The position numbers were made by a program, and so were the translations under genes. Positions 1 to 64,000 of a DNA stretch of 64,000 nt are shown here, one piece after another. Under the pieces are notes generated by a model that was not told the origin of the DNA, did not search any database, and was given only the letters and a program-made list of their open reading frames with translations. Positions within the stretch are counted from its first letter, which is position 1; every line of letters begins with the position of its first letter. Source of the stretch: Aquabacterium sp. (lineage in GTDB: Bacteria; Pseudomonadota; Gammaproteobacteria; Burkholderiales; Burkholderiaceae_C); the NCBI RefSeq assembly GCF_016234775.1, contig NZ_JACRAH010000036.1:62001-126000 (forward strand), written 5' to 3'.

Positions 1-98
1 CGGATCACCTCCCCATCGACGGGCTGCGCCCAAACTGCCAATGCCACGCCCATGCCGAGGAAAAGGCCACCGAGGGTGCGGGCGATATTGCGTTTCAC
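1..98 (-). CDS. Partial exported protein, N-terminal 32 codons only
   Basis: The gene starts at a GTG (98..96) preceded by an AAGGAG ribosome-binding site six bases away, and runs off the left edge. The visible N-terminus has a basic start (MKRN), a hydrophobic core and an alanine-rich VWAQ segment, so it is very likely a Sec signal peptide cleaved near residue 25. The mature protein would begin PVDGEVIR. That beginning resembles small periplasmic copper-binding proteins of the CusF type, but too little is present to assign a function. It is divergent from the PEP-CTERM gene at 309. Confidence 0.6.
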   Translation of the reverse strand, partial: MKRNIARTLGGLFLGMGVALAVWAQPVDGEVI

Positions 99-268
99 GT
101 TTTTGCTCCTTCAAAGGGAATGGCTCCCAAGCATTCAACGGGCCAGGGTGCGCCGTCGTTGACCGCACAAGGGTACCCCCATGAATCGAGGGTTTTCATT
201 TACTTACAGCCTTCAGGGGTGACGCTCTCCTAATATCGCGGCTCACGCTTCGGCGATAACGAATTTTC

Positions 269-294
269 ATGGCGCACAAACGCGCGCCATTTTT
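269..294 (+). promoter_or_regulatory. Stem-loop with T tract in the leader of the PEP-CTERM gene
   Basis: ATGGCGC (269..275) pairs perfectly with GCGCCAT (284..290) and is followed by TTTT. It ends one base before the GGGGAG ribosome-binding site (295..300) of the gene starting at 309. It has the form of a weak intrinsic terminator or attenuator in the 5' leader. The rest of the 210-base divergent intergenic region shows nothing else I recognise. Confidence 0.4.
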
Positions 295-308
295 GGGGAG
301 TCTCCTAT

Positions 309-962
309 ATGACCAAGTCGATTTTCCGCTCGCTCAGCGCCATCGCTGTCGCTGCCAGCCTGGTGACCGTGTCTCCTGCTGCCATGGCCGCCACCAAGGC
401 CGATGTGGCTTTTTCGGCGGACATCATTACCTCCTTCACGATGTTCAACGTGTTTTTCACGGCCTCTGGCTCGGGCACGTACGCCAACAACACGTTCAGC
501 AGCGCCGCGTCGGACGTGGCGGCCGGTGCGACCCAGCTGGTGTGGGATCCCGCCTCGGCATTGACGCTGTCCATCGCTGGCAACGGCGCGATGACCTTTG
601 ATGGCCTGGTGTACGACGCCGGCAAGTCTGCCGTGATCGGTGACGTGCACTTCGTGAACGGCACGACCAAGTTCGACTTCGCCGATGTGTCCGTGTTCTC
701 GGTTGGCCCCCTGACGCCTGCGTTCTCCACCCTGAGCACCGGCGGCACGGTGTCCGGTGATTTTGCGCTGAGCACAACGGGTCTCGGCGGGGTGGCCAAG
801 ACACTGGGGATCACCGTGCCTATTCCAGCCCAGAACGTGGGCAAGCTGACCATGACTTCCACCGCTGCCCCCGCTGTGCCTGAGCCCTCTACCGCCGCTC
901 TGGGCCTGTTGGGCCTGGCTGGCATCGTGACCACGCTGGCTCGTCGCCGCCGCCAAGGCTGA
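309..962 (+). CDS. PEP-CTERM sorting domain-containing exported protein
   Basis: A 217-residue secreted protein. Residues 1–27 form a signal peptide ending AMA. The body (about 28–185) is rich in Ala, Gly, Ser, Thr and Val and has no recognisable enzyme motif. The C-terminus has the tripartite PEP-CTERM signal: VPEP at 190–193, a hydrophobic helix (about 196–209) and a basic RRRR end (212–215). In such bacteria this tail is recognised by exosortase/EpsH and the protein is processed for surface or exopolysaccharide-associated display. The start is supported by GGGGAG eight bases upstream. No exosortase or polysaccharide gene is in the window, so the sorting partner must lie elsewhere. Its own function is unknown. 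Confidence 0.85.
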   Translation: MTKSIFRSLSAIAVAASLVTVSPAAMAATKADVAFSADIITSFTMFNVFFTASGSGTYANNTFSSAASDVAAGATQLVWDPASALTLSIAGNGAMTFDGLVYDAGKSAVIGDVHFVNGTTKFDFADVSVFSVGPLTPAFSTLSTGGTVSGDFALSTTGLGGVAKTLGITVPIPAQNVGKLTMTSTAAPAVPEPSTAALGLLGLAGIVTTLARRRRQG

Positions 963-1105
963 TCCTTTCGCGTTTGGCCGGCCTGCTGGGCTGGCATGAA
1001 TGCGCGCAGCGCCACATGCCGGACAAGTGTCCGCGTGTGGCGTTTCACATTGCGGGCTGTGATGGCTCTTAAAATGCCGCTTCCGTCTTTCGTTACGAGT
1101 TGTCC

Positions 1106-2020
1106 ATGACCGCCACCCACCACCCGCAATCCGACTCCGTTGCCAACATCGCACCTCGTGACAAGGCCGAAATCCTGGCCCAGGCCTTGCCCTACATCCG
1201 CAAGTTCCATGGCAAGACGATTGTGATCAAGTACGGCGGCAACGCCATGACCGATCCCGAACTGCAGGCCGATTTCGCTGAAGACGTGGTGCTGCTCAAG
1301 CTGGTGGGCCTCAATCCCGTGGTGGTGCACGGTGGCGGCCCCCAGATCGACTCGGCGCTCAACAAGATCGGCAAGAAGGGGCAGTTCATCCAGGGCATGC
1401 GTGTCACCGACGAAGAAACCATGGAAGTGGTGGAGTGGGTGCTGGCCGGTGAAGTGCAGCAGGACATCGTGGGCCTGATCAACGCTGCGGGTGGCAAGGC
1501 CGTGGGCCTGACGGGTCGTGACGGCGGGCTGATTCGCGCGCGCAAGCTCAAGCTGCTGGATCTGGAGGATCCCACCAAGGTCCATGACGTGGGCCAGGTG
1601 GGCGAGATCGAATCGATCGACCCCAGCGTGGTCAAGGCTTTGCAGGACGACCAGTTCATCCCCGTCATCAGCCCCATCGGCTTTGGCGTGAAGAACGAGA
1701 GCTACAACATCAACGCCGACCTGGTGGCCTCCAAGCTGGCTCAGGTGCTCAAGGCCGAGAAGCTGATGCTCCTGACGAACATCAAGGGCGTGCTCAACAA
1801 GCAAGGCGAGTTGCTGACCGACCTGACGGCCCGCGACATCGACGATCTGATTGCTGACGGCACCATCAGTGGCGGCATGATCCCCAAGATCGAAGGCGCG
1901 ATTGATGCTGCCAAGAGCGGCGTGCATGCCGTGCACATCGTGGATGGCCGCGTGCCCCACGCCATGCTGCTGGAAATCCTGACGGAATCGGCCTACGGCA
2001 CGATGATCAGATCACATTGA
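1106..2020 (+). CDS. argB: Acetylglutamate kinase
   Basis: Phosphorylates N-acetyl-L-glutamate with ATP, the second step of arginine biosynthesis, in the cytoplasm. The 304-residue protein has the usual family length. KYGGNAM at 42–48 is the N-terminal phosphate-binding lysine/glycine motif and HGGGPQ at 75–80 binds the N-acetylglutamate side. A TTG six bases upstream is in frame, but the ATG at 1106 is the better start. The stop codon overlaps the TTG start of the next gene (TTGA), so translation is probably coupled. The argB–nucleotidase–slmA order is typical of Burkholderiales. Confidence 0.95.
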
Positions 2021-2721
2021 CTCCTATTTGGCTGTTCGACCTCGACAACACGCTGCACGACGCCAGTCGTGCCGTGTTCTGGCGCCTCAATGGCTCGATG
2101 ACCGACTACATCGAGCAGCATCTGGGCATGCCGCGCGCCGAGGCCGATCAACTGCGCGTTCACTACTGGCGGCGTTACGGGGCCACCTTGCTCGGCCTGG
2201 AGCGCCATCACGGCATCCGCGCCTCGCACTTCCTGGCACAAACCCACGTGCTGCCAGGGTTGGAGGCTCAGCTGCACATGCCGCCAGCTGATCGGGCAGC
2301 GCTCCAGCGCCTGCCCGGGCGCAAGTTTCTGTTGACCAATGCCCCGGCCGAGTACGCCAAGCGGGTGTTGACGGCGCTGGACATGGCCTCGGTGTTCGAG
2401 GGCGTGATCGCCATCGAGGGCATGCGCGTGTTTGGTGACCTGCGTCCCAAGCCTGATGCCCGCATGCTGCGCATCGTCATGGCGCGCTACAAGTTGCCCC
2501 CGTCGCGCTGCATCCTGGTGGAAGACACCGTGGCCAACCTCAAAAGTGCCCGCAAGGTCGGTGTGCGCACGGTGTGGATGCAACACTATTTGCGTCATAA
2601 CCAACACGGACCCGAAGTGGGCATTCGCTTGCATGGCCGCCCAGCAGGTGTGTGTGTCAGAATCAAAAAGCTCAGGGCACTGCACGCTTGGAGATGGCAT
2701 GACACAAGAGGGGCTGACTGA
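2017..2721 (+). CDS. HAD-family pyrimidine 5'-nucleotidase
   Basis: A 234-residue haloacid dehalogenase-superfamily phosphatase of the SDT1-like pyrimidine 5'-nucleotidase type, which dephosphorylates UMP/CMP. Motif I is DLDNT (8–12, nucleophile Asp8), motif II is LTN (about 106–108), the lysine of motif III lies in RPKPD near 145, and motif IV includes Glu169-Asp170 (VEDT). The next in-frame ATG would remove the nucleophile, so the TTG at 2017 that overlaps the argB stop must be the start. Its 3' end overlaps slmA by 23 bases. The substrate is inferred from family resemblance. Confidence 0.85.
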
Positions 2722-3352
2722 AGAAAGCCAGGTGGCATCTGCGGATGCACCTGCCGCTGTGGCGCCTGTGCGCAAGCGGCCCAAACCGGGCGAGCGCCGC
2801 GTACAGATCCTGCAGGCCCTGGCCACCATGCTGGAGCAACCCGGTGCCGATCGCATCACCACCGCCGCCCTGGCCGCCCACCTGTCAGTGAGCGAAGCCG
2901 CGCTGTATCGCCATTTCGCCAGCAAGGCTCAGATGTTCGAAGGCCTGATCGAGTTCATCGAGCAGTCGCTGTTCACCCTGGCCAATCAGATCATGGAGCG
3001 CGAGGCCGACCCGGCTGTGCAGATCCAGCGCATCCTGGCCATGGCCTTGCAGTTCGCCGAAAAGAACCCGGGCATGACACGCGTCATGGTGGGAGATGCC
3101 TTGGTGTTCGAGCACGAGCGCCTGTCTGCGCGCATGAACCAGTGCCTGGATCGCCTGGAGTCCTTGTTGAGACAGTCCTACAAAGCTTTGGCTGAGGCGC
3201 GTGGTTCGCAGCAGCCTACGGTGGATGCGCAAGCTGGTGCCTCACTGGCCATCAGCTTCTTGTTGGGCCGATTGCATCGCTTCGCGCGCAGCGGTTTCAA
3301 GCGCCTGCCCACCGAACACCTTTCGGCTTGTGTGTTGACCTTGTTGAGGTAA
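2699..3352 (+). CDS. slmA: Nucleoid occlusion factor SlmA (TetR fold)
   Basis: A 217-residue TetR-like DNA-binding protein. SlmA binds sites across the chromosome and inhibits FtsZ assembly over the nucleoid. A basic stretch with GERR (about 25–35) precedes the helix-turn-helix (about 53–78, TTAALAAHLSVSEAALYRHF). The C-terminal half is the all-helical dimerisation domain. The ATG at 2699 is chosen because a GGAG lies five bases upstream and the SlmA-like sequence begins soon after. Longer in-frame versions would only read through the upstream gene. It overlaps the nucleotidase gene by 23 bases. The SlmA assignment rests on the overall sequence and the conserved neighbourhood. Confidence 0.88.
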   Translation: MTQEGLTEESQVASADAPAAVAPVRKRPKPGERRVQILQALATMLEQPGADRITTAALAAHLSVSEAALYRHFASKAQMFEGLIEFIEQSLFTLANQIMEREADPAVQIQRILAMALQFAEKNPGMTRVMVGDALVFEHERLSARMNQCLDRLESLLRQSYKALAEARGSQQPTVDAQAGASLAISFLLGRLHRFARSGFKRLPTEHLSACVLTLLR

Positions 3353-3386
3353 GGCAAGGCAAGCGGCCAGGCCCTAAACTCCGGGC

Positions 3387-4289
3387 ATGAGCACGCCCGA
3401 TGTCACCAACCTGATCGCCCGCGCCGAGATGCTGGTCAAGCGTCTTGATGCCCTCCTGCCTTCGCCACACCATGCGCCGGTCACCGAACCGGACTGGTCG
3501 CTGTCGGTCGCGTTTCGCTACCGCAAGCGCAGCTCGACCGCCTGGGCCACGGGCTGGCTGGAGCCGGTGCGCCATGTGGCGGTCATCCGCTATGAAGACC
3601 TCCAAGAGGTCGATACGCAAAAAGGGCGCTTTGCGCGCAACCTGGCGCAGTTCGTGGCGGGCAAGCCTGCCAACAACGTGCTGCTTTCCGGCGCGCGTGG
3701 CACAGGCAAGTCATCATTGGTGAAGGCGGGCTTGCAGGCGCATGCGGCGCATGGTCTGCGTCTGATCGAGGTGGACAAGGCCGACATGATCGACCTGCCT
3801 GATCTGATCGAGATGGTCAGCGGTCGGCCCGAGCGCTTCATCATCTTCTGTGATGACCTCAGCTTCGATGATGGCGAGCCAGGCTACAAGGCCCTCAAGT
3901 CGATTCTGGATGGCACCGTCTCGGCCAGCGGCGACAACGTGATGATCATCGCCACGTCCAACCGCCGTCATCTCTTGCCCGAGTACCAGTCGGACAACAA
4001 GACCTACAAGCACGCGGCCGATGGCGAGTTGCATCCGGGCGAGGTGGTGGAAGAGAAAATCTCGTTGTCCGAACGCTTCGGGCTGTGGATCAGCTTCTAC
4101 CCGTTCACGCAGGATGAATACCTGGCCATCGTCGCGCAGTGGCTGTCGCACTTTGGTGTGCCCGCCTCATCGCTGGATGCCGCCCGGCCCGAAGCCCTGG
4201 TCTGGGCCATCGAACGTGGTTCCCGCTCCGGCCGCGTGGCATATCAATTTGCACGCGACTTTGCCGGCCGCGATCACACGGGTGCTTGA
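3387..4289 (+). CDS. DUF815-family P-loop ATPase
   Basis: A 300-residue AAA-like ATPase of the DUF815 family (formerly linked to YPF/ATPase of unknown role). GARGTGKS at 102–109 is the Walker A loop. FIIFCDD (151–157) is Walker B. An ATSNRRHL segment follows that resembles sensor 1, and the C-terminal part contains an SLSERFG motif typical of the family. The cellular role is not known. It is followed after six bases by a MutT-like Nudix gene and the two are probably cotranscribed, as is common in betaproteobacteria. Confidence 0.85.
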   Translation: MSTPDVTNLIARAEMLVKRLDALLPSPHHAPVTEPDWSLSVAFRYRKRSSTAWATGWLEPVRHVAVIRYEDLQEVDTQKGRFARNLAQFVAGKPANNVLLSGARGTGKSSLVKAGLQAHAAHGLRLIEVDKADMIDLPDLIEMVSGRPERFIIFCDDLSFDDGEPGYKALKSILDGTVSASGDNVMIIATSNRRHLLPEYQSDNKTYKHAADGELHPGEVVEEKISLSERFGLWISFYPFTQDEYLAIVAQWLSHFGVPASSLDAARPEALVWAIERGSRSGRVAYQFARDFAGRDHTGA

Positions 4290-4295
4290 ATCGAC

Positions 4296-4793
4296 ATGGC
4301 TGAACACAAGACCGAACGCAAGTCCTATCACGTGATGGACGCTACTGACCGCACGCCGGTTGAAGTCGCCGTGGGCGTGCTCATCGAGCGTGATGCACAG
4401 GGCCGGGAAGGGCGCTTCCTGCTGACCTCACGGCCGCAAGGTAAGGTGTATGCGGGCTACTGGGAGTTCCCGGGGGGCAAGCTGGAGGCCGGTGAAACGG
4501 TCGAGCAGGCCTTGCGCCGCGAGCTGCATGAAGAGATCGGCATCACCATTGGTGAGGCCCACCCCTGGCAAGTCGAGATCATGGACTACCCCCACGCCCG
4601 CGTGCGCCTGCACTTTTGCAAGGTCTACCAGTGGGCGGGTGAGTTCGAAATGCGCGAAGGCCAGCACATGGCCTGGCAGACCTTGCCGGTTGACGTGGTG
4701 CCTGTGCTGCCGGGCACCATCCCTGTGCTGCAATGGCTGGCCTCAGAGCGCGGCCATGCAGGCCTGACGCATCAGGACGCGCTGGCCGATTGA
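4296..4793 (+). CDS. mutT: Nudix hydrolase, 8-oxo-dGTP diphosphatase (MutT-like)
   Basis: Hydrolyses oxidised nucleotides such as 8-oxo-dGTP to monophosphates, keeping them out of DNA. The 165-residue protein contains a complete Nudix box from Gly61 to Ile83 (GKLEAGETVEQALRRELHEE core, matching G-x5-E-x7-REU-x-EE-x-GU). VEVAVGVLI near 22–30 and YWEFPGG just before the box match MutT. The N-terminus is about 15 residues longer than E. coli MutT. A start at Met14 is possible because neither site has a strong ribosome-binding site. Substrate is inferred from similarity to MutT. Confidence 0.85.
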   Translation: MAEHKTERKSYHVMDATDRTPVEVAVGVLIERDAQGREGRFLLTSRPQGKVYAGYWEFPGGKLEAGETVEQALRRELHEEIGITIGEAHPWQVEIMDYPHARVRLHFCKVYQWAGEFEMREGQHMAWQTLPVDVVPVLPGTIPVLQWLASERGHAGLTHQDALAD

Positions 4794-4812
4794 GCCGACT
4801 GAGGCCCTGACC

Positions 4813-5025
4813 TTATTGCGAGGCCGCGCTGGCTGCCTCGGAGGCAGCAGGTGCGGCCGATGCAGGCGCAGAGGCAGGCGAAGATGCCGGTGCCACTTCA
4901 GCAGCAGGCTCGCTGATCTCGATGCCATGCTTTTCGCCACTCATGTCGACATCGGCGCCACCCTTCATCAAGAGGTACACGGCGAGCACCGCAAAAATAG
5001 CAAAACCCACGAGCAACTTCCACAT
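4813..5025 (-). CDS. Small single-pass membrane protein, hypothetical
   Basis: A 70-residue protein. Residues 3–20 form one transmembrane helix (LLVGFAIFAVLAVYLLM). A short polar stretch with the GEKHGIEI motif follows, then a tail of about 30 residues made almost only of Ala, Ser, Pro and Glu. AAAGGAGA lies at good distance before the ATG. Similar short membrane proteins occur next to mutT in related genomes. Function is unknown. It is convergent with mutT. Confidence 0.7.
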   Translation of the reverse strand: MWKLLVGFAIFAVLAVYLLMKGGADVDMSGEKHGIEISEPAAEVAPASSPASAPASAAPAASEAASAASQ

Positions 5026-5202
5026 GCTTGATCTCCTTTGATCTGACCAATTCAGCGCGACGCATTCTGCGCCTTTAGTGTCGCAGATCCGGGTGGTGGA
5101 ATCCCCCGCTTGCCGATTCCGTGCTTCTTTGACGAAGCCTGCATGCGGTATCCTGCCCCGCGTGAACTGATCAACATGAACCGACCGAGAGAGACTTCAC
5201 GC

Positions 5203-6081
5203 ATGAGCTACAACACCCTGAGCTATGCCGTTGGTGACGACGGCGTGCTGCTGCTGACCCTCAACCGCCCCGAGCAACTCAACTCGTTCACGGTCGAGAT
5301 GGCCAATGAACTGGTGCATGCCTTTGACACGGCCAGTGACGATGACGCCGTGCGCGCCATCGTGGTGACCGGTGCGGGCAAGGCCTTCTGTGCCGGCATG
5401 GACCTGAGCGTGCCTGGCAACGTGTTCGGCCTGGATGAGGCCCAGCAGCCCACTGTGCAGGACATGCACGAACGCCTCGATGATCCTGCAATTTTCAATG
5501 GTGTGCGCGACACCGGCGGCCGCGTGGTGCTGTCCATCTTCAATTGCAAGAAGCCTGTGATCGGTGCCATCAACGGCGCTGCGGTGGGTATTGGCGCCAC
5601 CATGACCCTGCCCATGGACATCCGCATCGCGTCCGAGAAGGCGCGCATCGGTTTCGTGTTCGGGCGCATCGGCATCGTGCCCGAGGCCTGCTCCAGCTGG
5701 TTCTTGCCTCGCATCGTGGGCATCTCGCAAGCGCTGGAGTGGACCTACATGGCCGACATCTTTGATGGTCATGAAGCGCAACGCGGCGGCCTGGTCAAGG
5801 CCGTGGTGCCGCCGGAGCAGCTACTGGAAGAAGCCATGAAGATCGCGCGTCGCATTGCCACCGAGCGCTCGGCTGTGGGCATCGCTTTGACGCGTCAGAT
5901 GATGTACCGCAACTCGGCACAGCCTCATCCGCTGGCCGCGCACCAGGTGGATTCGCTGGCCATGTTCTACACGAGCATCGGCGATGGCAAGGAGGGCGTG
6001 GCGGCCTTCCTGGAGAAGCGTCCTGCTGACTTCAAGAGCAAGACCTCGGAGATGCCACCGTTTTATCCCTGGTGGGAGTGA
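5203..6081 (+). CDS. Crotonase-family enoyl-CoA hydratase/isomerase
   Basis: A 292-residue crotonase-fold protein, probably hydrating or isomerising an enoyl-CoA. AFCAGMDL (61–68) and GAAVGIGATM (125–134) form the oxyanion-hole loops. Glu161 in IVPEACSSWF is at the usual position of a catalytic glutamate. The protein is about 30 residues longer than a minimal hydratase and carries an insert around 75–105. The ATG at 5203 is chosen because the crotonase N-terminal strand begins at once. In-frame starts up to 31 codons upstream have no conserved sequence. The exact substrate cannot be told. Confidence 0.85.
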   Translation: MSYNTLSYAVGDDGVLLLTLNRPEQLNSFTVEMANELVHAFDTASDDDAVRAIVVTGAGKAFCAGMDLSVPGNVFGLDEAQQPTVQDMHERLDDPAIFNGVRDTGGRVVLSIFNCKKPVIGAINGAAVGIGATMTLPMDIRIASEKARIGFVFGRIGIVPEACSSWFLPRIVGISQALEWTYMADIFDGHEAQRGGLVKAVVPPEQLLEEAMKIARRIATERSAVGIALTRQMMYRNSAQPHPLAAHQVDSLAMFYTSIGDGKEGVAAFLEKRPADFKSKTSEMPPFYPWWE

Positions 6082-6116
6082 ACACAAGGGCATGCACACA
6101 GCGACATGAACAAAAA

Positions 6117-6140
6117 AAAGCCCGGCAGGTGCCGGGCTTT
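6117..6140 (-). terminator. Intrinsic terminator, bidirectional
   Basis: AAAGCCCGGC (6117..6126) pairs with GCCGGGCTTT (6131..6140) around an AGGT loop. On the minus strand the hairpin is followed by eight T residues, so it best ends the SWIB gene transcript. It may also end the crotonase transcript from the other side. Confidence 0.85.
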
Positions 6141-6208
6141 GCGCATTGAGCGTGCTGTGTGGTCTGCGGCTTCGCCCTCGTCAGGTGGAAGCCGCAACCC
6201 CGCAAGAA

Positions 6209-6544
6209 TCAGGACAGTTGGTCGCTGATCAGCTTGGTCAACTCGAACATCGTGACCTGGGGCTTCTTGAAGATGACCTTCAGCTTGTCATCTGCATTGA
6301 TGTTGCGCTTGTTGGCAGCATCTTGCAGATTGTGCTTCTTGATGTACTCCCACACCTTCTTGGTGACTTCCGTGCGTGGCAGTGGTGCAGCGCCGATGAC
6401 GGCAGCCAATGCGGCGCTAGGGGTCAGAGGTTTCAGGAAAGCGGCGTTAGGCGCGCGCTTGACGGCGGCCTTCTTGGCAGCAGGTGCTGCAGCTTTCTTG
6501 GCGGGAGCGGCCTTTTTGGCCGGGGCTTTCTTCGCAGTTGCCAT
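6209..6544 (-). CDS. SWIB/MDM2-domain protein with Lys/Ala-rich tail
   Basis: A 111-residue basic protein. Residues 1–30 are repeats of Lys, Ala and Pro (AKKAPAKKAAPAKK type), like histone H1/HU-type tails of beta- and gammaproteobacteria. Residues 36–110 are a SWIB domain, with LAAVIGAAPLPRTEVTKKVW and KLKVIF segments. SWIB domains in eukaryotes belong to chromatin-remodelling complexes. In bacteria they occur in small proteins and at topoisomerase ends, with a presumed nucleoid role that is not proven. An intrinsic terminator lies about 70 bases beyond its stop. Confidence 0.88.
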   Translation of the reverse strand: MATAKKAPAKKAAPAKKAAAPAAKKAAVKRAPNAAFLKPLTPSAALAAVIGAAPLPRTEVTKKVWEYIKKHNLQDAANKRNINADDKLKVIFKKPQVTMFELTKLISDQLS

Positions 6545-6886
6545 GTGAATTCACTCCATCAAAGGTCAGATCTGATGCGGCCTTGGGCGTTTGCTGTATG
6601 CGCAGACGTTCCTCTCAGGCTTTGCGTTGCGATGGTAATGCGCTTTACCAGGGAAAAATAGCCTCTACCCCCCTTTGTGGCCCTCGAACATCAAGATTTT
6701 TTGCGCTGACGCAGATCGTGCACCGCCTTGGCGCGGGTTTGGGGCGTGGGATGGGCCGCGACAGGCTGTTTGACCTTCTCTGGCGCGCTTCCTGCCTTTG
6801 TGTCGCGAACTATCGCCTGCTGCCCCTGCAGACTTGCGGCATTTGGTGTTCAATGCAGGCTTTTCGTCGATTCGATGGAGTACGCG
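6545..6886. other. Intergenic region between divergent SWIB and OYE genes
   Basis: A 342-base spacer that must carry both promoters. I see a GGAG (6877..6880) for the oxidoreductase but no clear sigma-70 promoter pair, operator or convincing small ORF. Confidence 0.5.
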
Positions 6887-8149
<1,263 letters not shown>

Positions 8150-8162
8150 GCGCTCGGCGCCC

Positions 8163-8182
8163 CGGCCTTAACCGGCCGTTTT
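8163..8182 (+). terminator. Short intrinsic terminator between convergent genes
   Basis: CGGCC (8163..8167) and GGCCG (8174..8178) form a stem followed by TTTT. It lies 14 bases after the oxidoreductase stop and overlaps the 3' end of the converging terC gene. The stem is only five base pairs, so confidence is moderate. Confidence 0.4.
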
Positions 8183-9136
8183 GCTGGGGCCAATGGCTGG
8201 CGCGGTTTTCACGCTCCAGATCATGGTCACGGCCAGGATGCCGATCACCACACCCAGTGAGGCCAGCACGGGGATCTTCACGATGTCGATCAGCATCATC
8301 TTGGTGCCGATGAACACCAGGATCACGGCCAGGCCATAGCTCAGCAGGTGGAACTTGGCTGCCATCGCTGCCAGCAGGAAGTACATGGCGCGCAGCCCCA
8401 GGATGGCGAAGATGTTCGAGGTCAGCACGATGAAGGGGTCGGACGTGATGGCGTAGATGGCAGGGATCGAGTCCACCGCGAAGATCACGTCCGTGAAGCC
8501 CACCAGGGCCACCACCAGCAGCAAAGGCGTGGCGATGCGCACGCCGCTCTGAACCGTCCAGAAGTTCTCGCCGTCGAAATGCTTGCTCACGGGCAACAGG
8601 CGGCGCAGCACCTTGAGCGCGGGATTGTCTTCGAGGTTGGGTTCCTTGTCTGCGGCCCACCACATCTTGATGCCGGTCAGCAGCAGGAAGGCGCCGAACA
8701 CGTACAGCACCCAGTGGAACTGACTGATCAGCCAACCGCCCACGAGGATCATGACGGTGCGCAACACGATGGCACCGATGATGCCGATCATGAGCACGCG
8801 CTTCTGATAGGCAGGGGGTACCGCGAAGTAGGTGAAGATCATCAGGAAGACAAAGATGTTGTCTACCGCCAATGATTTTTCGATCAGGTAGCCGGTGAGG
8901 AACTCCAGTGCCTTCGCATTGGCGATGGCGGATCCTTGGTCCTGCATGAAGGCCCACCAGAGCAAGACATTGAACGCCATGCTGAGCGCCACCCAGATGG
9001 CCGACCAGCGCATGGCCTCAGGGACGGACACTTCGTGTGAGCCTTGCTTTTTGAGGACGACGAAGTCCACGAACAAGGCGGCCAGTACGAACAAGATAAA
9101 AACGATCCAGAGCCACAATGGCGCCAGGGTTTGCAT
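8168..9136 (-). CDS. TerC/Alx-family membrane protein
   Basis: A 322-residue integral membrane protein with about nine predicted helices. It belongs to the TerC/Alx/YkoY family, linked to manganese export and metalation of exported proteins. The acidic motifs typical of the family are visible: SLAVDNIFVF (around residue 85–95) and FTDVIFAVDSIPA (around 215–225). These Asp residues probably coordinate metal in the membrane. GGAGA lies upstream of the ATG. The 5' leader looks like a manganese-sensing yybP-ykoY riboswitch, which supports a manganese role. Tellurite resistance is not implied. Confidence 0.88.
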   Translation of the reverse strand: MQTLAPLWLWIVFILFVLAALFVDFVVLKKQGSHEVSVPEAMRWSAIWVALSMAFNVLLWWAFMQDQGSAIANAKALEFLTGYLIEKSLAVDNIFVFLMIFTYFAVPPAYQKRVLMIGIIGAIVLRTVMILVGGWLISQFHWVLYVFGAFLLLTGIKMWWAADKEPNLEDNPALKVLRRLLPVSKHFDGENFWTVQSGVRIATPLLLVVALVGFTDVIFAVDSIPAIYAITSDPFIVLTSNIFAILGLRAMYFLLAAMAAKFHLLSYGLAVILVFIGTKMMLIDIVKIPVLASLGVVIGILAVTMIWSVKTAPAIGPSKTAG

Positions 9137-9189
9137 GATGGTTCTCCAACAGGAACAAACATGGCGAAGCCGACATGGCCTCGCGCCTC

Positions 9190-9318
9190 AAGCGCCGAAA
9201 AATCTTGCTGAACAGACGGGCGTCTGTCTGTGAAACCCGGACGACCAGCATTGCACTGACCTTCGTGTTGACGGGCGACACGGTCAACCTTGCGGTTGAC
9301 TGGCTACTCCTCTTTCGG
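9190..9318 (-). promoter_or_regulatory. yybP-ykoY-like manganese riboswitch in the terC leader
   Basis: Read on the minus strand, the leader holds AGGAGTAGCC (complement of 9302..9311), close to the GGGGAGUAG hallmark of yybP-ykoY. A hairpin follows, GTCAACC-GCAA-GGTTGAC (9283..9300). Next is GTGTCGCCCGTCAACAC (9265..9281), which contains the conserved CGTCAACACG element (9264..9273). A second hairpin, ACAGACgggcGTCTGT read on the plus strand, lies near 9212..9227. The position, about 55–180 bases before an Alx/TerC-type gene, is where this Mn2+ riboswitch is usually found. No covariance search was possible. Confidence 0.65.
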
Positions 9319-9377
9319 ACAAACCATTCTAGCCTTGGAGGTCGTTATCCCCATCGGATGAGGGGATTTTGGCAGGG

Positions 9378-11063
9378 TCAGCGGCCGGCTTCGTCGCGCA
9401 GGTCTTCCCTTTGTTGACGTTGCCAGACTTTCAGCCGGGCATCCATCACGCTGAGTTCGATCACGTCGGCCGCATTGGGTTGGCGAAAGCGTTTTTGCGC
9501 GCCCTGGATACGGTCAATGGCCCCAGGCAGATCGCCCAAGGCTGCCACGGCTTCTGCTTCGGCCCGTACGGCGCGCAAGGGTTCTTTCAGGCGTTGCCAG
9601 AGTTCGGCCAGGCTGGACCAGGCGGCCGCATCATGCGGGTGGTCGCTGACATGCGTTTGCAATCGCGCGGCAGCCTCGGCCCCCGTCGATGGCTGCGCCT
9701 TGCCTGGCGGCAGCGCCAGCGCAATGCGTGCGGCCAACAGGGCCTCCGGGCGGCCATCCTCGTGGCTGGCTGCCTTGTTCTCGGCCAGATCCTTGTTGAG
9801 CGTGAGGGCGGCTTCCAAAGGAAGATGGCCGGCGAGTTGGCACTCCACCACGGCCAGCGTCAGGATGCGTTGCACGGTGGCCTGCTGGTTGCCAGGCAAT
9901 GATCTGGCGGCCTGGCGTGCCAGGGCCAGGGTTTGCAGGCCGTGTGCTGCGTCACCGCCGCGTTGCTGTGCCACGCCCGCCATGTAGTACGCCGTCACGG
10001 CCTGCAAAGCGGTGGCGTTGCGTTTGATGTCCGGGTTTGACAGGTTCTGCAAAGACACACTGCGGGTGTCCATCAGCACGCGGGCGCGCGCCGCCATCAG
10101 CGCATGTTGAGCCCAGATGGCGCTGTCCTTGCCGCTGGCTTGCGCGGCCAGGCGCCAGCCGCCCGGGCCCAGTCTGGCGCGCGCCTCGCCGATCCGTTCC
10201 GTGGTCAGTGGGTGGGTGCGCAGGTAGGGGTAGCTGCCGTCGTCATTGAGTCGGGATGCCTGTTGCAGGTGCTCGAACATTTCGGCCATGCCGGCCTGGT
10301 CGAAACCTGACTCGCCCAACACGCCATAACCCACGCGGTCGGCCTCGCGCTCCATGTCACGCGAGAAGTTCAGTTGTCCCTGAATGGCCACTGCCTGCCC
10401 ACCGTAGATCATGGCCTGGGCGGCCTGCGGGTTGCGGCTTGCTGCCAGAATGCCCAGCACCATCGAGGCCAGGCTCACCCATGACTGACGTGATTGCTGC
10501 CCGATCATGCGGGCGATGTGGCGTTGTGTGACGTGCGAGAGTTCGTGCGCCAGCACCGAGGCCAGTTCGTCCGGGGTGGTCGTCATGGCCAGCAGGCCCA
10601 GGTGAACCCCGATGTAGCCGCCAGGCAAGGCAAAGGCGTTGACGGTACGGTCCCTGACGAGGAAGGGTTCCCAGGCATGGGAGGCTTCCAGTTCCGGGCT
10701 GATTTCGCCGCGCTGGCGGGCGCCAGTCAGCAGCCGGCCCCAGACCTGGCTGACATATTCCAGCACCATGGGGTCATCCAGCACGTCAGGGTCGCGCAAG
10801 ATGGAGCGCATGATGCGGTCGCCCAGTCGGCGCTCCGCCATGGGCGACAACTCTTGTGCGGCCGCGTCACCGAGCGCTGGCAGCGAGGATGAGGCACTGC
10901 CAGAGGGTGGCAGGTTTTGCGCTTGCACTGACAAGGCCAGGGGCCATCCCAGCGTGATCACGGCGGCCAGCCCCCAGCGGGCCAGCTTCCGCCTTGGCGA
11001 TGAGGGGGCGCGCGCCCCGAGGGGTGGCTTGCTGTGTGCAGGTTGTGAAACAGTCAAGGGCAT
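9378..11063 (-). CDS. M48-family periplasmic metalloprotease with TPR-like C-terminus (BepA-like)
   Basis: A 561-residue exported zinc protease of the BepA/YfgC type, which degrades or helps assemble outer-membrane beta-barrel proteins. Residues 1–48 are a long signal peptide ending VQA. The zinc motif is HELSH (173–177) and the third ligand lies in [11 protein letters not shown] some 60 residues on. The C-terminal half is Ala/Leu-rich and looks like TPR helices. The Met at 11063 is chosen because it starts the signal sequence. The frame stays open upstream for 81 codons with no signal-like sequence, and no ribosome-binding site is obvious. Confidence 0.85.
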
Positions 11064-11195
11064 GAACACAAGGCGGGTGATCCAAGTGCGCAGTATGCTG
11101 CGAACCGTGCGTGCCTGGACGGCGGAAACGACCACCGCTTCAGGCACTTGAACTTCTTTACCTCTCCCCACATGGGGGCAACACGGCGATTGTCC

Positions 11196-11693
11196 ATGAG
11201 CGAACTCACACATTTTGATCAACAGGGGCAGGCCCACATGGTGGATGTGTCGGGCAAGGCCGACACGGTTCGCATTGCTGTGGCACAGGGCCGCATCGTC
11301 ATGCAACCCGCCACGCTGGCCTTGATCGCTGAAGGGCGCGCAGGCAAGGGCGATGTGTTGGGGGTGGCGCGTATTGCGGCCATTCAGGGTGCCAAGCGCA
11401 CGGCGGACCTGATTCCGCTATGCCATCCCTTGGCCTTGTCCAAGGTGGCGATCGAGTTCGAGTTGGACGAGGCGGCTGCGGCCGTGGTGTGCCGGGCTAC
11501 CGTGCAGACCGTGGGGCCCACAGGCGTCGAGATGGAGGCCCTGACCGCCGTGCAGGTCGGGTTGTTGACCATCTATGACATGTGCAAGGCAGCCGACAAA
11601 GGCATGGTCATGACCGATGTCGGCTTGCTGGAAAAGGTGGGCGGCAAATCCGGCCACTGGCTGCGTCAAGGCAGCAGTTCGCGCCAGCCGTAA
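11196..11693 (+). CDS. moaC: Cyclic pyranopterin monophosphate synthase
   Basis: With MoaA it converts GTP to cyclic pyranopterin monophosphate, the first stage of molybdenum cofactor synthesis. The 165 residues are the normal length. LIPLCHPL is the conserved active-site motif, and [20 protein letters not shown] with DKGMV(I) downstream is typical. The ATG at 11196 starts the conserved region. It is 16 codons inside the longest frame. It is divergent from the BepA-like protease gene. No other moa gene is in the window. Confidence 0.93.
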
Positions 11694-13450
11694 TGCTGCT
11701 TGGGGGGCTCGCACTGGAAGGGCAGGGCTTCGCCAGGTTCCGGTTGGGTCTTGCAGACGGACAGGAACTCGTCGCCCAAGGGGTTGCGGAATTCCTTGAG
11801 CCGCTGCACCACATATCGCCCCTTGTCTTCCTGACCATGCTCGGCCAGTGAGCGGGCATAGGCCACCATCAGTCTGGCGTCCACCAGATTGTGCAGCGTG
11901 CGTTTGAACGCTTGCGGCGGCTGGCTGGGGTCTTCTTCGTCGACGCTGGTGACGTGAGCGTAGTCGGCCTGATAGCCCCACCACACGTGTTTCATGCCCT
12001 CTTCAATGCGCTTGTCCAGTGGCCCGGCACCTTTTCGTGGCGCGTAGATGTTGACGGCGGACCAGTAATCCGTGGCGCACCAGACACTCAGCACGGCCAT
12101 CAGTACGCCGGCAGCCAGCATGGTGGGGCCGGGCTTCCTGGTTGACGGTTGCCGGGGTGGGGCCTGAATGGCCAGACCCAGGCCCCACGCAAAGGCGGTG
12201 GGCAGCAGGAAGTAGCTGTACCAGAGCGGGTACTCCAGCAGGCTGTGCAGGGCCGCGATGGCCACGATCACGCTACAGGCCCCCACTGTGGACAGGATGC
12301 CGTCGTCGTCGGTGTCGTCTTGTTTGAACAGGCCGGCAAACAGCGCCAAGGCTGCCAGCGCGCTCAAGGCCAGCAGCACGGCCGTCACGGGCAATCCAAA
12401 TTCCACGGCCCACTGCAAGGGCAGGCTGTGCGTGTGATCAAAGAAGGCGATGGGGCGAGTCGGGAAGGGCGAGAAGGTCCATGCCAGGTTGAACTCGCCA
12501 TAACCCACACCCAACCACGGGTTGGCCTTGATCAGATCCCAGACGTTGGCCCAGATCTTGAAGCGGGAGCTGGAGATGTCGCTGCCGTCATGCAGGCGGG
12601 CTTCGGCCGCGAACTTCACGCCCTGATCCGCGTGGGCCCACAGCCACATGCCGCCCCAACACAAACCGTAGGCAAGAGGGGCGCCGATCAGTGTGGCGCG
12701 CAGCAGCCCGGGCAGCCGCTTGTCTGCGAGGCCCCAGATCGTCAGGAAGACCATGCCGACCATGCCGGTGCGCGAGGCGGTCAGCACGATGCCCCAGATG
12801 AAAAACGCGACCAATGCCGAGGCCAGCCAAGCAGGGAGGCGTCGACGTGCGCCCAGCCAGCCCGCACCAGCACATGAAAACACCAGCAAGGTACTGAAGT
12901 GATTCGGTTGACGCAGGTTGCCGACGGCGCGGCCGGGCATCGTGGGCTCAGCCACAAAGATGCCGTCTGCCCAGCCTGGATGGAACACCTGGATCAGCGC
13001 CAGCACCATGCCCACCACGCCGGCAGCGGTCAGGGCGCCAAAGAAGGCTTCCGCAATGGCGTGCCGGCTCACACTCTGGCCCGCGCGCCATCCTGCCCGC
13101 AGTGTCAACAGCGCGCCCAAAGCCATCCCGCCACCCATCAAACCCAGCCCGGCAGGCAGTGCGCCCCAGACGAAGGCCGAGCCAAACGCTTCTCCGGCAC
13201 AAATCAGCAGCACGGCGCTCAGGCCTGACTGAGCCAGCCCTTTGGGGCCGTGGACCGATGCGCGCGGCAGTCCGCCCAAGGCCGCCACAAACAGCCCCCA
13301 GCCCAGAACGGCCAGTGCCTGGTTGAAAAACGTCACAGAGGGGGGCTCGTGGTGCGCCAACAGGGTGGGCACGAGAACGGCCAGTAGGCTCATGGCCCAC
13401 CATGTGGGCCGTTGCCGGACGACGGAATCTTCAGGGGCAGACGTGATCAT
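11666..13450 (-). CDS. PglL-type O-oligosaccharyltransferase / Wzy-like membrane protein
   Basis: A polytopic membrane protein of about 594 residues with ten or more hydrophobic segments. The middle region, with the [16 protein letters not shown] motif after [10 protein letters not shown], is the Wzy_C/O-antigen ligase signature. A soluble C-terminal part of about 150 residues follows, as in PglL/TfpO enzymes that transfer lipid-linked glycans to pilin or other exported proteins. Polymerase or O-antigen ligase remain alternatives. The start at 13450 (MITSAPED) is the best ATG but has no clear ribosome-binding site. Its last bases overlap the moaC 3' end (tail-to-tail overlap of 28 bases). Confidence 0.72.
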
Positions 13451-13648
13451 GGCCGCTATTGTCGCGGCAGTTGGGCACGGCTTGCGCACTTGCACCGTCA
13501 AAGCGCACCAGCGGCAATGTCGTTGAACGGCGCATCAGGGTATCGCTGGTGGATGGACGGTTTTCAATGGGCCCCAGGGCTGCAAGGCTGTCCAAAAGCG
13601 TTGACACTCTCGAACCCCGGCCCCTTTCTGCAACCAGTCAATACCAAC

Positions 13649-14890
13649 ATGAATAAAGACGCGCAGCGCGCCATCGCGCCCACTCACTTGCTGGTCAAGG
13701 AGCGCCTGCTGCTGTGGAGCCTCGCGGCCATCAACTTCACCCACATCGTCGACTTCATGGTGATGATGCCTCTGGGGCCGCAGTTGACGAAGCTGTTCCA
13801 CCTCACCGATGCGCAGTTTGGTCTGTTGGTGTCTGCATATTCGCTGGCTGCTGGTTTGTCTGGTCTGCTGGTGTCGATGGTGATCGACCGTTTCGAGCGC
13901 AAGCGTGCCTTGTTGTGGGTCTACGCCGGTTTCGCCCTGGCCACGCTGGCCTGCGGCCTGGCGCCAAGTTATGGGGCGCTGATGGCAGCCCGGGTGGCGG
14001 CTGGTGTTTTCGGTGGTGTGTTGGGTGCCTTGGTGCAGACCATCGTGGGTGATGCCGTGCCTTTCGAGCGCCGGGGCCAAGCGATGGGGATGGTGATGTC
14101 AGCCTTCTCCCTGTCCACCGTGGCCGGTGTACCGCTGTCTTTGTGGATGGCCAGCGTCTGGGGCTGGCACATGCCGTTTTTTGCCATTGCCGCCGTGTCC
14201 GTGCTCGTCTTGCTGGGTGCATCGCGGTCGGTGCCACTCTTGCGTGGTCACATGGCGGGTGTATCGGCCCAGCCGCCCTTCGAGCAGTTGCGGCGCGTGC
14301 TGGCCGAGCCCAATCACTGGCGTGCCTTTGCGTTGTCCATGCTGATGTTGTCGGGCAGTTTCAGCATCATTCCGTACATCACGATCTACACCACGACCAA
14401 CGTGGGCCTGACTGCTGAGGAGGTGCCTTATGTGTACTTGGCGGGGGGCGTGGCCACGCTGTTCACGGCGCGTATGTGGGGGCGCCTGACCGATCGCTGG
14501 GGCAAGGTGGCGATGTTCCGGCTGATCAGCCTGGCAGCTGTGTTGCCCATGCTGGCCTTGACCCATTTGCCCGTGGTGCCTGTGCCGGTTCTGCTGGTGG
14601 TCACGACGGCTTTCTTCGTGTTCGTGTCCGGTCGCATGGTGCCTGGCATGGCCTTGTTGACGGCGGCGCCGGAGCCGGCTCTGCGTGGCTCGTTCATGAG
14701 TGTCAATGGCGCCCTGCAGTCGGCCGCCATGGGGGTCTCGGCCTGGGTGGGCGGCCTGCTGATTTCACGCACCCCGGACGGGCTGGTGGAGGGCTATGGC
14801 CGTACAGGCTGGCTGGCCCTGGTGAGCACGCTGATCATGGTCTGGTGGGTGGGGCGTCTGCGCCTGCATACACAGGCCAAGGCCCCATGA
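13649..14890 (+). CDS. Major facilitator superfamily transporter (DHA1-like)
   Basis: A 413-residue inner-membrane protein with about twelve hydrophobic helices. The loop between helices 2 and 3 (IDRFERKRAL) has the basic MFS motif A character, and PFERRGQAMG is a typical later loop. The pattern fits proton-driven drug or sugar efflux carriers, but the substrate cannot be told. The start at 13649 (MNKDAQR) comes 79 codons into an open frame whose upstream part is low in conserved features. No strong ribosome-binding site is seen. Confidence 0.8.
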   Translation: MNKDAQRAIAPTHLLVKERLLLWSLAAINFTHIVDFMVMMPLGPQLTKLFHLTDAQFGLLVSAYSLAAGLSGLLVSMVIDRFERKRALLWVYAGFALATLACGLAPSYGALMAARVAAGVFGGVLGALVQTIVGDAVPFERRGQAMGMVMSAFSLSTVAGVPLSLWMASVWGWHMPFFAIAAVSVLVLLGASRSVPLLRGHMAGVSAQPPFEQLRRVLAEPNHWRAFALSMLMLSGSFSIIPYITIYTTTNVGLTAEEVPYVYLAGGVATLFTARMWGRLTDRWGKVAMFRLISLAAVLPMLALTHLPVVPVPVLLVVTTAFFVFVSGRMVPGMALLTAAPEPALRGSFMSVNGALQSAAMGVSAWVGGLLISRTPDGLVEGYGRTGWLALVSTLIMVWWVGRLRLHTQAKAP

Positions 14891-15113
14891 ACAGGACCTT
14901 TTGAGCTGTCGCAACTTTTTACGGGTTTTCTTCACGGCACGGCCGGTCTCCATACAAATACTGAGTTCTTGTACTTGTCATGAAAGCCCGACAGGCGCAC
15001 ACTGGCCTTCCGGTTGACGGTTTTCAGCAGTAAGCCGCAACAACTCAACGCGGCCTTGCCGCTGAGTCGCCACCCGGGTGTCTTCAACGTTCCTGCTCTC
15101 GAAAGGAGGCAGT

Positions 15114-15464
15114 ATGAATTTGACGATCAGTGGCCACCACCTGGAAGTTACCCCTTCGCTACGTGAGTACGTACTCACCAAGTTGGATCGAGTGACCCGT
15201 CATTTCGATCAAGTCGTGGACGTCAACGTCCTGCTAACCGTTGAAAAGCAAAAGGAAAAGGATCGCCGACAAAAGGCTGAAGTGACTTTGCATGTGAAGG
15301 GAAAGGACATCTTTGTTGAAACCTCTCATGAAGACCTTTACGCTGCCATTGACCAGTTGATGGACAAGTTGGATCGTCAAGTCTGCCGCCACAAGGACCG
15401 CGTGCAGGATCATCATCACGCATCCCACAAGCGCCAGGCCACACCCTGGGACGCTATTCAATAA
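15114..15464 (+). CDS. hpf: Ribosome hibernation promoting factor
   Basis: A 116-residue HPF/YfiA-family protein that binds the small ribosomal subunit in stationary phase and promotes dimerisation or inactivation. [20 protein letters not shown] begins the conserved beta-alpha-beta fold. [22 protein letters not shown] is the basic strand that contacts rRNA. It is the short form without the C-terminal dimerisation domain. AAAGGAGG (15102..15109) lies just upstream of the ATG. ptsN and hprK follow, the usual nitrogen-PTS neighbourhood, but rpoN is not upstream. Confidence 0.92.
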
Positions 15465-15547
15465 GCACGCGCTGCCGCCGCAAGCCTCAAACAGCGTGCT
15501 TGGTGTGACCTGATTGCGGGTCGCCAGCGCAGGTAGGCACCAAGTTA

Positions 15548-15569
15548 ACGGCCCTTCGGGGCCGTTTTT
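15548..15569 (+). terminator. Intrinsic terminator after hpf
   Basis: ACGGCCC (15548..15554) and GGGCCGT (15559..15565) form a stem with a TTCG loop, followed by TTTT. It separates hpf from ptsN transcription. Confidence 0.85.
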
Positions 15570-15733
15570 CATGGGCTGAGCGTTTCACATCGGGCTAGAG
15601 TCATTTCATCACCTGGTCATGGTGGCGTTCCAGGGCATTTTTGGGAATTTGCCTCTTGCTGCGGTGCAGCAATGGGTGCAGAATCCCTTAAATCGATGGG
15701 CAGTGTGGCAAGTGTTTCCTGTCATGCTGTATC

Positions 15734-15739
15734 TATAAT
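15734..15739 (+). promoter_or_regulatory. ptsN: Probable -10 element for ptsN
   Basis: TATAAT is a perfect sigma-70 -10 hexamer, 65 bases before the ptsN ATG. The -35 region (about 15711..15717) is poor. Its position after a terminator suggests that ptsN–hprK have their own promoter. Confidence 0.45.
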
Positions 15740-15803
15740 CCGCCCCTCATCCGTCCCGGCAGCCGGGGTCAAGGTGCTTGCCGTCACCCCTGCTTGAAAC
15801 AAG

Positions 15804-16274
15804 ATGAATCGACTATCAGCCATCCTTCCCGCCAGTCAGGTGCTGGTGGACGTGGACGCCAGCAGCAAGAAGCGCGTCTTCGAGCACGCTGGGCTGCTGT
15901 TCGAGAATCAGCACGCCATTGCACGCGCCACCGTGACGGACAACCTGTTTGCGCGTGAGCGCCTGGGCTCTACAGGGCTGGGCCACGGCGTGGCCATTCC
16001 GCATGGTCGCATCAAGGGATTGAAAAATCCGCTGGCCGCTGTGATCCGTCTGAGCCAGTCCATCCCCTTCGATGCGCCGGATGACGAGCCCGTCAACCTG
16101 CTCATCTTCCTGCTGGTGCCGGAAGCGGCCACGCAGCGTCACCTCGAAATTCTGTCCGAAATTGCCGAGCTGCTGTCTGATCGGGAGTTGCGTGAACGCC
16201 TCAAATCAGAGGGTGATGCGGCTCAGGTGCACGATTTGATCGAGCGTTGGCAGCCACTCAAGTCTGTTGCCTAG
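15804..16274 (+). CDS. ptsN: PTS IIA-like nitrogen regulatory protein
   Basis: The terminal phosphoacceptor of the nitrogen phosphotransferase system. It regulates rather than transports. The 156-residue EIIA-mannitol/fructose fold has the active-site motif GVAIPHGR with phosphorylated His67. The order hpf–ptsN–hprK is conserved in betaproteobacteria. hprK follows after 59 bases and probably shares the transcript. Confidence 0.94.
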   Translation: MNRLSAILPASQVLVDVDASSKKRVFEHAGLLFENQHAIARATVTDNLFARERLGSTGLGHGVAIPHGRIKGLKNPLAAVIRLSQSIPFDAPDDEPVNLLIFLLVPEAATQRHLEILSEIAELLSDRELRERLKSEGDAAQVHDLIERWQPLKSVA

Positions 16275-16333
16275 TCTTTCCGGCCAAGACTGCGGCATCA
16301 TGAGATCCTGTTGTTGACCAAACCAGAGCACTC

Positions 16334-17296
16334 GTGAGCGTCAAAGATCTCGCCATCATCAGCGCAGAAGCGCTTTTCGAAGCCAATCGGGGGGCTTTGC
16401 GCTGGGAGTGGATCGCCGGTCACGCTCACCCTGAGCGTCGTTTTGACGAAGAGGCGGTCCAGACAGCGCAATCTGCCGCCGATCTGGTTGGCTACCTCAA
16501 TTACATCCATCCTTACCGTGTCCAGATCGTCGGGCGTCGAGAGGCTGCGTATTTCGCGGGCTCGACCAACGAGGATCAGGAGCGCCGCATCCAGCGCATC
16601 GTGACGTTGGAGCCGCCCGTGGTGGTGGTGGCAGATGCCCAAAGCCCGTCCGACAAGCTTGTGGCCATGTGCGGGCGCGCTGGCATTCCCCTGTTTGTGA
16701 CGCAGGAGCCCGCTGGCCACGTCATCGACGTGCTGCGCAGCTACTTGACCCAGCATTTTGCCGAGCGCATCACGCGCCACGGTGTGTTCATGGACATCCT
16801 GGGGCTGGGCGTGCTGCTCACCGGCGAGTCCGGCCTGGGCAAGAGCGAACTGGGCCTGGAATTGATTTCTCGTGGCCATGGCCTGGTGGCCGATGATGCG
16901 GTGGACCTGTTCCGCGTGTCGCGTACCGCCATTGAAGGGCGCTGCCCTGAGCTGCTGCTCAACTTGCTGGAAGTGCGCGGCATCGGCCTGCTGGACATCA
17001 AGGCCATCTTTGGTGAAACGGCCGTGCGCCGCAAGATGCGCCTGAAGCTGATCGTGCACCTGGTCCGCAAGGAAACCATGGAGCGCGAGTTCGAGCGCCT
17101 GCCTTACGAGCCGCTGTTCGAAGAAGTGATGGGTGTGCCCATCCGCAAGGCGGTGATCGCGGTGGATGCCGGCCGAAACCTGGCCGTGCTGGTTGAAGCC
17201 GCTGTGCGCAATACCGTGCTGCAACTGCGCGGTATCGATACCTACAAGGAATTCATCGAGCGCCACCAGCGCGCGATGGAGCGCGGCGGCAACTGA
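16334..17296 (+). CDS. hprK: HPr kinase/phosphorylase
   Basis: Phosphorylates HPr on serine and reverses the reaction, tuning PTS activity. The 320-residue protein has an N-terminal DRTGG-like domain and a C-terminal kinase domain. GESGLGKS (164–171) is the Walker A loop. The family signature [10 protein letters not shown] and [14 protein letters not shown] follow. The start is a GTG at 16334. In proteobacteria this gene typically sits with ptsN, and its role there is regulatory. It ends four bases from the converging fur gene. Confidence 0.93.
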
Positions 17297-17299
17297 CCT

Positions 17300-17752
17300 T
17301 CAGCGGCCGTTCACGCTGGCCTTGCCGCTACAGCCTTCGCGTTCGCAGATCACGTACAGGGCCAGGGCATGGTCCTGCAGCTTGTAGCCGCGTTCTCTGG
17401 CGATTTCCTGCTGACGACGCTCGATTTCCGCATCGTAGAACTCTTCAACGCGGCCGCAGTTCACGCACACCAGGTGATCGTGGTGCTTGCCTTCGTTCAA
17501 CTCGAACACGGCTTTGCCGGCCTCACTGCCTGCTTCAAAATGATTGCGGGACAGGATGCCGGCCTGCTCGAACTGCATCAGCACGCGGTAAACCGTGGCC
17601 AGGCCGATGTCGGAGCCTTCGGTGAGAAGGACCTTGTAGACGTCTTCCGCCGTCATGTGGCGCTGCACCGCCTGCTGGAAGACTTCCAGGATCTTGATGC
17701 GCGGCAAGGTGGCTTTGAGCCCGCTGCTCTTGAGTTCTTCTGCGTTGGTCAT
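17300..17752 (-). CDS. fur: Ferric uptake regulator
   Basis: Iron-dependent repressor, 150 residues. The winged helix lies in the first 85 residues (LKATLPRIKIL, then DIGLATVYRVLMQFEQAGIL recognition helix). The metal-binding centre is seen in HHDHLVCVNCGRVEEF. The first CxxC is followed by a second Cys pair in ICEREGCSG near the C-terminus. The ATG at 17752 gives the normal length. Longer open frames upstream are not coding. It is divergent from bamE, an arrangement common in beta- and gammaproteobacteria. Confidence 0.94.
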   Translation of the reverse strand: MTNAEELKSSGLKATLPRIKILEVFQQAVQRHMTAEDVYKVLLTEGSDIGLATVYRVLMQFEQAGILSRNHFEAGSEAGKAVFELNEGKHHDHLVCVNCGRVEEFYDAEIERRQQEIARERGYKLQDHALALYVICEREGCSGKASVNGR

Positions 17753-17941
17753 GGGGTGGGGGCTCCAGGGTGCGGGCAACCGTGACCGGCCCCCGCTAGA
17801 ATGCCCAATGATATCGACATGCGCCTGACCTGTGAAATGGTCGGGGCTTGTCGTGGCGTGGCCTTTGTGCCTGAACAGGTTTGATTCAGCCTGATCGGGC
17901 TCTTTCCTGGTCTTACCGGACACCAACCGAGTTCTACATTC

Positions 17942-18484
17942 ATGACGCTGAAATCCTTCCGTCGCACCCTGATGTGTCTGGCCCCTGCGCTCTTGCTGTC
18001 GGCCTGCAGCACCAGCAACTTCTCGTTGAGCAAGCCCGAAACCTTGTTTGGCCTGCTGGAGCCCTACAAGGTCGATGTGGTTCAGGGCAATGTGGTGACG
18101 CAGGAAATCATGGCGCAGATTCAGCCTGGCCTGGGTCGCATGCAGGTGCGGGAGATTCTGGGCACGCCCTTGCTGGAGGATCCTTTTCATGCCGATCGTT
18201 GGGACTATGTGTTCACGATTCGTCGTCAAGGTGTGGCCGATCAGCAGCGCCGTGTCAGCATCTTTTTCAAGCGTGACATGGTGGACCGCTTTGATACCCA
18301 GCCGCTGCCCAGCGAACGCGAATTCGTCGCCTCCATCGACAAGCCGGTCAAAGGCAAGGATGTGGCCAACCTGACGCCTGAGCAGATTGCCGCGCTGCCC
18401 GTACCCCCCAAGGTCGAGGTGGTGAAAACCGTGCCGCAAGGTGCCGTACGCGACTACCCCCCGCTGGAGGCCGGTCGCCGCTGA
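17942..18484 (+). CDS. bamE: Outer membrane protein assembly factor BamE
   Basis: An outer-membrane lipoprotein of the BAM complex (SmpA/OmlA family). The signal peptide ends in the lipobox LLSAC with Cys22 as the lipidated residue. The SmpA/OmlA domain (about 45–120) includes [18 protein letters not shown] and [11 protein letters not shown]. The 180 residues exceed E. coli BamE because of a Pro/Val-rich C-terminal tail. fur is divergent upstream and dapB follows 47 bases downstream. Confidence 0.93.
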
Positions 18485-18531
18485 GCTCCCGCTTTGCCTG
18501 CCCTTATCTGAACAGAAGAGATCACACTCCC

Positions 18532-19359
18532 ATGAGTACAGCCGACAACGCCAGCCCCGTTCACAAGATTGCCATTGCCGGCGCCTCCGGCCGCATGGGC
18601 CGCATGCTGATCGAGGCCGTGCTGAACGCCGATGATGCCCAGCTCGCTGGTGCACTGGACATTGCCGCCAGCCCCGCCATCGGTGCCGATGCCACGGCCT
18701 TCCTGGGCAGCACCAGCGGTGTGGCGATCACGCCTGATCTTCGTGCCGGCCTGCAGGGCGCCCGCTACCTGATTGATTTCACGCGCCCTGAAGGCACCAT
18801 GGCGCACCTGCGCGTGTGCCGTGAGCTGGGCGTCAAAATGGTCATCGGGACCACGGGCTTCACCGATGCGCAGAAGGCCGAAATCCAGGATGCAGCCCGA
18901 GACATCGCCATCATGTTGTCGCCCAACATGGCCGTGGGCGTGAACGTTGTCTTCAAGCTCCTGGCGCAAGCCGCCAAGGCACTCAAGGAAGGCTACGACA
19001 TCGAAATCATCGAAGCTCACCATCGCCACAAGGTGGATGCCCCGAGCGGCACGGCCCTGAAGATGGGCGAGGTGGTGGCCGAGGCGGTGGGCCGCAATCT
19101 GCAGGAATGCGCCATTTACGGTCGCGAAGGCGTGACCGGCGAGCGCGACCCCAGCACCATCGGCTTTGCCACCATCCGCGGCGGCGACGTGGTGGGCGAT
19201 CACACCGTGCTGTTTGCCGGCATCGGTGAGCGCATCGAGATCACGCACAAGTCTTCCAGCCGTGCGACCTATGCGCAGGGCAGCCTGCGTGCTGTGCGCT
19301 TCCTGTCGAGCCAGCCGCATGGCCTGTTCGGCATGGATGACGTGCTGGGCCTGAAGTAA
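18532..19359 (+). CDS. dapB: 4-hydroxy-tetrahydrodipicolinate reductase
   Basis: NAD(P)H-dependent reductase of the diaminopimelate/lysine pathway. The 275-residue protein has the N-terminal nucleotide loop [11 protein letters not shown] near residue 15–25. [16 protein letters not shown] is the DapB signature with the catalytic histidine and lysine. It lies between bamE and exbB. GGGCGA-type spacing to exbB is short (15 bases), so cotranscription is likely. Confidence 0.95.
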
Positions 19360-19374
19360 GCGAGGGCCACATAT

Positions 19375-20034
19375 ATGGGTGGATTGAGCCAGTATTGGGT
19401 GCAGGGCGACAACATTGGCCGCGCTGTGGCCATCATGTTGCTGCTGATGTCGATCAGCGCGTGGGTGGTGATTTTCTGGAAGGGCTGGTTGCTGAACCGC
19501 GCTCGCCGTGATCTGACCGACGGTGCGCAGGCATTCTGGCGTTCAGCCGATCTGGCTGCTGCCCGTGAAACTTTGAAGAACCTGGATCGCGAAGCGGTGC
19601 TCTTGCCGCTGGTCGATGCCGCGAGTCAGGCTGTGGCCAGTGGCACGCTCGAAGCCCAGGCTTTGCCGGAAGCCCAGTTGACGCGACGCTTGCGCGACAG
19701 CCTGCATGCCGTCCTGGCCCGCCTGCAGCGTGGTCAGGTGTTGCTGGCCTCGGTGGGCGCCGTGTCCCCCTTTGTCGGCCTGTTCGGGACGGTCTGGGGC
19801 ATCTACCACGCCATGATGGGCATTGCCGTTGAAGGCTCGGCCTCGCTTGACAAGGTGGCGGGCCCGGTGGGGGAGGCCCTCATCATGACGGCGGCGGGGC
19901 TGGCTGTGGCCATTCCGGCCGTGCTGGCCTACAACATCTTCGGCAAGATGGTGTCGGCATGCGAAGCCGATCTGGAGGGCTTTGCCCACGATCTGCGTGA
20001 AACCCTGCTGGCCAGTGCGGCCCGCGGCCACTGA
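19375..20034 (+). CDS. exbB: MotA/TolQ/ExbB proton channel subunit
   Basis: An inner-membrane subunit that uses the proton-motive force to energise TonB- or Tol-type envelope work. The 219-residue protein has three hydrophobic segments (about 15–38, 115–140 and 160–185). VGAVSPFVGLFGTVWGIYHAMMGI and GEALIMTAAGLAVAIPAVLAYN are the channel signatures. exbD follows 10 bases later. TolQ is an alternative name because neither tonB nor tolA is adjacent. Confidence 0.85.
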   Translation: MGGLSQYWVQGDNIGRAVAIMLLLMSISAWVVIFWKGWLLNRARRDLTDGAQAFWRSADLAAARETLKNLDREAVLLPLVDAASQAVASGTLEAQALPEAQLTRRLRDSLHAVLARLQRGQVLLASVGAVSPFVGLFGTVWGIYHAMMGIAVEGSASLDKVAGPVGEALIMTAAGLAVAIPAVLAYNIFGKMVSACEADLEGFAHDLRETLLASAARGH

Positions 20035-20044
20035 CGAGGCGAGC

Positions 20045-20494
20045 ATGGCATTCGGACGTCTGGAGCGGCCTCAGGGCAGTCAGCCCATGAGCGAGATCAA
20101 CATGACCCCGCTGATCGACGTCATGCTGGTTCTGCTGGTCATCTTCATGTTGACGGCACCCTTGATGACGTCGAAGCTCAAGCTCGATCTGCCCAAATCC
20201 GATGCGCGGCCATCACCTGACAAAACGCCCTCGGTGCTGTCCATTACGTTGACGCCCGATGGTCGGGTGCACCTGGATGACCAGCCCAGCACCATGGATG
20301 CACTCACCACGCGTACGCAGGAGTTGGCGCGCAGCAAGCCCGAGACCGAGGTCCACCTGCGTGCAGACAAGGAAGTTGCTTACGGGCGCGTGGCTGAGCT
20401 GATCGGTACCTTGCAGAAGGCTGGCCTCAATCGCATCGCCTTCGTGACGGAGGCTGCAGCCGATGCCCCGGCCGGGGCCGCCTCGGCGCCCTGA
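20045..20494 (+). CDS. exbD: ExbD/TolR-family biopolymer transport protein
   Basis: The partner of the ExbB channel. The 149-residue protein has a short cytoplasmic N-terminus, one transmembrane helix at about 20–42 (LIDVMLVLLVIFML) whose first Asp is the proton-carrying residue, and a periplasmic domain ending in an Ala/Pro-rich tail. EINMTPLIDVMLVLL is the family signature. The ATG at 20045 follows a GAGGCGAG stretch. No tonB gene follows; amn does. Confidence 0.85.
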   Translation: MAFGRLERPQGSQPMSEINMTPLIDVMLVLLVIFMLTAPLMTSKLKLDLPKSDARPSPDKTPSVLSITLTPDGRVHLDDQPSTMDALTTRTQELARSKPETEVHLRADKEVAYGRVAELIGTLQKAGLNRIAFVTEAAADAPAGAASAP

Positions 20495-20520
20495 CAGCAA
20501 AGCATCTTAAAGCCCTGCAA

Positions 20521-20556
20521 CCGGATCGAGGTGGCTTGTCCACGCCGTTGATCCGG
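20521..20556. repeat. Two-tier inverted repeat after exbD
   Basis: CCGGATC (20521..20527) is the exact complement of GATCCGG (20550..20556), and GTGG/CCAC (20531..20534 and 20540..20543) nests inside. It lies 27 bases after exbD. There is no T tract, so it may be a transcript-end stabiliser rather than a terminator. Confidence 0.45.
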
Positions 20557-20666
20557 TCGTTGTCGGTCCAGCACGACAAGGCTGTAGTCGCCTCGCATTT
20601 CGGTGCTCAGCCTGGTGAGGCTGCGCGCACAATGGTCCTCAAGTTGACTGTTGGTCAGGACCGAAG

Positions 20667-22166
20667 ATGGCAGCCCCGAAGTTTCCCACCCAGCGATTCG
20701 ACAGCGCACAAGCTGCGCTGGACCATGTCACCAAGCTGTACGACGAGCAGATTGCGCACCTGCGAGATGCCTTGCAGCGCTTCGTGGCCGGCGAGAACAT
20801 CAAGACCCATGTGAGGGCCAAGTACCCTTTCGCACGCATCCACACCGATACCGTCGCACGTGCCGATTCGCGCTTGTCCTACGGCTTCGTGGCGGGGCCG
20901 GGTACGTATGAAACCACCTTGACCCGCCCCGATCTGTTTGCCGATTACTACCGCGAACAGTTCGACTTGCTGCTGGCCAACCACGGTGTGTCTATCGAGG
21001 TGGGCCTGGGTGGCGACCCGATCCCCGTTCACTTCAGCCTGGCCGAGCACCAGCATCTGGAGGGCAGCATGTCAGCCGAGCGGCGCTTGCTTTTGCGGGA
21101 TCGTTTTGATCTGCCGGACCTGGCCTCGATGGATGACGGCATTGCCAATGGCACCTATGAGACGCGCGGTGGCGCGCCCAGGCCGCTGTCCTTGTTCACC
21201 GCGCCGCGCGTGGACTATTCGCTGCACCGCTTGCGTCACTACACAGGCACCTCGCCCGAGCATTTCCAGAACTTCGTGCTGTTCACGAACTACCAGTTCT
21301 ACATTGACGAGTTCGTGCGCATGGGGCATGAGTTGATGCGTCGAGCACCAGATCCGAAGAACCCGCGTGACGATGATGATTGCGTGGCCTTCATCGAGCC
21401 TGGCAATGTGATCACACGCAGGGTGGGACAGTCCGTCGAAGCGGCGGATGCCCTGGGCGCAGCGCCCCCACGCTTGCCGCAGATGCCGGCCTATCACCTG
21501 ATCCGTCGTGATCGCAGTGGCATCACGATGGTCAACATCGGCGTGGGCCCGGCCAACGCCAAGACCATCACCGACCACATTGCCGTCTTGCGACCCCATG
21601 CCTGGATCATGCTGGGCCACTGTGCCGGGCTGCGCAACTCACAGCAACTGGGTGACTATGTGCTGGCCCACGGCTATGTGCGTGAGGACCACGTGCTGGA
21701 TGAGGATCTGCCGCTGTGGGTGCCCATTCCGCCTCTGGCTGAAATCCAGCTGGCACTGGAAGGGGCTGTGGCCGATGTCACGCAACTGCATGGCTACGAG
21801 CTCAAGCGCATCATGCGCACGGGTACGGTGGCGTCGACCGACAACCGCAACTGGGAACTGCTGCCGCAGCGAGAACCGGAGCGGCGCTTCAGCCAGAGCC
21901 GTGCCGTGGCGCTGGACATGGAAAGCGCGACCATTGCCGCCAACGGCTTTCGCTTCCGTGTGCCTTACGGGACCTTGCTGTGTGTGAGTGACAAGCCCCT
22001 GCATGGCGAGCTCAAGCTGCCAGGTATGGCCAACCAGTTCTACCGCGAGCGGGTAGACCAGCATTTGCGCATCGGCTTGCGCGCCATTGAGCGTTTAAGA
22101 GCCAATATGGCGGGTCAACTGCACAGCCGCAAGCTGCGCAGCTTCGCCGAGGTCGCGTTCCAGTAA
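20667..22166 (+). CDS. amn: AMP nucleosidase
   Basis: Splits AMP to adenine and ribose 5-phosphate, adjusting the adenylate pool. The 499-residue protein has the family's full length. The N-terminal half is the AMP nucleosidase-specific domain (about 10–170) and the C-terminal half is a nucleoside phosphorylase-like fold. GVGPANAKTITDHIAVLRP and ALDMESATIAANGFRFRVP are the base/ribose-binding segments. It follows a 172-base gap after exbD and probably has its own promoter. Confidence 0.92.
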   Translation: MAAPKFPTQRFDSAQAALDHVTKLYDEQIAHLRDALQRFVAGENIKTHVRAKYPFARIHTDTVARADSRLSYGFVAGPGTYETTLTRPDLFADYYREQFDLLLANHGVSIEVGLGGDPIPVHFSLAEHQHLEGSMSAERRLLLRDRFDLPDLASMDDGIANGTYETRGGAPRPLSLFTAPRVDYSLHRLRHYTGTSPEHFQNFVLFTNYQFYIDEFVRMGHELMRRAPDPKNPRDDDDCVAFIEPGNVITRRVGQSVEAADALGAAPPRLPQMPAYHLIRRDRSGITMVNIGVGPANAKTITDHIAVLRPHAWIMLGHCAGLRNSQQLGDYVLAHGYVREDHVLDEDLPLWVPIPPLAEIQLALEGAVADVTQLHGYELKRIMRTGTVASTDNRNWELLPQREPERRFSQSRAVALDMESATIAANGFRFRVPYGTLLCVSDKPLHGELKLPGMANQFYRERVDQHLRIGLRAIERLRANMAGQLHSRKLRSFAEVAFQ

Positions 22167-22246
22167 CGGGCTAACCCGTTGTGGTTGTGCTGAGGCTACC
22201 TTGTGTTACTAGATGGCCTCGGATCAGCGTGCAACGATGCACGCTG
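22165..22246. repeat. Two perfect hairpins between convergent amn and higA
   Basis: AACGGG-CTAA-CCCGTT (22165..22180) overlaps the amn stop codon. CAGCGTGC (22225..22232) pairs with GCACGCTG (22239..22246). Neither is followed by a good T tract. They probably form the 3' ends of the two converging transcripts. Confidence 0.45.
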
Positions 22247-22290
22247 CATGGCTGCGGCGTGTGCCGGGCCATGCGGTCATGTCAGAGGGA

Positions 22291-22611
22291 TCAGGCTGCA
22301 GCCAGAACAGGCGTGGCAGCAGCTTGTATCTGCGCCACTTCACGACGGATCTGCTCACCGGCCAGTTCTTCAGCCACGCGCAGGTCGTAAGCGGTCTGCA
22401 GGTCCATCCAGTACTGGGGCGTTGTGCCAAAGAAGCGAGCCAGACGCAGGGCGGAGTCGGGGCTGATGCCACGGCGCTCACGCACGATGTCGTTCACGCG
22501 AGGGGCAGGAACGTGCAGGCGAATTGCCAGACCGCTGGCCGACAGGCCATGTTGTTCCATGAACTTGGCGCGCAGAATGGCGCCGGGGTGCACTGCAGGT
22601 GAATTGCTCAT
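22291..22611 (-). CDS. higA: HigA-family XRE antitoxin-like regulator (orphan)
   Basis: A 106-residue helix-turn-helix protein of the HigA/VapI group. HPGAILRAKFMEQHGLSASGLA starts the domain, and the recognition region is VPAPRVNDIVRERRGISPDSALRLARFFGTTPQYWMDLQ, which is diagnostic. Such proteins normally neutralise a HigB RNase encoded just upstream. Here the 149 bases upstream are non-coding and a Crp-family gene diverges from them, so no toxin partner is present. It may be a domesticated repressor. Confidence 0.85.
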   Translation of the reverse strand: MSNSPAVHPGAILRAKFMEQHGLSASGLAIRLHVPAPRVNDIVRERRGISPDSALRLARFFGTTPQYWMDLQTAYDLRVAEELAGEQIRREVAQIQAAATPVLAAA

Positions 22612-22669
22612 AGGACTAAGGGTTTTTCATAGATACTGGCCTGATCGTATGAGGTTTGTCTCAATTAGA

Positions 22670-22687
22670 TTGTCAATACTTGGACAA
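22670..22687. promoter_or_regulatory. Candidate operator between higA and the Crp-family gene
   Basis: TTGTC-N8-GACAA is a perfect inverted repeat in the divergent intergenic region, 59 bases upstream of higA and 74 bases before the Crp-type gene. Read on the minus strand it includes TTGACA, a consensus -35 hexamer, although no well-spaced -10 follows. It could be a site for HigA autoregulation or for the Crp-like protein. Confidence 0.35.
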
Positions 22688-22760
22688 TTACATGCGATTC
22701 ATCTAACCATTTCGGGGGATCGCGGGAAAACACTTATGCCGTTTACCGTTTGATGAAACA

Positions 22761-23522
22761 ATGGCGAGACGAACTGAATCCACGCCGCTGACTTTGTTGC
22801 CGGCGCTCAAGTCCCATCTTTGGTTTGCCAGTTGCCCGGCGCCGTTCCAGCTCGCCTTGATCGAGCGCTCCAGGCTTTGGCACATCAAGACCGGTGAGTT
22901 CCTGTTTTCACGTGGTGAGGCGCAGGACAGCCTGTGTTGTGTGGTGGCCGGCGCCTTGAAGATCGGGTCCATCAATCCGAAGGATGGCAGCCATCGCCTG
23001 ACGATGTACGTGGAGCCGTATCACTGGTTTGGCGAGATCTCGCTGATCGACGGCATGCCCCGCAGCCAGGACGCCATTGCAGACACCGACAGCACCGTGA
23101 TGGTCGTGAACGGCCCGCAACTGCTGGAGTGGCTGGGCCAGCATCCCGCCCACTGGCGTGATCTGGCCCGATTGGCTTGCGGCAAATTGAGGCTCATTCT
23201 GACGGCCATCGAAGACAACGCCACCCTGTCCATCGAGCAGCAACTGGCCCGGCGCTTGCTGTTCTCAGCCACCAATTTCGGACAGTCGACCAACCCCAGC
23301 ATCCGGCGACGGGTTCGCCTGCCCCAGGAATACCTGGCGCGCATGTTGGGCGTCTCAAGGCAAACGGTCAACAAGGCGCTCAGGGCCTTGGAGCGCGAGC
23401 GTGTGCTGGCGCTGCACTATGCCGAGATCGAGATCGTGGACATGCCGGCGCTGGTGGCGCGGGCCGGGGCGGTGGACCCCAGCCTGCGTCAATCCATGGT
23501 GTTGCCGGAAGATGCGCCTTGA
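22761..23522 (+). CDS. Crp/Fnr-family transcriptional regulator
   Basis: A 253-residue regulator. Residues about 25–140 form a cyclic-nucleotide-binding-type beta-roll (GEFLFSRGEAQDSLCCVVAGALKI and WFGEISLIDG). Residues about 165–230 are the winged helix, with LPQEYLARMLGVSRQTVNKALRALERE. The FNR cysteine set is absent, so an iron-sulfur sensor is unlikely. Whether it binds a nucleotide cannot be judged. It ends four bases before the converging purT. Confidence 0.88.
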   Translation: MARRTESTPLTLLPALKSHLWFASCPAPFQLALIERSRLWHIKTGEFLFSRGEAQDSLCCVVAGALKIGSINPKDGSHRLTMYVEPYHWFGEISLIDGMPRSQDAIADTDSTVMVVNGPQLLEWLGQHPAHWRDLARLACGKLRLILTAIEDNATLSIEQQLARRLLFSATNFGQSTNPSIRRRVRLPQEYLARMLGVSRQTVNKALRALERERVLALHYAEIEIVDMPALVARAGAVDPSLRQSMVLPEDAP

Positions 23523-23526
23523 TGGC

Positions 23527-24759
23527 TCAGCGTGCGGCGCGGGGCTTGACCTTGCCCGCTGCCGTTCGCGCCTTCTGGCGGGCCGCGTCGATCGAGACAT
23601 CCGTGGCCAGCGCCACACCCATGCGGCGTTTGACAAAGCTCTCTGGCTTGCCAAACAGGCGCAGATCGGTGCCGGGCTCGGACAGGGCCTCGGCCACGCC
23701 GTCGAAGACCACATCCTGCGTGTCCATGCCGCCGTAGATCACGGCAGAGGCGCCTGGCGCACGCAAGCTGGTATCGACGGGCAAGCCCAGGATGGCACGC
23801 GCATGCAGCTCGAACTCGCTTTGCACCTGCGTGGACAGGGTCACCAGGCCGGTGTCGTGGGGGCGGGGGCTGACTTCGCTGAACCAGACCTGATCGCCCT
23901 TGACGAACAACTCCACGCCGAACAGGCCTTGTCCACCGAGGTTGTCGGTTACGGCCTTGGCGATGTCGCGCGCCTTTTGCAGCGCCGCCGGGTTCATGGG
24001 GTGAGGCTGCCAGCTTTCAACGTAATCGCCGCTGACCTGCAGGTGCCCGATGGGTTCGCAAAAGTAGGTGGCGATCTGGCCCTGGGATGTACCTGAACCT
24101 GCGGCGCGCACGGTCAGTTGCGTGATCTCGTAATCGAAGTCGATGAAGCCTTCCACGATGACGCGGCCATGGCTCACGCGGCCTCCGGCCATGGCGTAGT
24201 CCCACGCTTTCTGCACGTCTTGCGGGCCGTCGATCTTGCTCTGGCCTTTGCCGGACGAACTCATCACCGGCTTGACGATGCAGGGGTAGCCGATGCCGGC
24301 GTCAATGGCCGCCTGCAGTTCGGCCAGCGAGTCACAGAACTGATAGGGGCTTGTGGGCAGGCCCAGCGTTTCGGCGGCCAGGCGGCGGATGCCTTCGCGG
24401 TCCATGGTCAGGCGCGCGGCGCGGGCGGTCGGGATCACACGCACCACGCCCTTGGCCTCCAGCTCTTCCAGGACCGGCGTGGCGATGGCTTCGATTTCAG
24501 GTACGACCAGGTGCGGGCGCTCGGTTTCGATCAGCGTGCGCAACTGTGCCGGGTCGCTCATGGTGATGGTGCGACTGTGATGGGCGACTTGCTGGCCGGG
24601 GGCGTTGTCGTAGCGGTCCACGGCGATGGTCTCGACACCCAGGCGCTGCAGGGCGATCAGGACTTCCTTGCCGAGCTCGCCGGATCCCAGCAGCATGACC
24701 CGGGCTGCAGAAGGAGACAGAGGGGTGCCGAGAGGCAGGGTCTGAACAGGATGGGTCAT
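23527..24759 (-). CDS. purT: Formate-dependent phosphoribosylglycinamide formyltransferase
   Basis: ATP-grasp enzyme that makes formyl-GAR from GAR, formate and ATP in purine synthesis, independent of folate. The 410-residue protein has an N-terminal nucleotide-like fold ([20 protein letters not shown] near 23–42). The ATP-grasp core has [16 protein letters not shown] and the metal-binding [20 protein letters not shown] segments. The start at 24759 gives the normal PurT N-terminus. Confidence 0.95.
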
Positions 24760-24828
24760 GGTGGGCCTGCGTGTTGAAAAAGGGCTGGAACAGGGGTGGC
24801 GTTATTGTCGCCGCAGGCAGACTGCCGT

Positions 24829-26085
24829 TCAGCCTTGCTGAGGCAGGATCACGGTGAAATGGCTGCCCTGGCCGGGCTGGCTTTGCAGGTGCACCGCAGC
24901 CCCCATGCGGTCGGCCAGTCGTTTCACGACGGCCAACCCCAGGCCAGAGCCCTCTGCGCCCGTGATGCGGGCGTCTTCCAGGCGCACATACGGTTCAAAC
25001 ACGCGCTCCTGATGCTCGGGGGGGATGCCGATGCCCGTGTCGATCACCTCCAGGTGTGCCGGGCTCGTGGATGAGGCTCGGCTGGCTCGGACGGTGATGC
25101 TGCCGGACGGCGTGTACTTCAAGGCGTTGCCGATGAGGTTGCCCAGTATCTGGCGCACGCGCGCGCCGTCAGCCCAGATGTGCTGCAGGCTCAGGCTGTC
25201 GCTGGGCGGCAACTCGCAAGTCAGCTTGATGTGATGGCTTTGGGCCTGTGGCTGGAAGGCGTCGCATACATCCTGCACCAGCAAAGCCAGGTCCACCGCC
25301 TGTGGCTGCAGGCGCCATGCGGGGTTTTCCAGGCGGGTGTATTCGGTGACGTCTCGCAAGTGGGTGTCGAGTTGCGACGCCGCATTGCGGATGCGCTCGA
25401 TGGCCCGGTGTTCGGGGGGCGTATTGGCCTTGAGTGCCAGCAGATCGATGGAGCCCAGAATGGACTGCAGCGGGCTGCGGATCTCGTGCGAGAGCATGGC
25501 CAGGAAGCGCTCCTTGCTTTCATGCGATGCGCGCTCGGTGGCTCGCAGGCGGTCTTTCAAGGTGCTGATGTAATGCAGCGCCACGATGCAGGCTGGTTGG
25601 GCCGCCAGCAGGACGCCCCAGGTGTGGCCCACCATGTCTTCTGCGCCATGCATCACGGGGCCGTAGCGGTACAGGTACATCGCAATCAGGCCGGCGTAGT
25701 GCAGCCAGCACAGCAGGTTGGCTGCTCGCCCCAACGCCACGAAGGCGGCGACATAGAACATGGTCATGAACTGCGCGGCGCAGGCCAGCGCATACAGGCC
25801 ATTGGGTGAGTGGTCATTGGAGGCGACGTACAGCCCGCCAATGAAGTACACGCTGGTCAACAGCAGCACGCCAAAGACCAGGGGTGTCAGCCAGGCCGGC
25901 TTGCGCCACAGGAGTGCGGCCACCAATGCGTAAAGCGCCCCCATGGTGGGCACCCAGAAGCGGTCCCATGGGGTGCTCAGTCCGGCCAGGCAAACCGACA
26001 GGGCGCCCACCGCCACCAGGGCGCTGGCCCAGAGAATCAGCCGCACGCGTTCCTGTGGTTGTGTCGGCGCGATGGTGTCAGTCAT
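24829..26085 (-). CDS. Membrane sensor histidine kinase
   Basis: A 418-residue kinase. The first ~170 residues contain about six hydrophobic helices and no large periplasmic domain, so it probably senses in or at the membrane. The HisKA box FLAMLSHEIRSPLQ places the phosphorylated His at residue 200. The ATPase domain has the N box GNLIGNALKYTPSG, DTGIGIPPEHQERVFEPYVR and GSGLGLAVVKRLADRMG. The ATG at 26085 overlaps the stop of the upstream BetR regulator by eight bases, so the two genes are translationally coupled. An in-frame TTG seven codons earlier is a weaker start. Confidence 0.88.
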   Translation of the reverse strand: MTDTIAPTQPQERVRLILWASALVAVGALSVCLAGLSTPWDRFWVPTMGALYALVAALLWRKPAWLTPLVFGVLLLTSVYFIGGLYVASNDHSPNGLYALACAAQFMTMFYVAAFVALGRAANLLCWLHYAGLIAMYLYRYGPVMHGAEDMVGHTWGVLLAAQPACIVALHYISTLKDRLRATERASHESKERFLAMLSHEIRSPLQSILGSIDLLALKANTPPEHRAIERIRNAASQLDTHLRDVTEYTRLENPAWRLQPQAVDLALLVQDVCDAFQPQAQSHHIKLTCELPPSDSLSLQHIWADGARVRQILGNLIGNALKYTPSGSITVRASRASSTSPAHLEVIDTGIGIPPEHQERVFEPYVRLEDARITGAEGSGLGLAVVKRLADRMGAAVHLQSQPGQGSHFTVILPQQG

Positions 26086-27007
26086 GTTGAGAGGCGCGAC
26101 GATCAAGTCCGCTCTGGATGGCGGCCGTCAGCACAGCTGGGCGCACCGGTTTTTCAAAGAAGGTGACGCCTTGGGTACGCAGGATGGTGGCCAGCGTGGC
26201 TTCGGAGGCGGTGCCGTCCTTCAACTGACCTGTGAGCAGCACGATGGGCGCATCGGGCTGCTCCATGCGAATGCGTTCGACAATCGATTGCGAGGTCTGG
26301 CCGCCACCCAGTATCAGGTCCAACACGAAGGCATCGTGCTCGGACAGGGGGCGTGCCAGCAGGGCTGCCGAACTGGTATAGGCGTGCGCTTCATAGCCCA
26401 CTTCATTGAACCAGTCAGTCAGGGCGGCGGCAGAGCCGATGTCATCGTCCAGCACCGCGATCCGGGCTCTGGCCTGATCAAGCGAGTTGCGCACCTGTAG
26501 TTGCTCGACGGCGTAGTGCGCCCCGCTGTAACCCTCCTGCTGCATGCGCTGGACGCCCGTCACGAGCCAACCTTCGCGCTGGTTGTAGAAGGCGATCAGA
26601 CCCTGGCAACTCGCATCACGCGCAGTGGTGCACAAGGGCCCCAGCTGGATGTTGCAGGCCATCTTCTGGCCGTCGATCAGCAAGGTGGCGGGATAGGTAT
26701 TGACCGGGGTGGGCGTGGCATGGCTGCTGGTGCTGCCTGTTTGCAACGCCGATGAACCGAAAACGGCGTCCAGACTTTCTCCGAAATGCCGGCAGATGGT
26801 CTGGACTTCGTCGAACAGCCATACCGCGCCACGCAGTTTTCGACGCGCCTGGCTGATCGAAATCGCGCAAATATGCGCGATTTCGGTGGCCTGGTGGCGG
26901 CTGGGTACGCCGTGCCGTTCGAGCAAGGCGGCCAAACAAGCGCTGGCCCAGGAAAACCCTGTGCTGATGGCGTCTTGCTCATCATCAACTGGCATGTCGG
27001 TGTTCAT
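26078..27007 (-). CDS. BetR-domain response regulator
   Basis: A 309-residue regulator with inverted domain order. Residues about 10–90 are a BetR-type helix-turn-helix (SWASACLAALLERHGV, then EIAHICAISISQARRKLRG). The middle (about 105–180) is an uncharacterised linker with four cysteines/aromatic residues. Residues about 185–305 are a receiver domain with the phosphoacceptor Asp230 in FVLDLILGG, acidic DDD near 190 and the FFEKPVRP lysine. It pairs with the overlapping histidine kinase. The target genes are unknown; a long inverted repeat inside its own HTH coding region and related sequence upstream are candidate autoregulatory sites. Confidence 0.85.
   Translation of the reverse strand: MNTDMPVDDEQDAISTGFSWASACLAALLERHGVPSRHQATEIAHICAISISQARRKLRGAVWLFDEVQTICRHFGESLDAVFGSSALQTGSTSSHATPTPVNTYPATLLIDGQKMACNIQLGPLCTTARDASCQGLIAFYNQREGWLVTGVQRMQQEGYSGAHYAVEQLQVRNSLDQARARIAVLDDDIGSAAALTDWFNEVGYEAHAYTSSAALLARPLSEHDAFVLDLILGGGQTSQSIVERIRMEQPDAPIVLLTGQLKDGTASEATLATILRTQGVTFFEKPVRPAVLTAAIQSGLDRRASQHD
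26859..26884. promoter_or_regulatory. Perfect 11-bp inverted repeat inside the BetR coding region
   Basis: GAAATCGCGCA (26859..26869), spacer AATA, TGCGCGATTTC (26874..26884). The arms are exact complements. The 10-mer ATATGCGCGA in it recurs at 27064..27073 in the gene's upstream region. A second inverted repeat with the same AATA spacer (GTCA-AATA-TGAC) lies at 27078..27089. Candidate binding sites for the BetR regulator. Confidence 0.4.
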
Positions 27008-27098
27008 TCGTTTGTCAGGGATCTAGACAACATGACTTGTCCAAAAAAGTAACAAAACATCACATATGCGCGAAAGCGTCAAATATGACCGATACAAT

Positions 27099-27265
27099 GA
27101 ATTGTGCGCTGAAAAAAGATCACCTCAAAAGGCGCCGCTCAGGGAATTTTTATTACTCCAACTTGGGTAACCGAGTTGGGCAACCTTGCTACCGGTGCTT
27201 AGGCATTGCGTGAATGCGGTTGGTGCTTTCGGGCCTTTCAAAGCCACCTCTCGAGGTGGCTTTTT
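27099..27265 (+). ncRNA. Candidate small RNA or attenuated leader, family unknown
   Basis: A transcript starting just after TACAAT (27093..27098) would run about 165 bases and stop at the strong terminator at 27240..27265, well before the nucleosidase ATG at 27339. Inside it, AACTTGG-GTAA-CCGAGTT (27160..27177) is a hairpin with a GNRA tetraloop. TTGGGTAACC (27163..27172) is repeated as TTGGGCAACC (27176..27185). GCATT-GCGTG-AATGC (27203..27217) is a second hairpin. No matching riboswitch or tRNA was recognised. It is either an independent sRNA or a leader with premature termination. Confidence 0.45.
27240..27265 (+). terminator. Strong intrinsic terminator upstream of the nucleosidase gene
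   Basis: AAAGCCACC (27240..27248) pairs with GGTGGCTTT (27255..27263) with extra pairing across CTC/GAG, followed by five T residues (27261..27265). No coding gene ends upstream of it on this strand, so it must end a non-coding or leader transcript. Confidence 0.8.
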
Positions 27266-27338
27266 CATGCCCGATCTTGCGGACGTTCACCTTGCGACAT
27301 GATGCAGGCTTGTGCATCCATTTCAAGCAGGTTTGCCA

Positions 27339-28127
27339 ATGAGTTTCAAAACGGGTCGCTACAAGGGGCGCATCGGCATCATGGCCGCCATGCCCGAAGA
27401 GTTGCAAGCGCTGCTGGATGTCATGCCCGATGAGGCTGTGGAGTGCGTCGCCGGTCGCGAGTTCTGGGTGGGGCATCTGCATGGGCGAGAGGTGGTCGCA
27501 GTGCTGTCACGCATCGGCAAGGTGGCGGCCGCCACGACGACCACGGTGCTGCTGAGCCACTATGGCGTTGATCAGATCATCTTCACCGGCGTGGCCGGCG
27601 GCCTGGGCGATGGTGTGCGCGTGGGCGATGTGGTGGTAGCCGATGCGTTGGTCCAGCATGACATGGATGCTTCACCCTTGTTCCCGCGTTTCGAATTGCC
27701 TGGGCTGGGAGTGAGCGCACTGTCGCCGCCTGCTGCGTTCACGGCCACGGTGCGAGACACTGTGGCGCAAGTGCTCAGCCCTGGCGCGCTGACTTCAGGT
27801 GGGGCCTTGGGCGATGTGCATCTGGCGCCGCTGAATCTGGGTTTGCCGAAAGTCCACCAGGGACTCGTCATCAGCGGTGACCAGTTCATCAACGCGGCCC
27901 AAACCTGTCGTGATCTGACACAGGCCCTGCCCACGGCTTTGGCGGTAGAAATGGAAGGCGCGGCGGTGGCTCAGGTCTGCCATGATTTTGGTGTGCCGTA
28001 CGCTGTGATCCGAACCATCTCGGATCGCGCCGACGATGACGCGCACATCGACTTTCCTCGATTCGTCAGTGCAGTGGCGCGGCACTATTCGCTGGCCATC
28101 GTCGAAGCCCTGCTGCAACGCGTTTGA
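27339..28127 (+). CDS. 5'-methylthioadenosine/S-adenosylhomocysteine nucleosidase-like protein
   Basis: A 262-residue member of the nucleoside phosphorylase/MTAN superfamily, probably cleaving adenine from MTA, SAH or a related nucleoside. IGIMAAMPEELQALLD opens the fold. FTGVAGGLGDGVRVGDVVVADALVQHDMD is the phosphate/ribose segment. VEMEGAAVAQVCHDFGVPYAVIRTISDRADDDA contains the Glu of the ribose site and the catalytic Asp. It is about 30 residues longer than E. coli MTAN, with an insert around 120–150. The ATG at 27339 has only a weak ribosome-binding site. The DUF962 gene follows after 17 bases. Confidence 0.85.
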   Translation: MSFKTGRYKGRIGIMAAMPEELQALLDVMPDEAVECVAGREFWVGHLHGREVVAVLSRIGKVAAATTTTVLLSHYGVDQIIFTGVAGGLGDGVRVGDVVVADALVQHDMDASPLFPRFELPGLGVSALSPPAAFTATVRDTVAQVLSPGALTSGGALGDVHLAPLNLGLPKVHQGLVISGDQFINAAQTCRDLTQALPTALAVEMEGAAVAQVCHDFGVPYAVIRTISDRADDDAHIDFPRFVSAVARHYSLAIVEALLQRV

Positions 28128-28144
28128 TACAACGGAGACCAACC

Positions 28145-28450
28145 ATGGAACAGCGCTACCAGTCCTTCAGCGATTTCTATCCCTTCTATCTGTCTCAGCA
28201 TCAGGACCGCACCTGCCGTCGCTTGCATGTGATCGGCTCCACCATGGTGTTAGCGGTGTTGCTGTGGGCCATCGGCACGCAGACCTGGTCGGGTTTGTGG
28301 TTGTTGCCCCTCGTGGGCTATGGCTTTGCCTGGGTGGGGCATTTCCGATTTGAACGCAATCGCCCAGCCACCTTCACCTATCCGCTCTATAGCCTCATGG
28401 GCGACTGGGTGATGTACTGGCAGACCCTGACGGGCAAGTTGCCCTTTTGA
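28145..28450 (+). CDS. DUF962 (Mpo1-like) membrane protein
   Basis: A 101-residue inner-membrane protein with two hydrophobic helices (about 33–50 and 55–70). The family motifs YLSQHQDRTCRRLHVIGS and VGHFRFERNRPATFTYPLYS are present. The relative Mpo1 of yeast is an iron-dependent dioxygenase of 2-hydroxy fatty acids, and the His residues in these motifs would hold the metal. The bacterial role is unknown. It probably shares a transcript with the nucleosidase. It is convergent with a diguanylate cyclase gene. Confidence 0.85.
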   Translation: MEQRYQSFSDFYPFYLSQHQDRTCRRLHVIGSTMVLAVLLWAIGTQTWSGLWLLPLVGYGFAWVGHFRFERNRPATFTYPLYSLMGDWVMYWQTLTGKLPF

Positions 28451-28458
28451 TCCGGCCG

Positions 28459-29736
28459 TCAAAGGGACAGCACTTCCACCCTGTTGCGGCCCTGTTGTTT
28501 GGCCTTGTAGAGGGCCGAGTCCGCCGCAGCAATCAACGCTTCTTCTTTCAGATCAGGCCGCACCTGGCAGGTGGCCACGCCCATGCTGGCCGTGACCGAG
28601 GCGGCCGTGTCCGAGTCCTCATGGGGGATGCCCAGTTCGACGATGGCCTGCCTGACGCGTTCCGCAGCCTTCAGGGCGATGTCGCCATCGGCATGGGGAA
28701 GCACGGCAATGAACTCCTCGCCACCATAGCGCGCTACCAGATCGCCGGGGCGGCGCAGCTTGTCTTGCAGCGCTTGCGCAACCCGCATCAGGCACTGGTC
28801 GCCAGCAGGGTGGCCATAGCGGTCGTTGAAGCGCTTGAAGTGGTCAACGTCCAGCATGATGATGGCCACCGTGTCGCCATCATGGCGAGCACGTTGCCAG
28901 GTCTGTTGCAGGTACTGCTGGAAGTGGCGGCGGTTGAACAGGCCGGTTAGCACATCCATGCGTGACAGTTGCTGCAAACGGGCTTGCACACTGCTCAGAT
29001 CCTGCAGCAGGTTCTTGCGCCGCAGTGACAGCAAGTACTGACGGCGCTCGTCGCGCTCCAGCGCATAGTTGGCCATGAGTGTGAACACGACGGTCGCGCC
29101 CAGCAAGGCCACCATGGGCACGATGAGCCGCTGGTTGAAAAGCGGCACGGTCAGCACACCAACGATGTGGATGGCATAGACCATCAACGAGAAGGCCAGG
29201 GCATACCAGAAGCGCAAACGCTGCACCATGTTGCCGTACATGATCACCACCATCAGCCCGACATGGTAGTACTGGCTGTTGGGGGCGCGACTGATCGAGA
29301 GGATGTAGCCCAGGCTGGCGCCGGCCAGCACGCCACTGAGCATAACGAGGTACTCCAGGGCAGAGGGGGGGATACGGCGAGGCACCTGATGGCGCAGCAG
29401 CCATGCGAGTCCGAGGAGGGCAAGGGCGAATGGCGTGAACCACAGCAGGCGAACCTTGACGGACAGCAGGAACACATCCGGCACCATCAGGTAGTCGCCC
29501 AGCAGAAAGCCATTGAAGACAAACAGTGACAGCAGCCCGCTGATCAGAAAGTAGCGCATGCGGCGCGGGGCGCCGTCGTTGAGAAACTGCTTTTCCAGCG
29601 TGGGTGGAAAGCGCATCCACGACAGGCCGCGATCAAATTGGGAGGACGCCTCGTTGACTTCGCTGCGTGCAACACGGCCTGTAGGCTGGATGGCCCGTCG
29701 TGGCGGCAACCGGAGGCCTTTTGGGGTGCTGACCAT
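28459..29736 (-). CDS. Membrane diguanylate cyclase
   Basis: A 425-residue protein. About six transmembrane helices occupy residues 60–235, a short coiled-coil follows, and a GGDEF domain fills about 265–425. The active-site motif is GGEEF (338–342), so it should make cyclic di-GMP. An inhibitory I-site RPGD (329–332) lies five residues before it, suggesting product inhibition. The ATG at 29736 is two bases after the stop of the upstream cyclase gene, so the pair is coupled. No EAL domain is present. Confidence 0.9.
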   Translation of the reverse strand: MVSTPKGLRLPPRRAIQPTGRVARSEVNEASSQFDRGLSWMRFPPTLEKQFLNDGAPRRMRYFLISGLLSLFVFNGFLLGDYLMVPDVFLLSVKVRLLWFTPFALALLGLAWLLRHQVPRRIPPSALEYLVMLSGVLAGASLGYILSISRAPNSQYYHVGLMVVIMYGNMVQRLRFWYALAFSLMVYAIHIVGVLTVPLFNQRLIVPMVALLGATVVFTLMANYALERDERRQYLLSLRRKNLLQDLSSVQARLQQLSRMDVLTGLFNRRHFQQYLQQTWQRARHDGDTVAIIMLDVDHFKRFNDRYGHPAGDQCLMRVAQALQDKLRRPGDLVARYGGEEFIAVLPHADGDIALKAAERVRQAIVELGIPHEDSDTAASVTASMGVATCQVRPDLKEEALIAAADSALYKAKQQGRNRVEVLSL

Positions 29737-29738
29737 GG

Positions 29739-31043
29739 CTAGCTCGCCTCCCCGAATGCCTGGGCCTGATTGCGGCCGTTGGCCTTGGCCTGATACAACG
29801 CCTCGTCGGCCTGAGCCAGCAGCCGGATGGTGCTGGCGCCAGGCTCGTTGGCGCGCAGGCAGGCGACTCCAACGCTGATGGTCACGCGATCCTGGGTGAG
29901 GGACGCGGCATGTGGCCGGGCCAGTTCCCACACTGCTGTGCGCACGCGCTGTGCTGCGGCCAAAGCCTCGGCCAGCGTGGTGCAACTGAGGATGGCAATG
30001 AACTCTTCGCCGCCAAAGCGCGCCACCAGGTCGCCTGGGCGGCGCAGGGACCGGGCCATGGTGGATGCCACCTCCTTGAGGCAGGCGTCGCCTACCGGGT
30101 GTCCATAGTGATCGTTGTAGAGCTTGAAATGGTCGATGTCCATCATCAGTACGGCGACCGATGTGCCGTCGCGCGCACAGCGAGACCACACCTGACCTAC
30201 GAACTCATCGAAATGCCGGCGATTGGCGATTTCAGTCAGGGGGTCAAAACGTGTGATCTGGTCCAGGCGCTGGTTGCCACGTTCCAGCTTGTCCAGCAAC
30301 TGATGTTCGTGTTGCAGCATCAACCAGTTGGTGCGCTCCTCGCGTTCCAGCCCGTAACTGTTATACAGCGTGAACAGCGTGGTCGAGACCATGATAAGTG
30401 ACTGGCCGACCATGACAGGGACATTTGGGTTGGGAATACACAGTGCCGCGCCCGCAAACAGTGCCAGGACGATCACGTCGATCTGCATGGCTCGCCAGAA
30501 GCGCATGCGCGTGACGCCGCCATTGAACAGCACGATCATGCTGAGCGTGACCAGATAGGGCCCAGCCAGTTCGTCGGTGCTGCTGATGCACAGATAACAG
30601 TGGACACTGGCTGACAACACACTGTTGATGAGTCCTGTCCAGTCCTGCCAAAGCGAGGGCACTTTTTGCAGGAAGGCTGCGCTGAGGCCCAGAACGGGCA
30701 CCAGGAACAGCAAGCGCCATTGTGTGGCAGCGGTGAAGCGGTCGGGCACCATGATCCAGTCGGTGTACAGCAAGGCGCCCGCGAGGATCAGGCCGAGGAA
30801 TGCGCCAATGCGCAGCAGACGCACGCGTTCCGGTGCCGTGTCTTGCTGAAAGCGCACTTCCATCTCGGCCGGAAAGCGCAAACCCAGAAAGCCTTGCTGC
30901 AACACGGCCTCGAAATCACCGAGCGCCGACTGGTGCGCTTCTGACCCACCGGCGTGGCCAACGCCCTCATCCTCATCGACTCCGCAAGAGGATGAGGATG
31001 AGGGCGGGGTGTTGGGCGGTGAGGAGTCAGCCAGTTCAGTCAT
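29739..31043 (-). CDS. Membrane diguanylate cyclase, paralogue of the downstream gene
   Basis: A 434-residue protein built like its neighbour: an N-terminal cytoplasmic stretch with a poly-Ser and acidic run (about 15–30), about six transmembrane helices (75–245), a linker and a GGDEF domain. GGEEF is at 344–348 and the I-site RPGD at 335–338, so activity with feedback inhibition is expected. The Met at 31043 is chosen; an in-frame ATG 15 codons upstream is possible because neither has a clear ribosome-binding site. The two genes are probably an old tandem duplication. Confidence 0.88.
   Translation of the reverse strand: MTELADSSPPNTPPSSSSSCGVDEDEGVGHAGGSEAHQSALGDFEAVLQQGFLGLRFPAEMEVRFQQDTAPERVRLLRIGAFLGLILAGALLYTDWIMVPDRFTAATQWRLLFLVPVLGLSAAFLQKVPSLWQDWTGLINSVLSASVHCYLCISSTDELAGPYLVTLSMIVLFNGGVTRMRFWRAMQIDVIVLALFAGAALCIPNPNVPVMVGQSLIMVSTTLFTLYNSYGLEREERTNWLMLQHEHQLLDKLERGNQRLDQITRFDPLTEIANRRHFDEFVGQVWSRCARDGTSVAVLMMDIDHFKLYNDHYGHPVGDACLKEVASTMARSLRRPGDLVARFGGEEFIAILSCTTLAEALAAAQRVRTAVWELARPHAASLTQDRVTISVGVACLRANEPGASTIRLLAQADEALYQAKANGRNQAQAFGEAS
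30963..31005. repeat. Perfect 15-bp inverted repeat inside the cyclase N-terminus
   Basis: GCCCTCATCCTCATC (30963..30977) is the exact complement of GATGAGGATGAGGGC (30991..31005), with a 13-base loop holding a further CTC/GAG pair. It falls at codons 13–27 of the diguanylate cyclase gene and encodes the poly-Ser and Asp/Glu run. In the mRNA it would form a very stable hairpin shortly after the start codon. Confidence 0.7.
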
Positions 31044-31192
31044 GCGACAGCGATGCCCGTGCCGATTGGACGCACGGGCGTTGCCCATGTTTTCGGCCCC
31101 GGCGAGGGCGGCTTGACGCGATTGTCCCCTCGGGTATTGGCATGTGGCGTGACGCATCTCACGTCACGAAGTCTTATGCGATGAATTGACGG

Positions 31193-31218
31193 GTGTTGTC
31201 ACGTCAAATTGACAACAC
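31193..31218. promoter_or_regulatory. Inverted repeat between cyclase and receiver genes
   Basis: GTGTTGTC (31193..31200) and GACAACAC (31211..31218) are perfect complements with a 10-base spacer. The region also holds AATTGAC twice (31184..31190 and 31207..31213). It lies in the divergent intergenic space between the diguanylate cyclase pair and the stand-alone receiver, so it is a candidate operator for either. Confidence 0.4.
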
Positions 31219-31301
31219 GCGACAGGCGTGATGAGGAGAATGGTGACCGTGCGGTTTCCCTTGACGAGCCGTCGGCTGTGGCCGACAGAAGGTACCGAGT
31301 C

Positions 31302-31670
31302 ATGAAACGAGTGCTGATTGTGGAAGACCACGCCGATATCCGGTCGCTGGTTCGCTTTTCACTCGAAATGGAAGACCTTGATGTCCACGAGGCCGAGAAC
31401 GGCGATGTCGGGCTGGAGATGGTCTCCAGCCTTCAGCCGGATGTGATCTTGCTGGACGTGATGATGCCTGGTCTGCTTGATGGTTTTGCCGTGTGCAGGC
31501 GTATCAAGGCGGATCCTGATTTGAGCCGCATCCGGGTGGTGATGCTCACCGCCCTGGGCCAGCAGGCTGACAGGGAGGACGGGATGGAGGCCGGTGCCGA
31601 CGCCTATCTGACCAAGCCTTTCAGCCCGGCACAACTGGTCAGCACGGTCAGGGATCAGCTCGGGGCCTGA
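31302..31670 (+). CDS. Stand-alone receiver (CheY-like) response regulator
   Basis: A 122-residue single receiver domain. The acidic pocket is Glu8-Asp9, the phosphoacceptor is Asp52 (ILLDVMMPG), Thr is in VMLTALG and Lys in LTKPFSP. There is no output domain. AGAAGG (31287..31292) lies upstream of the ATG. It is divergent from the diguanylate cyclase pair and so may work with them. The partner kinase is not evident. Confidence 0.88.
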   Translation: MKRVLIVEDHADIRSLVRFSLEMEDLDVHEAENGDVGLEMVSSLQPDVILLDVMMPGLLDGFAVCRRIKADPDLSRIRVVMLTALGQQADREDGMEAGADAYLTKPFSPAQLVSTVRDQLGA

Positions 31671-31702
31671 CAAAGGCGCACGATGTGCTTCATGGAAAGC
31701 AA

Positions 31703-31733
31703 AAAACCCTGGCAGGGGGCTGACCAGGGTTTT
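31703..31733. terminator. Bidirectional intrinsic terminator between receiver gene and ssb
   Basis: AAAACCCTGG (31703..31712) pairs with CCAGGGTTTT (31724..31733) around an 11-base loop. Both strands end in T runs, which fits the convergent genes on either side. Confidence 0.85.
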
Positions 31734-31768
31734 GTGTTTGGCGTGAGCTTGCTGATGGCCTTGGCGCC

Positions 31769-32290
31769 TCAGAACGGGATGTCGTCATCCATGTCATCGA
31801 AGCCAGTCGATGACTTCGGTGCTGGCGCCGGTGCTGCCGGGCGTTGGGCTGCGGCAGGGCGCGCTGTTGGACGGCTGGGGGCAGAAGGCGCTTCCTGGCT
31901 GTAGTCATCGCCACCACCCTGGTTACCGCCGCCGTAGCCACCGCCGCCACCGCCTTCGCGCCCACCCAGCAGTTGCATCTGCTCGGCGACGATTTCGGTG
32001 GTGTAGTTGTCCTTGCCGTCTTTGTCCTGCCACTTGCGAGTCTTCAGGCGGCCTTCCACGTACACGGGGCGCCCCTTTTTGAGGTACTCGCCGGCGATTT
32101 CGGCCAGGCGGTCATAGAACACCACACGGTGCCATTCGGTTTCCTCGACCTTGTCGCCGCTGTTCTTGTCCTTCCAGTTGCGCGTGGTGGCAACCGAAAC
32201 GTTACAGACAGCTGCACCATTGGGGGTGTAGCGCACTTCGGGGTCGCGACCCAGGTTGCCGATAAGGATGACTTTGTTGATGGAGGCCAT
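31769..32290 (-). CDS. ssb: Single-stranded DNA-binding protein
   Basis: Coats single-stranded DNA during replication and repair. The 173-residue protein has the OB fold in residues 1–112 ([20 protein letters not shown], then [20 protein letters not shown]). A Gly-rich and Pro/Ala-rich linker follows, and the acidic tip ends DDDIPF, which docks partner proteins. The start at MASINKV is fixed by family conservation. Extra codons upstream are non-homologous. Confidence 0.96.
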
Positions 32291-32444
32291 GGCCTGATTC
32301 CTGAAAGCTGAAGGTTGGTTAAATAAGGTGCCGTTAGTTAGCAGCACGATTATCACCGCGATCAGGATTCGGCTTTTCCCTCAGGGGAGGGCGCCCGCAC
32401 GGGGGCTCCACATGGCGGGAAATTCGCCTTATAGGCCTGTGGGA

Positions 32445-34460
32445 TCAACCCAGCTTGAAGCGCGAGGCCTGCTCAGCCAGCTTCAGGCTCTGGTGGCGTA
32501 ATTCCTTGGCGGCATGGGCCACCTGTACGACCAGATCGCTGGTCTTGTCGCTGTTGTCATTGACCGTGTGCAAGGTATTGGTCATGAGTTCGGCGTTGCT
32601 GCGGCCATTGGCCGTCACATCGGCCAGTTTGCTCAGAATCCGTCCCATCTCGTTCACATTGGCCTCCGTCGAAAGTACGGCCTCCACGGTTCCCCGGGCG
32701 ATTTCCTGCCCTTGCGCGATCTCGTTGGTGGAGTCGCCCACGACCTTGTTGATCTGTGCGGCGGCATCTGCCACCCGCTGGGCCAGGCTGCGAACCTCGC
32801 TGGCGACTACCGCAAAGCCCTTGCCCGCCGTGCCAGCCTTGGCAGCTTCGACGGATGCATTGAGTGCGAGCAGGTTGGTCTGAAAGGCAATGCCGTCGAT
32901 CAGGCTGACGATCTTGCCGATCTCCCGGCTGCGACCTTGCAGGCTGTCGATCACGTCTGCCAGATGGGTCATGGCGCGTCGGCTGCGGCCCGCATCGGCC
33001 GTGACATCCCGGGCGCGGTCCACAGCTTGTGCCACGCATTGCTGGTTGGCCTCCAGGTAATCCAGGGTCGCGGCAATGCCCTGCTGGAGGCCGGACATGG
33101 CTTCGCTGGCATGCTGAATACGCTGGGCCAGATCCTCGCTGGCGGTGGAAATGTCGCCGGATGCGTGTGAAACCGATGCGACGCCGCGTCGTACGACGGT
33201 GAACAGGTCAGCCAGCCGCGACAGCGAGGTGCGCAGACTGCGCAGGGTCTGGGCAACCTCGTCCTCGCCGAGCGCCGCTGCACGGCTGGAAAGGTCGCCT
33301 CTGGCCATCCGGGCGACTTCGGACTGGATCAGTTGCATGCCGCCGCGCATCACCCTGGAGAAGGCTGTCATCACGTAGATGGCCATGACCACCCCCAGCA
33401 GCACCATCGCAGAAAGCCAGCTCATGCGCTTGCCTACCTGTGCCTCATTGAGGGTCAGCGAAGCATCGAGTTGGGCCAGACAGTCTTCGCGGAGCCGTTG
33501 CACTTCCTTGTGGACATCTTGGGAAGTCACATGGGCCTGCGCCATGTCGACCGTGGCATTGGCATCCAGCGCGAAGGCACGCATGTCCTTGGCGAATTGC
33601 TCGCCGTTGGTGAACACGGGTTCCGATCCCTTGACGCACTGCATCCCTGACAGGTTGGTGATGCGGCTTGCATGCCCCTTGATGTGGGCCAGCGTTTCCT
33701 TGACGTCGTCTGCGGCAAGGAGTGTGGGTTCGATGGCGCTCCCCCCACGGTCAGCATCTTTGAGCAAGCCAATCAATCGGGCATGCAATTGGTAGAGAGC
33801 CTCGTCCAGATGGGGTAGCAAATCGGTTGCCAGTTCGCCGACGAGGTGTATGTGCTGATTCTGGCTGACGTTCAGATGAGCGCCATCACTGACGACGGTG
33901 CTCAGTTGGCGAGCGAGCTCGATGAATGCCGTGTGCATCTCGGCCCGTGTCTTGTTGGCGGGGGGCGGTGCATTCAGATGAACGTAGGCTTGGCTGAGCC
34001 TATGCCATGCCTCTTTGGATGAGAGCTTGTCGCCGAGTTGGTCTTGCGCATCTGCCAGGCGCTGGTAGCTGCTTTCGATATCCCGCAGCCATTGGGCATC
34101 GGCGGCCTTGTCCAGCTCTGCCTTGGTGTTTTCCAGGGCGGAACGCCGGGGAATGACGGCCGTGATCAGCTTGTCGATCTTGTGGACGTAATCCCAGCCC
34201 TCACGCTGAAGCTGGGCTCTTTGGTAGTCGTGCCACTGGTCGCTCAACTGAACGCTGACGACAAAACTGGTCGGGACGGCAAAGGCCGCCGCCACCAGCA
34301 AAGCCTTGTAGCGGAAGTTCACATCCCGCATGAGGCGCACCAGTGGCGCGAGCACGCCGTGATAACGGAAGTACTCCCTGAACGCAGACACGACATTTCC
34401 CTGGCGCCAGATCGCCATCCGCTGGCCCCATTGGGCCGGGAGCTTGAAGGGTTGCGTCAT
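32445..34460 (-). CDS. Methyl-accepting chemotaxis protein
   Basis: A 671-residue receptor. A cytoplasmic N-terminus of about 50 residues precedes TM1 (about 52–72). A helical periplasmic sensor domain runs to about 350, then TM2 (around 355–375), a HAMP-like region and the signalling domain. The tip is [21 protein letters not shown]. No C-terminal docking tag is present (it ends SRFKLG). The ligand is unknown. It is transcribed away from the main chemosensory cluster and has a good FliA-type promoter at 34521..34547. Confidence 0.9.
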
Positions 34461-34520
34461 CGTTGCCTATCCTGATTCGGCGCGACATGGACATGCCCGC
34501 ACCCGGTCTGTGGTCTGTCT

Positions 34521-34547
34521 TTATCGGGAGACTGATGAGATTGTTGA
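34521..34547 (-). promoter_or_regulatory. Sigma-28 (FliA) promoter for the MCP at 32445–34460
   Basis: Read on the minus strand: TCAACAAT, an 11-base spacer, CCCGATAA. The FliA consensus is TAAAGTTT-N11-GCCGATAA, and the -10 matches at seven of eight positions. It lies 61 bases before the ATG. Confidence 0.7.
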
Positions 34548-34626
34548 GTGATATCTCGCTCCACAAGATGGAATAAATGCGGCGAGATACCGGCTTTATT
34601 ACACACATAGGCCCCGCCCCCTTGCT

Positions 34627-34653
34627 TCAAGATTGGCAACATCAAGTCGAAGA
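34627..34653 (+). promoter_or_regulatory. Sigma-28 (FliA)-like promoter for the chemosensory cluster
   Basis: TCAAGATT, 11 bases, GTCGAAGA, resembling TAAAGTTT-N11-GCCGATAA. It lies 57 bases upstream of the first gene of the cluster (34710), which continues into cheY, the STAS gene and cheA. Confidence 0.55.
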
Positions 34654-34709
34654 CCGGCAGTACCTCGGCTGTTTTCCATCCAGGCAGTTTCTTCCGGTGT
34701 GTTCAACAA

Positions 34710-35861
34710 ATGGCATCTCAAGCATCCACGGATTCCAATCCGAATGACGGCGCCACCTCTGCCCAGAACTCGGGTAGTTGGGCGCCAGCCGTGATGGCAT
34801 CTTGCCTGGTCATGCTGGCCGCTCAATCTGTGACGTGGACGGATGTCAGTCCCCTTGTCACCGGTGGTCTGGGCGCACTGGTCACCTTGTTTGTCATTCG
34901 CTTGATGACCCGATTTCCTGGCGGGCTGCAAGTGGCACCGCCGTCCAATGGTGCCCCGCTGGTGGGCGAGGTTCTGCCCGTCTGGCGCCGCCAGATTGAC
35001 AGTGCGCGCAGTCACTCTGAAGAGAGCGTGGGCAATATCCTTGCTTCATTTGGCTCCATTTCAGGGCGCCTGGATCAGGCCATTCAGATGACGCAAGGCA
35101 ATCAATTGTCCTTGAGCAGTCACAGCGCTGACGAGATGGTTCAGCGCAACGAAGCAGCCTTGCTTCAAATGCTGGAACCCATGCGCGAGGCCATGCAGGC
35201 CAGAGACCAGGTCTACGCCAAGCTGGACATGCTCAGCGAGGCCATGAGCGATCTTCGCCAGATTTCCTTGCAGATCAAGCAACTCGCCCGCCGGACCAAT
35301 ATGGTGGCCCTGAACGCCTCTGTAGAGGCCAGTCGCGCTGGCGAGCGTGGCAGCGGCTTCATGGTGGTGGCGCAAGAAGTGCGTCAACTGGCCACGCAGT
35401 CTGGTGATGCGGCCAACAAGATGATGTCACGCACTAACGGCATTGACCTCGAACTGCAGGAGCTGCGCAATCGCGCAGCAGCACAGGACAGCAGCGATGA
35501 GGCCCTGCGTGATCAGGCCGCCGCGAATGCACGGCAGGTGATCAGCGGCCTCTTGAACAGCCTTGGCGACATGAATCGCTCATCGCGCGAGCTGCAGGAA
35601 GCCGGCGCGGCCGTACATGACGAGTTCGAACGCGTGTTGATGAACTTCCAGACACAGGATCGCCTCAGCCAGATGCTGTGTTGCGTGATGGATGACATCA
35701 ACCGATTGAACGATTGGTTGCAGCAAGGCGGTGACCTGAGTGCCGCTCAGGCCGGCGAATGGCTGGCAAGACTGGACGCGAGCTACACGATGGAAGAGCA
35801 GCGGTCAGAACATCATGGCAACACTTCCATCCAGCGGGAAACCGCCGTTGAGTTTTTCTAA
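34710..35861 (+). CDS. MCP-like protein with CheZ-like C-terminal motif
   Basis: A 383-residue protein. Two hydrophobic segments lie near residues 28–45 and 48–65. A diverged MCP signalling tip follows ([21 protein letters not shown], near residue 195–215). The C-terminal part (about 285–345) is a long amphipathic helix containing Q316-D317-R-L-S-Q321, the same Asp/Gln spacing as the catalytic QDLTGQ motif of the CheY phosphatase CheZ. It ends in AVEFF. cheY begins 15 bases downstream and no cheZ gene is in the cluster. I infer a receptor-like scaffold that may also dephosphorylate CheY. It could instead be only a cytoplasm-facing receptor. Confidence 0.75.
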
Positions 35862-35875
35862 AGGGACTCACCACC

Positions 35876-36241
35876 ATGAGCAAGACTATTCTCATCATCG
35901 ACGACTCTGGCAGCTTTCGACAGGTCGTGAAGATGGCCCTTCAAAAGGCCAGCTATGAGGTTGTGGAAGCGGTTGACGGGAAGGATGCCTGCGCCAAGCT
36001 GGACGGACGCAAGCTCAACCTGATCGTCTGTGACGTCAACATGCCCAATATGGATGGCCTGGCTTTCGTCAAGCACCTCAAGACGACGAACTACAAGTTC
36101 ACGCCGGTGATCATGTTGACGACGGAGTCTCAGGAATCCAAGAAGGCCGAAGGTCGCGCTGCGGGCGTTCGCGCCTGGGTGACCAAGCCGTTCCAGCCTT
36201 CACAGCTGGTGGATGCCGTGGCCAAGCTCTGCGCAGCCTGA
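35876..36241 (+). CDS. cheY: Chemotaxis response regulator CheY
   Basis: A 121-residue single receiver domain. Asp9-Asp10 form the acidic pocket, Asp53 is the phosphoacceptor (IVCDVNMPN), with MLTTES and VTKPFQP carrying the Thr and Lys switch residues. Phosphorylated by the cluster's CheA, it would act on the flagellar motor or another output. It sits between the MCP/CheZ-like gene and the STAS gene in one operon. Confidence 0.92.
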   Translation: MSKTILIIDDSGSFRQVVKMALQKASYEVVEAVDGKDACAKLDGRKLNLIVCDVNMPNMDGLAFVKHLKTTNYKFTPVIMLTTESQESKKAEGRAAGVRAWVTKPFQPSQLVDAVAKLCAA

Positions 36242-36262
36242 ACGTGATTCGGAGGTGCCGAT

Positions 36263-36559
36263 ATGACGACGACAGCAGCCTGCCTGGCAGGTGAGTGGAC
36301 CATACACGCCATTGCCCAGCAGCGAGAAGCCATGCTGGCCCTGGTCAATGACGGACATATCGCGTTCGACACCTCAGGCATCACGGACATGGACAGCGCG
36401 GGCTTGCAGCTTTTGCTGTCAGCGCAGCGCAGCGTGGCCCTGCAGGGTCAGGAGCTCAAGCTGCTGCAGTTGAGCAACGCCGTCAAAAGTGTGCTGGCGG
36501 TCTATGGACTGGATGCGAGTCTGCATTCGATCCATCCCGAAGAAGAGGTGGTGGAATGA
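36263..36559 (+). CDS. STAS-domain protein (anti-sigma factor antagonist-like)
   Basis: A 98-residue STAS domain. ITDMDSAGLQLLLSAQR is the family signature with Ser45 as the likely phosphorylated residue. STAS proteins occur in several chemosensory clusters of gammaproteobacteria between cheY and cheA, with an unsettled role. The stop codon overlaps the cheA start (ATGA), so the two are translationally coupled. Confidence 0.85.
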   Translation: MTTTAACLAGEWTIHAIAQQREAMLALVNDGHIAFDTSGITDMDSAGLQLLLSAQRSVALQGQELKLLQLSNAVKSVLAVYGLDASLHSIHPEEEVVE

Positions 36560-38715
36560 GTCAGATCGATCCAAGTGATGAAGAGATCCTGGCCATAGCC
36601 AGAGAGGGCTTTCTGGATGAGGCTCGTGAGATGCTTCGTCAGTTCGAAGAATCCCTGCTGGCGCTGGATGATGATCCAGGAGATCAGGAAACCCTGAACT
36701 CCGCCTTCCGTGCGGCGCATACGATCAAGGGTACGGCCGGCTTGTTCGGGTGTGATCGTGTCGTGGCCTTCACGCACGATGTCGAAACCCTGCTGGAGGC
36801 GGTTCGCTCTGGCCAATATCAGCTCAATGAAGAGGCCATGGCGCTGCTGCTGAGCAGTCGCGATCAGATGGAGGCCTTGCTGGGCGATGTCAGTTCGGCC
36901 ACGGGTGATCCGGATCTCCAAGCCATGAGCAAGGAGTTGAGCGCCGACTTGCGCGCACTGCTGGGTGGCTCTGGCGAGAAGAAGGCAGATGCCGCGGGCG
37001 CGTCCGTTACCTCCGCTCTGGCCGAGCAGGCTGGATCAGATCGCTTGTGGCGCATCTGGGTTCAGTTCGGCCGCGATGCCTTGCGCAATGGTCTGGATCC
37101 GTTGTCCTTCTTGCGTTACCTGTCAACGCAAGGTGAGATCCGCAAGGTCAAGGTGCTGTCCAGCCAGGTACCGGATTTGCAAGCCCTGGATGCGGAAGAG
37201 TGCTACCTTGGTTTCGAAGCGCATTACCACACCAGCGGAGACCGAGAGGCCATTGCCAGCGTGTTCGAGTTCGCCGTAGATGACTGCGAGCTGCACATCG
37301 ACCCCTTGTCGCCAAGCCCCGGTATCGACGTTGCTGCTGTCATTGCCGTGACGGCAGAACTGGTGGAAGATGCCGAGGCCGATGTCGTGACTGTCGCCGA
37401 GGTGGTGGATGAGGCTCAGCCGGCCGATCGACGCGCGGCATCCGGCGATCGCCGAAAGTCTTCGCGCGATCGCCGCAGTGACGAGACGCGATTCGTGCGC
37501 GTGCAAGCTGACAAACTTGATCGCCTGATTGACCTGGTAGGCGAGTTGGTGATTGCAAGCTCGGGTGCCCAGTTGGTGGCCCAGCAAGAGGGTTCCAGTA
37601 CGTTTGCCGAAGCCGCCCTGCGTATTCGCACGCTGGTTGAATCGGCAAGAGATGGCGCATTGGCGTTGCGCATGGTCCCTATCGGTGAAACCTTCGCGCG
37701 CTTCCATCGCGTGGTGCGGGACGTGAGCAAGCAACTGGGCAAGCAAGTCGAATTGCAGATCACGGGCGCAGACACCGAACTGGACAAGTCCATGGTCGAG
37801 GTGATTGCCGATCCGCTGATGCATCTGGTTCGTAACAGCCTGGATCATGGTCTGGAGACTACCGAGGAGCGTCTTGCCGCGGGCAAGCCCGAGCGCGGCG
37901 TGATCGCGCTGCACGCCTACCATGAGGGTGGGCAGGTGATGATCGAGGTCACCGATGATGGCCGAGGTCTCAATCGCGAGCGCATCTTGAAGAAGGCCAT
38001 CGAGCGTGGTCTGGTTCGTGTGGATCAGGTCTTGTCTGATCACGAGATTGACCAGTTGATCTGCGCTCCCGGCTTTTCTACTGCAGATCAGGTCACGGAC
38101 ATCTCAGGCCGCGGCGTGGGCATGGATGTGGTCAAGCGCAGCATTGAATCTTTGCGCGGCCAGATGCAACTGGCCAGCGAATGGGGCCGCGGCACGACCA
38201 CCCAGATCCGCCTGCCGCTGACCTTGGCCATCATCGATGGTTTCCTGACCAGTGTAGGCAGTACTTACTACGTGCTGCCCATGGAAATCGTTTCGGAGTG
38301 CATCGAGGTGCCGCCTGAATGTGGCCTGAGCCCCGATGCCGGTGTGGGTTATTTCAACCTGCGTGGTGAAGTGCTGCCCTACTTCGACATTGCCTTGCTG
38401 CACAAGGTCAAGCCCGCGCTCAACGGGCGACGCAGCCTGGTTGTGGCAAGGGATGGCAATACTCGCATTGGCTTGATTGTGGACAAATTACACGGCGAAT
38501 ACCAGACCGTGATCAAACCGCTGAGCAGTCTTTTCCGTCATCTGCGTGCCATCGCTGGCTCCACCATCCTGGGGTCTGGCGACGTGGCGCTCGTGCTGGA
38601 TGTGCCCGCGCTGGTCAGCTATGCAGTGGAGGCCACCCGACCGGGCGGCGGCGGGCGCACACCGTTCAGTTTGAACTCAAACGGCAGTACCGAGCAGGTC
38701 CAGCGGATCAGCTGA
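36556..38715 (+). CDS. cheA: Chemotaxis histidine kinase CheA
   Basis: A 719-residue CheA. Domain order: HPt with phosphorylated His55 (AAHTIKGTAG), a P2-like region with CheY-binding strands (about 155–250), a charged linker with RRKSSRDRR (about 300), dimerisation helices, the ATPase domain (N box with Asn427, DDGRGL, GRGVGMD) and a CheW-like C-terminal domain. It would phosphorylate CheY and CheB of this cluster under receptor control. It follows the STAS gene with a 4-base overlap. Confidence 0.95.
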   Translation: MSQIDPSDEEILAIAREGFLDEAREMLRQFEESLLALDDDPGDQETLNSAFRAAHTIKGTAGLFGCDRVVAFTHDVETLLEAVRSGQYQLNEEAMALLLSSRDQMEALLGDVSSATGDPDLQAMSKELSADLRALLGGSGEKKADAAGASVTSALAEQAGSDRLWRIWVQFGRDALRNGLDPLSFLRYLSTQGEIRKVKVLSSQVPDLQALDAEECYLGFEAHYHTSGDREAIASVFEFAVDDCELHIDPLSPSPGIDVAAVIAVTAELVEDAEADVVTVAEVVDEAQPADRRAASGDRRKSSRDRRSDETRFVRVQADKLDRLIDLVGELVIASSGAQLVAQQEGSSTFAEAALRIRTLVESARDGALALRMVPIGETFARFHRVVRDVSKQLGKQVELQITGADTELDKSMVEVIADPLMHLVRNSLDHGLETTEERLAAGKPERGVIALHAYHEGGQVMIEVTDDGRGLNRERILKKAIERGLVRVDQVLSDHEIDQLICAPGFSTADQVTDISGRGVGMDVVKRSIESLRGQMQLASEWGRGTTTQIRLPLTLAIIDGFLTSVGSTYYVLPMEIVSECIEVPPECGLSPDAGVGYFNLRGEVLPYFDIALLHKVKPALNGRRSLVVARDGNTRIGLIVDKLHGEYQTVIKPLSSLFRHLRAIAGSTILGSGDVALVLDVPALVSYAVEATRPGGGGRTPFSLNSNGSTEQVQRIS

Positions 38716-38748
38716 CCGCCCCTCAACGCAAGCACACACGGACATACC

Positions 38749-41364
38749 ATGCGTACCAACCTTCCCATTACTCAGCAAGAGTACGTGCTCCGCGACGGGG
38801 CCACGATCGTTTCCAAAACAGATCTCAAAGGCAAGATCACCTACATCAACGATGACTTCCTGGAAGCCAGCGGTTTCACGACGCCGGAGTTGATCGGTCA
38901 GCCCCACAACCTGGTGCGGCACCCGGACATGCCGGAAGAGGCCTTTGCCGACCTGTGGAAGACGTTGCAGGCAGGCAAGCCCTGGACGGGCCTGGTCAAG
39001 AACCGCCGAAAGAATGGTGACCACTATTGGGTGGTAGCCAACGCCACGCCCATCCGTGAGGGCAATTCGGTGACCGGCTACATGTCGGTTCGCACGCGCC
39101 CTACGCGTGAACAGATTGAGGCCGCCGATGGCCTCTACAAGCTGTTCAAGGAAGGGAAGGCCAGCGGCTGGGCCATTGTGGAAGGCAACGGTGTGCGAAC
39201 GGGCGTGCTGGCCAATCTCAACGTATTTGGCAAGATGTGGGCGAATGCTGGCATCGGCTCCAAGGTCGCCATGCTGGGCGGTTTGTCCGCCTTGACCGTC
39301 GCCGGCGCGGTATGTGCTGCGTTGCACCCGAGTGCGGTCACAATGGCTTCGCCCGTGTTCACGGGCTTGCTGACCCTCTTTGGAGGCTACAAATTGAGTG
39401 CCCGTCTAGGCGGCATGCTCAAGGCCGCTGAAGCGCATCTGGAGCGCTATGGTCAGGGCAGTTTTGATGGCATCGTGGCGTCCGACGGGCATGATCAGGC
39501 ATCCGCCATGATGATGTCCCTGCGTCGTGTTCAGACCCGCTTGGGCTTCGAGTTTGCGGATACGAAGAAGCGGGCAGAGGCCACCGCGCGCATCCAGCAA
39601 GCGCTTGATGTGGCGGCCACCAACATGATGGTGGCGGATGCCGACTACAACATCATCTACGCCAACGCGTCTCTCAACGAGATGCTCAAAGTGGCTGAAG
39701 CCGATATCCGCAAGGATTTGCCACGCTTTGATTCGTCGCGCCTGCTGGGCACGAACATCGACGAGTTCCACAAGAACCCGGCACATCAACGTGGTTTGCT
39801 GGATCGACTCAATCAGACGCACAACACGCGCCTGACCGTGGGTGGCCGTCGCTTTGACCTGATCCTCAATCCCATCAAGGGTGAGGACGGAAAGAGGTTA
39901 GGCGTGGTCGTTGAGTGGAAGGACATGACCGACATCCTGGCAGCGCAAGAGCGCGAACAGAAGCTGGCTGCCGAAAATTCACGAGTGAAGCAGGCGCTGG
40001 ATACCTGCTCGACCAACGTCATGATCGCCGATGCCGATGGCAACATCGTGTACACGAACACGTCGGTCGTGGCCATGATGCGCCGCAACGAATCCGAGCT
40101 GCGCAAGTCGCTGCCCCAATTCAACGCAAACCGCATAGTGGGTACCAACTTCGACAGTTTCCACAAGAACCCTGCGCACCAGCGCAATCTGCTGGGTAGC
40201 CTCAAGAGCGAATACAAGACGCAAATCAAGGTCGAGGGCCTGATCTTCGCCTTGACTGCCAACCCCATCAACGACGAGCAGGGCAATCGCCTTGGCACCG
40301 TGGTGGAATGGAAGGATCGCACAGCTGAAGTCAACGCTGAAAACGAGATCAGCAATCTGGTCAATGGTGCGACGCAGGGCGATTTCTCGCAACGCATGGT
40401 GCTGGAAGGCAAGGAGCCCTTCTTCCGCCTGATGGGTGAGAAGTTCAATGACCTGATCGACACGGTGAGCAAGACCATCGTCGAGGTGCGTGTGGCGGCC
40501 GAGCAGTTGACCTCAGCGTCTGGGCAGGTGTCTGAAACATCGCAATCGCTGTCCCAGTCGGCTGCCTCGCAAGCTGCCAGCGTGGAGCAAACCAGCGCCT
40601 CTTTGCAGGAAATGGCCGCCTCGGTCAAGCAGAACGCCGACAGCGCCATGGTGACAGACGGCATGGCCACCAAGGCGGCACAGGAGGCCATGGAAGGCGG
40701 TGAGGCCGTGACCCGTACTGTGGAAGCGATGCAGGAAATCGCCAAGAAGATCTCCATCATCGATGACATCGCCTACCAGACCAACCTGCTGGCGCTGAAT
40801 GCGGCCATTGAAGCCGCTCGTGCGGGTGAGCATGGCCGTGGTTTTGCTGTGGTGGCGGCTGAAGTGCGCAAACTGGCCGAGCGAAGCCAGGTGGCTGCGC
40901 AGGAGATCGGTCAGTTGGCTGGTTCCAGCGTGAACCTGGCCGTGAAGGCCGGTGATTTGCTCAAGCAGATGGTGCCTTCCATCCACAAGACCAGCGAGCT
41001 GGTGCAGGAGATTGCGGCGGCATCTGGGGAACAGTCCGATGGCGTGGCCCAGATCAATGGCGCCATGGACCACCTCAACGGTGCTACCCAGCAAAACGCA
41101 TCGGCTGCCGAGCAACTGTCGGCTACATCCGAAGAGCTGTCCGCGCAAGCAACGGAGTTGCAGAGCCTGATGGCCTATTTCAAGCTCAAGGACGAGCAGG
41201 GCCATCGTTCATCTTCCCCTGCAACGCAGAACCACATGGCGACCACGACGAGCCGACCCAACGCACCGGCCCGTCCGAATGCGGCGCCGCATCGTCAAAC
41301 CACCTCCATGGCTCAACCCGGGGCGCATGCCGACGTGGATGAGTCGCACTTTGCCCACTTTTAA
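38749..41364 (+). CDS. PAS-containing methyl-accepting chemotaxis protein (Aer-like N-terminus)
   Basis: An 871-residue receptor. An Aer-type PAS domain (about 20–110, with HPDMPEEAFADLW) precedes two hydrophobic helices (about 175–215) and a HAMP-like stretch. Two further PAS domains follow (about 280–405 and 410–545), each with the FHKNPAHQR motif (about 340 and 471). The signalling domain has the tip [20 protein letters not shown] (about 675–695). It ends in DESHFAHF. The N-terminal PAS suggests redox or energy sensing; the ligand is inferred only. It is a paralogue of the next gene. Confidence 0.9.
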   Translation: MRTNLPITQQEYVLRDGATIVSKTDLKGKITYINDDFLEASGFTTPELIGQPHNLVRHPDMPEEAFADLWKTLQAGKPWTGLVKNRRKNGDHYWVVANATPIREGNSVTGYMSVRTRPTREQIEAADGLYKLFKEGKASGWAIVEGNGVRTGVLANLNVFGKMWANAGIGSKVAMLGGLSALTVAGAVCAALHPSAVTMASPVFTGLLTLFGGYKLSARLGGMLKAAEAHLERYGQGSFDGIVASDGHDQASAMMMSLRRVQTRLGFEFADTKKRAEATARIQQALDVAATNMMVADADYNIIYANASLNEMLKVAEADIRKDLPRFDSSRLLGTNIDEFHKNPAHQRGLLDRLNQTHNTRLTVGGRRFDLILNPIKGEDGKRLGVVVEWKDMTDILAAQEREQKLAAENSRVKQALDTCSTNVMIADADGNIVYTNTSVVAMMRRNESELRKSLPQFNANRIVGTNFDSFHKNPAHQRNLLGSLKSEYKTQIKVEGLIFALTANPINDEQGNRLGTVVEWKDRTAEVNAENEISNLVNGATQGDFSQRMVLEGKEPFFRLMGEKFNDLIDTVSKTIVEVRVAAEQLTSASGQVSETSQSLSQSAASQAASVEQTSASLQEMAASVKQNADSAMVTDGMATKAAQEAMEGGEAVTRTVEAMQEIAKKISIIDDIAYQTNLLALNAAIEAARAGEHGRGFAVVAAEVRKLAERSQVAAQEIGQLAGSSVNLAVKAGDLLKQMVPSIHKTSELVQEIAAASGEQSDGVAQINGAMDHLNGATQQNASAAEQLSATSEELSAQATELQSLMAYFKLKDEQGHRSSSPATQNHMATTTSRPNAPARPNAAPHRQTTSMAQPGAHADVDESHFAHF

Positions 41365-41406
41365 TTCGGCCCCATCAGCTGAGCAGACCTTCAGGAGTCC
41401 ATCACC

Positions 41407-44358
41407 ATGAATTCGATCTTGTCCAGAATGATGTTGTGGCAGAAGTTTGCCCTACTCGCCAGCATCGGGGCAGTCCTTTGCGCTGTGCCCACTGCGCTGT
41501 ATTTGACGGCCACGCAGGCCAGCATCAACAGTACACGTCTGGAAATATCGGGCGCTGAGGTGATCAAGGTGATGCTGCCACTCACGGATGCCATCAACCA
41601 TGCCAAGGTGGTGCCCGAGACCAGCCCGGATCACAACAGCACCTGGAACAAGATGGGGTCACAGATTGACGCCATTGATGCGGCCCTGAAGTTGCACAAG
41701 GGCGATCTGGATCTGGCTGCCGATATCGGTGAGGTCAAGGGCACGTACGCCACCCTGCAGACAGAGTTGCAAAAGGTGGGGCGCACATCCGAAAAGGCTG
41801 AGAACGCGCTGGCAGAAAGCGTGAGCGGCCTGATCTCTCAGACGCTGGACAAGAGCGGTCTTACCCTGGACCCTGATGGCGATTCGTATTACATGATGGC
41901 CTTGACGACGGACATCATGCTGCAGGTTGGCGACTACTTCAGCCGCACGCAGCAAGCCAACGACAGCCTGGCGTCAACTGAGCGCGGCAATGCCTTGCTC
42001 GCCAAGCAGGCTTACGCCGAGCGCTACTTCGCACAGGTCCACGTCGAGGAAATCCAGGAATTGGCCAACAAGGTGGTGAGGTTCAACCCCGGTCTGAAGA
42101 CCGAGGTGGACGTCACGAAGCTGGTCGATCAACTGCATGCCACCTTGGATTTGGCTGAAAAGGTACTGGCCAGCGACAAGCCTGAACTGGGTGAGCAAAA
42201 GGCGCTCTCTGCGCGTTTGGCGCAAGATGTGCAGGCCCTGCGGGTTGCACGCGATCCGGGGGTGACGGTGTTGATCCGTTTGCTCAATGAACGTGAAGGC
42301 CGACTGACCCAGTCTCGGCTGTTCCTGACCGGAGGGTTGTTGGCTTTGATCCTGATCGCCGTGGCCATGGGTTTCGCGGTGGTTCGTTCGGTGACCAGGC
42401 CCATTGTTCGCGCCATCGGTGCAGCCAATGCGGTCAAGGATGGTCAGCTCGATGGTGTGATCGACATTCAGGGCACCGACGAGTCTGCGCAACTGCTCAC
42501 CGCCATCAAGGGTATGCAGGTCAGCTTGCGTGAGCGCAATCAACGTGATGCCATCGTGTTGGCCGAGAACACTCGCATCCGCCAGGCATTGGACGTGGCC
42601 ACGACCAATGTGATGGTGGCCGATGGCGACTACAACATCGTGTATGCCAATGAGGCACTCAAGGGCATGCTCAAGGTCGCGGAATCTGATCTGCGCAAGG
42701 ACCTGCCAAGGTTTGATTCGGCTCGTGTCATTGGCAGCAACATTGACGAGTTCCACAAGAACCCTGCCCATCAGCGAGGCATGTTGGATCGCTTGTCCAG
42801 CACCCATGTGACGCGACTGACCATCGGTGGTCGCCGTTTCGATCTGACCGTCAACCCGATTCGTGATCAGCGTGGCGAGCGCCTGGGCATGGTCGTGGAG
42901 TGGAAGGACATGACCGAAGTCCTGGCTGCGCAAGAACGTGAACACAAGCAGGCGGCAGAAAATGCCCGCGTCAAACAGGCCCTGGATACCTGCTCGACCA
43001 ACGTGATGATTGCCGATGCCGATGGCAACATCATCTACACCAATGCTTCCGTGATGGCGATGCTCGGCCGCAATGAAGCCGAGTTGCGCAAGACCCTGCC
43101 GCAGTTCGCCGCGAGCCGTGTGGTGGGCAGCAACTTTGACAGCTTCCACAAGAACCCGGCGCACCAGCGTAATTTGCTGGGCATGATCAAGGGTGAGCAC
43201 AAGTCGCAAATCAAGGTGGGCACGCTGCACTTCAGCCTGATCGCCAATCCGATCAGCGATGAGAAGGGTGTCCGTCTGGGTACGGTTGTCGAGTGGAAGG
43301 ACCGCACCGCCGAGGTGCTGGCCGAACAGGAAGTGACCGATCTGGTGGATGGCGCCACGCAAGGCGACTTCTCCCGCCGCATGGCATTGGAAGGCAAGGA
43401 GCCCTTCTTCCGTCTGATGGGCGAAAAGTTCAATGACCTGATCGACACGGTCAGCAAGACCATCGTGGAGGTGCGCGTCTCTGCCGAGCAGTTGACGTCT
43501 GCAGCCAACCAGGTGTCGGAAACCTCTCAGTCCTTGTCGCAGTCTGCTGCTTCACAAGCGGCCAGTGTGGAGCAGACGAGTGCTTCGTTGCAGGAAATGG
43601 CCGCGTCCGTCAAGCAGAACGCCGACAGCGCCATGGTCACCGATGGCATGGCCACCAAGGCAGCCAAGGAGGCGATGGAAGGTGGTGATGCCGTGACACG
43701 TACGGTAGACGCCATGCAGGAAATTGCCAAGAAGATCTCGATCATTGATGACATTGCCTACCAGACCAACCTGTTGGCCTTGAATGCCGCTATCGAAGCG
43801 GCACGAGCCGGCGAACACGGCCGCGGCTTTGCCGTGGTGGCCGCTGAAGTGCGCAAGCTGGCAGAACGCAGCCAGGTGGCTGCGCAGGAAATCGGTCAGT
43901 TGGCTGGCTCCAGCGTGAACCTGGCAGAAAAGGCTGGCGATTTGCTCAAGCAGATGGTGCCGTCGATCAACAAGACCAGCGAGCTGGTTCAGGAGATTGC
44001 CGCCGCATCGGGCGAGCAGTCCGATGGTGTGGCGCAGATCACCGGTGCGATGGATCACCTCAACGGCGCCACGCAGCAAAACGCATCGGCGGCCGAGCAG
44101 TTGTCGGCCACGTCGGAAGAACTGTCGGCGCAGGCCACGCAGTTGCAAGGCTTGATGGGCTACTTCAAGTTGAGGGAAGAGGCCGGTGGCGCTCGCCAGC
44201 CACGGGAGGCACGCCCCGCAGCAACGAGCAGCAATCGCCCGATGGCCTCGGCCCGACCCGCATCCAACAGCGGCCGCGTGGGTCAGTCTTCGCCCAATAT
44301 GGCCAACAGACATGCCAGTTCGGATGCCGTTGATGAATCCCACTTTGCTCACTTCTGA
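41407..44358 (+). CDS. Transmembrane PAS-containing methyl-accepting chemotaxis protein
   Basis: A 983-residue receptor. TM1 (about 12–32), a helical periplasmic domain to about 300, TM2 (about 303–325) and HAMP are followed by two PAS domains (about 395–520 and 525–650) with the same FHKNPAHQR motif, then a signalling domain and the C-terminus DESHFAHF. From the PAS region to the end it is close to the preceding receptor, so the two share a cytoplasmic half but have different sensor ends. Both probably signal through the cluster's CheA/CheW. Confidence 0.9.
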
Positions 44359-44360
44359 TC

Positions 44361-44900
44361 ATGGACACGACACTGCCAGCCGTCCTGGATGCGGCGCCCT
44401 CATCCAGTCAAGTTGAGCTGATTGCGGCCAAGCAGTACCTGTGCCTGGCTGTAGGCCGGGAGACCTATGCCGTTGGCATTGACATGGTGCGCGAGATCCT
44501 GGAGGTGGGGCGCATGACGCCGCTCCCCCTGACACCAGAGTTTGTTCGCGGGGTGATGAACCTGCGCGGCGCGGTGGTGCCCGTGATCGATCTGAAGGCC
44601 CGCTTTGGAGCCGAGCAGGCCGTGATCGGCCGGCGCAGCAGTGTGGTGATCGTGGAGACCGATCACAAGGATCAGGATGGACCCCTGGTGGTCGGCGTCT
44701 TGGTGGATGGTGTCTCCGAGGTGCTGGAGATCGCCGATCAGGACATCGAACCGGTGCCTGCACTGGGCACGCGCATTCCGCGCGAATTTCTACAAGGCAT
44801 GGCCAAAGCCAAGGGCACTTTGCTGTCAATTCTGGATGCCGATCGCATCCTGGCACGCGACACCATGGCCACACTGATCGCGGGCCACATCACACACTGA
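44361..44900 (+). CDS. cheW: Chemotaxis adaptor CheW
   Basis: A 179-residue SH3-like adaptor linking receptors to CheA. AKQYLCLAVGRETYAVGIDMVREILE opens the domain. RGVMNLRGAVVPVIDLKARFG is the CheW core and GVLVDGVSEVLEI a later strand. It begins two bases after the receptor stop codon. It is the only CheW in the window, so the neighbouring receptors probably share it. Confidence 0.94.
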   Translation: MDTTLPAVLDAAPSSSQVELIAAKQYLCLAVGRETYAVGIDMVREILEVGRMTPLPLTPEFVRGVMNLRGAVVPVIDLKARFGAEQAVIGRRSSVVIVETDHKDQDGPLVVGVLVDGVSEVLEIADQDIEPVPALGTRIPREFLQGMAKAKGTLLSILDADRILARDTMATLIAGHITH

Positions 44901-44948
44901 TGCGTAGATACAGCCCGCCCTTGGCGCGCACGAACAAGGTAAAGCCAC

Positions 44949-45743
44949 ATGCAACTGTCAGAACGCTCCTTCAACGTGGTGGCCGAGGTGTTTCACCGTG
45001 TATCCGGCATACGCCTGGTGCCGGCCAAGCGCCAACTGGTCATCGGACGCTTGCAGAAGCTGGCGTCCGAAAAGGGCCTGAGCAGCCTGGACGAATATGT
45101 CGACAAAGTCATCAAGGCCGGTGATGAGTCCGAGCTCGTTCGCGTGGTGGACCGACTGACCACCAACGAGACCTATTTTTTCCGCGAACCCGCTCATTTC
45201 GAGTTTCTGGCGGAACTGGTTGCCAAACGTCGCCCGGGCCAGGAGTTCCGGGTATGGAGCGCGGCCAGCTCATCGGGTGAAGAGGCCTACAGCATCGCCA
45301 TGCTGCTGGCCGACAAGATCGGGCCCAGCGGATGGAAGATCGTGGGAACCGACCTGTCTACCGCCATGGTGGATGCAGCCCGCAAAGCCTTGTATCCCAT
45401 GGAGCGTGCACGCAATACCAGTGCGCAATACCTCAAGCGCTTTTGCATGAGAGGCTCTGGCCCTTACGATGGGCAACTGCTGGTGAGCAAGGAGCTTCGT
45501 GCCAATGTGAGTTTCGAGCAGGCCAATCTGATGCAGCCTTTGCCAGACATCGGCAAGTTCGATGTCGTGTTCCTGCGCAATGTGCTGATCTACTTCGAGC
45601 CCGATGCCAAGCTGGACATCGTGCGCCGCGTGTCCCCTCTGATCAAGCCGGGTGGCTACCTGTTCACGGGGCATTCCGAATCGCTGAGCAACCTGCCGAC
45701 TGGCCTGACCAACGTGAAGCCTGCCGTCTATGCTAGAACTTGA
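44949..45743 (+). CDS. cheR: Chemotaxis protein methyltransferase CheR
   Basis: Methylates receptor glutamates with S-adenosylmethionine. The 264 residues have an N-terminal helical domain and a Rossmann-like C-terminal domain with RVWSAASSSGEEAYSIAM as the SAM-binding part, FREPAHF and FDVVFLRNVLIYFEP. It is the length of E. coli CheR and should contain the beta-subdomain that binds receptor C-terminal peptides. It overlaps cheD by 14 bases. Confidence 0.94.
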   Translation: MQLSERSFNVVAEVFHRVSGIRLVPAKRQLVIGRLQKLASEKGLSSLDEYVDKVIKAGDESELVRVVDRLTTNETYFFREPAHFEFLAELVAKRRPGQEFRVWSAASSSGEEAYSIAMLLADKIGPSGWKIVGTDLSTAMVDAARKALYPMERARNTSAQYLKRFCMRGSGPYDGQLLVSKELRANVSFEQANLMQPLPDIGKFDVVFLRNVLIYFEPDAKLDIVRRVSPLIKPGGYLFTGHSESLSNLPTGLTNVKPAVYART

Positions 45744-46257
45744 CAGCAAGGGCCCAGCCCGCATCAAACATCACAGCGGCGAGAAGGTCTTCCTTCTGCC
45801 GGGGCAGTGGTACTTCGGTCATACAGGTGCCACGGTCAAGACCTTGCTCGGTTCGTGCATTGCCGTCACCTTGTGGCATCCCAAGCGTCACATGGGGGGC
45901 ATGTGTCACTTTTTGTTGCCTACGCGCCCGCGCACCCCGGACGGCTCGCTCGACGGCCGTTTCGGCGACGAAGCGGTGGAGCTGCTGGCGCATGAAATCA
46001 AGAAATCAGGCACCAAAACCCAGGATTACGAAGTACACCTTTACGGTGGAGCTGACACCATGCCTGATCAGGCCAAGGTGAAGTTCAACATCGGCGAGCG
46101 CAACGTGGAGAAAGCCTGGGAGATCATCGACAAGTATGGCTTCCAGCTCCAGTGTGTCGACGTCGGTGGCAACGAACCGCGCAACGTGACGATTGATCTG
46201 ACCAATGGCCAGGTGGTATTGAGGCGCGGCAATCCCCATACAGCCAGGAAAGGGTGA
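45730..46257 (+). CDS. cheD: Chemoreceptor glutamine deamidase CheD
   Basis: Deamidates receptor glutamines to glutamates and modulates signalling. The 175-residue protein has the catalytic pair Cys43 ([11 protein letters not shown]) and His60 (GGMCHFLLP), with Thr in the following region. The overlap with cheR and the 4-base gap to cheB show one operon. Its presence fits the cheY–STAS–cheA–cheW–cheR–cheD–cheB cluster type. Confidence 0.94.
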
Positions 46258-46261
46258 TCTC

Positions 46262-47341
46262 ATGAGCGAGATCAAGGTCATGATCGTTGACGACTCGGCC
46301 ATTGTGCGCAAGCACCTGGGCGATGTGCTGACCAAGGCGGGCATTCATGTCATCGCCACGGCGGCCGACCCCTTGTTTGCCATGCAGCGCATGAAGACCA
46401 ACTGGCCAGACGTGTTGGTGCTGGACGTCGAGATGCCGCGCATGGACGGCATCACCTTTCTCAAGCAGGTGATGGCAGAGCGCCCGACACCCGTCGTGAT
46501 GTGCTCCACCCTGACGGAGAAAGGCGGCCAGACCACCATGCAGGCTCTGGCTGCGGGCGCGGTGAGCTTTGTCACCAAGCCCAAGATGGGTTTGAAGGAC
46601 TTTCTGGAAGACGACAGCAATGGCATTGTGAATGCCGTGCGTGCCGCTGCCAAGGCCAATATGTCTGCCCTCAGGCGGGCCACCCCAGGCCTGCCCAAGC
46701 CTGGCGCGGCGCGCGCTGCGGTGGTCGCGTCGCCTCAGGAGGCCATGGCAGAAACCACCGATCGCGTGATCGCTGTGGCCATTTCGACTGGTGGGGTACA
46801 GACCATTGAAGCCGTGTTGACCAGGCTGCCCCGAACGGTGCCCGGCATGGTCATCGTGCAGCACATGCCGCCCAACTTCACCGCCAGCCTGGCTGCCCGC
46901 CTCAACGGCTTGTGTGATCTGGAAGTCATGGAAGCAAAAGATGGTGATCGTGTCATCAACGGTCGTGTACTTTTCGCCCCTGGCGGCAGGCACATGCGCC
47001 TCAAGCGCAGTGGTGCGCAGTACGTGGTGGAAGTCTTTGATGGCCCCTTGGTGAATCACCACAGGCCCAATGCCGATGTCTTGCTCAAGTCCGTGGCGCA
47101 ATGCGCCGGCAGGAATGCGATCGGTGTGGTCATGACCGGCATGGGTGACGACGGTGCGCGTGGCCTTCGAGAGATGTTCAATGCGGGTGCCAGAACGGCG
47201 GCACAGGATGAGGCCAGTTGCGTGGTGTTCGGCATGCCCAGAGAAGCGATCAAACATGGTGGGGCGCAGCAGGTCGTCAGCCTGGATGACATGCCATCCT
47301 GGCTCATGGCCGCGGCACGATCGGTCGTGGCCAGCGCTTGA
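46262..47341 (+). CDS. cheB: Chemotaxis methylesterase/glutamine deamidase CheB
   Basis: Removes methyl groups from receptors when phosphorylated. The 359-residue protein has a receiver domain with Asp55 ([13 protein letters not shown]), a linker, then the esterase domain (about 165–355). The catalytic Ser is in [10 protein letters not shown], His in [18 protein letters not shown] and Asp in [11 protein letters not shown]. It closes the core che operon. Confidence 0.95.
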
Positions 47342-47373
47342 GCAGAACTAGCAAATTGAAGTGAGGTAGCAGG

Positions 47374-49827
47374 ATGGACAAAGGCTTTCTCCGATGGGTG
47401 TTGGGCCCAGGCATGCGCCTCATGCGACGCTGGAAGCTGTCCGTCAAATTCAGCGTCATCAGCGGGCTGGCTTTTGCGATCACGGCAGCGATGGCGGTGT
47501 ATGCCTCCATGCAGCATTGGGGGCAGGTTGAACTCACATCTCGCGAGCTCGCAGGTTTGTCTCAGGTACGGGACCTGACTAAGCTGACCTGGCTGGTGCA
47601 GGGCCACCGTGATTTGCAGGCCATGCAGGCCTCAGGCGAGGGCATTTCCCTGGAGGACATGAACAAGACGCACGCCGACATTCAACGCGTCATGACCGCT
47701 ATTGATTCAGGTCTATCCGCCAAGGATCAGGCCGATCTGGTCAAGCAGTGGCAGGGCGTCCGGAAGGATGTGTTGGCTTTGCTGGCGTTGGGCGACCAGA
47801 CAGATGCATCGACCGCAGGGCAGCGAAAGCAGCAAACGTTGTCTGCGGCGCATGGCGCGGTGATAGACAGCTTGCGGCAGATTCAATTGCGCGTGGGCGA
47901 AACCTCCACGCTCTTGCTGGACCCTGAAGCGGAATCGTTTTACCTCATGTTGGTGCTGGTGGATCGCTACATCCCCTTGCTTGAATCCGTGTCGCAGTTG
48001 CGGGCGCATGCCATGTTGATGGTCAGCAGCGGTGCGGTCACGCCTGGCGATGAACGGCACTTGCAAGACCGATCGCTGGACATTCGCGCGCAAATCAAGG
48101 ACATTGACCTGTTGCTCGGGGCGCTGCAGCGCGCTGGTAGCCAGACATCCACCGGTTGGGCGACCACGCAGGCTTTGCTGGAAAGCTTCACATCGGAAGT
48201 CAACCGTGCGTCGAGTGGCCAGGTCGCTCCACAAGAGGCCCGGGCACTGATGGATCGGGGCATGCAGGCCATCACCTCGGCGATGACGCTCAACGAGTCT
48301 CTGCGCATGCGCCTTGAAGGGCAGCTCGAACGCAGACTGGCCTATCAGAAGCAGGTTGTGGCCATTTACATCGTGGTGACCCTTTTGATGTTCATGGGGA
48401 TGACGTACCTCATCATGGCGATGGAGTCGGCTCTGACGGGCTCTGTGAAGGCCATGTCCGGGGTGATCGACAACATCGGGCGTGGTGATCTGGCCAACAC
48501 GCGGGAGATTCACGGGCGTGACGAGTTGGCGCATGTCGGCCGAGGCATGAATCGCATGACGGTGAGCCTGTCTCGCATCGTTTCCAGCATCCGCAGCAAT
48601 GCGGTGCTGGTGGCCATGTCTGCCAAGCGACTGGGTGATGGTGCCATGGCCCTGGCGCAGCGAACCGAACGTCAGTCCAGCAGCATCAAGCTGGCCAAGG
48701 ACAGCGTGCGGCATATCCAGCGTGTATTGGAGCAAGGTGTGGACACCGCTCAGCACGTGTCGGACCAGGTCTCTCAGGTCAGCGACCTGGCTGCGCAACG
48801 CAGTGCATTCATGCCGCAAGCCGTGGCCACGATGTCGCAAATCGAAGAAGGGTCTCAGCGGATGCGTGAGATCGTCGGCATGATCGAAGACATTGCGTTT
48901 CAAACGAACATGCTGGCACTCAATGCGGCGGTGGAAGCTGCCCGAGCAGGAGAGGCTGGTACCGGGTTCGCGGTTGTGGCTGGTGAGGTTCGCCAACTGG
49001 CGGGTCGTTGCGCGCATGCCGTGGCCGAAATCAGCGAGCTGATCGAACAGTCAACGCAACAGGTGAGCGATGGTGTGCGACACATGTCGGACATCACGCA
49101 CACCTTGTCCGATTTGACGGAAGGCGTCAAGAAGGTGGCTCATGGTGTGGCCATCATGTCGGCCAACGCCGGGCAACAGCATCAGATCCTGGAGCAGGTC
49201 AACCAGAGCCTGGTCAGCCTGGAGGATATCGCGGGTGAGAATCGTGGCGCAGTCGAAATGGCCCATCAGGCCACGGATCGATTGCTGGAGCGAGCGGCCA
49301 GTCTGTCCAAGTCCGTACAAGGCATGAGGCTGGCTCAGGGTAGTGCGGATGAGGCACAGGCCCTGCTGAAAAGGGCTGCCGCGCTGATCGCGGAAAAGGG
49401 CGTGACTCAGGCGGTGAGCTTGATCCATGCACCTGAAGGCGGTTTCCAGGATCGCGATCTCTTTGTTTTTGGCATCAACCGAGAGGGCGTTCTGGCTTTT
49501 CACTCCAACACGCCTGAAGAAACCGGGCACGTCATGCCCATGCTGACCTCCAGCGATGGCTTCTTGCTGACCGAGGCCTTGTGGCGTGCGGCAGATTCGG
49601 ATCAGGAGTGGGTGGAGTACGAATCCTGTCATCCCGAGACCCTGGAAATGATGCCCAAGATGGCCTGTGTGTACAAGGTGAGTGATGAACTGCTGCTGAG
49701 CAGTGCCTTGTACAGAGATCCCGCCACGCTGAACAAGGCCATGGCCAGTACGCGCACCAGTCTGCCGGTGGCCGTTTCTGGAGGCGACGTTTCCTATGTT
49801 GGCACCCCCATGCTGGGCTCCATTTGA
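47374..49827 (+). CDS. Methyl-accepting chemotaxis protein with C-terminal Cache-like domain
   Basis: An 817-residue receptor. TM1 (about 27–48), a helical periplasmic domain, TM2 (about 328–352), a HAMP domain and the signalling region (tip [22 protein letters not shown]) are followed by about 140 extra residues. These (about 665–800) contain [36 protein letters not shown] and WVEYES, resembling a Cache-type sensor. Placed after the signalling hairpin, it would face the cytoplasm. It has no VEFF/FAHF tail. The gap to cheB is 32 bases. Confidence 0.88.
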
Positions 49828-49881
49828 GGCATCTTGGCTCAATGGCGCTGCGTGAATGGCTGTCATATGTGACCGCCTGAC

Positions 49882-49908
49882 TCAAGTTGTCACTTGATTT
49901 GCCGAAGT
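49882..49908 (+). promoter_or_regulatory. Sigma-28 (FliA) promoter for the MCP at 49940
   Basis: TCAAGTTG, 11 bases, GCCGAAGT, matching the FliA pattern TAAAGTTT-N11-GCCGATAA at most positions. The start codon is 32 bases downstream of the -10. It allows the last receptor to be expressed apart from the core operon. Confidence 0.65.
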
Positions 49909-49939
49909 TGCTGAGGCAAGGTTACCTCTCAAGAGCCCT

Positions 49940-51478
49940 ATGAGCAAATCCAATCCGAAATCAAACAGACTCAGCCCGCGCCAGGTTGACGCGATCATGC
50001 TGTTTGCCGTCCTCATCGGTGGCTTGATCGCGCTGGCGCAGGGTTATGCAGGTCAAAAAATGACGCTGGCAGCCGAACTGGTGGCGGGCTGCGGGGCTAT
50101 GGCGACGGGCGCTTTCACCTTGGTGCGCGGCACAAGCTGGTCGAGGTTCGGTTTGTCCGCCGCAGCTGCCGGCGTGATCTGCAGTCAGATCTATTTATCC
50201 GGTGCGCGGGCCGAGTTCTACATTGGGTTGTTCGTTTTGGGCAGCTTGCTGCCACAGTACCGGAGCTGGCAACTGGTTCTGTCCACAGGTGCTGTATTGG
50301 CGGCGTTTCTCTTGCTTTGGGTGGCCAATCAGCCAACTCATCTGGATACGGCGGCCGTCCTGTGTGGTCTGGCCCTGCAATACACCTATCTGGCTTATAT
50401 CGCCTATTGCGAAGAGCGCGCCGAGTCGGAGCGCTTCGAGTTGGACTTTCTCATTCGCGCCATGGGCTTCGACGGGCCGATTCGCCTGAATCTGGACGTG
50501 TTGCGAGCCGATTCACAGGCCGGTATGCGCCTCAAGCATGTGCAGCAACGCATGGCTGAAGCGATTCGCCAGGTCCACACGTCCATTGAAGGGGTTCAGG
50601 GTGCGTCCGAGGTCTTGCGTCGCGGCAGCACGGAATTGAGCAACCGCACCATGACCACCGCCTCGGGCCTGCGCGATGCCGCCATGTGCCTGGAGCAGAT
50701 CAACGTGATTGTGCAAACCAGTGCACAGGCATCCATGGAGGCTCGTGCCATGGCATCTCGGGCGACAGATCTTGCCAACAGCGGTGGGCAACAAGTCAAG
50801 AAGGTGGTGGATACCATTCAGGACATCGCCCAGTCTTCCCGCAAGATCACGGACATCATTTCCGTGATCGATGGCATCGCGTTTCAGACCAATATCCTGG
50901 CGCTCAATGCGGCCGTGGAAGCTGCTCGGGCTGGCGAGCAGGGCAGGGGCTTTGCGGTGGTTGCAGCGGAAGTGCGAAGCCTGGCTTTGCGTTCATCCGA
51001 AGCGGCCCGAGAAATCAAATCGCTTATCACGGCATCCATGCAAACGGTCGAATCCGGCGTGGAGCAAGCGAACCTGACTGGCAGCACCATGGATGACATT
51101 GTGGATGCCGTGCGTCGCGTCGGTGAGGTCTTCGAGCGCCTTTCTGCCGATTCGCATGAGCATGCCGGTGGCATTGATGTGGTGACGCAGTCTGTCAAGG
51201 AGCTGGATGATGTGACCCAACGCAATATCGCGGTGGCGGAGGCCTCCAGTGGCATTGCCGCTGAGTTGATGGAGCATGCCAGCAAGATGTCCGACGTGCT
51301 GAGCGCTTTCAAGTTGGGTAGCGCTGGTGTGGCTGCGCGGAGTGCTTTGATTGGCATGCCAGCTGCCAATGAGGGCGCGGCCGATGCCGGGCCGCAAGGG
51401 GTCAAGGCTGTCCCCGTGACGTCTGCTGGCGCATCTCGCGCCAAGGCAGCAGAGGCTGAGAGCGTCGAGTTCTTCTGA
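49940..51478 (+). CDS. Polytopic-membrane methyl-accepting chemotaxis protein
   Basis: A 512-residue receptor with five or six hydrophobic helices in residues 18–155 and almost no periplasmic sensor loop, so the membrane domain itself is the likely sensor. There is no HAMP. The signalling domain (about 185–440) has the tip [23 protein letters not shown]. It ends SVEFF, the same kind of tag as the MCP/CheZ-like protein. It is preceded by a FliA-type promoter. Confidence 0.88.
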   Translation: MSKSNPKSNRLSPRQVDAIMLFAVLIGGLIALAQGYAGQKMTLAAELVAGCGAMATGAFTLVRGTSWSRFGLSAAAAGVICSQIYLSGARAEFYIGLFVLGSLLPQYRSWQLVLSTGAVLAAFLLLWVANQPTHLDTAAVLCGLALQYTYLAYIAYCEERAESERFELDFLIRAMGFDGPIRLNLDVLRADSQAGMRLKHVQQRMAEAIRQVHTSIEGVQGASEVLRRGSTELSNRTMTTASGLRDAAMCLEQINVIVQTSAQASMEARAMASRATDLANSGGQQVKKVVDTIQDIAQSSRKITDIISVIDGIAFQTNILALNAAVEAARAGEQGRGFAVVAAEVRSLALRSSEAAREIKSLITASMQTVESGVEQANLTGSTMDDIVDAVRRVGEVFERLSADSHEHAGGIDVVTQSVKELDDVTQRNIAVAEASSGIAAELMEHASKMSDVLSAFKLGSAGVAARSALIGMPAANEGAADAGPQGVKAVPVTSAGASRAKAAEAESVEFF

Positions 51479-51503
51479 TCAAAGCGGCAAGCGAGATCAC
51501 ACC

Positions 51504-54500
51504 ATGAACTTGCCTGGCATCCTGTCTGCATGGCGGCAACGATGGGTACCTCCCGGTATGGCGCTGTCCACAGAGCGTCGGCGTGCGGCCTTGTTCTCGT
51601 GTATGGGGATCTTGCTATTGGGTCTCTTCCTCACAGTGATGGGGGCCATGTGGATCCGCATGGAGGCCGATCGAGAGGGGCACCTGAATTTTGAACGCTA
51701 CGCCGACAAGCTGGATGCCAGCGTGGCGCAGCGCTTCAACAGGGTGCTGGCAGCCTACCAGGGTTTGCGTGGGTACTTCCATGCAAGCCAGGCCCCCGTC
51801 AACCGGGATGCTTTTCGCATCTGGGTGGCATCCAGGCGCATTCAGGAGGACATGAACGGCATTCGGGGGATTGGCTTCATCCAACGCGTGGATCGACCGG
51901 CGCTGAATGACTTCATCGAGGTGGAGCGCAACGATGGTGCGCCTGGATTTTCCGTGCGCACCTCCGGCGATGCATTGGATCTGTTTGTCATCAAGTACAT
52001 CGAACCGCTGGCCAATAACGAAAAGGCCTGGGGTTTTGATGTCGGATCCGAAACTGTCAGGCGCCAGGCAGCCGAGCGTGCTGTGAGGTCCGGTCAGTCG
52101 GCGTTGACCGCTAGCGTCGTGTTGGTTCAGGATGGCAAGAAGCGGCCAGGCTATCTCTATTTCCTGCCAGTGTTCAATTGGGCTACCAAGATCGACACGC
52201 CGCAGGACCGCCAGCGCAACCTGGTTGGTTTGATTTACTCGCCCATCGTGCTGGAGGAGTTTCTCAGCGGTATTGGCGATGTCGCCGATCAACAGCTGGA
52301 CCTGACTGTATTTGACGGTGATGACCTGGCGAGCAAGCAGCAGGTGTTTTCTTTGGGGCTGAACGCCAACAGAGCGCAGCAAACCCCGTCTTTACTCGGC
52401 TTGAGAACCCCCAAGTTCCAGATTCACAGGCGCCTTGAAATTGGGGGGCACAGCCTGACCTTGCTCATTGGCAGCACCCGGGAATTCGAACGCCGATTTG
52501 AAAGCGCCACGGTAGGGTGGTTCGCCTTGTCGGGGTGCCTGCTCAGCTGTATGTTGGCGGTGACGGCGTGGTTGTTGCTGGTGGGGCGTGCGCGCGCTGA
52601 AGCGCTGGCGCAGGCCATGACGTCGGATCTGAGTGCGGCCAAGCAAAAAGCTGAACTGGCATTGCGTGACAACAGCACCTTGCTGGACACCTTGCAGCGC
52701 TTCAACCTGATGTCGGTGACTGACGCCAAAGGCATCGTTGTGGACGTTAACGAATCGTTTTGCTTGGTCAGTGGCTACGCACGTGAAGAGATTGTCGGGC
52801 GTGGGCACAATGTCATGAGCTCAGGCAATCATGACCGCGAGTTCTGGCGCGAAATGTGGCAAACCATATCTGGCGGTGAGCCCTGGGATGGCGAAGTCTG
52901 CAACCGGGCCAAGGATGGTTCACTCTATTGGGTCAAGACAACGGTGGTGCCGCTGAAGGATGCGCAGGGGCGCGTCGAGCGTTATCTGTCCATCCGCACG
53001 GATATCACCGACGCCAAGCGCAACCAGCAGAACATGGCGGACATGGCTGAACGCTATCAGTTGGCCATTGACGGCGGCAGTGATGGCCTGTGGGACTGGT
53101 TCAATGTGAACGACCACAAGATGTGGTGGTCTCCGCAGCTCTATCGCATGCTGGGTTATGCGCCGGACGAGTTCCCCGCCGGGTTGGATGCCTTTGAAGA
53201 CCTGCTGCACCCTGATTACAAGCGCAAGGTATTGGGCACGATCGAAGGTGCGCTGCGGCGAACAACGGCCTTGGACATGACCTATCCCTTGCGGACCAGG
53301 TCGGGGGCCTATCGCTGGGTGCGTTGCAGAGGCAAGACCTTCTTTGATGACAACGGATTTGCCACCCGCATGGCCGGCTCTGTGCAGGATATTCACGATC
53401 GTCACCTCGCCGAGGAGGTGATCCAGAAGCACAGCGAGCAGCTCAGCGCCATCTTCAGTTTAAGCCCGGATGGTTTTGTGTCCTTCGGTGCCGATGGTCA
53501 GGTCAACTACGCCAGTGCGGCCTACAGCGAGCTGACGGGTTTGTCTGCCGAGACCGTGCTGTGTCTGGATGAAGCGGAGTTTCTGGCTCAGTTGTTCGCG
53601 CGTTGTACCCATCCGCCAGAACTGCGCTCTCTCGACGAGTTGATGGCGTGCCCGAGCCAGGCGGATTCCATGTCATGGATGTCGCGGCATCGCCTTGTGC
53701 TGCAGATGAAGTCGCCTGCAGGGCGCATGTTGGCCTTGAGTGTGTACGAGACGCAGGGCGACACAGTGTCTCGGCTCCTGCTGGTGCGTGATGTGACCCA
53801 CGAGGCCGAGGTCGATCGCATGAAGAATGTGTTTCTGTCGATGGCAGCACATGAACTTCGCACACCCATGGCCAGCATCTATGGCTTCATCGAATTGATG
53901 CTGACGCGGGACCTGAAGCCCGAGAAGCAAAAGGATCTACTCAGCAAGGTGTATCGACAGTGCGAGGTGATGATTTCGATCATCAACGAGTTGTTGGATT
54001 TGGCGCGCATTGAAAGCCAGCGCGGTGCGGACTTCGAGTGCCGCCAACTCGATCTGCTGGAACTGGTGGATGGGGTGGTTGGGGATTTCAAGACCCCTGC
54101 CGATCGCGATGCACCCATCATGGAACGCCCCCAGGAAGCCATGTTGGTGAGTGCCGATCAACAGAAGATGTGTCAGGCTTTCCTGAACGTCTTGTCCAAT
54201 GCGTACAAGTATTCGCCGCAGGGCGGCCCGGTTCAGGTGAGCTTCCCGACCTCGATTGACGATGATGGCAACCATTGGGCGGGTGTGCGTGTGGTGGACC
54301 ATGGTATCGGTATGACGCAGGATCAACTGGCGCACATGGGCGAGCGCTTCTTCCGTGCCGATAAATCTGGCAACATCCCTGGGACCGGCCTGGGCGTGAG
54401 CATCGTCAAGGAAATCATGGAATTGATGGGCGGCCGGCTGGATGTCAGCAGCGAGTTGGGCAAGGGCACGACCATGACCCTGTGGCTGCCCAAAGAGGCG

Positions 54501-54527
54501 TACCCACAAACGCTCATGCTGGCCTGA
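51504..54527 (+). CDS. CHASE–PAS sensor histidine kinase
   Basis: A 1007-residue hybrid-free kinase. TM1 (about 33–55), an extracellular CHASE domain (about 65–310), TM2 (about 335–360), then PAS domains around 395–505, 515–640 and 650–760. The HisKA motif MAAHELRTPMAS has the phosphorylated His783. The ATPase domain shows LNVLSNAYKYSPQ, DHGIGMTQDQ and GTGLGVSIVKEIME. CHASE domains bind small extracellular ligands. No receiver or partner regulator follows. It begins 26 bases after the receptor and is probably cotranscribed. Confidence 0.88.
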   Translation: MNLPGILSAWRQRWVPPGMALSTERRRAALFSCMGILLLGLFLTVMGAMWIRMEADREGHLNFERYADKLDASVAQRFNRVLAAYQGLRGYFHASQAPVNRDAFRIWVASRRIQEDMNGIRGIGFIQRVDRPALNDFIEVERNDGAPGFSVRTSGDALDLFVIKYIEPLANNEKAWGFDVGSETVRRQAAERAVRSGQSALTASVVLVQDGKKRPGYLYFLPVFNWATKIDTPQDRQRNLVGLIYSPIVLEEFLSGIGDVADQQLDLTVFDGDDLASKQQVFSLGLNANRAQQTPSLLGLRTPKFQIHRRLEIGGHSLTLLIGSTREFERRFESATVGWFALSGCLLSCMLAVTAWLLLVGRARAEALAQAMTSDLSAAKQKAELALRDNSTLLDTLQRFNLMSVTDAKGIVVDVNESFCLVSGYAREEIVGRGHNVMSSGNHDREFWREMWQTISGGEPWDGEVCNRAKDGSLYWVKTTVVPLKDAQGRVERYLSIRTDITDAKRNQQNMADMAERYQLAIDGGSDGLWDWFNVNDHKMWWSPQLYRMLGYAPDEFPAGLDAFEDLLHPDYKRKVLGTIEGALRRTTALDMTYPLRTRSGAYRWVRCRGKTFFDDNGFATRMAGSVQDIHDRHLAEEVIQKHSEQLSAIFSLSPDGFVSFGADGQVNYASAAYSELTGLSAETVLCLDEAEFLAQLFARCTHPPELRSLDELMACPSQADSMSWMSRHRLVLQMKSPAGRMLALSVYETQGDTVSRLLLVRDVTHEAEVDRMKNVFLSMAAHELRTPMASIYGFIELMLTRDLKPEKQKDLLSKVYRQCEVMISIINELLDLARIESQRGADFECRQLDLLELVDGVVGDFKTPADRDAPIMERPQEAMLVSADQQKMCQAFLNVLSNAYKYSPQGGPVQVSFPTSIDDDGNHWAGVRVVDHGIGMTQDQLAHMGERFFRADKSGNIPGTGLGVSIVKEIMELMGGRLDVSSELGKGTTMTLWLPKEAYPQTLMLA

Positions 54528-54585
54528 CAGGCGCGGGTACCATGGCGGGGTTTGCCCCTCGGGCATCTATTTCAGGAGCGCCCCC

Positions 54586-55347
54586 ATGTGTCAGTTGCTG
54601 GGCATGAACTGCAACACGCCCACCGACATCGTTTTCAGCTTTTCGGGTTTTGCCACCCGGGCCTGCGAGCATGCGGATGGGTTTGGCATCGCCTTTTTTG
54701 AAGGGCGTGGTGTGCGCTTGTTCGTGGATCACCAAGCCGCCAGTGTCTCGCCCGTGGCGGAACTGATCAAGCGTTACCCGATTCAGAGCCAACATGTGAT
54801 TGCCCACATTCGCAAGGCCACGCAGGGGCGTGTGGCGCTGGAGAACTGCCACCCGTTTGTGCGAGAGCTGTGGGGGTGCTATTGGGCGTTTGCCCACAAC
54901 GGCAACCTGGTGGACTTTCACCCCAAGCTGCACGCCGCGTTTCGACCGGTGGGTGATACCGACAGCGAACGCGCGTTTTGCTGGCTCATGCAGGAGCTGG
55001 CCAAGAGTCATGCCAGCATGCCCAGCGTGGCCGAGCTCACTGCCACCTTGACGGAACTGGTGCCTCAGGTGGCCCGGCATGGCACCTTCAACTTCATGCT
55101 CAGCCAGGGCGAGGCCTTGTGGGCGCATTGTTCGACCAAGCTGCACTACCTGGTGCGCCAGCACCCCTTTGGCATGGCGCGCTTGCAGGATCAGGATATG
55201 GCCGTGAACTTTGCCGAAATGGCCGCAGTGGATGACCGTGTGGCCGTGATCGCGACCGAGCCCTTGACCCTCAATGAGCCGTGGACGGCGATGTCCGCCG
55301 GTGAGTTGAAGGCTTTCGTTGGTGGGGCGCCGGTATCGGCGGTGTGA
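54586..55347 (+). CDS. Class II glutamine amidotransferase (YafJ-like)
   Basis: A 253-residue Ntn-hydrolase. Cys2 directly after the initiator Met (MCQLLGMN) is the nucleophile once Met is removed. HIRKATQG and FAHNGNL are the typical class II amidotransferase motifs that bind glutamine. There is no synthetase or transferase partner domain, so the ammonia acceptor is unknown. It is related to YafJ/EgtC-type proteins. It is convergent with the tetR gene. Confidence 0.88.
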   Translation: MCQLLGMNCNTPTDIVFSFSGFATRACEHADGFGIAFFEGRGVRLFVDHQAASVSPVAELIKRYPIQSQHVIAHIRKATQGRVALENCHPFVRELWGCYWAFAHNGNLVDFHPKLHAAFRPVGDTDSERAFCWLMQELAKSHASMPSVAELTATLTELVPQVARHGTFNFMLSQGEALWAHCSTKLHYLVRQHPFGMARLQDQDMAVNFAEMAAVDDRVAVIATEPLTLNEPWTAMSAGELKAFVGGAPVSAV

Positions 55348-55974
55348 TCAGGCCGGGCCTTGGCCCCGCAGGCACACGATGCCCTCGATCATCTTGTCCA
55401 TGCTGAAGCCGAAGCCACTCAACTGCCCGTCCAGCAGCAGGTGGCTCAGGCCATGCACCATGCTCCAGTTTGCGATGGCCGTCATCAGGGCCTGTTCGCT
55501 GTCAGGTGGTACACCGGCCTGCTGGGCTGAAGCCTGCAGCAAGAGCTGGAACGCCGTGGAGGCCGCCGTTTTCAGGTCTTCGCTGCTGCTGGCATAGAGG
55601 AAACGGCTGAACATCAGCCTGAACAGCGCGGGATGGGCTTGAGCGAACGTCACATAGGCCTTGGCCGTGGCCGACTGCAGGTTCAGCGTATTGGCGGCAC
55701 CTTGTGCCGCAGCGGCCTGCTGCGCGGCAAAGCGTCGGAAGCCTTCTGCTGCCACCGCGCCGAGCAGGTCATCCTTGTTGGCGAAGTGCCGGTAGGCCGC
55801 GTTGGCCGACACACCCACCTCCCGGGCCACGGCGCGCAGGCTGAAGTCTGCCAAGTCGCTTTGTTCCAGGGCTGCCAGCCCCGCCTCAATCAGGGCCGCG
55901 CGCAGATTGCCGTGGTGATAAGTGCGGGGGGGAGTGCCTACGTTGTCCATGTGCCTATTGTCCATGCTGCGCAT
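55348..55974 (-). CDS. TetR-family transcriptional regulator at the liu operon end
   Basis: A 208-residue TetR regulator. The HTH is in DFSLRAVAREVGVSANAAYRHFANKDDLLG. The C-terminal ligand domain has no recognisable specificity. The ATG at 55974 has a GAGGGGGGGG tract before it. A GTG eight codons earlier overlapping the liuA stop is also possible. It probably belongs to the liu transcript. Its target is unknown. Confidence 0.82.
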   Translation of the reverse strand: MRSMDNRHMDNVGTPPRTYHHGNLRAALIEAGLAALEQSDLADFSLRAVAREVGVSANAAYRHFANKDDLLGAVAAEGFRRFAAQQAAAAQGAANTLNLQSATAKAYVTFAQAHPALFRLMFSRFLYASSSEDLKTAASTAFQLLLQASAQQAGVPPDSEQALMTAIANWSMVHGLSHLLLDGQLSGFGFSMDKMIEGIVCLRGQGPA

Positions 55975-55994
55975 GGCATCCCCCCCCTCAGCAT

Positions 55995-57173
55995 TCACAT
56001 CGTCTCGGCAAACAACTCCCGCCCTATCAGCATGCGGCGAATTTCGGACGTGCCGGCGCCGATCTCGTACAGCTTGGCATCACGCCACAGGCGGCCCAGC
56101 GGGTATTCGTTGATGTAGCCGTTGCCACCGAAGATCTGGATGCCCTCGGAGGCCATCCAGGTGGCCTTCTCGGCCGCCATGAGGATCAAGGCGGCGCAAT
56201 CCTTGCGCACATGGCGGGCATGCTTGTCGCCCAGGTTGTCAAGGTTTTTGGCTACTGTGTAGGCAAACGATTTGACGGCCTGCTGCATGGTGTACATGTC
56301 GGCCACCTTGCCTTGCAGCAACTGGAACTCGCCAATGGCCTGGCCGAACTGCTTGCGCTCGTGGATGTAGGGCACGATGTTGTCCATCACGGCCTGCATG
56401 ATGCCCAGCGGGCCGCCCGAAAGCACGGCGCGTTCGTAGTCCAGGCCGCTCATCAGCACCTTGGCGCCGTTGCCTTCGCCCCCCAGGATGTTCTCGGCAG
56501 GGACTTCGCAGTCTTCGAAGAACAGCGGGTAGGTGTTGGAGCCACGCATGCCCAGCTTGTCGAGCTTGCTGCCCTTGCCAAAACCCTTGAAGCCCTTTTC
56601 GATGATGAAGGCGGTCATGCCTTTGGCACCGGCCTCTGGCTCGGTCTTGGCATACACGACCAGGGTGTCAGCGTCACCGCCATTGGTGATCCACATCTTG
56701 CTGCCGTTGAGCACATAGCGGTCGCCACGCTTGTCGGCGCGCAGCTTCATGCTGACCACGTCAGAGCCGGCGTTGGGTTCGCTCATGGCCAGGGCGCCGA
56801 CGTGATCACCACTGATCAGCTTGGGCAGGTACTTCTGGCGCTGGGCCTCGCTGCCATTGCGGTAGATCTGGTTGACGCACAGGTTGGAGTGCGCGCCATA
56901 GCTCAGGGCCACGGCCGAGCTGCCGCGGCTGACTTCTTCCATGGCCACCATGTGAGCCAGGTAGCCCAAGTTGGTGCCGCCATATTCTTCGGGCACGGTC
57001 AGGCCATGCACGCCCAGGTCGCCCAGCTTCTTCCACATCTGCGCGGGGAAGTTGTTCTCGCGTTCCACGTCTGCGGCGATGGGCGCCAGCTCCTTGGCAA
57101 CGAAGTGCTGGACGGTGTCGCGCAGGGCGTCGATGTCTTCACCGAGCTGGTGGTTCAGGCCTGGCAGGTTCAT
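55995..57173 (-). CDS. liuA: Isovaleryl-CoA dehydrogenase
   Basis: Oxidises isovaleryl-CoA to 3-methylcrotonyl-CoA with FAD in leucine degradation. The 392-residue protein shows [19 protein letters not shown] (acyl-CoA-site signature), [17 protein letters not shown], and the C-terminal [34 protein letters not shown] segment. The Glu of isovaleryl-type enzymes is in [13 protein letters not shown]. Its operon companions are liuE and liuD upstream. It ends at the start of the tetR gene. Confidence 0.95.
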
Positions 57174-57203
57174 GGTCTTGTCTCCTCGGGTATATGGGTT
57201 GAA

Positions 57204-58130
57204 TCAGGTGGTGGGGTGCGCGCGCTTGGCCAGCAAGGCATTGCTGACGCGCGACACGGGCTTGCGGCCCAACACACCGGAGATGAAATCCGCCGCGTCC
57301 ACCAGCTTGCCCAGGTCGATGCCGGTCTGAATGCCCAGGCCGTGCAGCAGGTAGACCACGTCTTCGGTGGCCACGTTGCCGGTGGCACCCTTGGCATACG
57401 GGCAACCGCCCAGCCCGGCCACGCTGGCATCGAAGGTGTGGATGCCCAGTTCCAGGCAGCCGTAGATGTTGGTCAGGGCCTGGCCATAGGTGTCGTGGAA
57501 GTGGCCGCTGAGTTCGGCAATCGGCACATGCTTGAGCGCACGCTCCATCACTTGCTTGACGCGGCCTGCGGTACCCACGCCGATGGTGTCGGCAATGCCG
57601 ATGTGGTCGCTGCCGATGTCGAGCAGGCGCTTGACCACGTCCTCCACCGCATCGACGGACACCTCGCCTTGATACGGGCAGCCCAGGGCGCACGAGACAG
57701 CAGCCCGCACACGCATGCCGGTGGCACGCGCCGCATCGGCCACGGCCCGGAAGCGTTCGATGGATTCGGCGATCGAGCAGTTGATGTTGCGCTGGCTGAA
57801 GGCCTCGCTGGCTGCCGCAAAGATGACGACCTCATCGGCACCGGCGGCCAGGGCGCCTTCAAAGCCCTTCATATTGGGCGTGAGCACGGAGTAGCGAACG
57901 GTGTCCTGGCGCTGGATGCCGGCCATGACCTCGGCGTTGTCGGCCATTTGCGGCACCCACTTGGGGCTCACGAAGCTGGTGACTTCGATCTGCTTGAGGC
58001 CGGCCTGCTGCAAGCGGTGCACCAGCTCGATCTTGTCGGTCGCATCAACGGGGCGGGCCTCATTCTGCAGGCCGTCGCGCGGGCCCACATCAACCAGTGA
58101 GACCTGTCTGGGGAAGTGAGAAGGAATCAT
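57204..58130 (-). CDS. liuE: Hydroxymethylglutaryl-CoA lyase
   Basis: Splits HMG-CoA to acetoacetate and acetyl-CoA, the last leucine-degradation step. The 308-residue TIM barrel of the HMGL/DRE-TIM family has VDVGPRDGLQNEARPVD with catalytic metal ligands. GLGGCPYAKGATGNVATEDVVY contains the essential cysteine, and SGHFHDTYGQALTNIYGC the metal-binding His. It sits 15 bases after liuD, on the same transcript. Confidence 0.95.
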   Translation of the reverse strand: MIPSHFPRQVSLVDVGPRDGLQNEARPVDATDKIELVHRLQQAGLKQIEVTSFVSPKWVPQMADNAEVMAGIQRQDTVRYSVLTPNMKGFEGALAAGADEVVIFAAASEAFSQRNINCSIAESIERFRAVADAARATGMRVRAAVSCALGCPYQGEVSVDAVEDVVKRLLDIGSDHIGIADTIGVGTAGRVKQVMERALKHVPIAELSGHFHDTYGQALTNIYGCLELGIHTFDASVAGLGGCPYAKGATGNVATEDVVYLLHGLGIQTGIDLGKLVDAADFISGVLGRKPVSRVSNALLAKRAHPTT

Positions 58131-58145
58131 GATGAGGACCTCTGG

Positions 58146-60134
58146 TTAGTCGATGCGCAGCAGTTCGACACCTTCTGCCACCTGGTCACCCACGGCGCAC
58201 AGGATGGCCGCCACGGTGCCATCTTGCGGCGCGGTGAGCGTGTGTTCCATTTTCATGGCCTCGGTCACGGCCAGGGGCTCGCCTTGTTTGACCTGCTGGC
58301 CTTCTTTCACCAGCAGGGCCACGACCTTGCCGGGCATCAGCGCGGTCAGTCGGCCTGTGCCCTGGTGGCTGTGGTCGACCAGGGTCAAGGGGTTCACGCG
58401 TTGCAGGTGCACCGCGCCTTCCGATGTGAAGACATGGATGTCGTCTTCATGGCGGTAGGCGCTGATGCGCAGTCGCTGGTCGTTGAGGCTGATGTCTTGC
58501 TGGTCGCCTTGTGCGCTCAGCAGGCTCAGTTTGCTGACTTGATCTCCGACCTGCAGCTCATAGTCCTGCGGGCCTACGCAGGTGGTGGTCACGGTGAGGG
58601 GCTGGCCCTCATGCAGCAGCACCTCGCGATGGCGCGGCTGGCCCGACAGGCGCCAGCCGTCTTGCACGGACCAGGGGTCTCGCGCCTTGCTGCCATGGGC
58701 GGCCTTGGCCGGGCGCAAGAGGCTGGCCATGGCGGCCCCAATGGCCACCTCGGCGGGCACGCCAGGCGCCTGGAACAAGGCCGCATGCTCGCGCTCGATC
58801 AAGGCGGTGTCTAGGTGGGCCTTCGAGAAGGAGGCGGTATGGATCACACGGCGCACAAAGGCCACATTGGTGTGCAGGCCCGTGATGTGCAGGTCACGCA
58901 GGGCTGCATCCAGCCGGCTCAGTGCGGCATCGCGGTCTTCGCCCCACACGATGAGCTTGGCGATCATCGAGTCGTAATACGGCGAGATCACGTCGCCTTC
59001 GCGCACGCCGCTGTCTACGCGCACGGGGGCCACTTCAAATGAAGACGAGGCGGGTGTGCGCAGGATCTGCAAGGTGCCGGTGGCGGGCAGGAACTGCTGT
59101 GCGGGGTTCTCGGCGCAGATGCGGGCTTCAATCGCATGGCCCTTGAGCTGCAGCTGATCCTGCTTCAAAGGCAGCGGCTCACCAGCAGCCACGCGCAGCT
59201 GCCACTCGACCAGGTCCAGGCCGGTGATGGCCTCGGTGACGGGGTGCTCCACCTGCAGGCGGGTGTTCATTTCCATGAAGTAGAAGCGGCCGTCCTGCTC
59301 GCAGATGAACTCGACCGTGCCCGCGCCCACATAGCCCACGCTGCGCGCTGCAGCGATGGCGGCTTCACCCATCTGCTGGCGGCGCTCGGCCGTCATGCCG
59401 GGAGCAGGGGCTTCTTCCAGCACCTTCTGGTGGCGGCGCTGTACCGAACAGTCGCGTTCGAAGAGGTAGACGTAGTTGCCCTGCTGGTCACCAAAGAGCT
59501 GGATCTCGATGTGGCGCGGCTGGGTAACGTAGCGCTCGACCAGCACATGCGCGCTGCCAAAGCTGGCTTGCGCTTCGCGCTGGCAGGAGGCGAGGGCGGC
59601 TTCAAAGTCGGCTGAAGCTTGCACGGCGCGCATGCCTTTGCCACCACCGCCTGCGCTGGCCTTGATCAGCACGGGGTAGCCCATGGCATCGGCCTGGGCC
59701 TTGAGGAAGGCCGCATCCTGCTTGTCACCGTGGTAGCCCGGCACCAGCGGCACACCGGCCTTTTCCATCAGCGCCTTGGCGGCGGATTTGCTGCCCATGG
59801 CCGCAATGGCGGAGGCGGGGGGGCCGATGAAGGCGATGCCGGCCTCTTCGCAAGCTTGTGCGAAGTCTTCGTTTTCGCTCAGGAAGCCGTAGCCAGGGTG
59901 CACGGCCTGGGCGCCGGTGGCCTTGGCGGCCTCCAGGATACGGTCGGCGCGCAGATAGCTTTCACGCGGGCTGGCGGGGCCGATGTGCACGGCTTCGTCA
60001 CAGGCTTTGACGTGCTGGGCGTTGGCATCGGCGTCCGAGTAGACGGCCACGGTGCGGATGCCCATGCGGCGCGCGGTGGCGGCCACACGGCAGGCGATTT
60101 CACCTCTGTTGGCGATCAATATCTTCTGGAACAT
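58146..60134 (-). CDS. liuD: 3-methylcrotonyl-CoA carboxylase, biotin-containing subunit
   Basis: Biotin carboxylase subunit of methylcrotonyl-CoA carboxylase. The 662-residue protein starts MFQKILIANRGEIACRV, the usual start of this family. The ATP-grasp core contains ASAGGGGKGMRAVQ, EMNTRLQVEHPVTE and the biotin carboxylase linker. The C-terminal biotinyl domain has AMKMEH with biotinylated Lys628. It works with liuB, two genes upstream. Just before its ATG a 48-bp near-copy of its own start is found. That upstream copy has an open frame ending in TGATG over the liuD start. Confidence 0.95.
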   Translation of the reverse strand: MFQKILIANRGEIACRVAATARRMGIRTVAVYSDADANAQHVKACDEAVHIGPASPRESYLRADRILEAAKATGAQAVHPGYGFLSENEDFAQACEEAGIAFIGPPASAIAAMGSKSAAKALMEKAGVPLVPGYHGDKQDAAFLKAQADAMGYPVLIKASAGGGGKGMRAVQASADFEAALASCQREAQASFGSAHVLVERYVTQPRHIEIQLFGDQQGNYVYLFERDCSVQRRHQKVLEEAPAPGMTAERRQQMGEAAIAAARSVGYVGAGTVEFICEQDGRFYFMEMNTRLQVEHPVTEAITGLDLVEWQLRVAAGEPLPLKQDQLQLKGHAIEARICAENPAQQFLPATGTLQILRTPASSSFEVAPVRVDSGVREGDVISPYYDSMIAKLIVWGEDRDAALSRLDAALRDLHITGLHTNVAFVRRVIHTASFSKAHLDTALIEREHAALFQAPGVPAEVAIGAAMASLLRPAKAAHGSKARDPWSVQDGWRLSGQPRHREVLLHEGQPLTVTTTCVGPQDYELQVGDQVSKLSLLSAQGDQQDISLNDQRLRISAYRHEDDIHVFTSEGAVHLQRVNPLTLVDHSHQGTGRLTALMPGKVVALLVKEGQQVKQGEPLAVTEAMKMEHTLTAPQDGTVAAILCAVGDQVAEGVELLRID

Positions 60135-60149
60135 CACAGCTCCCGAGGT
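60102..60149 (-). repeat. Direct repeat copy A: start of liuD
   Basis: This 48-bp segment, from the ribosome-binding region through codons MFQKILIANRG of liuD, is repeated at 60218..60265, 116 bases away. Of four differing positions, all are synonymous in the shared reading frame (TTC/TTT, CAG/CAA, AGA/CGA, GGT/GGC). Confidence 0.85.
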
Positions 60150-60250
60150 GAACTCGCCTGCAGCACGCTTCGCGTGCACAGGCGATTTGGCTTCGCCGCA
60201 AGGCCGGAGGCCTTGTCGCCTCGGTTGGCGATCAATATCTTTTGAAACAT
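60134..60250 (-). CDS. 38-residue upstream ORF repeating the liuD N-terminus
   Basis: Starts ATG at 60250 with the same CTCGGGAGCTGTG leader as liuD. It encodes MFQKILIANRGD, then a new sequence, and stops with TGA at 60136..60134. The TGA shares its A with the liuD ATG (TGATG), so it would be translationally coupled to liuD even though it is in another frame. Two hairpins lie inside it. It may be a relic of a partial duplication or a leader peptide. There is no evidence that it is expressed. Confidence 0.4.
   Translation of the reverse strand: MFQKILIANRGDKASGLAAKPNRLCTRSVLQASSPREL
60154..60215. repeat. Two hairpins between the duplicated liuD starts
   Basis: TCGCCT (60154..60159) with AGGCGA (60180..60185) and, nested inside, GCACGC-TTC-GCGTGC (60163..60177) form one stem. 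CAAGGCC-GGA-GGCCTTG (60199..60215) forms the second. Their compact palindromic form is like REP-type or small dispersed repeat elements. They also could fold in the mRNA leader of liuD. Confidence 0.5.
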
Positions 60251-60265
60251 CACAGCTCCCGAGGT
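60218..60265 (-). repeat. Direct repeat copy B: duplicated liuD start
   Basis: The upstream partner of the 60102..60149 repeat, containing the ATG at 60250. It begins two bases before the stop of liuC at 60268. Confidence 0.85.
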
Positions 60266-60267
60266 AC

Positions 60268-61104
60268 TCAGTCGTTAGGTTCGGCGAGATCACGCACGCC
60301 TGGTTTGATCGGTGCAGGCCGGGCGTCGGCCAGCCAGGCGGGTGAGCGCTTTTGCAGGAAGGCCTGCAGGCCTTCGCGGCCTTCATCGCTGGCGCGGATG
60401 TCGGCGATGCGGCGCGCCGTCATGTCGCGCAAGGTCTCGTTCAGCGGCTGGCCCGCCACGTCCTTGACCAGTTGCTTGCAGGCCCGCACGGCCGCCGGGC
60501 CGTTGTGGGTGATGCTGTGCACCACCTGCTGCGTGGCTTCGTGCAGGGCATCCGCCGCGCACACCTCGTGCACCAGTCCCAGCGCCTGCGCACGCGCTGC
60601 ACTGAAGCGCTCGGCCGTCACGAAGTAGCGCCTGGCGGCGCGCTCACCCAGTGCCTTGATCACATACGGGCTGATGGTGGCAGGGCTCAGGCCCAGCTTG
60701 GCTTCCGACAGGCAGAACCCAACCTGCTCGGCGGCCACCACCACATCACAGCAAGCCACCAGGCCCACGCCACCGCCATAACAGTCGCCTTGCACCTTGG
60801 CGATCACGGGCACCGGGCTGCTGGCAATCGTCCACAGCATCTGCGCCAGGCGCCCGCCATCGGTGTGGTTCTCGGCCCAGGTGTAGTCGGCCATGGCGCG
60901 CATCCAGTTCAGATCGGCGCCGGCGCAGAAGGCCTTGCCATGCGCGCCCAGCACGATGGCACGCAAGGCCTTGTCGGTGGCCAACTCGCTGAACGTGTGG
61001 GTCAATTCGGCAATCGTCTCGGCATCAAACGCGTTGCGCAGTTCAGGCCGGTTCAGGTACACGTGGCAGACGTGCCCTTCATGCTGGATATCCAATCGGG
61101 ACAT
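60268..61104 (-). CDS. liuC: Methylglutaconyl-CoA hydratase (enoyl-CoA hydratase family)
   Basis: Hydrates 3-methylglutaconyl-CoA to HMG-CoA in leucine degradation. The 278-residue crotonase protein has AFCAGADLNWMRAMADYT (oxyanion loop) and GDCYGGGVGLVACCDVVVAAE. Its context inside the liu operon, between liuB and liuD, gives the substrate. The ATG at 61104 starts the conserved part. The longer upstream frame lies inside liuB. The spacing to liuB is 11 bases. Confidence 0.92.
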   Translation of the reverse strand: MSRLDIQHEGHVCHVYLNRPELRNAFDAETIAELTHTFSELATDKALRAIVLGAHGKAFCAGADLNWMRAMADYTWAENHTDGGRLAQMLWTIASSPVPVIAKVQGDCYGGGVGLVACCDVVVAAEQVGFCLSEAKLGLSPATISPYVIKALGERAARRYFVTAERFSAARAQALGLVHEVCAADALHEATQQVVHSITHNGPAAVRACKQLVKDVAGQPLNETLRDMTARRIADIRASDEGREGLQAFLQKRSPAWLADARPAPIKPGVRDLAEPND

Positions 61105-61115
61105 GCGCGCGCTCC

Positions 61116-62738
<1,623 letters not shown>

Positions 62739-62759
62739 GGTGGGCTGTGTAAAAAGGCC

Positions 62760-63461
62760 TCAGGATTGGGGCGGTGACTGGACATGGCGCAGCGCTTCGC
62801 TCACCTCATCCTTGAAACGGCTGAGGGCCGCCAGGGAGGCGTCTTTGGGCATCAGCGCGCTCCAGATCAGTTCGGTCAGTTGCTCGGCCGTGGTGTCGAT
62901 GCGGGGGCGCTTCATGGTGGTGATGGCATCCCACAGCACGTGTTCCATCGAGCCGTAAACCAGGTCGCGCAGCAGACGCAGTGGCATGTCCTGGCGGATC
63001 TGGCCCTGCGCCTGGGCTTCGGCCAGGCAGTCCATCAAGGGGGCGGTGTAGCGGCGTTTGCAGTCGGTGATGACCTGGGCCAGTTCGGGTTCGGCGGCGC
63101 GGCCTTCGCTGAGCACCAGGGCGCACATGCCCGAGCCATCGGCCAGCAGGGTCACCAGGTGGGCGCGCACCACATGGCTGAGCTTGGCGTGCACGCCGTG
63201 CAGGTGCGGCACGTCGCGCTCCAGTTCGCTGCTGATCTCGTCGTACCAGTCCTTGATGACCTGGATGCACAGTTCGCGCTTGCCGGGGAAGTAGGTGAAC
63301 ACCGTCGCCTCGGAGACGCCCGCCGCTTCGGCAATCTGGGCGGTGGTGGCGCGCTGGTAGCCGTGCTCGGAGAACACGCGTCGAGCGGCACTCAGCAGCG
63401 TCTGGATGCGCTCCTGGGACTTGGCTCGACGAGGCGTGGTGCGTTGCAGGCTGGTGGGCAC
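62760..63461 (-). CDS. TetR-family regulator heading the liu operon
   Basis: A 233-residue TetR regulator. The HTH is in TTAQIAEAAGVSEATVFTYFPGKRELC near residues 38–65. The start is a GTG at 63461. Its gene is first in the liu operon, and a perfect palindrome lies eight bases upstream of the start, so it most likely represses its own operon in the absence of a leucine-pathway CoA ester. The inducer is inferred. Confidence 0.88.
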   Translation of the reverse strand: MPTSLQRTTPRRAKSQERIQTLLSAARRVFSEHGYQRATTAQIAEAAGVSEATVFTYFPGKRELCIQVIKDWYDEISSELERDVPHLHGVHAKLSHVVRAHLVTLLADGSGMCALVLSEGRAAEPELAQVITDCKRRYTAPLMDCLAEAQAQGQIRQDMPLRLLRDLVYGSMEHVLWDAITTMKRPRIDTTAEQLTELIWSALMPKDASLAALSRFKDEVSEALRHVQSPPQS

Positions 63462-63469
63462 GATAAAAA

Positions 63470-63484
63470 TTGAGTGTCACTCAA
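63470..63484. promoter_or_regulatory. Perfect palindromic operator upstream of the liu operon
   Basis: TTGAGTG-T-CACTCAA has seven-base arms that are exact complements. It is eight bases from the GTG start of the TetR gene and so overlaps the early transcribed or promoter region. This is the form expected for a TetR dimer site. Confidence 0.7.
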
Positions 63485-63583
63485 GAATGGCGCGATCATG
63501 CCATGGGCCGCTCAGCTTGTGGGGAATGAAAAACTTAGGGTAAACGCGTGTTTGTGACGCATTGCGCGCAACGCGTTCACCCT

Positions 63584-63598
63584 TTGAGTCAGACTCAG
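63584..63598. promoter_or_regulatory. Second, related imperfect palindrome
   Basis: TTGAGTC-A-GACTCAG differs from the operator at 63470..63484 at a few bases but keeps the TTGAGT core and the odd single-base centre. It overlaps the stop codon of the short-chain dehydrogenase gene, 114 bases from the first site. It could be a second, weaker operator. Confidence 0.4.
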
Positions 63599-64000
63599 CG
63601 GGCGGCCAGCCTCAGCCCGCCGTCCAGACGTATCACCTCACCGTTGAGGTAGTCGTTTTCCACGATGTGCCGCACCAGCGCCGCATATTCGTGCGGGGCG
63701 CCCAGGCGTGCGGGGCAGGGCACGCTGGCCGTCAGGGCGGCTTGTCTTTCTTCAGGCAAGCCGGCTACCAAGGGCGTATCGAAGGCGCCGGGCGCAATCG
63801 CCATCACGCGGATGCGGTCGCGCGCCAGATCGCGTGCTGCGGGCAGGGTCATGGCGGCGATGCCACCTTTCGATGCCGCGTAAGCCACTTGCCCCATCTG
63901 CCCGTCAAAAGCGGCAATCGAGGCGGTGTTGATGATCACCCCGCGGCATGCATCCATGGCCTCGCCAGGCCGAGGTGGGGAGGCCATCATCACCGACACG
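63595..64000 (-). CDS. Short-chain dehydrogenase/reductase (HSD10-like), partial
   Basis: Only the last ~135 residues are in the window; the 5' part lies beyond base 64000. The catalytic Tyr-Lys pair is in [10 protein letters not shown], with [11 protein letters not shown] before it and [17 protein letters not shown] after it, as in 3-hydroxyacyl-CoA dehydrogenases of the HSD17B10 type. It may take part in branched-chain or fatty-acyl oxidation. It ends upstream of the liu operon on the same strand, separated by 133 bases that contain the operator-like palindromes. Confidence 0.85.

Follow-up and report, generated by a model that had tools for sequence, protein, structure and literature searches.

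How is the response regulator CheY switched off in chemotaxis clusters that hold no cheZ? In stages 1 and 2 as outlined by Ortega et al. (2020, PMC7184735), F7 and F6 clusters both have cheY, and the paper gives cheZ for F6 clusters only. In the same paper, the role of the conserved C-terminus of McpA-like receptors is described as 'important yet unclear'. The question is raised by a locus of Aquabacterium sp. that lies in a window of 64,000 nucleotides (RefSeq assembly GCF_016234775.1, contig NZ_JACRAH010000036.1, positions 62,001 to 126,000 of the forward strand), and window coordinates below refer to this whole stretch. A sequence-only reading of the window had proposed that an MCP-like protein with a CheZ-type motif stands in place of a cheZ gene, and its interpretation is partly supported by the present analysis. 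We consider it likely that the protein is a putative membrane-anchored, receptor-shaped phosphatase of the CheZ type for the adjoining CheY. This reading is based on the conservation of the motif, an in-register similarity to CheZ that survives masking, the position of cheY directly downstream, the absence of CheZ from clusters that hold the module, and two natural losses that separate the receptor hairpin from the module.

Architecture of the MCP-like protein and its gene cluster

The gene at 34710-35861 on the plus strand encodes an MCP-like protein of 383 residues (P0001) with a PF00015 domain, and Q316-D317-R-L-S-Q321 is present where the sequence-only reading had placed it. The protein begins with a hydrophobic, probably membrane-spanning segment (residues ~23-43; 34776-34838) and a second hydrophobic segment (residues ~44-69; 34839-34916), both called by the Kyte-Doolittle method in 19-residue windows above 1.3 and with approximate borders. 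There is no room between these two segments for a periplasmic ligand-binding domain. No sensing domain was found, and MCPsignal is the only domain over the Pfam cut-off in the 383-residue protein. A conserved PVWRRQI element (residues 90-96; 34977-34997), invariant in five sequences, precedes the MCP signalling hairpin of residues 164-307 (35199-35630). The hairpin matches PF00015 with an E-value of 7.4e-21 and 75.2 bits against a cut-off of 34.6, and its tip is kept among 22 related sequences at N202 (21 sequences), E206 (22), R209 (18) and E223 (21). We take the role of these tip residues to be contact with CheA and CheW.

The hairpin is followed by a C-terminal module that consists of an FQDxxxQ helix, a linker and a terminal xFF or ELF peptide. 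In the window protein, the helix carries Q314-x-x-D317-x-x-x-Q321 (35649-35672), which reads Q314-T-Q-D317-R-L-S-Q321 and which conservation and profile alignment mark as a CheZ-like putative catalytic motif. Downstream lie a YTMEEQR element (residues 359-365; 35784-35804), with Y359 in 21 of the 22 aligned sequences, and a tail of residues 376-383 (35835-35858), which ends in AVEFF, has F383 in 21 of 22 and is a probable tether. The tail was also considered as a CheR pentapeptide and rejected, as AVEFF does not match x-[HFYW]-x-x-[HFYW]. Structure models from a single sequence and from five sequences were both poor (pLDDT 53-54); the AF2 monomer from the five-sequence input shows helices at residues 137-258 and 265-338 at a mean pLDDT of only 53.8.

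As the sequence-only reading had also stated, the gene stands directly upstream of cheY. The proposed substrate is a stand-alone receiver protein with PF00072 only (35876-36241), and it is followed on the same strand by genes for a STAS-domain protein (36263-36559; PF13466/PF01740) and a CheA with Hpt, H-kinase_dim, HATPase_c and CheW domains (36556-38715). Two PAS-containing MCPs (38749-41364 and 41407-44358), CheW (44361-44900), CheR (44949-45743), CheD (45730-46257) and CheB (46262-47341) complete the series, all named by Pfam and all on the plus strand. The tandem PAS-containing MCPs (38749-44358) have C-terminal halves that are very alike, and their SHFAHF ends fit the CheR-pentapeptide pattern. 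On the opposite strand, a divergent MCP gene (32445-34460) adjoins the module gene, and an MCP-type ORF is found at the equivalent place in loci L032, L033, L034 and also L039. Upstream of the cluster, two adjacent membrane GGDEF-type ORFs, named by eye, occupy 28459-31157 on the minus strand.

Conservation of the motif across the family

Is the motif a chance arrangement of acid and amide residues? Relatives were gathered by a whole-protein search of 60 genomes and a contig scan (five loci). At a cut of E 5e-16, which was chosen after the motifs had been inspected and with a query that itself holds the motif, the 22 distinct sequences in the full-length score ranking (the window protein and 21 relatives) keep D317 in 22/22, Q321 in 21/22, Q314 in 21/22 and Q316 in 20/22. 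Above a natural gap in the whole-protein scores (95 versus 61 bits), D317 is kept in 18 of 18 sequences, Q321 and Q314 in 17 of 18 each, and Q316 in 16 of 18. The single Q321 miss among the 22 sequences is L039. In degree of conservation, D317 is on a par with the part of the hairpin tip that contacts CheA, and few other columns do as well.

A profile of the C-terminal part, built from motif-bearing sequences, retrieved 63 non-redundant non-CheZ proteins. Q-x-x-D-x-x-x-Q is intact in 61 of them, and L039 and L113 are the exceptions. The MCP tip, recognized by pattern, is present in 46 of these 63 proteins and absent from 17. Redundancy was removed on the basis of the last 70-80 residues only. 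In this wider family, the residue directly before the aspartate (Q316 here) varies, and the glutamine three residues before it (Q314 here) is kept. Of the residues in the motif first proposed, D317 and Q321 are conserved among the orthologues and in the wider family, and Q314 rather than Q316 is the kept glutamine before the aspartate. In a survey of the phylum, the module profile matched in 165 of 398 genomes, and all 30 listed loci proved on inspection to be module proteins; the remaining matches may include CheZ. The motif and the module are a real, conserved and widespread feature, and the motif is not the product of chance.

The device belongs to a widespread family that includes MCP-free proteins. 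Ten solitary proteins of 183-282 residues (L100, L102-L109 and L112) end in an acidic ELF peptide and contain FQFYDRLSQ or a sequence close to it, and PDLDWSQ occurs near the N-terminus in nine of the ten. The module profile retained these proteins as family members, and those scanned reached no Pfam or NCBIfam cut-off. Some of them, such as L103, lie in che clusters, and several others, among them L102 and L106, are without a che neighbour in the stretch examined. A further arrangement is found at L042:1763-5268 (genome G011), where a receiver, a module-bearing MCP, a receiver and a second module-bearing MCP follow one another in tandem.

In-register similarity to CheZ

Does the module resemble CheZ beyond the motif? 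For the window protein, no PF04344 match was listed at a maximum E-value of 10, a setting at which the HMMER filters drop most matches above ~0.1. Among ten family members scanned with Pfam, CheZ was found in three (E 4.9e-5, 1.7e-4 and 8.1e-4; 19.8-23.7 bits against a cut-off of 30.7), and the other seven gave no CheZ match below 0.1. Across 185 genomes of the class, PF04344 was over its cut-off in 75 genomes and gave nine further matches below it. Five of these nine are module proteins (E 3e-6 to 4e-4), including four MCP-like ones (E 3e-6, 7e-5, 1.5e-4 and 4e-4) and a fifth, G070:C63 (E 6.5e-5), that has QFQDISRQ at a contig end, stop codons in the matched frame and a missing tail. In the reverse direction, 53 of the 185 genomes had a module-profile match at E <=0.01, and six of the weakest matches are places listed as CheZ (E 6e-4 to 7e-3).

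Several other candidates were discarded. L082 and L083 (E 1.5e-4 and 8e-4) are ordinary MCPs without the module, L079 and L081 have no D...Q at all, and a Vibrio match (H5, L136) and a Halomonas match (H4, L139) were ordinary MCPs on inspection. Since two ordinary MCPs match the CheZ profile, a helical hairpin alone can give E-values of 1e-4 to 8e-4.

Profile-profile alignment with hhalign addressed the motif region itself. The windows of FF-type members (those with the xFF end), ELF-type members and CheZ were anchored on Q..D...Q or D[LI]TGQ, and those columns are invariant by construction. Forty-four FF-type windows aligned with 30 CheZ windows over 57 columns without offset (probability 89.5, P 2e-6). 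With eight motif columns masked in both sets the P-value was 1.8e-4, and with 14 columns masked it was 6e-4, each again without offset. The 23 columns around the motif alone gave P 3.7e-6, which is most of the FF-CheZ signal. Reversed windows gave P 0.04, five column shuffles 0.04-0.6 and 16 ordinary MCPs 0.12-0.5, and 12 ordinary MCPs in a separate profile test showed no CheZ similarity; single-pair P-values of this kind are rough, and 16 or 12 ordinary MCPs are a small control. ELF-type proteins with a hairpin aligned with CheZ at P 2e-5 (6e-3 with eight columns masked and 2e-3 with 14), and MCP-free ELF proteins did so at P 0.036, no better than the controls. FF and ELF modules, both anchored on the motif, aligned with each other at P 1.8e-15. 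Judged by sequence, the segment differs from a plain MCP coiled coil, in keeping with the earlier proposal: it is in register with CheZ even when masked, and ordinary MCPs are not.

The likeness extends to the surroundings of the motif. The hydrophobic pattern around it is alike in FF-type members and CheZ, and the distance from the aspartate to the C-terminal end has a median of 74 residues in FF-type members and 77 in CheZ (67 in the window protein). The phenylalanine and glutamine before the aspartate are found in 38 and 41 of 44 FF-type members, respectively. According to PMC7750401, the extended CheZ motif is AxxFQ-DxxxQ. The AxxFQ element is present in 25 of 30 CheZ sequences and in 10 of 44 FF-type members (26 of 44 for [AS]xxFQ). 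The window protein lacks it and has NFQTQ, with N and T instead of A and F at positions -5 and -2. LSSLGF ends 27 of 30 CheZ sequences, and the window protein ends in VEFF at a similar distance.

Could the similarity reflect nothing more than one antiparallel helical hairpin resembling another, with Q314, D317 and Q321 as a polar layer or kink in an MCP-type bundle? Glutamine layers do occur in MCP bundles, the 3-4 spacing of the three residues fits a heptad, both proteins are helical hairpins, and the two ordinary MCPs L082 and L083 did draw weak CheZ-profile matches. However, those two matches span CheZ residues 5-112 and 5-100, outside the active-site stretch, where the 16 ordinary MCPs show no CheZ similarity. 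In FF-type members, the residues at Q-3, D and Q+4 point away from the hydrophobic face, at angles of 147-173 degrees to it, and the hydrophobic moment from which these angles derive points to a Q/D/Q face that would be exposed. MCP-free proteins also keep all three residues, and the hairpin tip and the motif are lost independently, as described below. We therefore regard a purely structural role as very improbable.

A second alternative accepts the phosphatase function and proposes that the helix reached it by convergence, without homology to CheZ. DxxxQ also serves in NarX-type kinases of the HisKA_3 family (PMC3510030), and convergence is for this reason possible; the failure of the MCP-free ELF proteins to align with CheZ and the concentration of the FF signal in the columns around the motif would both be consistent with it. 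The in-register similarity that remains with 14 columns masked, in FF-type and in hairpin-bearing ELF-type proteins, and the like distance from the aspartate to the end in FF-type members and CheZ argue against it. Convergence is in our judgement unlikely, while keeping some appreciable weight.

Pairing with cheY and absence of CheZ

Genes with the FF-type module and an MCP tip are followed on their strand by cheY in 39 of 42 non-redundant cases, as against 1 of 41 ordinary MCPs (Fisher 6e-19), a non-random comparison group drawn from these loci. The lone exception among the ordinary MCPs, L041_2237, itself has HDVFKQ and an IELF end. Of the three FF-type misses, L094 has cheY ~300 bases further on, L042_3598 has it upstream, and L076 has none in its stretch. 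Neighbours were labelled by phmmer with the window's own proteins. In 41 of the 43 cases scored, the second residue after the phospho-aspartate of the neighbouring CheY is asparagine, as in E. coli CheY. Two named FF-type members, WP_320579541.1 (Pseudomonas sp. HR96) and WP_268015531.1 (Aeromonas sp. BC14), are annotated only as methyl-accepting chemotaxis protein, and each is followed by a response regulator, a STAS protein and CheA.

A true CheZ is missing from all 110 module-bearing loci, many of which are short or redundant. A further sample, of CheA stretches, was taken independently of the module. It comprises the 60 best non-own CheA matches (E 2.3e-10 or better) from 77 genomes of the class, in 59 stretches; weaker matches, many of them in frames of >1000 residues, were dropped. 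Twenty-four stretches have CheZ without the module (one of them with a further CheA cluster that has neither), 12 have the module without CheZ, and 23 have neither. Sixteen of these 23 show CheY, several of the sixteen are cut by contig ends, and the genomes of module-less stretches may carry the module elsewhere. The four FF-type members of the sample sit directly before cheY. CheZ and the module are mutually exclusive in this sample (Fisher 0.002), which is in part a consequence of cluster class. Not every cheZ-less cluster has the module, and the pairing with cheY is not universal outside the FF type.

What provides phosphatase activity in the organism itself? The genome searched has 68 contigs and is 94.7% complete, with the window on contig C20. 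Among the Pfam-named genes of the window's che cluster there is no CheZ, CheC or CheX, as had been claimed. CheC has no match in the 68 contigs, and the genome has three CheX-like matches, one of them over the cut-off, on contigs C35 and C27 rather than C20. One CheZ match exists in the genome (G000:C6:12546-13172), beside another cheY. The statement that the protein stands in place of cheZ is thus correct for the cluster and not for the genome; a true cheZ that might serve this CheY is present, but it is paired with a cheY of its own.

The same genome has five CheA matches. In the clusters on C20, C63 and C35, cheY lies beside cheA, with a STAS gene between them in two of the three, and in each a module gene is located directly upstream of that cheY. 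The module gene product on C35 has 155 residues and is without any MCP part. The CheA cluster on C16 shows neither cheY nor the module in the 18 kb examined; it is arranged as cheW-STAS-cheA-mcp-cheR-cheD-cheB-cheW-cheD (L179), with no cheY labelled and two cheD-like ORFs. The fifth CheA, in a frame of 2186 residues with its surroundings seen in part, is taken for the pilus type by its size. The hairpin-less module protein L116 on C29 (261 residues) has an element similar to PVWRRQI, and no che gene is labelled nearby.

CheD in many such clusters ends in DVELF, DIELF, EVELF or the like, as module proteins do (L140:9004-9648, L125, L129, L123 and L080; L181, L221-L225, L229 and L235). A module-type end is present in 5 of 15 CheD ORFs, a count that includes redundant and short loci, and also in eight stretches in which no module gene was found. 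The tail common to CheD and the module proteins suggests a common partner, perhaps CheY.

These observations bear on a third alternative, in which the Q/D/Q face and the tail would hold CheY near the array as a sink or scaffold without catalysis, and CheY would lose its phosphate unaided or through the distant CheZ. Mere binding would account equally well for the common tail ending and for cheY as the next gene, and a true CheZ is indeed encoded in the genome. That CheZ, however, sits with its own cheY, and a docking role explains neither the in-register similarity to CheZ nor the retention of an acid and an amide at a four-residue spacing next to a variable position just before the acid. Docking alone is thus quite unlikely in our assessment.

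Natural losses separate the hairpin from the module

Two proteins of genome G058 have taken opposite courses. In L040_3447, the MCP tip is lost, and QFQDRLNQ, YTMQDQR, VEFF and the adjoining cheY are kept. In L039_3773, the tip and the aspartate are kept, with proline at the position of Q321 and lysine at that of Q314; this protein is without YTxxEQR and without the FF end, and its cluster runs straight to cheA with no cheY between. The hairpin tip and the motif are lost independently.

A putative receptor-shaped phosphatase

How might the protein act? The two N-terminal helices would hold it in the membrane without a ligand-binding domain. The long antiparallel hairpin would dimerize into an MCP-like four-helix bundle, and the conserved tip would let the protein join the CheA-CheW array. 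Q314, D317 and Q321 would form a polar face on the helix that leads back, far from the tip. In CheZ, the acid and the amide of DxxxQ position a water molecule that attacks phospho-CheY (PMC3510030). In an analogous mechanism, D317 would contact the active site of CheY, and Q321 would orient the phosphate-removing water. The flexible linker and the terminal xFF peptide may catch CheY; the spacing between the aspartate and this tail is close to that for the CheY-binding tail of CheZ. Kinase and phosphatase would consequently sit on one array. With a sensing domain lacking, the protein more likely serves as a built-in sink than as a sensor, and it probably switches off the response regulator encoded alongside.

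The window protein and CheZ share a DxxxQ motif on helix two of a presumed hairpin, a comparable hydrophobic pattern around it, a neighbouring cheY, phenylalanine and glutamine before the aspartate in most FF-type members, and a similar distance from the aspartate to the C-terminal end. However, the window protein has an MCP hairpin with a CheA-contact tip and a membrane anchor and no PF04344 match, the module tail is xFF or ELF rather than LSSLGF, and the module is absent from the 24 sampled CheZ-bearing CheA clusters. The window protein is not CheZ, given the differences in PF04344, AxxFQ and the tail, but it most likely works like one. CheC, CheX and FliY are also auxiliary CheY phosphatases, but they use an ExxN motif and have a different fold; the genome has no CheC match, and its CheX-like matches are on other contigs. 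NarX (HisKA_3) uses DxxxQ to dephosphorylate its response regulator (PMC3510030), whereas the window protein is without kinase domains and has no HisKA_3 match in Pfam.

The closest described counterparts are the McpA-like receptors of F7 systems, such as P. aeruginosa PA0180/CttP and V. cholerae VCA1088 (PMC7184735). As characterized in that paper, they have an MCP hairpin, a membrane region, no sensing domain, no CheR pentapeptide, a conserved C-terminus and an adjoining che cluster without cheZ, as is the case here. The window protein likewise has a membrane region, an MCP domain and no CheR pentapeptide; two further marks of the group are a C-terminus in common with McpA, which the window protein may share, and grouping with PA0180 at E 1e-30. 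They differ in that ELF-ended members mostly have other residues before the aspartate and no YTxxEQR, and FF-type members are located upstream of cheY. In Vibrio sp. THAF191d, the cluster cheY-cheA-cheW-cheW-MCP-cheR-cheD-cheB is followed by a module gene whose product contains ALQFTDIIVQQ and ends in EGEVELF, with a weak module score (E 1e-3). Because this gene carries the module, the F7 position of the McpA-like gene holds the module there, and it appears from these sequences that the module family includes the McpA-like receptors of F7 systems. For VCA1088, a review notes no experimental reports (PMC7534058). In the open-access papers searched, we found no CheZ-like reading of an MCP or McpA-like protein and no phosphatase activity for one.

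Implications for cheZ-less clusters and the origin of CheZ

A broader proposal joins these lines, and we put it forward tentatively, as a prospect that falls somewhat short of even. The module may be the missing switch that turns CheY off in many cheZ-less clusters of Pseudomonadota, including those of the F7 McpA-like receptors, and CheZ may descend from such a receptor hairpin or share one ancestor with it. CheZ would then have lost the CheA-binding tip and the membrane anchor, and the hairpin-less L116 and L040 would show the step between receptor and CheZ. If this proposal is true, it would answer at once how the F7 clusters manage without cheZ and what the C-terminus of McpA-like receptors does. 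A class of receptors would be enzymes, with kinase and phosphatase in one array, and CheZ would have a root. The finding could thereby give a job to a receptor family whose function has been obscure.
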